From the NCBI GenBank assembly GCA_028698525.1, contig JAQVDB010000018.1, positions 1 to 35,526 on the forward strand: a DNA stretch of 35,526 bases. The letters run 5' to 3'. Both the position numbers and the translations under genes were made by a program. The notes below the pieces were generated by a model. That model was not told the DNA's origin. It saw only the letters and a program-made list of their open reading frames with translations, and did no database searches. Source of the DNA: Clostridia bacterium (GTDB taxonomy: Bacteria > Bacillota > Clostridia > JAQVDB01). Numbering within the stretch: position 1 is the first letter of the stretch; the number at the start of each line of letters is the position of its first letter. Positions 1 through 35,526 of this stretch are shown piece after piece.

Positions 1-126
1 AGAGATGTAAATGTATTTAATGAAGAAGACTGGCCGCAAATGATAGATTTTTTAACTTCAAGTATGATTAAGTTTGAAAAAACTATGAAAGGAATTTTAA
101 AGGAAGTGTTTCAAAAGAACAAGTAG
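1..126 (+). CDS. C-terminal fragment of a DUF4268-like protein (partial)
   Basis: An open frame runs from the first base of the window to a TAG at 124-126, giving the last 41 residues of a protein whose start lies outside. The visible tail contains NEEDWPQMIDFL followed by a lysine-rich amphipathic helix. This resembles the extreme C-terminus of DUF4268 proteins, a family often found with restriction or defence genes, where a Trp-containing helix is followed by a helix of the form FEKxxKxIL. The match rests on about 30 residues and is tentative. The next gene starts only 16 bp downstream on the same strand, so the two are probably co-transcribed. Confidence 0.4.
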   Translation, partial: RDVNVFNEEDWPQMIDFLTSSMIKFEKTMKGILKEVFQKNK

Positions 127-142
127 AAAGGGGGAGCTGATT

Positions 143-1147
143 ATGGAAATCTTATTTAATGCAAAGACATTTGGAGAGCAGCCTATGGAAAAACAGCAAA
201 TAGAAGCTTATACTCAAGCAATCTTCTCAATTTATAATACATTAAAGGAAACTCTAGACTTATCATTATTAAATTCAATTATTATTCCAGAAGACTACAA
301 AGAAGGCTTGTTTGACTTTCAACGACTTAATGGACATGTAGAGTTTATTACTGAAAATGAATATGGAAGAGGGATGGCACAAGTAGTTTCTAGTAAAAAT
401 GAAAGAGAAGAAATAGTATATAACATAGTTATTGATAAAAATATAATATTCACATTAGTAGGTGACGAGCAATTACAAGGCGTAAAAGATAACCTTAAAT
501 TGGAAGAAGAATATAACTTATTTTTATCATCAAGACAGTTGGCTATTAATACTTTATTTCATGAATTTGGGCATATTCATGAATATAGCTTAAACAGAGA
601 TATAGCATGGATCCATAATTTAGAACTAAAAGCAGATTTGCATTCACAACTAGTTATTTTAGCAAGGCAGTGCTGGAGTGAATATTTTGCCTGTAGGATA
701 GCTTCAAAATCATTCCCTTTTGATGAATCAGTTGCTATGGAAATCATCGATACTTGTAATAATGCAGAGGATGGGTTACAAAAACAACGAAGTAGATACA
801 ATAGAATTGAAATAGAATTAAATGAATTTGTCATGGAGTTTCATAGTTATACAAATTTTATTCTGAAGAAAATAGCTTGTGCCCATGGTAATTTATATTG
901 TTTAAATGATTCTAAAGAAAAAATGGTAGATACTATTGAAGTAGCTTTTGGAGATGCGTATATAAAAGCTATTTGGAAAGATTATGGAGAAGCCCTAGAT
1001 GAATTATACATCCAATATCCAAAATGGGAGAGTGATGCTATTTTTAATGATTTATGTAATTTGTTTATCAAATACTACGAACAATATGAAATATTTATAA
1101 GTGAGACTTCCAAAGGCACATATTATGATATTCCTATTCGTTTATAG
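143..1147 (+). CDS. Zincin-like putative metalloprotease (HEFGH motif), function unknown
   Basis: The product is 334 residues. The start is supported by an AAAGGGGGAG ribosome site 8 bases upstream. Residues 138-149 read TLFHEFGHIHEY, a HExxH zinc-binding motif (His140, Glu141, His144), and Glu180 in the later helix SEYFACRIA is placed where gluzincins supply their third ligand. This layout recalls IrrE/M78-type and related cytosolic zincins, but I recognise no specific family. No signal peptide or membrane segment is visible. It follows the DUF4268-like gene by 16 bp, so the pair may act together, conceivably in defence or stress. The gene is very AT-rich, ends against a truncated polysaccharide gene on the other strand, and may be cargo of inserted DNA. 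Catalysis is inferred only from the motif. Confidence 0.65.
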   Translation: MEILFNAKTFGEQPMEKQQIEAYTQAIFSIYNTLKETLDLSLLNSIIIPEDYKEGLFDFQRLNGHVEFITENEYGRGMAQVVSSKNEREEIVYNIVIDKNIIFTLVGDEQLQGVKDNLKLEEEYNLFLSSRQLAINTLFHEFGHIHEYSLNRDIAWIHNLELKADLHSQLVILARQCWSEYFACRIASKSFPFDESVAMEIIDTCNNAEDGLQKQRSRYNRIEIELNEFVMEFHSYTNFILKKIACAHGNLYCLNDSKEKMVDTIEVAFGDAYIKAIWKDYGEALDELYIQYPKWESDAIFNDLCNLFIKYYEQYEIFISETSKGTYYDIPIRL

Positions 1148-1177
1148 TTAGATTGAATTCTTTAGTAGGGCTAATGG

Positions 1178-1233
1178 ACTTGTTCCCACCTACCTATACC
1201 CCAAATATAGTCGTAGACTTATTCCCGACTACC
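1178..1233. repeat. Two 17-bp imperfect direct repeats, possible transposon-end sites
   Basis: ACTTGTTCCCACCTACC at 1178-1194 and ACTTATTCCCGACTACC at 1217-1233 agree at 14 of 17 positions and are offset by 39 bp. They lie in the 113-bp gap between the zincin gene and the point where the convergent heparinase-like frame is cut off. Read on the minus strand the cores are GGGAATAAGTC and GGGAACAAGTC, loosely recalling spaced transposase-binding sites at Tn7-like ends. No transposase gene is in the window, so this reading is inference. Confidence 0.4.
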
Positions 1234-1260
1234 CCCTAAACTAGGAAACACCAAAATATA

Positions 1261-3524
1261 CTAGAAAAAGTAAGAACTTGTTAAAAACATCAATCCGAAC
1301 GGGTCGTTGCAGTGTGTATGGCCCGGATTATATTCGGGACAGGTACTGCCGCAATCTATAAACAGCTTTGCATTCAGATCCCGCTGATTGATTATATAGA
1401 ACCCGCTTTGCTTAAAATGTTTTATACTATCATCATACGCAGGTATATAAATGCTATTACATATTTCTTTGCCTCTGTCTCCAAATATCAAAAATACAAA
1501 AGTACTGTATACCCCCGAAATATCCTTTGTATCCCCATCACAGTACAATGCACTGCCGGCCTGTATCAGCTCTATGGAGAGCAATTCTTTTGACAATGCT
1601 GAATCGTTAAACAACGGTATCTCCCTATCAGGGTGAAGCATGTTGAGAGAAAAATTCACAGCCTTGCTCAAGCGCCTATCTATTTCTTGGGGATATTGTC
1701 TGCCGTTCAGCCTGAAAAGTTGGACCAATTCTATTAAACCACCCATTACAATATTGTGGTACATAGGAGACCTTTCAAAGTGCCCTCCATCATCCAGTAT
1801 CTGTTCTTTGATCTGCCTATCCAGTAATCTACAAGCCCTTTTATACCATCTTTTTGAACTAGAACATTCAAAAAACATCCCTGCAAATATCAATGCTTTT
1901 ATATTTTCAAATAAATGATTGGCCAGCAGATGATACTCAATATTTCGGAATAAAAAAGATGCCTGCTCAAATAAACTCCCCAGCATCTTTTGTTTGAAAT
2001 GGCATCGCTCTTTTAACAAAACATTGAATAAATGATAGCATTTGATCCAACTGACTATCCTTAGGGACAGGGTATAGGATTCCCATCCCGGTCCATGTCC
2101 TATCTCATTATTGTCTATCCAATCATTTACAATCTCCAAATATTTTTCAAAATATTTGTTTTCGCCGGTAATCCTATATGCGATACCCATCCACTCTATA
2201 TATTGATGATAATGCAGATTATACAACCAAAGTTTGCTTACACTTTTGTCCTGCCAATCCACACCATCACTATAGTCCCTTTTCACATTTAGAAAACAGA
2301 AACTATTATTCAATATTTCATCAGCCTTATCCTGATATTTATCAAAAAGTTTCAAATGTTTTTTATCTAATTCCGTATATCCCGGAAAAAATGTTAGATT
2401 TTCATTTATCCAATAATTCCTACGGCCTAAAATAAATAATTTTTTACTAAACATAAGCTTGATCCTATAAAATATTTGTATAGGCTTTAAATATTTTATA
2501 GTGTTTATATAAAGAAAAATTTTATGTTGATGATTTCTAGGGATTTCATCTATACCCATAACAATTCCTAATATAATCAACAGCCCTATCACAACAACCC
2601 CTAAAAACAGAGAATCTGTTTTGTTTATTATTATACCTAGCAATGCAAAAACAATAGCCAATGAATAGATTATATAAACACTCTTTTTATGTCCTAATTT
2701 CATCCCGATCAGCCTATGGTGAATATGAGATTTATCAGGGTTAAAAATACCCTTTTTGCACATTGCCCTTCTCAATATAGAGACCCCTGTATCAAAAATA
2801 GGAATAGATAATATTAGTATAGGAGTAAAAAGAGAAACAAAGCTGATACTTGTATCTATGGTGAGCATGGATATCACGGCCAGCATATAGCCTAAAAACA
2901 AACTTCCTGTATCTCCCAAAAATATCAGTGCAGGATTATAGTTATATTTAATAAATCCGGCTGTAGAGGCTGCCAGCAATAATGCCATAGTCTTGACTAT
3001 AGCCTTGTTTTGACCGGATGCTATAAAACAAAAAGCAACACAAGCAATTATCGTGATACCTGATGCCAGACCATCCAACCCATCTATTAAATTTATAGCA
3101 TTTATTATGCCTATCACCCACAATATATTCAAGACAATATCAACAAAAGTAAAAATATTTATATCGTCCATGATAGGCGAAAAAAGAGCTGCCCTTATGC
3201 CAAATGAATATAATGCCAATGCGACAGCTACTTCAATCAATAATTTATATGATATTTTTATATCATATATATCATCCAAAATTCCGGTAACCACCATAAA
3301 AGTTGCACACATGATCACCACTGTTAATTTATCTAAATTTTGAATAAACAAAAGCGAAGTCAATACAAAAGATATATATATCCCCAACCCACCCATCAAT
3401 GGTATAGGATATTTATGAATCTTCCTTTGGTCAGGTCTATCTAATATGCCGTATTTTTTAGAGCAGTGTATTATAAGAGGTGTTATACAAAAAGACAAAA
3501 AAATGCTAATACAAATGCCCCCAT
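1261..3524 (-). CDS. WecA/TagO-like glycosyl-1-phosphate transferase fused to a truncated heparinase II/III-like domain
   Basis: The first ~340 residues form a polytopic membrane enzyme of the MraY/WecA/TagO family, which moves a sugar-1-phosphate from UDP-sugar to undecaprenyl phosphate. It has DRPDQRKIHKYPIPLMGG, DDIYDIK, NLIDGLDGLASG, FLGDTGSLFLGY and HIHHRL. After a short linker, about residue 355, comes a heparinase II/III or alginate-lyase-like alpha-toroid (IKYLKPIQIFYRI, LLANHLFENIKAL, DGGHFERSPMYH). It ends at GHTHCNDPFGLMF, where the beta-sandwich should begin, so the 3' part is missing. The uninterrupted frame reaches 3573, but its first residues are hydrophilic, lack a ribosome site and overlap the upstream gene. 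ATG at 3524 has an AGGGGTG site and encodes MGAFVLAFF, a typical family start, joining the main frame by a -1 shift in the T7 tract at 3497-3503. It probably forms an operon with the BY-kinase. Confidence 0.75.
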
Positions 3525-3547
3525 CACGATCACCCCTATAGAGTTTA

Positions 3548-4897
3548 TCAGTTATAGAAATCATATGTATCATAGTATTCTACAGATAGGGCATTGACCA
3601 CTACTCCCACTATATTGCTGTTGACAGCTTTTAGATGATGCAGGGCCCTTTTAAATAAATCTATATTGGTATTTCTATGTCTTACCACCATTATCACTGC
3701 ATCCGCCTTTTTTGAAAGTATGGCTGCATCAGTGAATAAAACAGCAGGAGGGGTATCTATCAATACCGCATCATAATCGGCTTTTACTTTTTCCATCAAA
3801 TTCGCCATTTTATCTGATAATAAAAGCTCTGAAGGATAAAAGGTTTTTGTCCCACTGGGCATTACGTGCAAATTAGGTACATCTACGATATTGTATAACC
3901 CCCTATATTCCACAGCTTCATTCAAAATATCAGTGATACCTCTTTTGGATGCTATATTGAATACAGAGCATAATTCAGGCTTTCTGAAATTACAATCCAT
4001 CAGCAACACTTTCTTGCCGATCTGGGCCATAACAATAGCTAAATTGACAGCAATAGTGCTTTTGCCTTCCAGCTTTTCAGGGCTGGTAACCACGAATACC
4101 TTGTTATTCCCTGCACTGCTCAAGGATAAAATATTGGTCCTTATAATCTTAAATGCCTCTGTAGCTGCCGCATCGGTTAGCATCTTTTTCGGGGGGAGGT
4201 TGTTTTTCATCATAAAACTTAATGGATTTATCCTATATATTTTTCCCTTTAAATAATAATCAGGAACAATCCCGATTAGGGGAATATTGAACCTGCTTTG
4301 CAGGGCATAAGGGTCTTCTACAGAATTATCTAAGTGTTCGTAAACAAAAGAAATCAGCGTTCCAAACATAACCCCTGCTGCACAGGCAATTAAAATGTTC
4401 AAAAAAGGATTGGGTCTATCATAAATTTCGGGAATTCTAGCTTTATCTACTATTTTTATATTGTCGGTATAAATTATTCTGTTTGCATGTTCTTTAAAAA
4501 CCTGGGCAGTGGTGTTAGCGATGCTGCTGGCCATCTTTGGGCTTACACTTTCGGCTTTAATCCTTATTAACCCGGTCTCTCCTTCCGGGTTCACAGACAC
4601 CCTTTTCCTCATCTTTTCAATAGGAATCTCAAAATTTAACTGCCTCATAACATCTATCAGCACCCTGTCACTTTTTATTACATTTATATATGTGTTTAAC
4701 TCTTTCTGATCTGTAATTACATTGCCCAAACTAATATTTTCATCGTTCCTATTGATTATTATGGTAGTAGAAGCAGTATAAATCTTATCCAGTATAAAAA
4801 AGCTCAAAATAGCCGAAGCGGCAATAGAGAGTATTGTTATAAAAAGAATAACTCTTATCCATTTTTTAATTATCCTTAAATAGTCTTTGAATTGCAT
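3548..4897 (-). CDS. Polysaccharide co-polymerase / BY-kinase fusion (Wzz-CpsD type)
   Basis: The 449-residue protein has an N-terminal Wzz/CpsC domain with a first membrane segment near residues 17-36 and a second near 167-186, then a cytoplasmic P-loop tyrosine kinase. The kinase shows Walker A (SPEKLEGKSTIAVNLA), Walker A' (VLLMDCNFRKP), Walker B (DAVLIDTPPA) and a C-terminal tyrosine cluster (EYYDTYDFYN) for autophosphorylation. Such proteins set chain length and export of capsule or exopolysaccharide. In many Firmicutes membrane adaptor and kinase are separate proteins; here they are fused. The second Asp usual in Walker A' (DxD) is Asn, so activity may be altered. An AGGTG ribosome site lies directly before the ATG. 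The WecA-like gene follows 23 bp after the stop. Confidence 0.85.
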   Translation of the reverse strand: MQFKDYLRIIKKWIRVILFITILSIAASAILSFFILDKIYTASTTIIINRNDENISLGNVITDQKELNTYINVIKSDRVLIDVMRQLNFEIPIEKMRKRVSVNPEGETGLIRIKAESVSPKMASSIANTTAQVFKEHANRIIYTDNIKIVDKARIPEIYDRPNPFLNILIACAAGVMFGTLISFVYEHLDNSVEDPYALQSRFNIPLIGIVPDYYLKGKIYRINPLSFMMKNNLPPKKMLTDAAATEAFKIIRTNILSLSSAGNNKVFVVTSPEKLEGKSTIAVNLAIVMAQIGKKVLLMDCNFRKPELCSVFNIASKRGITDILNEAVEYRGLYNIVDVPNLHVMPSGTKTFYPSELLLSDKMANLMEKVKADYDAVLIDTPPAVLFTDAAILSKKADAVIMVVRHRNTNIDLFKRALHHLKAVNSNIVGVVVNALSVEYYDTYDFYN

Positions 4898-4988
4898 AGC
4901 ATCACCTATATTTTTGTTGATATCATATTATTCTTGCATCCGTTGATTTATACTTTATTGAAAAGAATTCCAGATTAAAATCCGGCAT

Positions 4989-5567
4989 TTAACATTCCGG
5001 TATACACCCATAAACTATTACGTCCTGATACTTGCCCAGTTTATCTATAACAGTGGCTGTGAGTATAACCTCTATAATCTGCTCATCAGGGGAACATGCA
5101 CTCTTGGGAACAACATTTACATATTCCAATTGATAATCTTTAACCACTACCTTAGACTGATCTACATTATCTTTAAACTCTTGTTGAGTAAGCTGCTTGC
5201 CATCCAGCTTTATGAATTCACAAATAGGTATAGCTTTTTTGAAGGTCCACTCTACCCTTACACAGCTGTAACCCTCGTTAGTCCTGACCCATAAAAATGC
5301 CTTGAATGGTATTGTGACTAACACCTTGCTGGTACAAATAAAATCTTCTTTTACTTCATCCTGATCAAAGATCACTTTAAAATCATCTATACATATTATA
5401 TATTCGTCATTTTTCAAGCCTTCTACTTCTATATTGTATGGGTCGGGATTTCCTTCTTCATCATATCCACCTAATATGGGCTCATCTTTCTGAATATTTT
5501 TAGCTATTATTACCTTAGCCCAAATATCTACCTTGTTTTCTTCCGGTATACCGTTCATTTCAGTCAT
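4989..5567 (-). CDS. Conserved hypothetical protein, possible sporulation surface protein
   Basis: The 192-residue protein is not one I recognise. The start at 5567 (MTEMNGIPEE) is chosen because AAGGGGG lies 7 bases upstream; the frame opens 17 codons earlier without a ribosome site. The sequence is acidic and predicted mostly beta, with alternating hydrophobic strands (DIWAKVIIAKNI, KVLVTIPFKAFLWV, QIIEVILTATVI), no signal peptide and no membrane segment; it ends in Tyr-Gly-Cys-Ile-Pro-Glu-Cys. A sigma-K-like promoter lies 65 bp upstream (5632-5658) and the neighbouring genes include cotJABC, so mother-cell expression and a coat role are plausible but inferred. A relation to DUF3794-type beta-sandwich proteins was considered and could not be supported by eye. 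Confidence 0.6.
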   Translation of the reverse strand: MTEMNGIPEENKVDIWAKVIIAKNIQKDEPILGGYDEEGNPDPYNIEVEGLKNDEYIICIDDFKVIFDQDEVKEDFICTSKVLVTIPFKAFLWVRTNEGYSCVRVEWTFKKAIPICEFIKLDGKQLTQQEFKDNVDQSKVVVKDYQLEYVNVVPKSACSPDEQIIEVILTATVIDKLGKYQDVIVYGCIPEC

Positions 5568-5631
5568 ACAAAAACCCCCTTCCATTTTAATTGACAATAG
5601 CCGTGGTAAACCTTCCACAATTTATTTAATA

Positions 5632-5658
5632 CATTTTATGTAGGGGATTTTATTTTGT
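5632..5658 (-). promoter_or_regulatory. Sigma-K-like promoter for the 192-residue protein gene
   Basis: On the minus strand AC is followed after 16 bases by CATAAAATG. This fits the sigma-K pattern AC-N16/17-CATANNNTA except for the final base. It lies between the stop of the upstream gene and the ribosome site of the downstream gene, giving a leader of roughly 55 nt. Confidence 0.4.
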
Positions 5659-5683
5659 TACAGCAAATGTTAAGTTTCTATAT

Positions 5684-6460
5684 TCACTCTATATAAATAT
5701 TGTTTTTTATAGCCTTGACTACACGAGAAAAATAACTTTCCGCATCATCACTCTGTTTGGAAAGCTGGTCAGCAAATTTGTAGTAGTATTCTATTCTTTT
5801 AAGCTTTTGTTCTATTTTTGAAAGATTGGTCTGAATATTTTCCATGTTTTTTTGTATAGAACCATACTGTTCCTCCAGCTTTTGTTGCCTTTTGGATATG
5901 GTCGAAATATATCGGTCAATCTCATTCAATCTTTGCTGTGTAATATTATACTCTGGGGTATTATAGGGGAATTTTATATCAATAACGCTCTTTTGGATTA
6001 TCATTATATCTACATCCACAGTCAGCTTTATATTTATCACCCAATGATCATATATATGCTCTATTTCATACTCCCATTTGAAATTACCGCATTGGGCCTC
6101 TACCCTATAATTCTGCTCTCCTTGATTGCATACAATATCAGATAATTCTAGCATCACACTGCTTACATGGTTGTTTTCGTTGAAAGTATGATATTCTATA
6201 CTGCCTTGATCTGTATCGGCACAGTACAAAACAGCCATGTCATAGCTATAATCTAACTTGACATTGTTGTTGAGCAATGAAGGATTTATGGATGTATTAA
6301 ATATTTTGCAGCTTTCCACATTGCATATTTTGTTTAAACCTTCACCCTCTAGTCTGTATACATTATAAGGCTGTGTACAAGACCTGCCTGAAAACAATAC
6401 ATTCCGGAAGGTTGCTTTATGTTTTATAATATCTGCATATACCAACGTCTGCCCTTCCAT
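5684..6460 (-). CDS. Hypothetical protein with C-terminal coiled coil
   Basis: The 258-residue product belongs to no family I can name. Start ATG at 6460 is preceded by AGGATG with 7-base spacing. Residues 1-165 are beta-rich and contain four scattered cysteines early on (RSCTQPYN, ICNVESCKIFN). Residues ~170-230 form a coiled coil (NEIDRYISTISKRQQKLEEQ, then NIQTNLSKIEQKLKRIEYYY). No signal sequence or transmembrane segment is seen. It lies between cotJC, after a terminator, and the 192-residue hypothetical gene on the same strand. A structural spore-coat or exosporium role would fit the neighbourhood, but nothing in the protein itself proves it. Confidence 0.55.
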   Translation of the reverse strand: MEGQTLVYADIIKHKATFRNVLFSGRSCTQPYNVYRLEGEGLNKICNVESCKIFNTSINPSLLNNNVKLDYSYDMAVLYCADTDQGSIEYHTFNENNHVSSVMLELSDIVCNQGEQNYRVEAQCGNFKWEYEIEHIYDHWVINIKLTVDVDIMIIQKSVIDIKFPYNTPEYNITQQRLNEIDRYISTISKRQQKLEEQYGSIQKNMENIQTNLSKIEQKLKRIEYYYKFADQLSKQSDDAESYFSRVVKAIKNNIYIE

Positions 6461-6540
6461 TGTTCATCATCCTGTTCTTTTGATGCTCCTATTTAAAAAT
6501 ATTAAACCTGTACCGTATTAATGCATGTTTTGTATAAAAA

Positions 6541-6570
6541 ATATTCCCCCCAAAAACATGGGAGGAACAT
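6541..6570 (-). terminator. Terminator of the cotJ operon
   Basis: Just after the cotJC stop the minus strand forms a hairpin with arms TTCCTCCC (6560-6567) and GGGGGGAA (6544-6551), followed by ATATTTTTTAT. One G-T pair interrupts the stem. Confidence 0.6.
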
Positions 6571-6572
6571 TT

Positions 6573-7145
6573 TTAACAGCATTTCTTTTGTTCTAAATAT
6601 TGAGTTACAATGCGGAGGGCTTCTCCAAACCTCTGAAAGTGCACTATTTCCCTTTCCCTCAAGAAGCTCAAGGTATCTATCACACCTCTGTCGCTGGTAA
6701 GGTTTATCAAATTCTCGTATGTGGCTCTAGCTTTTTGTTCTGCCGCCAGATCTTCATGCAGATCTGCTATAGGATCCGCTAAAGCTTGGATATAGGACGC
6801 AGTCCAAGGCACGCCGGAAGCATCTGCAGGATATAATGCTCTCCCGTGCTGAGTATAATGGGAACCTAAACCCTCTTGTTCCAATATCTTTACAGGCACA
6901 CCTTTTAACAGCTTATATATCAATGTTCCAATTATCTCCCAGTGGGCAAGCTCTTCAGTCCCTATATCTGTCAATATGGCTTTTGCTTCATCTGTAGGCA
7001 TGGTATATCTCTGATTGAGATATCTTATGCCGGCTGAAAGCTCACTATCCGGTCCTCCGTATTGGGTCATCAGATATTTAGCCATAGTGATATCGGTTTT
7101 TTCAACATATGCCGGATATTGTAACTTCTTTTCATAAATCCACAT
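6573..7145 (-). CDS. cotJC: Spore coat protein CotJC (manganese-catalase family)
   Basis: The 190-residue protein matches CotJC, a ferritin-like four-helix protein related to manganese catalase and found in the spore coat. Diagnostic stretches are KLQYPAYVEKTD, YGGPDSELSAGIRYLNQRY, IGTEELAHWEIIGTLI and REREIVHFQRFGEAL. The Glu and His residues in the helices (EELAHWE, EQKAR, REREIVHFQ) are those expected to bind a di-manganese centre, so peroxide disproportionation is possible. Length is typical. It is the third gene of cotJABC, 16 bp after cotJB, with an AAGGGGGA ribosome site, and ends in a terminator. In Bacillus subtilis the operon is made in the mother cell under sigma-E. Confidence 0.93.
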   Translation of the reverse strand: MWIYEKKLQYPAYVEKTDITMAKYLMTQYGGPDSELSAGIRYLNQRYTMPTDEAKAILTDIGTEELAHWEIIGTLIYKLLKGVPVKILEQEGLGSHYTQHGRALYPADASGVPWTASYIQALADPIADLHEDLAAEQKARATYENLINLTSDRGVIDTLSFLREREIVHFQRFGEALRIVTQYLEQKKCC

Positions 7146-7161
7146 TTCTATCTATCCCCCT

Positions 7162-7569
7162 TTACTTGTATTCTATATCCCAGGGCCAAGGTCCTTTGAT
7201 ATACTCCCAGGGACAACCGCTTTTTGTTCGTGCTGTAATAGGCCCATATTTTTGCTCATATTCTTCTTTCTTTTCTTTATATTCTTCTAGATATTCATTA
7301 TACTTCCTGATAGCCCTCATATCTCTAGGATGAGTATCCAGATAGAGATTTAATTCTAATAAAGAAAACTGAATAGCCATCAGGCTTTTAAGGGCTGCTA
7401 TCTTATCGTTAGACCCGTTCATGTCACCACAATCATCCATATAATCATCGTAGCAATTGTCATAATCATCGTAAGCATTGTTATAATCACACCAGTCGGG
7501 ATAACAATATGGTTTATCATCATACGGTTTACAATATCCGGGATACGGATACATTGGATAACAATACAT
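7162..7569 (-). CDS. cotJB: Spore coat protein CotJB with Tyr/Asp/Cys-rich N-terminal extension
   Basis: Residues ~55-135 match CotJB: ALKSLMAIQFSLLELNLYLD, THPRDMRAIRKYNEY, a charged helix, and the C-terminal YGPITARTKSG and WEYIKGPWPWD. The family is usually about 85-90 residues; here ~52 residues are added at the N-terminus, unusually rich in Tyr, Asp, Pro and Cys (MYCYPMYPYPGYC, then DYDNCYDDYMDDC). Such a segment could be cross-linked through dityrosines or disulfides in the coat, which is inference. The ribosome site GGGGGTG precedes the ATG. It is the middle gene of cotJABC, with 17 bp between the cotJA stop and its start. Confidence 0.9.
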   Translation of the reverse strand: MYCYPMYPYPGYCKPYDDKPYCYPDWCDYNNAYDDYDNCYDDYMDDCGDMNGSNDKIAALKSLMAIQFSLLELNLYLDTHPRDMRAIRKYNEYLEEYKEKKEEYEQKYGPITARTKSGCPWEYIKGPWPWDIEYK

Positions 7570-7586
7570 TCGTTTTCACACCCCCA

Positions 7587-7745
7587 TTACTTTTTTTTAT
7601 ACGGTTTATATAATTCGGGAAAAATAGTTCCTTTCATCAGCCCTTCCATAGGGCTATAAAGTTTGCACATATACTGAAAGGGAATATATGCCGTCGCCAG
7701 CTTGAATTTGGAAGGCATAACCTTATATTTAGCAGCATTCACCAT
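7587..7745 (-). CDS. cotJA: Spore coat-associated protein CotJA (52 residues)
   Basis: This short gene encodes a 52-residue protein starting MVNAAKYKVMPSKFKLA. It contains the CotJA pattern LATAYIPFQYMCKLYSPMEG followed by LMKGTIFPELYKPY. The ATG at 7745 has a near-perfect AGGAGGAG ribosome site 7 bases upstream. It is first in the cotJABC operon and is needed in Bacillus subtilis for CotJC to assemble into the coat. The C-terminus is basic (YKPYKKK), which is common. AT-rich DNA upstream (7762-7816) has sequences distantly like sigma-E elements, but none is good enough to call. Confidence 0.9.
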   Translation of the reverse strand: MVNAAKYKVMPSKFKLATAYIPFQYMCKLYSPMEGLMKGTIFPELYKPYKKK

Positions 7746-7816
7746 GATTTATCTCCTCCTGATATATAATTTTGTATATTGATATACTATTCATCATGTT
7801 ATATATTTGTGTATAT

Positions 7817-7860
7817 AAAAAAAGTCTTACCCCGATTTAAATTTGAGGTAAGACTTTTTT
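7817..7860 (-). terminator. Rho-independent terminator after the reductase gene
   Basis: An 11-bp perfect stem, AAAGTCTTACC (7821-7831) against GGTAAGACTTT (7847-7857), has A/T runs on both sides. It follows the thioredoxin-reductase-like stop on the minus strand and separates that gene from cotJ transcription. Confidence 0.85.
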
Positions 7861-7869
7861 ATCAACTTT

Positions 7870-8739
7870 TTACTCAATGGTATCAATGTATTTTACACAA
7901 TTCAATGCTGCCACCTGTCCTTCTCCCACAGCCTTAGCTATCTGATAAGGGACACCTGTGCAATCACCGGCCGAATAGATCCCTTGCACACTGGTCTGCA
8001 TATCTCTATTTACTTTTATATGATTCCCGTCCATTTCAATCTCAGGCAATAATTGAGTAGCAGGTATCAGCTCTCTGAGTATAAAAACTCCATCCACATC
8101 CAGCTCTCTCTTTTCCAGTATCAGCTTATTCACCGATTCATCCCCAGAAATACTGTCAGGCTTTTGAATAACTACTTCAATCCTAGGATCTAATTTCCCC
8201 ATATCTTTATACATAGGTATATAATATACTTTTCTACATATCTCGGCTAAAAAATTAACCTCATTTTCCTCGCTGCTGCTATATGAAATAACAGCCACAT
8301 CCTTACCCTTATAAAGTGGAGCATCACAAGTAGCACAGTATCCTACTCCCCTTCCTAAAAATTCCTGTTCACCCTGGATATGCTTGGGCACAACCAAACC
8401 AGTAGCTATAATAACCGCCTTTGCCCTGTATATATCGCTCTTTACCGCTATTCCAAACTCATTCCCCATCGGATATATGTTGTCTACCTTTAACTTATTT
8501 ATCTTCAACCCTATATCTTTAGCATGGGCTATGAATCTTTGCCTCAATTCTTCACCTTTCTCCTTATAAAAACCTAGATAATTATCCACTCTAGGCGTTT
8601 TATGCATCTTGGGACTACAAAATTCTCCCCCAAACAAAGCCACATCTTTATTTCTTATCTTAGCATTTACAGCAGCTGAAAGCCCGGCAGGGCCACAACC
8701 TATTATTGCAATATCATAAATTCTTGATTGATCCGGCAT
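7870..8739 (-). CDS. Thioredoxin-reductase-like flavoprotein lacking NADPH motifs, probable ferredoxin-dependent type
   Basis: The 289-residue product has the FAD-binding GCGPAGLSAA motif (14-23), a redox-active CATC (Cys135, Cys138) in YCATCDAPLY, and the C-terminal FAD motif GIYSAGDCTG. The start at 8739 follows AGGAGG by 8 bases; the open frame extends 46 codons upstream without a ribosome site. In NADPH-dependent TrxB the region after the CxxC carries GxGxxA and HRRxxxR. Here those sites read SYSSSE (152-157) and PMYKDMGK, so neither is present. A ferredoxin gene lies directly upstream. Ferredoxin-dependent flavin thioredoxin reductases in clostridia have this altered NADPH site, so the likely reaction is ferredoxin to FAD to thioredoxin. 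The electron donor is inferred, not shown. Confidence 0.8.
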   Translation of the reverse strand: MPDQSRIYDIAIIGCGPAGLSAAVNAKIRNKDVALFGGEFCSPKMHKTPRVDNYLGFYKEKGEELRQRFIAHAKDIGLKINKLKVDNIYPMGNEFGIAVKSDIYRAKAVIIATGLVVPKHIQGEQEFLGRGVGYCATCDAPLYKGKDVAVISYSSSEENEVNFLAEICRKVYYIPMYKDMGKLDPRIEVVIQKPDSISGDESVNKLILEKRELDVDGVFILRELIPATQLLPEIEMDGNHIKVNRDMQTSVQGIYSAGDCTGVPYQIAKAVGEGQVAALNCVKYIDTIE

Positions 8740-8815
8740 CTTTCTACCTCCTAAAAATTGCTTGTAATCTATTATATACCCATATTTATCTATAAACACA
8801 CAATTTTTTGTATAT

Positions 8816-8843
8816 AAAAAAACCATCATAATAATATGATGGT
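8816..8843 (-). terminator. Terminator after the ferredoxin gene
   Basis: A 9-bp perfect hairpin, ACCATCATA (8822-8830) and TATGATGGT (8835-8843), is followed on the minus strand by seven T. It starts 4 bases after the ferredoxin stop, so the reductase probably relies on readthrough or on its own promoter; a TATAAT occurs on the minus strand at 8771-8776. Confidence 0.8.
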
Positions 8844-8846
8844 AAA

Positions 8847-9035
8847 TTATACTTCCTGTATGGCATCGGTAGGACATCCTTCTACCGCTTCCATCGCATC
8901 ATCCTCTAATTCTTCAGGAACATCCCCGTCAATAGCTTGGGCTTTCTCCTCCTCATTCCAATCAAAAACCTCTGGACATGTTTCTATACACAACCCACAG
9001 CTTATACACAAATCTTGGTCTACTTCAACCCTCAT
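8847..9035 (-). CDS. Ferredoxin, single [4Fe-4S] cluster
   Basis: The 62-residue acidic protein has CISCGLCIETCPEVF (C-x2-C-x2-C-x3-C) near the N-terminus and a lone Cys-Pro pair (EGCPTDAI) near the C-terminus. This is the monocluster pattern of Thermotoga/Clostridium-type ferredoxins, with the three N-terminal cysteines and the distal one as likely ligands. It is a low-potential electron carrier in the cytoplasm. The ATG is preceded by AGGAGGCC. It is transcribed towards the thioredoxin-reductase-like flavoprotein 107 bp downstream, which lacks NADPH motifs, so it is a good candidate for that enzyme's donor. Its own terminator follows at once. Confidence 0.9.
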   Translation of the reverse strand: MRVEVDQDLCISCGLCIETCPEVFDWNEEEKAQAIDGDVPEELEDDAMEAVEGCPTDAIQEV

Positions 9036-9103
9036 AATAGGCCTCCTTTTTTCTTTTGATTATGATATATTATTTCTCTTAAACCCAAATATAATTCAAC
9101 AAC

Positions 9104-10138
9104 CTATATAGCCATATATACTTTATTTTTCCCATTAGCCTTAGATTTATAAAGGGCTCGATCTGCTTTTAAAAAAAGCTGTTCCATGGTCTTTGCATCC
9201 AGCGGATAGTTGGCTACCCCGGCGCTGATACTCATCTTGACGCTCTTTCCTCCTACCTGGATTTTCTGGTCTTCAACAGTCTTTCTCAACCGTTCAACAA
9301 TCTTAAAGGCAGCTTGTCCATCAGTATTTGTCAAAATAATAGTAAACTCATCACCACCATAGCGGGCAGCTATATCGCTGCTTCTACAGTTTTTCTTAAT
9401 GATATGTCCAAACTGTCTAATTATTTTATCCCCTTCCCGGTGACCATATTTATCGTTTATATATTTAAAATCATCTATATCGATCATAGCTATACAAAAT
9501 GAATAATTATATCTATTAGCCCTTGCTATTTCCTGTTTGCACTGTTCATTAATGTATTGATAGTTATATAGACCGGTAAGTCTATCAGTTATAGAAAGCT
9601 TGGTTATCTTATATCGTAAAAATTTATCCCTTTCTACTATTCTGTTTATAAACCAGCTCAACAAGAACAAAAAGATTATCTCCAAAGCAATCTCCGCATT
9701 TGGTTTTTGTTCGGCCACCAACAATACTGTTCCGAGAGCTGCCGCTGATAGAAAAGCTATCAATTGGGAAACACCTGTACCATATTTCAAGGCTACACCA
9801 GACACAATTAAAATGTAGAAATATCTAATAAAACTCTGGCCTGCCCCGGTGGCATAAGTAAAAAACGATACCGCTAGCACATCTATGACCACTTCGAAAT
9901 ATTGCCTCTTATTGCCCCATCTCTTTTCCACATTTCCCCAAAGCGCCAGCTTTAAAATGCTATATGCTAAATAGCACAGTCCAAATATATTTACAAGCAC
10001 ATAATTGATTTGATAATTTAACTCTCGGTGGTAAATAATGGTCAATATATACCCTATTGCCACACTTATCATCCTGAGCCTGTCCATTATCTGTTCTACC
10101 TTGAATTGTCTTTCAGATTCAAGCTTTATAAATTCCAT
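9104..10138 (-). CDS. Membrane-bound diguanylate cyclase (GGDEF)
   Basis: The 344-residue protein makes c-di-GMP from two GTP. Residues ~20-170 hold about six hydrophobic segments forming a membrane sensor with no named domain that I recognise. The GGDEF domain starts near residue 182 (SITDRLTGLYN) and has the full active site RYGGDEF. RSSD lies exactly five residues before GGDEF, forming the inhibitory I-site, so product feedback is likely. The C-terminal ADRALYKSKANGKNKV is typical. GGAGG lies 9 bases before the ATG. An extended -10 promoter (TGTTATAAT) sits ~70 bp upstream. The HD-GYP protein at 17056-19104 is a candidate opposing enzyme. Confidence 0.92.
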   Translation of the reverse strand: MEFIKLESERQFKVEQIMDRLRMISVAIGYILTIIYHRELNYQINYVLVNIFGLCYLAYSILKLALWGNVEKRWGNKRQYFEVVIDVLAVSFFTYATGAGQSFIRYFYILIVSGVALKYGTGVSQLIAFLSAAALGTVLLVAEQKPNAEIALEIIFLFLLSWFINRIVERDKFLRYKITKLSITDRLTGLYNYQYINEQCKQEIARANRYNYSFCIAMIDIDDFKYINDKYGHREGDKIIRQFGHIIKKNCRSSDIAARYGGDEFTIILTNTDGQAAFKIVERLRKTVEDQKIQVGGKSVKMSISAGVANYPLDAKTMEQLFLKADRALYKSKANGKNKVYMAI

Positions 10139-10514
10139 CCTTCAAATCCTCCATCCAAATCCTCCATCCATCTTACCCAAAAAAACCCAATATACCCCTT
10201 AAGAATATTATAACAGAATTTAACAGTAACTGTACTAGTATTTAAAATTTATATTTATATTTTGATATTTTAAAAATATTTGTTTGTAACCTTTTATATG
10301 GGGTATATCTATAATAGTTAAATAACCCCTCCCTTTTCTTTCAATATATGGCCATTTGAATGGTCATATATTTTTTATTCAAAATTAGACGATAATACTC
10401 CACCCTCCAAAAAATATGCAGAACAAAAATCCAGTGAATAGGATGGAGATAAATCGCCTTTTTGCATTGCAAAAAACCACACTAAAACTAGAAAGATACG
10501 ATAGTAATCTAAAG
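10139..10514. other. Intergenic stretch: promoter of the cyclase and a plus-strand hairpin
   Basis: This 376-bp stretch has no convincing gene; a 68-codon minus frame overlapping the next gene lacks coding character. It contains an extended -10 element at 10207-10215 and a hairpin at 10344-10370 with TATATGGCCAT and ATGGTCATATA arms followed by TTTTTT on the plus strand. Both neighbouring genes run on the minus strand, so the orientation of that terminator is unexplained. The rest is AT-rich without recognised structure. Confidence 0.5.
10207..10215 (-). promoter_or_regulatory. Extended -10 promoter of the diguanylate cyclase gene
   Basis: On the minus strand TG-T-TATAAT forms an extended -10 element. 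No good -35 is seen, which is usual for this class. It would give a leader of about 60 nt before the ATG at 10138. Confidence 0.45.
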
Positions 10515-11801
10515 TCATACCTTTGTAGTACCTAAAGGATTTACCACTTCCCCTGTATCCGCATCTATGTGCAATAGCCAATACCCAAAGTCTTCTTCCC
10601 TATTAAGGCAATCTTTTTCTACAGGCTGCCAATATACATAACCTGTCTTTCCTCCATAGGGCTGCTCTTCTTTACAGTTTGTACCAGGAAGTCCATATAC
10701 CACATATTTCACTTTTCTGTCTTTATATGCAATACCCAATAAATAGTGTCTATATCTGGATAGGTTGGAATTATACATATAATAATATGCCGGAACTACG
10801 CTATATATCCCGTTAAAGCCTATCGATGCTAGGTCTATCTTTCTCCAATCGTATCCTTCAAGTCTTTGTGCAAAAGGTTCAACCTTATTATAGAAGGCAA
10901 ACAAGTCAGTAAAATAATTTTCGATATCATCCCAAAACCTATTATACCTTCCATATACTTGTTCTCTAGATGTTTCTGATTTTAAAAAATCTCGGTATTT
11001 ATTTTCCTGATGTATATTATCCCTATCGGTTATTTCTGCTTGTTTTTTTTTGTTCTCTGGCTCTATATCCTGCTGCTCTTGTTGTTCATCATGTTCACTT
11101 TTATAACTAATACCTCTATTCACTATATCCAGCAGATCATCTATATCAGGATAAGAGCTGTCTTCGTCCTCTGTTTCCACAATTTGTTCTTGTTGTTCAA
11201 GTTTAATCTCTTGTTCCGACTTTTGTTCAACTTTTTGTTCTATCTCTTGTTCAATTTCCCCTCTAACTTCTTGCTGGTCTAGGTCTTGTTCTTGCAAAAC
11301 ATCTTGCTGTTCCTTTGTCTGTACTTGCTGTTTTACCTTTGGGCGTTCAATATTTTTGTCTTTAGCAAAGGCTGCTTTCCAATCAATATCCTCATTTTTA
11401 TCTATGTAACCGTTAAGACAGTATCCCAAAGGCGGGCTTTCAACACTGCCTACCTGTTGGCACACAACAACGATCGCTTTAATATTATCCGCACTATGAC
11501 CGGTCTTTTTGATGTCACTGCTATCAGCCTCAAATATACATTCTCCCCTGCCGCTCTGATCCACGTTAAAGGTACCTGAGTTGATGCTGAAAATTCCTGT
11601 GCCATCCTTCCCTATCAAATATGCTTTATAGACACGGTCATCACCTGTTAAAGGTTTCAAATTTTGCACATGTGTCAACACTTTTAGTCTTTTATTTTTT
11701 ATTTCTATCCTGCTGTATCCTGCAGTAGATTTTCTCACGTTATTTCTGTATTCTTTATCGCTCTCGCTTAACATGATAAAATTTCTCATATATTTTTTCA
11801 A
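10515..11801 (-). CDS. Hypothetical two-domain protein with a long Gln/Glu-rich linker
   Basis: The 428-residue product starts at TTG 11801, with AAGGGGG nine bases upstream. I do not recognise it. Residues ~20-155 look like a compact beta domain (GYSRIEIKNKRLKVLTHVQN, YKAYLIGKDGTGIFSINSGT). Residues ~165-275 are low complexity, dominated by Gln and Glu (QEVRGEIEQEIEQKVEQ). Residues ~285-428 form a second domain rich in Tyr and Trp (KVEPFAQRLEGYDWRKI, YYYMYNSNLSRYRHYLLGI) ending LLHIDADTGEVVNPLG. No signal peptide or membrane segment is seen. Two folded domains joined by an acidic flexible tether suggest a scaffold or surface-layer component, possibly spore related as in similar clostridial proteins; this is inference. 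It is divergent from the two-component operon. Confidence 0.6.
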   Translation of the reverse strand: MKKYMRNFIMLSESDKEYRNNVRKSTAGYSRIEIKNKRLKVLTHVQNLKPLTGDDRVYKAYLIGKDGTGIFSINSGTFNVDQSGRGECIFEADSSDIKKTGHSADNIKAIVVVCQQVGSVESPPLGYCLNGYIDKNEDIDWKAAFAKDKNIERPKVKQQVQTKEQQDVLQEQDLDQQEVRGEIEQEIEQKVEQKSEQEIKLEQQEQIVETEDEDSSYPDIDDLLDIVNRGISYKSEHDEQQEQQDIEPENKKKQAEITDRDNIHQENKYRDFLKSETSREQVYGRYNRFWDDIENYFTDLFAFYNKVEPFAQRLEGYDWRKIDLASIGFNGIYSVVPAYYYMYNSNLSRYRHYLLGIAYKDRKVKYVVYGLPGTNCKEEQPYGGKTGYVYWQPVEKDCLNREEDFGYWLLHIDADTGEVVNPLGTTKV

Positions 11802-11942
11802 TACACACTACCCCCTTTCATTAATAATATATGTAGTTGATTTCCAAAAGTTACTTGTGACCCGATTTTTTAGCCGAATTTTTACAAACAACTCCCTACC
11901 TGTTATATTATTAAATAATAATATTGACCTACCTTAATATAT

Positions 11943-11971
11943 TTCACTGTTATCAAAATATGCAGTATAAT
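11943..11971 (+). promoter_or_regulatory. Sigma-A promoter of the two-component operon
   Basis: TTCACT (11943-11948), a 17-bp spacer and a perfect TATAAT (11966-11971) precede the response-regulator start at 12010. The predicted leader is ~32 nt and carries an AAGGTGG ribosome site. Confidence 0.65.
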
Positions 11972-12009
11972 TGTATTGAATCTAGTTTTTATGACAAGGT
12001 GGTAGGATA

Positions 12010-12693
12010 ATGGAAGATATGAAAATTCTAGTAGTGGATGATGATAAAAACATCTGTGAATTGATAAGCCTGTACCTAAAAAATCAAGGTTATGATGTTA
12101 TTTGCCGCTATGACGGGAGTTCAGCCTTGGATGCTATAAAAAAAGGTAATATAGACCTTGTTGTGTTGGACATAATGCTGCCGGTAATAGACGGGTGGGA
12201 AGTTTGTAAAATGATACGGCACAAAAGCAACATCCCTATAATAATGCTTACAGCTAGGGATATGATAGAAGACAAGCTTCAAGGTTTTGATATTGGAGCA
12301 GATGATTATGTAGTAAAACCATTTGACCCTCGCGAATTGATAGCAAGGATAAAAGCAAGGTTGAAAAAAAATAAAACCAAAAATAACTTGATGCATATAG
12401 ACAATCTAACCATAGACATGGATAAATATGAAGTGAAACTGGATGACCAACTAGTGGATTTAAAACCTAAGGAAATCCAGCTCCTTCATTTCTTATTGTC
12501 CAACAAGAATATAGTATTTTCGAGAGAACAGCTATTAAAGGATGTGTGGGATTATGATTATCCTGTGGAAACACGCACTGTAGATGTACACATAAAAAGT
12601 CTACGGAAAAAACTGGAAACGGAAAATTCAAGCTGGAGCATACAAACTGTGTGGGGGATAGGATATAAATTAGAGGTAAAAAAAGATGTTTGA
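12010..12693 (+). CDS. OmpR/PhoB-family response regulator
   Basis: The 227-residue protein has an N-terminal receiver domain (acidic pocket DDD at 10-12, phosphoacceptor Asp54 in VVLDIMLP, Thr in MLTARD, Lys in VVKPFDP) and a C-terminal winged-helix DNA-binding domain (VDLKPKEIQLLHFLLSNKN, TVDVHIKSLRKKLE, VWGIGYKLE). It binds DNA as a dimer at direct repeats spaced about 11 bp. ATG at 12010 is set by AGGTGG; a second ATG three codons later is possible. Its 3' end overlaps the kinase gene by 8 bp, indicating translational coupling. A four-fold 11-bp-phased repeat downstream of the kinase gene (14070-14108) is a good candidate target. Which signal it serves is not evident. Confidence 0.93.
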   Translation: MEDMKILVVDDDKNICELISLYLKNQGYDVICRYDGSSALDAIKKGNIDLVVLDIMLPVIDGWEVCKMIRHKSNIPIIMLTARDMIEDKLQGFDIGADDYVVKPFDPRELIARIKARLKKNKTKNNLMHIDNLTIDMDKYEVKLDDQLVDLKPKEIQLLHFLLSNKNIVFSREQLLKDVWDYDYPVETRTVDVHIKSLRKKLETENSSWSIQTVWGIGYKLEVKKDV

Positions 12694-14065
12694 AAAATTA
12701 TTTAAAACACATCTTCTGATACTAATTACTATTGTAGTAGTACTTTCTTTAATTCTCTCCCTAGCATACAACAAATATATTTTTTCACAAAAAGAAAATC
12801 AACTCTCAACGGCAGCATATAAAGTAAATCACCTTACCGCAGAGTACTATCAGGACGAAATAACGCTGGACCAGCTTCAATCTTCCATAAACTCTATTAG
12901 CTATATGACCGAGTCCAGCATATATGTCATAGAATCAAAGAACAACTCAAATATACACGTTGAAGAAAAGTTGAACCAAAAATACATTACAGAAGCTTTA
13001 AATAAGATACTAAAAGGTCAAACAGTATTCTTAAAAAAACAGTATACAAATAAATTTGATATGCACATGGTCTTTAAGGGAATACCTTTAAAGATTGATT
13101 CAAAAATCATAGGGGCGATAATACTGTTTTCCCCTGTAACCTATGTGTATAAAAATATTTTCAATATCAACTTAATAATATGGATAATCTCTGCCCTGTT
13201 AGTAATTATAAGTGTTTTTATAGTATATTTTACTTCCTCTAAAATATCAGAACCTATAATATATATGGAAAAAGCAACGTCAAAACTGGCTGCCGGCGAG
13301 GAAGTGGAAGACCTTGAAGTAAAGTCAAATGATGAACTGGAAAATCTGGCAAATGGTTTCAACTATATGAAAAATCAAATCCTGAACACGGAAAAATTGA
13401 GAAAAGAATTCATCGCCAACATCTCCCATGACCTTAAAACACCCCTCACTTCAATAAACGGATTTGTTCAGGCAATGCTGGATGGCATTATAAAACAAGA
13501 AGATATGCATAGATACTTGGCCATAATAAAAGATGAGGCATCTCGTCTGATAAAATTAACCGATGATATATTAGAACTTACAAAAATTCAATCAGGAACT
13601 ATAAAATTATCTAAACAAAATATCTTAGTAAAACAAATACTGGATGATATACAAAGCTCCACCGAAGCCTTGAGAGATGAAAAGAATATATCCATACATA
13701 TAGACTGTCCTGATCATCTACATATATATGCTGATGCCGATAGATTAAAGCAGATAATGCTCAATATAATAAATAATTCTATAAAATACAATAAGCAAAA
13801 TGGCAAAATACTCATAAAAGTATCTGATAAAAACCATGAAATAATATTTGATATTAAAGATACGGGGATAGGAATATCCAGGGAAGAACTTCCTTTTATA
13901 TTTGATAAATTCAACAGAGCAAAGGCCCACCAACATATGACGGCAGGCGGAACCGGACTGGGACTGAATATAGCAAAAAATCTGGTTATACTCCATGGGG
14001 GGAAAATAAGTGCTCAAAGCCAACTGGATAAAGGCACCAAAATCACTTTTTCCATTCCCAAGTGA
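12686..14065 (+). CDS. Sensor histidine kinase
   Basis: The 459-residue protein has a first membrane segment at ~9-28, an extracellular sensor of ~125 residues without a recognised fold, a second membrane segment at ~160-183, a HAMP linker (SKISEPIIYMEKATSKLAAG), the HisKA helix with phospho-accepting His248 (FIANISHDLKTPLTSI) and a complete ATPase domain (N box NIINNSIKYN, G1 DTGIGIS, G2 GTGLGLNIAKNL). It phosphorylates the regulator encoded just upstream. There is no PAS domain between HAMP and HisKA, unlike Bacillus PhoR, so it should not be named PhoR on context alone. The ligand is unknown; the downstream lipoprotein and secreted protein suggest an envelope signal. Confidence 0.93.
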   Translation: MFEKLFKTHLLILITIVVVLSLILSLAYNKYIFSQKENQLSTAAYKVNHLTAEYYQDEITLDQLQSSINSISYMTESSIYVIESKNNSNIHVEEKLNQKYITEALNKILKGQTVFLKKQYTNKFDMHMVFKGIPLKIDSKIIGAIILFSPVTYVYKNIFNINLIIWIISALLVIISVFIVYFTSSKISEPIIYMEKATSKLAAGEEVEDLEVKSNDELENLANGFNYMKNQILNTEKLRKEFIANISHDLKTPLTSINGFVQAMLDGIIKQEDMHRYLAIIKDEASRLIKLTDDILELTKIQSGTIKLSKQNILVKQILDDIQSSTEALRDEKNISIHIDCPDHLHIYADADRLKQIMLNIINNSIKYNKQNGKILIKVSDKNHEIIFDIKDTGIGISREELPFIFDKFNRAKAHQHMTAGGTGLGLNIAKNLVILHGGKISAQSQLDKGTKITFSIPK

Positions 14066-14069
14066 TTGA

Positions 14070-14128
14070 TTTACAATATCTTTACAATTTATTTGTTTTT
14101 GTTTCACATTTTTTATGTATTATATAAT
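14070..14128 (+). promoter_or_regulatory. Promoter with four 11-bp-phased Pho-box-like repeats
   Basis: TTTACA occurs at 14070 and 14081, followed in the same 11-bp phase by TTTGTT at 14092 and TTCACA at 14103. This matches the layout TT(A/C/T)ACA with 5-bp spacers bound by PhoP-type OmpR-family regulators. A TATAAT at 14123-14128 gives a predicted start near 14135, placing the array at about -65 to -27, the usual activating position. It follows the kinase gene directly and precedes the lipoprotein gene. Regulation by the adjacent response regulator is inferred. Confidence 0.6.
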
Positions 14129-14154
14129 ATATAGTTTTTGAAAGGAGCAAATTC

Positions 14155-14535
14155 ATGAAACGGCTTATATTGATTGTGTTGAGTCTTTACATACTTGCAT
14201 TTACCGCCGGATGCGGCGATGGTTCCCCAAGTCCAACCGCCCATCAAGACAAAACCGATGATCATGAAAATATAGAACATCAGGGTCACGACAATCAGCA
14301 AAAAGATGTGCAAAACATAGAAGAGCAGCAGAAAGATGATAATAGTATCGTGTTAAAACCCAAGGACAAAAATCTAACTGGTGAAAAAAACACCAAAATC
14401 ATAGTAAAATCAGACACAATAATCTCTAATCAGGAAAAAGAAAAACTTTTGAATGAACTGGAAGATGAGCTGGATAATTTATTGGACAGCATCAATCAAA
14501 TGGACGATGTTAAAGACTCTGACCTATCTTTTTAA
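14155..14535 (+). CDS. Small lipoprotein, function unknown
   Basis: The 126-residue product begins with a basic, hydrophobic signal ending in a lipobox (FTAGC, Cys20), so it should be lipid-anchored on the outer face of the membrane. The mature part is very hydrophilic, with a His/Asp/Gln-rich stretch at ~29-50 (AHQDKTDDHENIEHQGHDNQ) and a C-terminal acidic amphipathic helix (EKEKLLNELEDELDNLLDSI). No family is recognised. AAAGGAG precedes the ATG by 8 bases. It is preceded by the phased Pho-box-like array and followed 33 bp later by a secreted protein gene, so the two probably form a regulated envelope operon. The His-rich segment might bind metal, which is speculation. Confidence 0.7.
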   Translation: MKRLILIVLSLYILAFTAGCGDGSPSPTAHQDKTDDHENIEHQGHDNQQKDVQNIEEQQKDDNSIVLKPKDKNLTGEKNTKIIVKSDTIISNQEKEKLLNELEDELDNLLDSINQMDDVKDSDLSF

Positions 14536-14568
14536 ATCCAATTATAAGAAAGGGGACTGTTTAGTCTA

Positions 14569-15171
14569 ATGAAAAAAATATTATCAATAATAATCGCACT
14601 TTTGATTGTATTTACTGCAGGTATAGCCTTTGCGAAGGGGCCTCCTCATAAGGCTAAAATAAATAAAAATGAAAATATCAAACAAGAACAGCCTAAAACT
14701 ACAAAAGAGATGCCAGCAGCACAACAAAATTCACAAAACAAAAACAAGGCCAATAAGGCTAAAACTAACAAGGGCCAAACAAATAAGGCTATAATGGAAC
14801 AGGTCAAACCACTAGTAAAATGTATACGTGAAAACAAGACAGAGATGAACAAATTAAGAGCCCAGATAAAGAATAAACATCAGCTTTTGCAAGACAAAAT
14901 TGATCAGCTCAGTCAAGACAAGGATTCGTTGACACAAGAACAGATAGAAAAGTTGCAAAACTCCCTTGAGACTGTAAAGCAGACAAGACAATTGATTGAA
15001 AATACAAAAGGAAAGATAGATGACCAGTGCATCAACTTAGGCCAGGCCAAGAAAAAGTACAACGCTGAAAATGCTGAACAATCCTTAAATAATATCATAA
15101 GCATACAAAAAGAAAGGATACAAGCCCTTGATAAAATACTGGAAGAACTGGATTCAATACTGAACATTTAA
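14569..15171 (+). CDS. Secreted Lys/Gln-rich coiled-coil protein, function unknown
   Basis: The 200-residue product has a Sec signal peptide with probable cleavage after AFA near residue 22. Mature residues ~25-75 are a basic low-complexity segment with KANKAKTNKGQTNKA-type repeats. Residues ~80-195 are helical and coiled-coil (KCIRENKTEMNKLRAQIKNK, LQDKIDQLSQDKDSLTQEQI). Two cysteines (in VKCIREN and DDQCINLG) could form a disulfide. No enzymatic motif is present. AAAGGGGA precedes the ATG, and a strong terminator follows 4 bp after the stop. It is the last gene of the plus-strand cluster and is probably co-expressed with the lipoprotein. The basic linker may bind anionic wall polymers, which is inference. 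Confidence 0.7.
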   Translation: MKKILSIIIALLIVFTAGIAFAKGPPHKAKINKNENIKQEQPKTTKEMPAAQQNSQNKNKANKAKTNKGQTNKAIMEQVKPLVKCIRENKTEMNKLRAQIKNKHQLLQDKIDQLSQDKDSLTQEQIEKLQNSLETVKQTRQLIENTKGKIDDQCINLGQAKKKYNAENAEQSLNNIISIQKERIQALDKILEELDSILNI

Positions 15172-15175
15172 AAAG

Positions 15176-15199
15176 CAGAGGAAAAACCTCTGTTTTTTT
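15176..15199 (+). terminator. Terminator of the lipoprotein/secreted-protein operon
   Basis: Hairpin CAGAGG (15176-15181), loop AAAAA, CCTCTG (15187-15192), followed by seven T. It starts just after the stop at 15171. Confidence 0.85.
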
Positions 15200-15265
15200 A
15201 TTCTCTTTTAGGGTATGATTAACAATATGGTTTTGTCAAATATGGATGAAATTTATAAAAAAATA

Positions 15266-15294
15266 TTGCAAAACAAGAGTACTTATATTATACT
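15266..15294 (+). promoter_or_regulatory. Sigma-A promoter of the PEP carboxykinase-like gene
   Basis: TTGCAA (15266-15271), a 17-bp spacer and TATACT (15289-15294). The predicted start near 15301 gives an AT-rich leader of ~80 nt before the TTG start codon. Confidence 0.6.
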
Positions 15295-15381
15295 TCATAA
15301 TGGGGAAAAATTTTGATTTTTATAATATCCATAATGAAAACATAATAATTTTTTTATAAATTTATTTAAGGAGTGATAGTA

Positions 15382-17037
15382 TTGTCAACCAAAGAAACAT
15401 TCACATGGGAAGAAATTTCCGCAAAAAACCCCATCAACTCTCAAATAAGGTCTACAGTTGAAACTGCTTTCTATGGAAACAATGTAGTAAAAGTTAACTC
15501 AATTAAAGAGGCTTATAAACTTGCCAAGAGTTCCCCCGGTACAATTGTTACCGATATTCCTGTTTATAAACCTGAAGAAATCGGGCTTGATGATGATGCA
15601 AAGGTACTCTTATTCAATGACGGTGCAGTAAAGGGAAGATGTGCAGCTGCACGTAGGATTGTAGGAGAACCTGGAGTAGATGTGGAAGAATACGGTGCCA
15701 AGATAAGAGAGGCAGTATATCATACAAGGTATAGAAAGATGTATCATGCTACAACTTTCATAGGATTGGATAAAGACTTTATGGTAAAAGTACATCTGCT
15801 AATACCGGAAAATCATGAAAACATTATGTATTCATGGATGTTGAACTTCCAATACATTACAGAATATTATTCAAAGATGTATAAAAAATCCAAAGTGCTG
15901 GAAAATGAAGGGGATATCTATATATTCTCTGACCCTGATTGGAAACATCCGGACCATCCCTTAGGACTGACCTTTTTTGATCCTGAACATAATTGCGCAG
16001 CAATTTTAGGAATGAGATATTTTGGAGAACATAAAAAAGGAACACTTACATTAGGCTGGAGCATAGCCAACAGACATGGATTTGCATCCTGTCACGGTGG
16101 ACAAAAAAGATACAACTTAGCAAATGATAAAAAATATGTGGTAGGTGTATTCGGGCTTTCCGGTTCCGGTAAATCCACCATCACTCATGCCAGACATGAC
16201 GGTAAATATGACATAACAGTATTGCACGATGATGCATTCGTAATATCTACTGAAGACGGTTCCTCTGTAGCGCTAGAACCTGCATACTTCGATAAAACTG
16301 CCGACTACCCTATGGCAGACGATGATAACAAATATTTGCTCACTGTTCAAAATAACGGTGCCACTCGGGATGAAAAAGGCAATGTAGTCCTTTTGACGGA
16401 AGACGTCAGAAATGGGAACGGAAGAGCCATGAAATCCAAACTATGGTCCCCGGATAGAGAAGATAAGTTTGAGGAGCCGGTAGATTCGATAATATGGCTT
16501 ATGAAAGACCCTACACTCCCACCTGTGATAAAGATTACAAACGCTAACCTAGCTTCAGTTATGGGTGCAACCTTAGCAACAAAGAGGACCTCTGCTGAAA
16601 GACTGGCTAAAGGCGTTGATCCAAACGCACTGGTCTTTGAACCTTATGCAAATCCTTTTAGGACTTATCCGCTCAGTGAAGATTATAAAAAATTCAAGGC
16701 ATTATTCGAACAGAGAAATGTAGAATGTTATATCTTTAATACTGGTTTCTTTATGGATAAAAAGATACCTAAAGAAGTAACATTATCTTCACTAGAACAT
16801 ATAATGGATGGCACTGCAAAATTCGAAAAATTTGGCGGATGTACAGACATGGAGATGCTCGTTGTTGAAGGTTTTATGCCTGACTTTAACGATGCTGAAT
16901 ATAAAAAGCAGCTGATCTCCAGAATGGAAGACAGGATAAAATACCTTGCATCCAGAGATACAGAAAGAGGTGGCTTTGACAAGCTCCCTGAAGAAGCTAT
17001 TGACATAATGAAAAAATTAGTTGATCAATTAAAATAA
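15382..17037 (+). CDS. Phosphoenolpyruvate carboxykinase (ATP)-like enzyme
   Basis: The 551-residue protein belongs to the ATP-type PEPCK fold, which interconverts oxaloacetate plus ATP with PEP, CO2 and ADP. Visible features are MRYFGEHKKGTLTLGW, matching the family's YxGExKKG segment, and the kinase-1a P-loop GVFGLSGSGKST (around 257-265). At the kinase-2 site there is VLHDDAFVIS instead of the usual IGDDEHGW. It is therefore a divergent clade common in clostridia, and gluconeogenic or anaplerotic direction cannot be told. TTG at 15382 is the likely start, eight bases after AAGGAG; the frame also has GTG at 15373 inside that ribosome site. It is a single-gene unit with its own promoter and a bidirectional terminator. 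Confidence 0.78.
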   Translation: MSTKETFTWEEISAKNPINSQIRSTVETAFYGNNVVKVNSIKEAYKLAKSSPGTIVTDIPVYKPEEIGLDDDAKVLLFNDGAVKGRCAAARRIVGEPGVDVEEYGAKIREAVYHTRYRKMYHATTFIGLDKDFMVKVHLLIPENHENIMYSWMLNFQYITEYYSKMYKKSKVLENEGDIYIFSDPDWKHPDHPLGLTFFDPEHNCAAILGMRYFGEHKKGTLTLGWSIANRHGFASCHGGQKRYNLANDKKYVVGVFGLSGSGKSTITHARHDGKYDITVLHDDAFVISTEDGSSVALEPAYFDKTADYPMADDDNKYLLTVQNNGATRDEKGNVVLLTEDVRNGNGRAMKSKLWSPDREDKFEEPVDSIIWLMKDPTLPPVIKITNANLASVMGATLATKRTSAERLAKGVDPNALVFEPYANPFRTYPLSEDYKKFKALFEQRNVECYIFNTGFFMDKKIPKEVTLSSLEHIMDGTAKFEKFGGCTDMEMLVVEGFMPDFNDAEYKKQLISRMEDRIKYLASRDTERGGFDKLPEEAIDIMKKLVDQLK

Positions 17038-17065
17038 GGATTGGATTTCCAATCCTTATTTTTTT
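17033..17065. terminator. Bidirectional terminator between convergent genes
   Basis: A 12-bp stem, AATAAGGATTGG (17033-17044) with CCAATCCTTATT (17049-17060), is followed by T on the plus strand and includes the stop region of the HD-GYP gene on the minus strand. It serves both convergent transcripts. Confidence 0.85.
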
Positions 17066-19104
17066 GCCTGAATCACTTGTAAAAACGCATCCACTACAAC
17101 AGAATCAAACTGGGTTCCCTTATTACTCTCAAGTTCTAACACAGCTTGCTGTAAGCCCATGGCCTTCTTATACGGCCTCTCGTTTACCATAGCGTCAAAA
17201 GCATCAGCAACTGCGATTATCCTAGCGCCTATATCCACCTTCCCAGCTTTTACTGAATAATACCCTTTTCCATCCATCCTCTCATGGTGGTACTTTATCA
17301 TCTTATCTATCCCGGCCTCTACAAATGCCGGAATATCTTTTATAAAGTCATAACCCTCTTTAGGATGCTGCTTTATAATCTGATATTCTTCGCTGGTAAG
17401 TTTACCCTGCTTGTTCAATATACTATCCTCGACTGCGATCTTACCTATATCGTGCAATAGTGCTGCAAAATATATATTTCTTACCCTGTTCTTACTAAAA
17501 CCCAATTTCCTTGCTATTTCCCTTGAATATTTAGCAACATTTTGGGAATGTGCAGCAGTATACTTGTCCTTTGCATCTATTATCTTGATGAGGGCGATCA
17601 TTCCTCTTGCCCACAGTTTAGTATAATCGGTACTCATCTTTTTCATAGAATCATATAGCTTGTTGAACTCACTTATGCTATAAATATTGCCTAGCCTATC
17701 CTTGCTAGAGATTGTCTCATCTATAGTCTCTTTAAACCTCTCGAAGGGCAGGTAAAAAAAATAGCTGCCCAAAAATGCAATAATCAGGGCTACTATCAGA
17801 ATAACAACAGAAAAAACAAATGTATGCATATATCTGTTTTTAGCTTGTTGTATTATACTGTGCATAGGAAGATACACATGGATCATAATATTATATTTAT
17901 CGAAGCCATATTGTTTATGGATATATGCATTCTCCCATTGCTTCAGGACACTGTCTCTGTCTGGAAGCAATACCTTATATCCCTTCCAGTCTATCCCATC
18001 ATAATCAGAAAAGGAAGAACCGGAATACAGTATTTGCCCATCTTTATCTACTGCATCTACAACCATATTTCTTGATCTCAACAGTATATTATCAATCAGG
18101 GTCTCAACATCATTTATAATAAATATACTATAATCTTGTTGTTCAGGCCTGGATACTACTACCTGTTGCTTTAAATGATAATCGTAAACATACTGATAAT
18201 CCTTTTCAGGCCCCACCTTTCTCCAGATACCTCGTACCCTATCTAACGCATCCTGTTTCCTATCAATGCTAGAATATATCTCATCACCAGCACTGTCATA
18301 CAATATTACATCCTCACACCCCAATCTATCGGCACAATCTTTCACACATCTATCCAGATCAAGCATACCATATTGTATGTTCTTTTTTATAACATCTAAT
18401 TCATACTGAACCTTTTCATCATAATACCTCAACTCATCCTCTACAGCTTGGCTGCTGATAACCAATTGCTCATCCATATTTTCCTTTATGGTATAAAAGA
18501 AGATTGTACGATTTGTAAAAAGAACACCTATACTGCATATACAAATACACAAAACAACTATATGTAAAAAATACTTTCTCGCTGAATAATTGCCCTCCCC
18601 AACCTTTAAAAAACGTCTTAAAGGCTTTCCATAAGTGATAAATTCCGCTATAGTTATATTGACTGCCCCATTTAATGTGTTTTTTAAGATAATCAGCAAA
18701 ATAGAAAGGGTTTCAGCTTTTATTACATAGGTATAAAACAAAGCATGAATAGGTGCTGTAACAAGCAGCCAATAAATCAGATCAAAGTGAATAGCACTAT
18801 ACAACATCCCATCATTAGACTCTTTTCTGCTGCTGAAAAAACCTACAAAGACCGCCTCAAAACAAAATAAAAATACTCCCAGAGGGTGCCCCCATAGTGA
18901 TATAGTATAAAAAGAAGCGATAAATGCAGATATCAAACCGTATAAAGGTCCATAAATCAATGAAGGAATGATAGAAATAATCCCTCCGAACAGCATATCT
19001 ATCCCAAAATACATATTGAAACTGAAAAATCTATTAATCAGCAGTCCTAATATACCACATAGGACGGATACTACAACCTTGAATGCAACATTTTCTGACT
19101 TCAC
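17056..19104 (-). CDS. Membrane HD-GYP domain protein, putative c-di-GMP phosphodiesterase
   Basis: The 682-residue protein starts at GTG 19104, seven bases after GGGGG. The N-terminus (~5-170) has five to six membrane helices (YFGIDMLFGGIISIIPSLIY, SFYTISLWGHPLGVFLFCFE). A further segment precedes an extracellular region (~205-420), then another membrane segment and a linker. The HD-GYP domain occupies ~480-680, with the HD pair in LLHDIGKIAV near residue 550, then KQHPKEGYDFI, YHHERMDGKGYY and IIAVADAFDAM. The metal ligands look complete, but the GYP signature reads GYY. The family hydrolyses c-di-GMP to GMP; activity here is probable but the signature change deserves testing. It ends in a terminator shared with the convergent PEPCK-like gene. 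Confidence 0.85.
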   Translation of the reverse strand: MKSENVAFKVVVSVLCGILGLLINRFFSFNMYFGIDMLFGGIISIIPSLIYGPLYGLISAFIASFYTISLWGHPLGVFLFCFEAVFVGFFSSRKESNDGMLYSAIHFDLIYWLLVTAPIHALFYTYVIKAETLSILLIILKNTLNGAVNITIAEFITYGKPLRRFLKVGEGNYSARKYFLHIVVLCICICSIGVLFTNRTIFFYTIKENMDEQLVISSQAVEDELRYYDEKVQYELDVIKKNIQYGMLDLDRCVKDCADRLGCEDVILYDSAGDEIYSSIDRKQDALDRVRGIWRKVGPEKDYQYVYDYHLKQQVVVSRPEQQDYSIFIINDVETLIDNILLRSRNMVVDAVDKDGQILYSGSSFSDYDGIDWKGYKVLLPDRDSVLKQWENAYIHKQYGFDKYNIMIHVYLPMHSIIQQAKNRYMHTFVFSVVILIVALIIAFLGSYFFYLPFERFKETIDETISSKDRLGNIYSISEFNKLYDSMKKMSTDYTKLWARGMIALIKIIDAKDKYTAAHSQNVAKYSREIARKLGFSKNRVRNIYFAALLHDIGKIAVEDSILNKQGKLTSEEYQIIKQHPKEGYDFIKDIPAFVEAGIDKMIKYHHERMDGKGYYSVKAGKVDIGARIIAVADAFDAMVNERPYKKAMGLQQAVLELESNKGTQFDSVVVDAFLQVIQAKK

Positions 19105-19253
19105 TTGCTGACCCCCGGCAAAGATTATTGTTATTCTACTAACATTATACAATTTTATACATTCTTAAACAATCAAAATATAGTGTGTTGCACTCATAGC
19201 AAAAAATTTAATACATACTTCCTAGTATATTAGTCCTTGCCTTATAGGTCTTA

Positions 19254-19976
19254 TTATTCAATAATAATTATTCCCAAACTCTCATAAGTCTGGTGATCTA
19301 CATGATCGTTTATAGGCAATCCGTTCTGCTTTTTATATTCTATCAAAGAATGTTTGGTTCCTTCTCCAAAACGTCCGTCCAACGGCCCGTCATAATATCC
19401 TTTTATTTTCAACCTTTTCTGTACTTCCAACACATCTGCCCCTCTATGACCTGGCTCCAACTGACGCAAACCGTTACCAAAATTACCATAAGGCCCCCCG
19501 TTTATCACCACAAGGGTATTGTGAGGTATCAGATCATAAAGTTCCTCAACATTATTATTATTCATCCTTATACAACCGTGAGAAGCAGCATAACCTATGC
19601 TACCCGGCTTATTGGTCCCATGGATGCCATATATACCCCAAGGTACATCCAGCCCCATCCATCTGCTCCCAAATCCACTCCCCCAATTCTTGGCCTTATG
19701 AACAACCCTCCATATCCCGATAGGAGAAGGACTTCTATCCTTGCCTATAGATATAGGGTATTTTTTTATAACTTTATCTCCCTCAATAACATAGAGAAGG
19801 GTTTGGTTTAGATCTATATAAATATGTACATCATTTTCTTGATCGTCCCCTTGTTCTTTATTTAAGCACTCTGCTTCCCACTGGCTGTACATAGTATTTT
19901 TATCTTTATGCATGTATTGATAATTTACCAGTGTAAGTAATATCAATATCACAACTGTAAATGCTATCTTTCTCAC
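19254..19976 (-). CDS. L,D-transpeptidase (YkuD) with C-terminal peptidoglycan-binding domain
   Basis: The 240-residue protein starts at GTG 19976, set by GGGAGG six bases upstream. Residues ~5-22 form an uncleaved signal anchor. The YkuD domain (~48-165) contains HIYIDLNQTLLYVIEGD, the conserved YGIHGT and the active-site motif SHGCIRM with nucleophile Cys135. Residues ~175-240 are a PG_binding_1 domain (DVLEVQKRLKIKGYYDGPLD, FGEGTKHSLIEYKKQNGL). The enzyme makes 3-3 cross-links or tethers to peptidoglycan outside the membrane, or acts in spore cortex maturation. It stands alone after an upstream minus-strand terminator (20022-20048). Confidence 0.92.
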   Translation of the reverse strand: MRKIAFTVVILILLTLVNYQYMHKDKNTMYSQWEAECLNKEQGDDQENDVHIYIDLNQTLLYVIEGDKVIKKYPISIGKDRSPSPIGIWRVVHKAKNWGSGFGSRWMGLDVPWGIYGIHGTNKPGSIGYAASHGCIRMNNNNVEELYDLIPHNTLVVINGGPYGNFGNGLRQLEPGHRGADVLEVQKRLKIKGYYDGPLDGRFGEGTKHSLIEYKKQNGLPINDHVDHQTYESLGIIIIE

Positions 19977-20021
19977 GCATATCCCTCCCATTTATTCCAT
20001 ATATATTCATTACAAAATAAA

Positions 20022-20048
20022 AAAAATACCTGAACAATCAAGTATTTT
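20022..20048 (-). terminator. Minus-strand terminator upstream of the YkuD gene
   Basis: On the minus strand AAAATACTTGA pairs with TCAGGTATTTT (one mismatch) and eight T follow. It directly follows the 33-codon minus-strand frame (stop at 20047), which suggests that something is transcribed into it. Confidence 0.7.
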
Positions 20049-20148
20049 AATTGCTTAATACAACAAAATCCGACTTTTTTCTAGTTTTACTATTGACATA
20101 TTCGGATAATACGTTATAATTATTTATTGTTGTTAATTTTTTTTTCAC
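20047..20148 (-). CDS. Possible 33-residue peptide between two terminators
   Basis: GTG at 20148 is preceded by GGGGGGATATGT, almost the same ribosome-site context as the YkuD gene's GGGAGGGATATGC. The 33 residues (MKKKLTTINNYNVLSEYVNS, then KTRKKSDFVVLSN) are basic at both ends with no membrane segment. The stop falls exactly at the start of a minus-strand terminator. No homologue is known to me, and a consensus plus-strand promoter overlaps it, so this could be chance; low confidence. Confidence 0.3.
   Translation of the reverse strand: MKKKLTTINNYNVLSEYVNSKTRKKSDFVVLSN
20093..20120 (+). promoter_or_regulatory. Near-consensus sigma-A promoter facing a terminator, candidate small RNA
   Basis: TTGACA (20093-20098), a 16-bp spacer and TATAAT (20115-20120) point to the plus strand, where no gene begins. 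A transcript from about 20127 would meet the hairpin at 20191-20211 after ~90 nt. This is the only perfect hexamer pair noticed in the window outside gene leaders. Confidence 0.5.
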
Positions 20149-20185
20149 ACATATCCCCCCGTTTCTTTTTGATATACATTTAAAT

Positions 20186-20216
20186 AAAAAAATACCTGGA
20201 AATCAGGTATTTTTTT
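20186..20216. terminator. Bidirectional terminator after the pseudopilin operon
   Basis: AATACCTG (20191-20198), a 5-base loop, CAGGTATT (20204-20211), with an A run before and seven T after. It ends minus-strand transcription from the pseudopilin genes and could also end a plus-strand small RNA. Confidence 0.8.
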
Positions 20217-20226
20217 ATTGTTCATT

Positions 20227-20745
20227 TCAATATTTTGTATAGTATAAAACAGTAGTTCCTTGTTCCGGAAGGGAAAGATGGATTATATTATTTAACAAAA
20301 TCTCAGAATGAATATCAAATTCATTGTCATCTATGCGTGCATTTATAATAAATCCTATCAGATTGCCTGTTGACCCAGGCAAAAACTCGATGGACTCTAT
20401 AGTATCCCCTGTCACCTTTTTTGTGCTGGTCTTCCCCTTATATACAGTTTGTATAACCAACCACTTGTTTTTTGTATCGTCTTGCAGCTTTATACAATAA
20501 TATGTCTCCTCATCCCCCGGAACGGTGTGAGATATCATCCTAGCATTTCGCAACTCTTTCTCTATAACCTGACCGGCTAAATGAGCATCCTGCTGCACCT
20601 GAGAGCGCTGGGTATCTTTTTTAAATGTTTTAAACCCTGTAACATATATATTAAATATGACAGCCAATATCACCGCAAAAATAGCAAGAACAAATATCAA
20701 CTCTATCAAAGTCAGTCCGCTATGTTTAGAAATCTTCCTCATCAT
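20227..20745 (-). CDS. Type IV pilin-like (pseudopilin) protein, PilW/ComGF-like
   Basis: The product (172 residues from ATG 20745) begins with a short basic leader and the class III signal SGLTLIELIFVLAIFAVILA, which a prepilin peptidase cleaves after Gly; Glu is at position 5 of the mature chain. The rest is a pilin-like globular domain (TQRSQVQQDAHLAGQVIEKELRN) typical of larger minor pseudopilins. The frame extends to ATG 20778 directly after the preceding stop, but that start has no ribosome site; the true start is uncertain. It is the last of three linked genes and is followed by a terminator. It probably caps or primes a pilus-like filament. Confidence 0.8.
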   Translation of the reverse strand: MMRKISKHSGLTLIELIFVLAIFAVILAVIFNIYVTGFKTFKKDTQRSQVQQDAHLAGQVIEKELRNARMISHTVPGDEETYYCIKLQDDTKNKWLVIQTVYKGKTSTKKVTGDTIESIEFLPGSTGNLIGFIINARIDDNEFDIHSEILLNNIIHLSLPEQGTTVLYYTKY

Positions 20746-20778
20746 AATCAGAATGCACCGCCCCACCTTTGAAAACAT

Positions 20779-21147
20779 CTATTCAGGGATAAAAGATGTT
20801 AGCACTACCTTCCCATTGGATTTTTGCTTTACTTGAATTTCCACTCCTGATACTTGTGCCCCACCTATTATAATGTCCCTTTTTTGTTTACTTATAGTTA
20901 AGCGTGAATCTGCAGACACTACATAATTAGAATCAGCAATAGCATTATCCATTTCCCGCCGAGCAGAAAACAATATATCCGTTTTTTCCCCTGCCCCAAA
21001 TATTTGTCTGGTATTTATATCAAAAGAACCGATCAATAATATGGATAATATGCTTATGATAAATAACGATACTATAACCTCTATGAGGGTAAAACCGTCC
21101 TTTCCCCATATCATTTTATTGTTGCTCTTCTTATTGTTCTCAATCAT
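20779..21147 (-). CDS. Type IV pilin-like (pseudopilin) protein, PilV/GspI-like
   Basis: The 122-residue protein has a leader MIENNKKSNNKMIWGKDG followed by the methylation/cleavage motif FTLIEVIVSLFIISILSILL, with Glu5 of the mature protein present. The C-terminal half is a short beta-rich domain (GGAQVSGVEIQVKQKSNGKV). The ATG at 21147 shares ATGA with the stop of the upstream gene, implying translational coupling; a TTG two codons earlier is a less likely start. It is the middle gene of the three-gene exported-filament cluster. No pilus ATPase, platform protein or prepilin peptidase lies in the window. Confidence 0.82.
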   Translation of the reverse strand: MIENNKKSNNKMIWGKDGFTLIEVIVSLFIISILSILLIGSFDINTRQIFGAGEKTDILFSARREMDNAIADSNYVVSADSRLTISKQKRDIIIGGAQVSGVEIQVKQKSNGKVVLTSFIPE

Positions 21148-22472
21148 TTCCAATAATCCTTCTCATATGATAAAAAATTGCCTTGTCCGTCTTCAACAGG
21201 TATCAACATACCTTCAGAAACAGAGTCATCATAAATAATGCTAGATCCTCCCTGCACCCTCACATCCCCGGCTACCACCGCTCCTTTGAAGATCCCGCTG
21301 TTTCTGATAACTACATCAGCATAAGGCGCATATAAGGCTGATGCATACACCGATGAACCACCACCAATATTTACATCTTTGCCTCCAGTTACAATGTTGC
21401 CTACAATATTTCCGGAACCGCCTAAATTAAGGGCAGCCTCTTTTATATATACATTGCCAACCACCTTTGTAGAACCCTTTATATTCATAGGCTGATCTCC
21501 GGCATAGTACAATAACAATTGATCACTGGTTCCATCTCCATTGATTGCGCTGCTGCCTCCTATCTTGAAACTATCTTCCACATATAGTTCCAGCCTTCCT
21601 TGGCCTTTTAAAATGATATTTCCCTGATTTATTTCCAGTTTCCCTACCTTTATCCTGCGTATCGACTCACCTAATTCTATTATAAGGGAGCCATTTCCAG
21701 ATACAGTGATACCAGAATAACTACAATCCCCGCTTATTGTGTATTCTTCATGAGGCCAATTTCCTACTATAAGATTGCCCCCCACTACAGGAGAGACATC
21801 GGCAGGCAGAGGCAAGTGCTCCGGAAAATCAGGAAATTTAGGCGCCAAATACCTTCTAGGAGAATTCAACACCTTTATATCCCCATGGATGGATGCACTG
21901 CCGGATAAATCCACCACTTTATCGGCATCCGCTCCTGGGACAACATAAAGATCTCCATCTATACGAGCAGACCCTGACAGCTCTATGCTTGAATCTTTGC
22001 TTGAATTTGAACATACAGGGCCTATTATGGTGGAGCTGCCTCCAATACTAATACCGGACATGGAGAATGCTGCCATATCAAACCCTGTTATCACATCTTC
22101 CACCCTGCTGGGCTTCATCACCAACTCTATCTTATCGCTCACTTCACCTACAAAGCCAGTTGACTCTATGATCAATTCATCTGCATCCTTGCTTATTTCA
22201 ACCTTAAAATCATCCTGTGAAAGCTTTCCTGACAAAAAAATCGGAAAGTCCAAATTAAAAAGCTGGGTGGGATCCAAACCCATAATCCAGCTAGCAGCTG
22301 AATCGGCACCAGAGCGGGCAACATAATACGCCTGAACTATATCATGCTGTCTTTCAGTCCTTTTTGCTTCGGTCACACCTAAAATAGCCAATACAGATGC
22401 AAATATTATAAATATAGAACTTACAAGAACAGTTATAATCAACGCTGATCCTCTATCTTTATGGTTTTTCAT
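21144..22472 (-). CDS. PilX-like exported protein with Gly/Ser-rich beta-helix repeats
   Basis: The 442-residue protein starts MKNHKDRGSALIITVLVSSI, the PilX/pseudopilin-like N-terminus with one membrane helix (~9-30), followed by YYVARSGADSAASWIM, common in PilX-type proteins. From ~150 onward there are repeated short strands with GGSS, SGSARIDGDL, SGSASIHGDI, GSTKVVGNV and SGNIVGNIV, recalling bactofilin or right-handed beta-helix polymer-forming proteins. The architecture fits a surface filament or adhesin subunit. The ribosome site is odd: AGGAGG lies one base from the ATG, while GGGGG stands ~10 bases further up. A 15-bp inverted repeat lies upstream (22510-22545). Confidence 0.72.
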   Translation of the reverse strand: MKNHKDRGSALIITVLVSSIFIIFASVLAILGVTEAKRTERQHDIVQAYYVARSGADSAASWIMGLDPTQLFNLDFPIFLSGKLSQDDFKVEISKDADELIIESTGFVGEVSDKIELVMKPSRVEDVITGFDMAAFSMSGISIGGSSTIIGPVCSNSSKDSSIELSGSARIDGDLYVVPGADADKVVDLSGSASIHGDIKVLNSPRRYLAPKFPDFPEHLPLPADVSPVVGGNLIVGNWPHEEYTISGDCSYSGITVSGNGSLIIELGESIRRIKVGKLEINQGNIILKGQGRLELYVEDSFKIGGSSAINGDGTSDQLLLYYAGDQPMNIKGSTKVVGNVYIKEAALNLGGSGNIVGNIVTGGKDVNIGGGSSVYASALYAPYADVVIRNSGIFKGAVVAGDVRVQGGSSIIYDDSVSEGMLIPVEDGQGNFLSYEKDYWK

Positions 22473-22509
22473 ACCTCCTAAACCCCCAAAAACACGGCAT
22501 TTTACGACA

Positions 22510-22545
22510 AATAAGTTATATAATTATTATATTATATAACTTATT
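22510..22545. repeat. Perfect 15-bp inverted repeat upstream of the pseudopilin operon
   Basis: AATAAGTTATATAAT (22510-22524), a 6-base loop and its exact complement ATTATATAACTTATT (22531-22545). It lacks a T run on either side, so it is not a typical terminator; it contains TATAAT sequences and may be an operator over the pseudopilin promoter. It also lies just beyond the rsmA stop. Confidence 0.6.
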
Positions 22546-22559
22546 AAAATTAAATACAT

Positions 22560-23435
22560 TCATAGATGTATTATATACCTTTCAAGCTGATATGCAATTC
22601 TTTTAAACTCCTCTATACCTAATGTCTCCGCCCTTGCGTAAGGGTCTATCCCTGATCGGGTCAATACTTGTGTCATCTCGTCCTTGTTTATATCAAATAT
22701 CCCGGAGCGATGCAGTGAATTTATCAATGTCTTACGTCTCTGGGAGAAGGCAGCTTTTACAGTCTTAAAAAAGGCCTGTCTGTTATCCTTCTCAACCAGC
22801 GGCTTGTCCAATACTTCTAGCTTTACCAATGCAGAGCCCACCTTGGGTTTAGGCATAAAAACATCAGGTGGAACTGTGAAAGCGATGTCAACTTGTGCGT
22901 AGGATTGAACTGCCACTGATATGGTACCATAATCCTTGCTCCCGGGATTTGCCTTGAGCCTGTCCGCCACTTCTTTTTGCATCATCACCGTCATACTTTC
23001 TATATCATAACCTTCCTCCAGCAACCTCATTATTATAGGGGTTGTTATGTAATAAGGAAGATTGGCTACCACCTTAAAAGAATGGCTGTCAAATTGATGT
23101 TTTATTATATCCTGCAGATCTGCTTTCAATATATCATCATTTATTATACAAACATTATGGTAATCAGCCAGTGTATAGTTCAAAACAGGCAATAAACTTT
23201 TGTCTATCTCCACTACAACTACCTTTTTGGCCTTTTGTGCAATAGCTTGTGTCAGTGTTCCTATCCCAGGGCCTATCTCAAGAACATAGTCATGCCTGGT
23301 TATACCAGAACTTTGAATTATCTTGTTCAATATATTTTGGTCGATGAGAAAATTCTGCCCCAAAACCTTAGAAAATTTAAAATCAAATTTTCTGGATATA
23401 TCTGTTATCACACTTGGCGAAGTAAGCTTTTCCAT
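22560..23435 (-). CDS. rsmA: 16S rRNA dimethyladenosine transferase RsmA (KsgA)
   Basis: The 291-residue enzyme dimethylates two adjacent adenosines in helix 45 of 16S rRNA (A1518 and A1519 in E. coli numbering) using S-adenosylmethionine. The SAM motif is VLEIGPGIGTLTQAIA, with ...VVEIDKSL; the catalytic motif IV is NLPYYITTPIIMRLL. FSQRRKTLINSL and the helical C-terminal domain are typical. ATG at 23435 follows GAGGGGG; the frame opens seven codons earlier without support. It sits downstream of the yabE-like gene, as in Bacillus subtilis, but the rnmV gene expected between them is missing and a terminator occupies the gap. Confidence 0.95.
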   Translation of the reverse strand: MEKLTSPSVITDISRKFDFKFSKVLGQNFLIDQNILNKIIQSSGITRHDYVLEIGPGIGTLTQAIAQKAKKVVVVEIDKSLLPVLNYTLADYHNVCIINDDILKADLQDIIKHQFDSHSFKVVANLPYYITTPIIMRLLEEGYDIESMTVMMQKEVADRLKANPGSKDYGTISVAVQSYAQVDIAFTVPPDVFMPKPKVGSALVKLEVLDKPLVEKDNRQAFFKTVKAAFSQRRKTLINSLHRSGIFDINKDEMTQVLTRSGIDPYARAETLGIEEFKRIAYQLERYIIHL

Positions 23436-23462
23436 TATTTTTACCCCCTCTTCCATATAAAC

Positions 23463-23498
23463 AGATAAAAACCAGGGGCGATACCCTGGTTTTTATCT
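23463..23498. terminator. Terminator after the yabE-like gene
   Basis: A 15-bp perfect stem, AGATAAAAACCAGGG (23463-23477) with CCCTGGTTTTTATCT (23484-23498), has symmetric T-rich arms. It overlaps the last codons of the yabE-like gene and isolates rsmA from it. Confidence 0.85.
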
Positions 23499-24525
23499 AT
23501 CTCAGAATATAAACTTCTACTTTCTTTCTACCAAAAGATCTGGCCTTGCTCAGGCTATCCATATACAGGTCGATCCTATTTCCTTTGATTGCACCCCCGG
23601 TATCTGCAGCAATCGCAAATCCATAACCGGATATATAAAGTCTTGTACCCAACCTTATGACCCTAGGATCTACTGCAACTACTCCGTGTCTTACTCTCAT
23701 CCCGGTACTCGTTCTACCATATCCACTATCTCCCGAACTCTTGCCGGTGCTCTCTTTGCCTGCAGTATAAGCAGTAGCAACCATTGTAATTGATCTATCG
23801 TATCTTACCTTTTCTCCCCTGGATGTATAGAAGGTTTCTATGGTACCTTCCTCGACTATTCTATCAACCGGCTTTGCTACAACTTGCTCTGAAATAAGCT
23901 CCCGATCAACCGCTACTCCATCTTCGTAAGTTACCAAATATCTTCTCTCCAGCTTACCTTCTTCTCCCTTTTGGATAACCTTTGTGTCTCCTTTATCCAT
24001 GGATGTATTTTTCTTTACAACAACCTTATATCCTATAGATTCATGGTCTTTCAATTCTTCCTGTGTAACTCTGACAACTTGGATGTTACAGCCATTGTAC
24101 ACTCTAGCATCCAATGCCATATTCACTTTATCCATGTCGCTGAGCTCCACATTTGCCTGTTTTAATGTTTCGGATACAGTATCCTCAGTAGAATATATTT
24201 TAAACGTCTCGCCATCCGCTGTTATTTCCACTTCTTTTGCTCTTATTATTTGTACTCTAGTACTATCTTCCAGTTCTGTACTCATGGAAGGAACTACGCG
24301 ATCGCCAGGTTTTAATTCAATATCAAGACTGCCAATCAGATCCTCCACAGTTTTTTCAGTCGTTGTTACCTGAATGCTCTGACCGTTATCTACAACTTCT
24401 ACTTCTTTCTTTGCATTCTTCAAAGTTATAATGATAAAGGCAGATATCAAAGTAACCACTATAAGGGTGATTATCAGAGCTTTAATCAACTTGCTCCCTT
24501 GGACACCCTCTGTACTAGACTCCAT
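23497..24525 (-). CDS. yabE: YabE-like cell-wall protein: DUF348 repeats, G5 and 3D domains
   Basis: The 342-residue protein has an N-terminal membrane anchor (~14-34), two DUF348 repeats (~42-150; EVEVVDNGQSIQVTTTEKTV and EVEITADGETFKIYSTEDTV), a G5 domain (~160-235; IVEEGTIETFYTSRGE at its end) and a C-terminal 3D domain (~245-342) with ATAYTAG, GVVAVDPRVIRLGTRLYI and AIAADTGGAIKGNRIDLYMD. The three Asp residues of the 3D domain that give it its name are present. Such proteins cleave peptidoglycan glycan strands, as a lytic transglycosylase related to resuscitation factors. AGGAGG precedes the ATG. A sigma-A promoter and an 11-bp-phased repeat stand upstream. Position between tatD and rsmA agrees with Bacillus subtilis yabE. 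Confidence 0.92.
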   Translation of the reverse strand: MESSTEGVQGSKLIKALIITLIVVTLISAFIIITLKNAKKEVEVVDNGQSIQVTTTEKTVEDLIGSLDIELKPGDRVVPSMSTELEDSTRVQIIRAKEVEITADGETFKIYSTEDTVSETLKQANVELSDMDKVNMALDARVYNGCNIQVVRVTQEELKDHESIGYKVVVKKNTSMDKGDTKVIQKGEEGKLERRYLVTYEDGVAVDRELISEQVVAKPVDRIVEEGTIETFYTSRGEKVRYDRSITMVATAYTAGKESTGKSSGDSGYGRTSTGMRVRHGVVAVDPRVIRLGTRLYISGYGFAIAADTGGAIKGNRIDLYMDSLSKARSFGRKKVEVYILR

Positions 24526-24574
24526 CTTTAACCCTCCTAAAAATTAAATTTGGAGCATCGGGAGTTGCTAGATT

Positions 24575-24603
24575 ATTTTATTACATTTCTTTTACGTTGT
24601 CAA
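24575..24603 (-). promoter_or_regulatory. Sigma-A promoter of the yabE-like gene
   Basis: On the minus strand TTGACA (24598-24603), a 17-bp spacer and TAAAAT (24575-24580) precede the start codon by ~50 bp. The -35 hexamer is perfect. Confidence 0.75.
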
Positions 24604-24610
24604 ATGTTTT

Positions 24611-24627
24611 CTTAATATTTTCTTAAT
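24611..24627 (-). promoter_or_regulatory. 11-bp-phased TTAAG direct repeat upstream of the yabE-like promoter
   Basis: On the minus strand ATTAAG-AAAAT-ATTAAG lies 7 bp upstream of the -35 hexamer. Two half-sites in 11-bp phase are the usual target of OmpR-family regulators, and the pattern equals NTTAAG-N5-WTTAAG described for streptococcal CiaR. Its position at about -45 and -56 would suit activation. Which regulator binds it is unknown. Confidence 0.45.
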
Positions 24628-24690
24628 ATTTATGCATACATTTTTAATATTATGCCCAAGTTTAATATCTTTAAACCTTTTATATGCAAA

Positions 24691-24719
24691 AAATTAGCGC
24701 ACTTAAAGTGCACTAATTT
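24691..24719 (-). terminator. Terminator after the Pro/Met/Gly-rich coat-like gene
   Basis: On the minus strand AAATTAGTGCACTT pairs with AAGTGCGCTAATTT (one mismatch) and is followed by TTT. It overlaps the stop codon of the coat-like gene. Confidence 0.75.
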
Positions 24720-25009
24720 TATTCTTCTTGCTGACGATCTTCTAAATAATCCATACAAGGCATTCCTTTAGGCATCATAGGGTACATAGCCGGGTGCATC
24801 ATGGGGTAGTCTGAACAGTAAGGTTTAATCATAGGTATAATGCATTTCATAGCTACGATGAAAGGACACATGCCGTAACCATAACCCGGACCCGGACCTG
24901 GCCCAGGACCGCATTCCGGCATTGGCGGACATCCAGGTTTAGGCTTAGCCGGGCAGTGCATCCAATCATCCATCATGTCGTCTTTAGGTGGGTACTTTCT
25001 ATCATCCAC
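24719..25009 (-). CDS. Small Pro/Gly/Met/Cys-rich protein, probable spore coat component
   Basis: The 96-residue protein starts at GTG 25009, seven bases after AGGAGG. Composition is extreme: an acidic N-terminus (MDDRKYPPKDDMMDDW), then HCPAKPKPGCPPMPECG, a GPGPGPGYGYG tract, a central MKCIIPMIKPYC, and a Met/Pro-rich tail (YPMMHPAMYPMMPKGMPC). Seven cysteines could be oxidised or cross-linked. I recognise no family. A sigma-K-type promoter upstream (25045-25071) and the low-complexity composition point to a late mother-cell coat or crust protein. It interrupts the otherwise housekeeping tatD-yabE order. The tract may also bind metal, which is speculation. Confidence 0.65.
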   Translation of the reverse strand: MDDRKYPPKDDMMDDWMHCPAKPKPGCPPMPECGPGPGPGPGYGYGMCPFIVAMKCIIPMIKPYCSDYPMMHPAMYPMMPKGMPCMDYLEDRQQEE

Positions 25010-25022
25010 GTCTATTCCTCCT

Positions 25023-25071
25023 CATATTATAAGGTTTTCAATAATATAATATGAAGGAAATCAACAAAAGT
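25023..25071 (-). promoter_or_regulatory. Sigma-K promoter of the coat-like gene, within an inverted repeat
   Basis: On the minus strand AC (25070-25071), 16 bases and CATATTATA (25045-25053) match the sigma-K pattern AC-N16/17-CATANNNTA exactly. A second copy of CATATTATA lies at 25023-25031 on the plus strand, so the -10 element forms a 9-bp perfect inverted repeat with 13-bp spacing. The leader would be ~30 nt. Confidence 0.6.
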
Positions 25072-25073
25072 GA

Positions 25074-25844
25074 TTATTTATTTATTCCAAATAACTTTTT
25101 AGCATTATCCGATGTGATACAGGCTACCTCTTCAAAGTCCATATCTCTCAATTCAGCAATCTTTTGTGCCACATATTTTACATATCCGGGAAAATTCCTC
25201 TTACCTCTATAGGGTACCGGTGCTAAATAAGGACAATCAGTTTCTATAAGCATGCGTTGGATAGGCATCTTTTTAACCACTTCCGGTAAATCCCCTGCTT
25301 TTTTAAAGGTGATTGTACCCGTAAAAGATATGTACAGCCCCATATCCAATACCTCTTTTGCCATCTCCCAATCAGCGGAATAGCAGTGCATAACTCCACC
25401 TGATGGGAAGGGCCTGTTTTGCCTGAGTATGTTGAGGATATCCTGGTGGGCATCCCTGTCATGTATTATAAAAGGCATATTCAAATCTTTTGCAAGGTTT
25501 AATTGTTCAACAAACCGCTCTTTTTGAACCTGACGGGGAGATAGATCATAATAATAGTCCAGCCCTATCTCTCCAATAGCAACTACCTTTTGTTCAGAGG
25601 CCATTTTTTGCAATGTGAGCATATCTTGATCCCTCATATCAGCCACCTCATGAGGGTGTATCCCTACGGCGGCAAATATAAAATCATAGGCTTGAGCGAT
25701 GGATACAGACTTTTTGGAAGTAGCAATGTCAGAACCCACGTTTATAACATTGGACACTCCCCATTCAAGTATATCTTTTATTACATCTTCTAAATCTGAA
25801 CTGAACCTATCATCTTCTAAATGTGCATGACTGTCAAAAAGCAT
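25074..25844 (-). CDS. tatD: TatD-family metal-dependent deoxyribonuclease
   Basis: The 256-residue TIM-barrel hydrolase shows all TatD metal-site motifs: FDSHAHLEDDRF (HxH) at the N-terminus, AIGEIGLDYYYD (Glu), IIHDRDAH, GGVMHCYSAD and IETDCPYLAPVPYRGKRN (Asp). Members are divalent-metal 3'-5' exonucleases on DNA or RNA, with a role in DNA repair or turnover. AGGAGG, overlapping the metG stop region, lies 8 bases upstream. The start is 11 bp after the metG stop, so tatD is co-transcribed with metG and under the same T-box, the arrangement seen as metS-yabD in Bacillus subtilis. Confidence 0.94.
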   Translation of the reverse strand: MLFDSHAHLEDDRFSSDLEDVIKDILEWGVSNVINVGSDIATSKKSVSIAQAYDFIFAAVGIHPHEVADMRDQDMLTLQKMASEQKVVAIGEIGLDYYYDLSPRQVQKERFVEQLNLAKDLNMPFIIHDRDAHQDILNILRQNRPFPSGGVMHCYSADWEMAKEVLDMGLYISFTGTITFKKAGDLPEVVKKMPIQRMLIETDCPYLAPVPYRGKRNFPGYVKYVAQKIAELRDMDFEEVACITSDNAKKLFGINK

Positions 25845-25855
25845 AATTTTGCCTC

Positions 25856-27826
<1,971 letters not shown>

Positions 27827-27828
27827 TT

Positions 27829-28117
27829 AAAAAAGTCCTTCCCACCTATAAAATATATAGGGGCGAAGGACTTGTATTCACGGTACCACCCTAGTTCGCT
27901 GCCGATTCACACCGGCAACCTCTTTAAGTGACATTCATCACCTTGTATGTATAACGGATACAAATCCGTTGAAACCTAATCCTACGACTCAGCTTCACAG
28001 TTCCGGGGCCATATTCAGCATATCCTCCAGCTACCGGCTTTCACCTAACTCCGGCTCTCTGTACAACCTTTAGACAGGCCTACTCTTCCCTTCACTACCT
28101 TTTCATGATATTTATTA
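27829..28117 (-). ncRNA. T-box leader (tRNA-Met-sensing riboswitch) of metG
   Basis: The minus strand shows a full T-box leader. Stem I has GAGTAGGCC, an AGAGAGCCGG...AAGCCGG distal stem, and a specifier loop GAATATGGCC whose AUG codon (28010-28012) matches Met. The antiterminator holds the T-box AGGGTGGTACCGTG (27879-27892) with UGGU that pairs with the tRNA ACCA end. A terminator follows: AAGTCCTTC (near 27872) with GAAGGACTT and a T run (to 27829). Uncharged tRNA-Met stabilises the antiterminator and switches metG-tatD on. Confidence 0.95.
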
Positions 28118-28123
28118 TAAATC

Positions 28124-28152
28124 ACTATATATAATTTTCCCCCTTTTGTCAA
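28124..28152 (-). promoter_or_regulatory. Sigma-A promoter of the metG T-box transcript
   Basis: On the minus strand TTGACA (28147-28152), a 17-bp spacer and TATAGT (28124-28129) give a start near 28117, at the 5' end of the T-box stem I. It overlaps the end of spmB by only the few bases around 28157. Confidence 0.8.
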
Positions 28153-28156
28153 GCAT

Positions 28157-28690
28157 TTATCCAAAAACTAGGGTGCATATCCATACAGAGGCTATAACAC
28201 CTACAATATCCGCAATTAATGCGGCTTTTAATGTATATCTGGAATTTCTTATTCCCACTGCTCCGAAGTATACTGCCAAGGTATAAAATATAGTCTCCGT
28301 GGATCCCATCATGGTAGACGCTATTCTTCCCACCGATGAATCTGCACCATAATTTTTTATTATGTCCGCCACCATCCCCAAAGATGCACTGCCGGACAAA
28401 GGACGCATAACCGCTAGGGGCAACACTTCAGAAGGAATTCCTATAAGTTTGGCTATAGGGGTCAATGCAAATATCAAAAGATTCATAGCACCTGACTCTT
28501 TAAACATGGTGATAGCTATTATCATAGCCATCAAATAGGGAATCACCTTTACAGCTGTCATAATACCTTCCTTCGCTCCTTCTATAAAAGCTTCATAAAC
28601 TTTTACATCCTTAACAATCCCGTAGATCAATATGACTAAAATGATAGCAGGTATAGCCCAGCTTGAAATAGCAGAAATAAATTCAGCCAT
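28157..28690 (-). CDS. spmB: Spore maturation protein SpmB
   Basis: The 177-residue membrane protein matches SpmB, in the nucleoside-recognition (Gate) domain family. It has about five hydrophobic segments (SSWAIPAIILVILIYGIVKD, TAVKVIPYLMAMIIAITMFK), ALTPIAKLIGIPSEVLPLAVMRPLSGSASLGM, and STETIFYTLAVYFGAVGIR. SpmA and SpmB are needed in Bacillus subtilis for spore core dehydration and heat resistance; the transported molecule is unknown. ATG at 28690 follows AGGGTG, which also includes the spmA stop region, so the pair is translationally coupled. Length equals the family norm (~178). Confidence 0.95.
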   Translation of the reverse strand: MAEFISAISSWAIPAIILVILIYGIVKDVKVYEAFIEGAKEGIMTAVKVIPYLMAMIIAITMFKESGAMNLLIFALTPIAKLIGIPSEVLPLAVMRPLSGSASLGMVADIIKNYGADSSVGRIASTMMGSTETIFYTLAVYFGAVGIRNSRYTLKAALIADIVGVIASVWICTLVFG

Positions 28691-28694
28691 AAGC

Positions 28695-29276
28695 TTACAC
28701 CCTGTCAAACCTGTGCAACAATTTTGCCGCTGCAACTCCTGCTATCGTAGAACATATAGTTGCAGCAAGGGCAGTGCCTATTATATCCTGAGGGTTGGCA
28801 GAACCGGCAGAACTTCTTATGGCAATAACAGTGGCAGGTATCAGCTGAACAGAAGAAGTATTTATCACCAAAAACATGCACATAGAATGTGTAGCAGTAT
28901 GTTTTTGTTGGTTGAGACTTTGCATATCCTTCATGGCTTTTATACCTATGGGAGTAGCAGCATTTCCCAAACCCATCATATTGGCAATTATATTTGCCGA
29001 TATAGAACCTATTGCAGGGTGTCCTTTGGGAATATCAGGAAATAAAAAGCATATAACCGGCCTCATCTTATCAGATATCTTATCCATCAAACCTGATTTT
29101 TTTGCCACATTCATAAGTCCCAGCCAAACCCCCATCACAACCATCAGATTGACAGACAATTCAAGGGCAAATTTACCTCCATCCAAAGTAGCCCCGGTTA
29201 TTTTATCCACATCACCATTCATAAATGCAATCGCTATGCTGATGACTATCATGGCAAACCATATTTTATTAACCAA
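28695..29276 (-). CDS. spmA: Spore maturation protein SpmA
   Basis: The 193-residue protein is SpmA, partner of SpmB. Motifs include KIWFAMIVISIAIAFMNGDV, SVNLMVVMGVWLGLMNVAKKSG, HPAIGSISANIIANMMGLGN and AATPIGIKAMKDMQ, with several membrane segments. TTG at 29276 is preferred: GAGGA lies nine bases upstream and the length then agrees with the family (~196 residues). ATG at 29297 directly abuts that ribosome site and is unlikely, and the longer frame up to 29465 is AT-rich non-coding DNA. spmB starts 4 bp after its stop. A 15-bp dyad (29338-29352) lies ~62 bp upstream. Confidence 0.94.
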   Translation of the reverse strand: MVNKIWFAMIVISIAIAFMNGDVDKITGATLDGGKFALELSVNLMVVMGVWLGLMNVAKKSGLMDKISDKMRPVICFLFPDIPKGHPAIGSISANIIANMMGLGNAATPIGIKAMKDMQSLNQQKHTATHSMCMFLVINTSSVQLIPATVIAIRSSAGSANPQDIIGTALAATICSTIAGVAAAKLLHRFDRV

Positions 29277-29337
29277 TATTATCATTCCTCGCATAAAATA
29301 ATTTATTATATAACAAAATAAACATCGAATTAACTTT

Positions 29338-29352
29338 TTATGTCTGACATAA
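29338..29352. promoter_or_regulatory. Palindrome TTATGTCTGACATAA in the spmA-abrB divergent region
   Basis: TTATGTC and GACATAA form perfect 7-bp arms around a single T. It stands in the 368-bp divergent gap (29277-29644) between spmA and abrB, closer to spmA. The dyad size suits a dimeric repressor. No regulator is assigned. Confidence 0.4.
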
Positions 29353-29521
29353 GAAAGTTTCAGAAAATTTAATATTTTAGGTAAGTAAAAGATACCTATA
29401 TATAATAAGAATATGTTTAAATTGATAGTTTTTAGAACTGATATAAATACTGAAATGAAAAGCAAATATATGGACAGAATATCTATATAATAGTGCTATG
29501 AAAAATCAATATTTCGTAACT

Positions 29522-29538
29522 TTTACAGATTTTTTACA
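29522..29538 (+). promoter_or_regulatory. TTTACA-N5-TTTACA repeat upstream of abrB
   Basis: TTTACA at 29522 and 29533 lie in 11-bp phase, the same pattern as upstream of the lipoprotein gene at 14070. The repeat is 39 bp upstream of the abrB -35 hexamer. It suggests a second target for the same OmpR-family regulator. Confidence 0.45.
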
Positions 29539-29576
29539 ATTGCTGCTATTTTTTTTAATTTTAGTATTGACTTTAA

Positions 29577-29605
29577 TTACCATTGTTGGTAGAATAAAAT
29601 TATAC
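29577..29605 (+). promoter_or_regulatory. Sigma-A promoter of abrB
   Basis: TTGACT (29577-29582), 17 bp and TAGAAT (29600-29605). The leader of ~33 nt ends in AAAGGTGG before the ATG at 29645. This position excludes the longer in-frame start at 29498. Confidence 0.75.
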
Positions 29606-29644
29606 AAAATAATGTCGAATCTTGTTGAGAAAGGTGGAAAAAAC

Positions 29645-29893
29645 ATGATGAAGTCAACTGGTATAGTTAGAAAGGTAGATGAGCTAGGAAGAGTTGTCAT
29701 CCCTATAGAGCTGAGACGTACGTTAAACATAGCAGAAAAAGATGCTCTAGAAATATATGTAGATAATGAACACATTATACTAAAAAAGTATGAACCAGCC
29801 TGCATATTCTGCGGAAATGCCAGGGATATTGAAACTTATAAAGGAAAGAATATCTGCAAAAATTGTCTGCAAAATATTAGCGAAACAAAGTAA
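29645..29893 (+). CDS. abrB: AbrB-family transition-state regulator with zinc-finger-like tail
   Basis: The 82-residue protein starts with the swapped-hairpin AbrB DNA-binding domain (TGIVRKVDELGRVVIPIELR, RTLNIAEKDALEIYV, DNEHIILKKY; residues 4-50). The C-terminal 30 residues carry CIFC (Cys53, Cys56) and CKNC (Cys71, Cys74), a probable structural zinc knuckle common in clostridial AbrB/SpoVT-like proteins and absent from Bacillus AbrB, which has a multimerisation helix there. In bacilli AbrB represses post-exponential genes. AAAGGTGG gives the start. It sits between rsmI and metG as in Bacillus subtilis, but is read in the opposite direction and spmAB lies between it and metG. Confidence 0.93.
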   Translation: MMKSTGIVRKVDELGRVVIPIELRRTLNIAEKDALEIYVDNEHIILKKYEPACIFCGNARDIETYKGKNICKNCLQNISETK

Positions 29894-29904
29894 ATGCAGA
29901 ATGT

Positions 29905-29939
29905 CAAAACCGGGAAGTTTAACCAACCTCCCGGTTTTG
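29905..29939. terminator. Terminator between abrB and rsmI
   Basis: An 11-bp perfect stem, CAAAACCGGGA (29905-29915) with TCCCGGTTTTG (29929-29939), lies between convergent genes. Each arm ends in only four T, so it is a moderate bidirectional terminator. Confidence 0.65.
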
Positions 29940-29964
29940 CACCCTTATATAGCCTTTAAAATAT

Positions 29965-30810
29965 CTAGTTCATATCTATACTATGCTTATAAACTTCCCT
30001 TTTTGGTATATCCCTATCCTTTGCCACCGCCTTTATGGCATCCTTTTTTGTCAGGCCTCTATTCAAATACAGGGTGATATGCTCTTTTATACTGATATCC
30101 ACATCAAATTGTTGCTGCTGCATTTCTTGTGGAGCACCCTCCACAACTATTACAAATTCGCCTCTTATCCCGTCTTGGCTGAAATGTTTAACGGCATCCG
30201 ATATGCTGCCCCTGTATACCTGCTCATGTAATTTGGTAAGTTCCTTTGCAACTGCAACCTTCCTATCTCCCAATACCTCCCAAACATCTTCCAGCATTGC
30301 GCACAACCTGTGGGGAGCCTCGTAAAATATAATGGTGCGTTGCTCTTGACCTATCTCTTCTAGCCTCTTTCGCCTATCATTTTTAGCAGAAGGCAAAAAT
30401 CCTTCGAACACAAACTTGTCGGCAGGCAATCCTGATAATAATAGTGCATTTATCAAAGCTGTAGGCCCTGATATCACCGACACTTTGATGGAATTTTCTA
30501 CAGCCAGCCTTATAAGCTGTTGTCCAGGATCAGAAATACCCGGCATACCTGCATCAGATACTAGGGCTACGTTTTTCCCTGATTTCATCTGTTCTATAAG
30601 ATTTCTTCCACTTTCTGTTTCATTGTGTTGGTGATAGCTGACCAACTTCTTTTTTATATCCAGATGGTTCAATAATTTTATCGTCCTTCTGGTATCTTCC
30701 GCGGCCACTATATCCACCTTTTTCAATACCTTTATAAGATTAAAGGTAATATCGTCTAAGTTGCCTATAGGTGTACCGCATATAAATAATTCACCCACAT
30801 TTTGCGTCAT
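29965..30810 (-). CDS. rsmI: 16S rRNA (cytidine-2'-O)-methyltransferase RsmI
   Basis: The 281-residue enzyme methylates the 2'-OH of a conserved cytidine in helix 44 (C1402 in E. coli) using SAM. The tetrapyrrole-methylase fold shows LFICGTPIGNLDDITFNLIK, AAEDTRRTIKLLNHL, VSDAGMPGISDPGQQLI and TKLHEQVYRGSI. The C-terminal DUF-type helix (LNRGLTKKDAIKAVAKDRDI) is also typical. Its ATG overlaps the trmN6 stop in ATGA, so it is translationally coupled, with AAAGGTGA as ribosome site. The pair matches yabB-yabC of Bacillus subtilis; the yazA gene usually between them is absent. Confidence 0.95.
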   Translation of the reverse strand: MTQNVGELFICGTPIGNLDDITFNLIKVLKKVDIVAAEDTRRTIKLLNHLDIKKKLVSYHQHNETESGRNLIEQMKSGKNVALVSDAGMPGISDPGQQLIRLAVENSIKVSVISGPTALINALLLSGLPADKFVFEGFLPSAKNDRRKRLEEIGQEQRTIIFYEAPHRLCAMLEDVWEVLGDRKVAVAKELTKLHEQVYRGSISDAVKHFSQDGIRGEFVIVVEGAPQEMQQQQFDVDISIKEHITLYLNRGLTKKDAIKAVAKDRDIPKREVYKHSIDMN

Positions 30811-31556
30811 AGCTGTTCACCTTTTTGATAGATATTTATTATATCCTCAGTATATTCTCCATCATCCTTATAGATATATAGAGGACATTCCAGTTTAAAG
30901 TCAGGCTTTGAATGTTTTACCCCTTCTATCAAAACCAGCTTTGGAGGCTTGGAAACAAAAGAATGTACCATCTTCATCCTCTTTGGCTCTATACGCATGT
31001 TTCTCATGCAGTAAAGTGCATCTACCATCCTGTCCGGCCTGTATACAATATAAAATCTGCCTCCCGGTTTCAACAGATAATCTGCTGCCTTTATTGTATC
31101 CTGTATTGTACATTCTATCTCGTGTTTTGATATTGCCTTTGCTTTATTAGGGTTTATCTTACCCCTTCCAACAGGCTTGTAAGGAGGATTTGATACCACC
31201 GCATCAAAAGATGCCTTCTCCAGCACATCTTGTATCTTTTTTATATCATAATTTATAATCTCTATCCTGTCATCTATATCGTTTAACTTTACACTCCGCT
31301 TGGCCATCTGTGCTACCTGTTGTTGAATCTCCACCCCTACTATCCGAGCTGCCTGGGTTCTGCCGGACAGCAGTAAAGGAATTATGCCTGTTCCTGTACC
31401 TAGATCAGCTACCAAATCGTCCCGTCTCACATACGCATAGGCTGACAAAAGCACAGCATCCATCCCAAAACAAAAAAAATCTTTGTTTTGGATTATCTTC
31501 AGACCTTTTAACTGTAGATCATCTATTCTTTCATTACGTTCAAGCTCTATATCCAT
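30807..31556 (-). CDS. trmN6: tRNA1(Val) (adenine37-N6)-methyltransferase TrmN6-like
   Basis: The 249-residue SAM-dependent enzyme has motif I LVADLGTGTGIIPLLLSGR, VGVEIQQQVAQMAKRSV, and the N6-adenine catalytic motif SNPPYKP (VVSNPPYKPVGRGK), with KHEIECTIQDTIKAADYLL further on. It is of the YfiC/YabB type that modifies A37 of tRNA1-Val in E. coli; the Gram-positive substrate is assumed. ATG at 31556 follows GGAGG by 5 bases; the frame extends four codons further. It heads the trmN6-rsmI pair, starting just after the tlpA-like stop with only 22 bp between. Confidence 0.88.
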   Translation of the reverse strand: MDIELERNERIDDLQLKGLKIIQNKDFFCFGMDAVLLSAYAYVRRDDLVADLGTGTGIIPLLLSGRTQAARIVGVEIQQQVAQMAKRSVKLNDIDDRIEIINYDIKKIQDVLEKASFDAVVSNPPYKPVGRGKINPNKAKAISKHEIECTIQDTIKAADYLLKPGGRFYIVYRPDRMVDALYCMRNMRIEPKRMKMVHSFVSKPPKLVLIEGVKHSKPDFKLECPLYIYKDDGEYTEDIINIYQKGEQL

Positions 31557-31578
31557 TAAATCCTCCATTTATCGGGTA

Positions 31579-32154
31579 TTACAAAAGAGATTGTATATAC
31601 TTCTCTATCTGTTCTTTTGTCATGGGGCCGGGATGTGAAAAAGCCACATATCCCTGCTTATCTATAAAGTAGGTAACAGGGATACCCCTAACACCATACA
31701 TAGTTGTAGATACACCTTGTTCATCAAGGGGTACAGTAAAAGTATAACCTTCTTTGTCAATATAATCAACAACGTCCTGAACCCCATTCTTTTCTGATGT
31801 GGTCAGGTTGACTGCCAACACCTGCAAATCTTGCTGGTATTTCTCATGGGCCTGCTGTATCTCAGGCATTTCCACTGTACAATATCCGCACCATGTAGCC
31901 CAAAAATTCAGCATTACTACCTTACCCCTATAATCAGATAATTTAACTACCTCCCCTTCTAGGGTTGTCAATTCAAAATCAGGGGCTTGCGTCTTATTTG
32001 GTTGTTGGTCTGCCGACTCATTTTCATTGTCAACTGCATCATCTTCAGCTATTTCACCCTCTAGCTTTTGACTGCCGCCACATGAAGATAAAATCGTCAA
32101 TAATAAAGATAAAACAATAATTAAGATAAAGATATTATAAGGCTTTTTAAACAT
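31579..32154 (-). CDS. TlpA/ResA-like thiol-disulfide lipoprotein
   Basis: The 191-residue protein has a lipobox (LSSC, Cys25) after a hydrophobic signal, a Glu/Asp/Gln-rich linker (~28-55) and a thioredoxin-fold domain (~57-191) with the active site FWATWCGYCTVEMP (Cys89, Cys92) and cis-proline RGIPVTYFID. Such proteins reduce disulfides outside the membrane with electrons passed by CcdA. ccdA ends 29 bp upstream, so they form an operon. In Bacillus subtilis the CcdA partners are ResA (cytochrome c maturation) and StoA (spore cortex synthesis). No cytochrome c gene is near, so a StoA-like sporulation role is plausible but inferred. Confidence 0.88.
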   Translation of the reverse strand: MFKKPYNIFILIIVLSLLLTILSSCGGSQKLEGEIAEDDAVDNENESADQQPNKTQAPDFELTTLEGEVVKLSDYRGKVVMLNFWATWCGYCTVEMPEIQQAHEKYQQDLQVLAVNLTTSEKNGVQDVVDYIDKEGYTFTVPLDEQGVSTTMYGVRGIPVTYFIDKQGYVAFSHPGPMTKEQIEKYIQSLL

Positions 32155-32183
32155 GATGTATTAACCTTCCTTTCGTTTTTTTA

Positions 32184-32876
32184 TCATCCTATTGATGCCA
32201 GCCGGAAAAAATAATTGGTATAAACCATTATTCCTAAAACTATCAAAAGTATTCCGCTTATAAACTTGATTGTATCCATATATCTATACATGCTCTTCAT
32301 TCTAGAAGATGCAGTACCTAATATAAAAGTTATTATAAAAAAGGGTATTGCCATCCCCATGGAATATATAAAAAGCAAAAATGCTCCTCTAACTACTGTT
32401 GCCTGATTCCCAGCCAGTATCAGGACTGATGATAATATAGGTCCTATACACGGGGTCCAACCAAAGCTAAATGCCATCCCTATCAACAACGACTTTGTAA
32501 CTTTAGGAGCAGTATTGCCTATGGAGGCATCAGCCCTTTTTTCGTAATTGAGAAACTTTATATTTATAATACCGGTCTGATGTATCCCTAATATGATGAT
32601 TACTATTGCCCCTATTTTCCTTATTATCTCATTGTGTCTAGTTAGAAAAGCACCTATCATCCCTGCAGTAGCCCCCATCAAAATAAAAATTACGGTAAAA
32701 CCTGCTATAAATGCTATAGAATTGATCAGCAAAGTATTTTTCCTTTTTGCACCTGATACCTCCATATTGCCTGCGAGATAAACTATATATACTGGTATCA
32801 AGGGAAGTACGCAAGGTGATAGAAATGATATTATCCCTTGTATAAACACAATTATGGCTGATATATCCGTATTCAT
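32184..32876 (-). CDS. ccdA: CcdA-like transmembrane thiol-disulfide transporter
   Basis: The 230-residue protein has six hydrophobic segments and the two transmembrane cysteines that define CcdA/DsbD-beta: Cys22 in FLSPCVLPLIPVY and Cys143 in FGWTPCIGPILSS. It carries reducing equivalents from cytoplasmic thioredoxin to extracytoplasmic acceptors, here most simply the TlpA-like lipoprotein encoded next. The start is unclear: ATG 32876 has AGGTG at six bases, TTG 32882 has GGAGG at six bases, and the frame begins at GTG 32885. A promoter was not identified. The thioredoxin-reductase-like flavoprotein at 7870 could supply upstream electrons. Confidence 0.88.
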   Translation of the reverse strand: MNTDISAIIVFIQGIISFLSPCVLPLIPVYIVYLAGNMEVSGAKRKNTLLINSIAFIAGFTVIFILMGATAGMIGAFLTRHNEIIRKIGAIVIIILGIHQTGIINIKFLNYEKRADASIGNTAPKVTKSLLIGMAFSFGWTPCIGPILSSVLILAGNQATVVRGAFLLFIYSMGMAIPFFIITFILGTASSRMKSMYRYMDTIKFISGILLIVLGIMVYTNYFFRLASIG

Positions 32877-32960
32877 ATGCAACACCTGCCTCCAATCTAT
32901 TTTATGCGTTATTCATTTAATATACCCCCGGGGACTATATATAAAACAAAAAAGTCAACA

Positions 32961-32991
32961 AAAAAACGAGGGTTCAATTATAATTCCCTCG
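32961..32991 (-). terminator. Terminator after the chemotaxis receptor gene
   Basis: CGAGGG (32967-32972) and CCCTCG (32986-32991) with AATT-containing interior, followed on the minus strand by six T. It follows the chemoreceptor stop by about 22 bp. Confidence 0.75.
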
Positions 32992-33012
32992 CCTTTTTAT
33001 CTTTTTAATATT

Positions 33013-34764
33013 TTATTCTACCTTAAATTTATCCACGATGTTCTGGAGCTCTGCAGCCATATCCGAAAGCACACTGGCCGAGGATACTATCTCCTGTAAT
33101 CCTGCAGTCTGTTCCTCTACTGCTGCGGATACTTCCTGACTTCCTGTAGAGAATTGTTTTGAAATAACGGCGATATTGCTCACAATCTCATCCACATCGT
33201 TCAATTGCTCTACCATCTGTTCTATCTCTTTGGATATCTCCTTTACTTCTGCATCTACATCCCCAAAGGTTGCATTTATCTCTTTAAATGAACCTGCAAC
33301 ATCTTCTGCTGCCTTTTCTCCTTCCTGTATCTCCTGTACGCCTTCCTGCATACTCGAGCTGACTCTCTTTGTATCCGACTGTATCTCTTTTACAAGATCG
33401 GATATCTTCTCGGCAGATTGTCTTGAACCTTCTGCAAGCTTTCTAACCTCTTGAGCCACCACTGCAAAACCTCTTCCATGTTCTCCGGCCCGAGCGGCCT
33501 CTATAGACGCATTTAGAGACAAAAGATTGGTTTGTTCAGCTATATTGCCTATTACATAAATGATTTCACCAATGTCCATAGACTTTTTATTCAGCTCTTC
33601 TAGAGCTTGTGCTGTAAAATCTATTTTCTCTTTTATAGTATTCATCTGTTCTATCAGTATCTTGGTCCTTTTATCTCCGCTATCGGCGGCTTTTAGTGCT
33701 TTCCCTGCTGAATCTGTTATCTCCTTGGATCTCTGCTCTATTTGGCCTGAACCTTTTACCATGTGGCTGATATTTTCTGCCGCATTGCCGGTCTTTTCCG
33801 ATTGTTCTACCGCACCACTGGCCATCTGTTGTACAGTAGTTGCTATCTGTTCACTTGCCTCGCTGCCCTGTTCAGCACTGGCAGTCAATTGCTGTGAAGA
33901 GGCGGCAACCTGAGAACTGCTATCTCTTATACTATTTATAAGATCTCTTAAATTGTCAGCCATCTTGTTAAATGATTGGGCAAGTACAGACAACTCATCA
34001 CCTGTTTTTACTTGTATATCTTCTGTGGTTAAATCTCCATCAGCTATCATTTCTGATGAGTTAGCTATTTTAGTCAACGCATCTGTGATGGATTTTGAAT
34101 AACGAATTCCGAACAAAATGCTGGCTATCGCAAATACAGGTATGAGTATTACAATGCAAATCCCCAACAAATTGCTCTTTTTATTGATATTCTGTCTAAT
34201 CTCTATGCCGTAATCCAATTCACTTGCTATATAGTTTCTAATATTGTCGTCTATAAATCCTGATACTTTTTTAACCTGATCCAGGTTTTCCACTGCGCCT
34301 GAAAAATTGTCATCATCTCTGAAATCCATGGCTTTTATCGTTCCATCTTTAAATCTCTTCATCAGATTGACAATACCTCTAGCCATTGTCTTGCTCTCTT
34401 TGTTTTGCACTAATGTGTTATCCCTAACCTTTTCTGCTATTGGGATAAGCTGGTCTATCCCTTTTTCTACATTGTTCCTGCCTTCTTCCGATGGTTGAAG
34501 TATATATTCCCGAGTATCTTTATATAATTGCTCAGCCTTCTCAGGCACTTCATTTGCTATAATGAGATTTTCCATAATATGGTCATAATCTTTTATAGCT
34601 CCCCTATAAAAAACATAGGTTATAATAGACAATGTTGTAATCAAGAGAGTGACTACCAGAAATGCAGCTGTTAGTTTGGCTTTTATCGAACCATTAGATT
34701 TTTTGGTTTTGCTCTTCAACTTTTCAAAACTAAAGTTGAACCTCCCTTTACCCAGTTTTACCAT
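33013..34764 (-). CDS. Methyl-accepting chemotaxis protein
   Basis: The 583-residue receptor has a cytoplasmic basic start, a membrane segment at ~30-50, a ~145-residue extracellular helical ligand domain of four-helix-bundle type, a second membrane segment at ~197-218, a HAMP domain ([20 protein letters not shown]) and the MA signalling coiled coil. The hairpin tip is [46 protein letters not shown], with its ends intact. Methylation-helix Gln/Glu pairs lie on both sides. No C-terminal CheR-binding pentapeptide is seen. AAGGAGG is 9 bases before the ATG. The ligand is unknown; no other chemotaxis genes are in the window, so it signals to a remote cluster. Confidence 0.94.
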
Positions 34765-34884
34765 ATAAAACGTCCTCCTTCTCTAAAAGCCTTCTCCTTT
34801 GTTCCCCCTTTATTTAAGTTCGACATATTTCCTGAATTCCCTTTTTTAACCTTATAAATTTTTACAAATTTTTTAAAGGTATAC

Positions 34885-34921
34885 AAAAACATAGTCCTCC
34901 CAAGTTGGGCGGACTATGTTT
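34885..34921 (-). terminator. Terminator after the amidase gene
   Basis: AAACATAGTCC (34887-34897) and GGACTATGTTT (34911-34921) form an 11-bp perfect stem, with CCCAA/TTGGG extending it inside, and T-rich DNA follows on the minus strand. It ends the amidase transcript. Confidence 0.85.
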
Positions 34922-34935
34922 CGAGGTGTTGATGA

Positions 34936-35526
34936 TTAGTCTATTAATATGCTCTTTATTTCATCTGCTAGTGCCTTGGCTGTCCTCCGCATAACTGCAT
35001 CATCGAGCAACAATTGCTCTTCTTTAGGATTGGTATGAAATCCACGTTCTATCAAGAATACATAAGGTACCTCGTATAAAGTTGAATCCTCTTCCAATCC
35101 TGCGTGATTTGCCGCTCTGTCTATCACTGTATAATAATCAAATCCTGGTCTTTCTGTACTTGGTCTGGTTTTAGCACCTCTAAAATTTATCCCCATTGCA
35201 CTAGCTACTACACGTCCTAGTCTATCTGCAACATTTTTGCCTACATCGGCGGTTCTATTGATGGAATGGAATACAGTCACTCCGCCTGCCACACTGGTTA
35301 TTTTAACATATTCCCCACTTACATACCTCTTTGCACCGATTTTATACCAACCATCCTCGATAGAGTATATGGATACGGGAGTGCCTCCAGATAATTTTCC
35401 TACTTCACTATAATTTGTTCCTGGACCGCTTCTTACTCTTAATGGCAAATTGCTATTAGTGGTTACTCCAGTAGGAGTAGCTGCATCGCTATGTATGGAT
35501 AAAAACATATCTGCTTTATTGTTTAT
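34936..35526 (-). CDS. N-acetylmuramoyl-L-alanine amidase (Amidase_3) with internal SH3-like domain, 5' end outside the window
   Basis: The frame is open to the window edge; the first visible residues are INNKADMFLSIHSDA, the second zinc-ligand segment of Amidase_3, so the catalytic start and first His/Glu lie outside. A bacterial SH3 domain (about visible residues 20-80; LPLRVRSGPGTNYSEVGKLSGG, VSIYSIEDGWYKIG, RYVSGEYVKI) then interrupts the catalytic fold. The fold resumes with GVTVFHSINRTADVGKNVAD and ends at the catalytic Glu segment VFLIERGFHTNPKEEQLLL. The frame is continuous, so this is an in-frame nested domain. The enzyme cleaves the amide between MurNAc and L-Ala in the wall; a prophage endolysin origin is possible. 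Confidence 0.85.
   Translation of the reverse strand: MNNKADMFLSIHSDAATPTGVTTNSNLPLRVRSGPGTNYSEVGKLSGGTPVSIYSIEDGWYKIGAKRYVSGEYVKITSVAGGVTVFHSINRTADVGKNVADRLGRVVASAMGINFRGAKTRPSTERPGFDYYTVIDRAANHAGLEEDSTLYEVPYVFLIERGFHTNPKEEQLLLDDAVMRRTAKALADEIKSILID

What the first reader, a model, noticed from the sequence alone, without database searches (positions are those of the whole stretch)
1261..3524. WecA/TagO-like transferase fused to a heparinase II/III-like domain
One open frame joins a complete undecaprenyl-phosphate sugar-1-phosphate transferase (DDIYDIK, NLIDGLDGLASG, HIHHRL) to a heparinase/alginate-lyase-like N-terminal domain (IKYLKPIQIFYRI, DGGHFERSPMYH). The junction keeps the normal starts of both domains, so this is not a random run-on. 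An enzyme that starts polysaccharide synthesis tied to a lyase-like domain that may trim or sense the product is unusual and could form a made-and-trimmed surface polymer system with the adjacent BY-kinase. An AGGA-spaced ATG at the junction (MGIDEIPRNH) could instead allow separate translation of the second half.
Basis: partly seen in the sequence, partly recalled or inferred. Interest (0 to 1): 0.7.

Follow-up and report, generated by a model that had tools for sequence, protein, structure and literature searches.

The report
Cut-off sugar-polymer gene pair remnant
Two neighbouring genes for making a surface sugar polymer run together into one reading frame here, but the second gene has lost its last third and the start of the first looks shifted, so this is most likely a decaying or broken locus and not a new two-in-one enzyme.

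Summary
The frame is real: 3573..1261(-), 770 aa, with no stop between a WecA/TagO-type transferase (11 membrane segments, all motifs) and a heparinase II/III-family domain. Two facts change its meaning.

(1) The heparinase half is cut off. Its 80 nearest relatives are complete proteins, mostly 515-712 aa. The query keeps 45 of 49 near-invariant positions up to residue 417 (window ~1308), then lacks all 16 that follow in the beta-sandwich. The missing part was not found elsewhere in the 97%-complete draft.

(2) The transferase start is out of frame with its relatives. The ORF's ATG lies inside the kinase gene and has no ribosome-binding site. The residues matching relatives' first helix lie in another frame from an ATG at 3524; the frame changes at a T7 run, 3497-3503.

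No fusion was seen in 80 heparinase loci or 391 class genomes. In two loci (L095, L139) the genes lie side by side but separate. The heparinase half keeps its own ATG, at the usual place.

Best reading: a remnant of an ordinary exopolysaccharide operon, truncated at ~1308, its two halves joined by loss of a boundary. A made-and-trimmed fusion enzyme is not supported. Sequencing or assembly error is not excluded.

The parts
2560..3498 (-). WecA/TagO-type polyprenyl-phosphate sugar-1-phosphate transferase part, 11 predicted membrane segments, in the 770-aa frame
   Evidence: Pfam Glycos_transf_4 E 1.9e-34; NCBIfam ECA_wecA model matched below its cut-off; 41-44% identity to 359-362 aa relatives; 11 hydrophobic segments
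3499..3573 (-). First ~25 codons of the frame: overlap the BY-kinase gene, do not align with relatives, no ribosome-binding site; probably not the true start
3497..3503 (-). T7 run at which the frame that fits relatives' first membrane helix (ATG at 3524) changes to the frame of the ORF
3522..3524 (-). ATG in the other frame, with GGTGA five bases upstream and just after the BY-kinase stop; likely original wecA start
1309..2559 (-). Heparinase II/III-family (alpha/alpha toroid) part with its own ATG and AGGA six bases upstream; 417 conserved residues
   Evidence: Pfam Hepar_II_III_N E 3.7e-40; 38% identity to Aquibacillus sediminis over residues 13-418; 45 of 49 conserved positions kept
1261..1308 (-). 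Unrelated or diverged tail and stop after the breakpoint; C-terminal beta-sandwich absent
   Evidence: all 16 later conserved columns missing; not found elsewhere in the genome
3548..4897 (-). BY-kinase with Wzz/CapA-like modulator, upstream gene of the operon
143..1147 (+). Convergent gene beyond the breakpoint, HEFGH motif, distant relatives on plasmids and a phage; lower GC

Best explanation
This is the remnant of an ordinary exopolysaccharide-type operon: BY-kinase, wecA, heparinase-family gene. The heparinase gene lost its 3' third, and whatever followed it, by a deletion, insertion or rearrangement at about 1308 (truncation shown; cause inferred). The wecA boundary has vanished, so wecA reads in frame into the heparinase gene, whose own start codon and AGGA site are still present (shown). 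The wecA 5' end is shifted out of frame at a T7 run (supported by alignment; either a real mutation or a sequence error). If transcribed, the WecA half could still charge the lipid carrier with a sugar-phosphate on the cytoplasmic side (inferred). The heparinase half, made as a tail or alone from 2559, would most likely be inactive because it lacks the domain that normally completes the active-site cleft (inferred from the fold family).
For: Only positions 6-42 of 237 of the C-terminal heparinase model match. The 80 nearest relatives are larger unfused proteins, 78 of them 515-712 aa as listed (L147 runs to a contig end). 45 of 49 near-invariant positions are kept up to residue 417, then 16 of 16 are missing. 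The missing domain was not found in the rest of the genome by profile or by a relative's C-terminal part. Transferase relatives in the class are mostly 330-400 aa frames. wecA lies directly before the heparinase gene as a separate gene in L095 (83-base gap) and L139 (111-base gap). ATG 3573 has no ribosome-binding site while ATG 3524 has one. The other-frame peptide scores +7.3 bits against -12.4. The only other match to the transferase in the genome is mraY in the wall cluster; there is one Glyco_transf_4 protein and no O-antigen ligase above the cut-off.
Against: Both halves keep their conserved residues and 770 codons are free of stops, so decay, if it is decay, is recent. Window genes checked elsewhere are intact, so the base sequence is not generally error-ridden. 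The draft has 136 contigs and the window starts at a contig end, so missing pieces may lie in gaps. The 5' frame argument rests on about ten residues of a hydrophobic helix.
Confidence: 0.72

Rival explanations
1. Sequencing or assembly artefact: the organism carries normal separate wecA and full-length heparinase genes, and the draft has a homopolymer length error at 3497-3503 and a chimeric join near 1308, close to the contig end.
For: The frame change falls exactly in a T7 run. The breakpoint is 1.3 kb from a contig end, in a 136-contig draft. The segment beyond, 143-1147, has lower GC, 29.5% against 33-37%.
Against: Other genes in the window have complete domains. An artefact at these two places would not explain the missing stop at the junction, where both halves align in one frame. 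The missing C-terminal part is not on any other contig.
Confidence: 0.17
2. A working fusion enzyme: a WecA-type transferase with a cytoplasmic, shortened heparinase-like domain that binds or modifies the lipid-linked sugar.
For: Continuous frame. 11 predicted membrane segments, which with HIHHRL on the cytoplasmic side puts the C-terminus in the cytoplasm (loop placement as in PMC5222938). The standalone relatives L005 and L055 begin without an obvious signal peptide, so the compartment fits. Conserved residues are kept.
Against: The beta-sandwich domain is absent, with every conserved position after residue 417. No other genome examined has the fusion. The 5' end is out of frame. An internal start with its own ribosome-binding site is retained.
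Confidence: 0.06
3. Phase-variable locus: slippage in the T-run switches wecA on and off, and the assembly caught the off or alternative state.
For: The frame change maps to a 7-base mononucleotide run at the very start of a surface-polymer gene.
Against: The run is short, there is only one sequence and no read data, and phase variation does not explain the 3' truncation.
Confidence: 0.05

Closest known systems
WecA/TagO family (Pfam PF00953, polyprenyl-phosphate N-acetylhexosamine-1-phosphate transferases)
   Same: 11 membrane segments, DDxxD, NLIDGLDGL, FLGDTGS and HIHHRL motifs; 41-44% identity to 359-362 aa relatives in the same class
   Different: The start is out of frame with relatives and no stop precedes the next gene
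Heparinase II/III-family proteins of exopolysaccharide loci (Pfam PF16889 + PF07940), found next to a WbuB-like GT4 glycosyltransferase; nearest is Aquibacillus sediminis, 38%
   Same: The toroid domain with its conserved motifs (NH, HFE, MYH), and the operon setting with BY-kinase and an initiating transferase
   Different: About a third is missing at the C-terminus; the GT4 partner gene is not downstream; read in frame with WecA
Heparinase III / heparitin-sulfate lyases of solved structure (4fnv, 5jmd, 4mmh)
   Same: Toroid domain aligned over ~230-280 residues, E 5.5e-19 to 9.7e-17
   Different: Those are complete lyases; here the second domain is absent and the substrate is unknown

Membership tests
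WecA/TagO transferases (PF00953) | Catalytic domain and motifs | tested here: met
   Glycos_transf_4 E 1.9e-34, motifs in the alignment
WecA/TagO transferases (PF00953) | About 11 membrane segments ending soon before the C-terminus | tested here: met
   11 segments found, last one 322-338; but the frame continues for 432 residues
WecA/TagO transferases (PF00953) | Intact first helix and start with a ribosome-binding site in the same frame | tested here: not met
WecA/TagO transferases (PF00953) | Transferase activity on a polyprenyl phosphate | not testable with these tools
   Needs a biochemical or complementation assay
Heparinase II/III family | N-terminal alpha/alpha toroid domain (PF16889) | tested here: met
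   E 3.7e-40, positions 44-334 of 340
Heparinase II/III family | C-terminal beta-sandwich domain (PF07940) | tested here: not met
   Only positions 6-42 of 237, below cut-off; 16 of 16 later conserved columns missing
Conserved WecA-heparinase fusion family | Same fusion in independent genomes | tested here: not met
   0 of 80 heparinase loci; none of the closest transferase relatives examined

The most novel reading that the evidence does not exclude
A membrane-bound initiating transferase that carries a minimal, beta-sandwich-less heparinase toroid on its cytoplasmic C-terminus and uses it to bind or edit the lipid-linked glycan.
Probability: 0.05. Interest if true: 0.6.

Novelty: new member of a known kind. 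Interest (0 to 1): 0.13.

Why it matters
Mainly as a caution: an open frame that joins two real domains can be a remnant of gene decay. If it were an active fusion, it would link the first step of surface-polymer synthesis to a lyase-type domain in one protein. A side result of more general use is that this heparinase-family gene sits next to a WbuB-like glycosyltransferase in most of the 80 relatives examined, across many phyla, which points to an unexplained role of the unfused protein inside polymer synthesis loci.

Tried and rejected
A long frame in G120 (751 aa) was checked as a possible second fusion: its wecA is a separate 345-aa gene with no heparinase nearby. Matches of G318 and G188 that ran past the end of wecA contained many stops and were alignment run-on. 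The remaining heparinase part was sought in the other frames downstream and in the whole genome: none. The segment 1-1330 was tested as a multi-copy insertion element in the genome: single copy. Rfam gave nothing at the locus. The first genome-collection scan with the whole protein found no relative. Paper searches for heparinase in such loci gave nothing useful. One search with wrong coordinates failed and was repeated. No structure prediction was run: it would not tell a decayed from a working fragment.

Full report
What is there. The minus strand has one open frame from 3573 to 1261, 770 codons. Pfam finds the WecA/TagO catalytic domain (residues 84-237, E 1.9e-34) and the heparinase II/III N-terminal domain (400-679, E 3.7e-40). 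Eleven hydrophobic segments are found in the first 338 residues, and the transferase motifs are all present. In this family the HIHH motif lies in a cytoplasmic loop (PMC5222938), so after two further segments the C-terminus should be cytoplasmic. The nearest standalone heparinase relatives L005 and L055 begin without an obvious signal peptide, so the two parts belong to the same compartment whether joined or not (inference).

The heparinase half is cut off. The C-terminal domain model matches only positions 6-42 of 237, below its cut-off. A scan of GTDB genomes with a small alignment gave 80 nearest relatives, led by Aquibacillus sediminis at 38%. They are larger proteins, 78 of those listed being 515-712 aa (one further member runs to a contig end), and none is fused to WecA. 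In the alignment the query keeps 45 of 49 positions that are at least 93% conserved, up to residue 417 of this half (window ~1308), and lacks all 16 conserved positions that come later. Only 48 bases of unrelated or diverged frame follow, stop included. The frames downstream hold no continuation. The rest of the genome (136 contigs, 97% complete) has no other match to the domain model and none to the C-terminal part of the Aquibacillus protein. Well-kept residues with an abrupt end point to a recent truncation. Beyond it lies a convergent gene, 143-1147, with lower GC (29.5%) and distant relatives on plasmids and a phage, so an insertion or rearrangement is a reasonable cause, but this is inference.

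The transferase start is out of frame. The ATG at 3573 lies inside the BY-kinase gene (3548-4897) and has no ribosome-binding site. In another frame an ATG at 3524 follows the kinase stop and has GGTGA five bases upstream. The ten residues of that frame just before the shared part score +7.3 bits against a profile of 31 relatives; those of the ORF frame score -12.4. A random peptide reaches the former with probability 0.0004, a random hydrophobic peptide with 0.01. The frame changes at a T7 run, 3497-3503. Whether this is mutation, slippage or sequence error cannot be decided from one draft.

The junction. Both halves align in one frame up to and from the junction, so the missing stop is real in this sequence. 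The second half keeps an ATG at 2559 with AGGA six bases upstream; about 9% of all ATGs in the window have a comparable site, so this alone is modest evidence. The relatives' starts lie mostly at +2 to +13 in the same numbering, so 2559 is close to the natural start. Adjacent but separate wecA and heparinase genes occur in L095 and L139 with gaps of 83 and 111 bases, which shows the arrangement from which such a frame can arise.

Relatives of the fusion. In 391 genomes of the class, 245 have a strong transferase match; the listed frames are mostly 330-400 aa, and the one 751-aa case proved not to be such a fusion. Heparinase relatives in the class and phylum are in frames of their own. No genome closer than class is held, so the test on sister strains was not possible.

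Setting. The upstream gene is a BY-kinase. The genome has one other match to this transferase family, mraY in the wall cluster, one Glyco_transf_4 protein on a small contig, and no ligase above the cut-off. In most heparinase relatives a WbuB-like GT4 glycosyltransferase follows directly; here it is absent. A second BY-kinase ends at the edge of contig C42, so part of the polymer gene set may lie in assembly gaps.

Verdict. An ordinary operon remnant with an in-frame read-through, truncated 3' and probably shifted 5'. The made-and-trimmed fusion enzyme is unlikely. Artefact is the main rival.

Noticed in passing
3548-4897 (-): The BY-kinase joins its Wzz/CapA-like modulator and kinase in one 449-aa frame; in several relatives (L048, L077) these are two genes, but other class genomes also show one frame.
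   Followed up: partly
143-1147 (+): HEFGH protein of unknown function, matching phrog_11743 (7e-8), with distant relatives on four plasmids and one phage; GC 29.5%.
   Followed up: partly
1170-1245: Imperfect direct repeat (GTAGTCGGGAATAAGTC / GTAGGTGGGAACAAGTC on the minus strand) between the truncated gene and the convergent gene; single copy in the genome.
   Followed up: no
L077-L156: This heparinase-family gene is followed by a WbuB-like GT4 glycosyltransferase in most of 80 loci across many phyla, a conserved gene pair inside polymer synthesis loci whose function I could not find described.
   Followed up: partly
4989-6460 (-): Two proteins of 209 and 258 aa without a convincing family match, next to spore-coat genes (CotJB, Mn-catalase-like).
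   Followed up: no
27856-28104 (-): T-box leader (119.7 bits) just upstream of the methionyl-tRNA synthetase gene.
   Followed up: no
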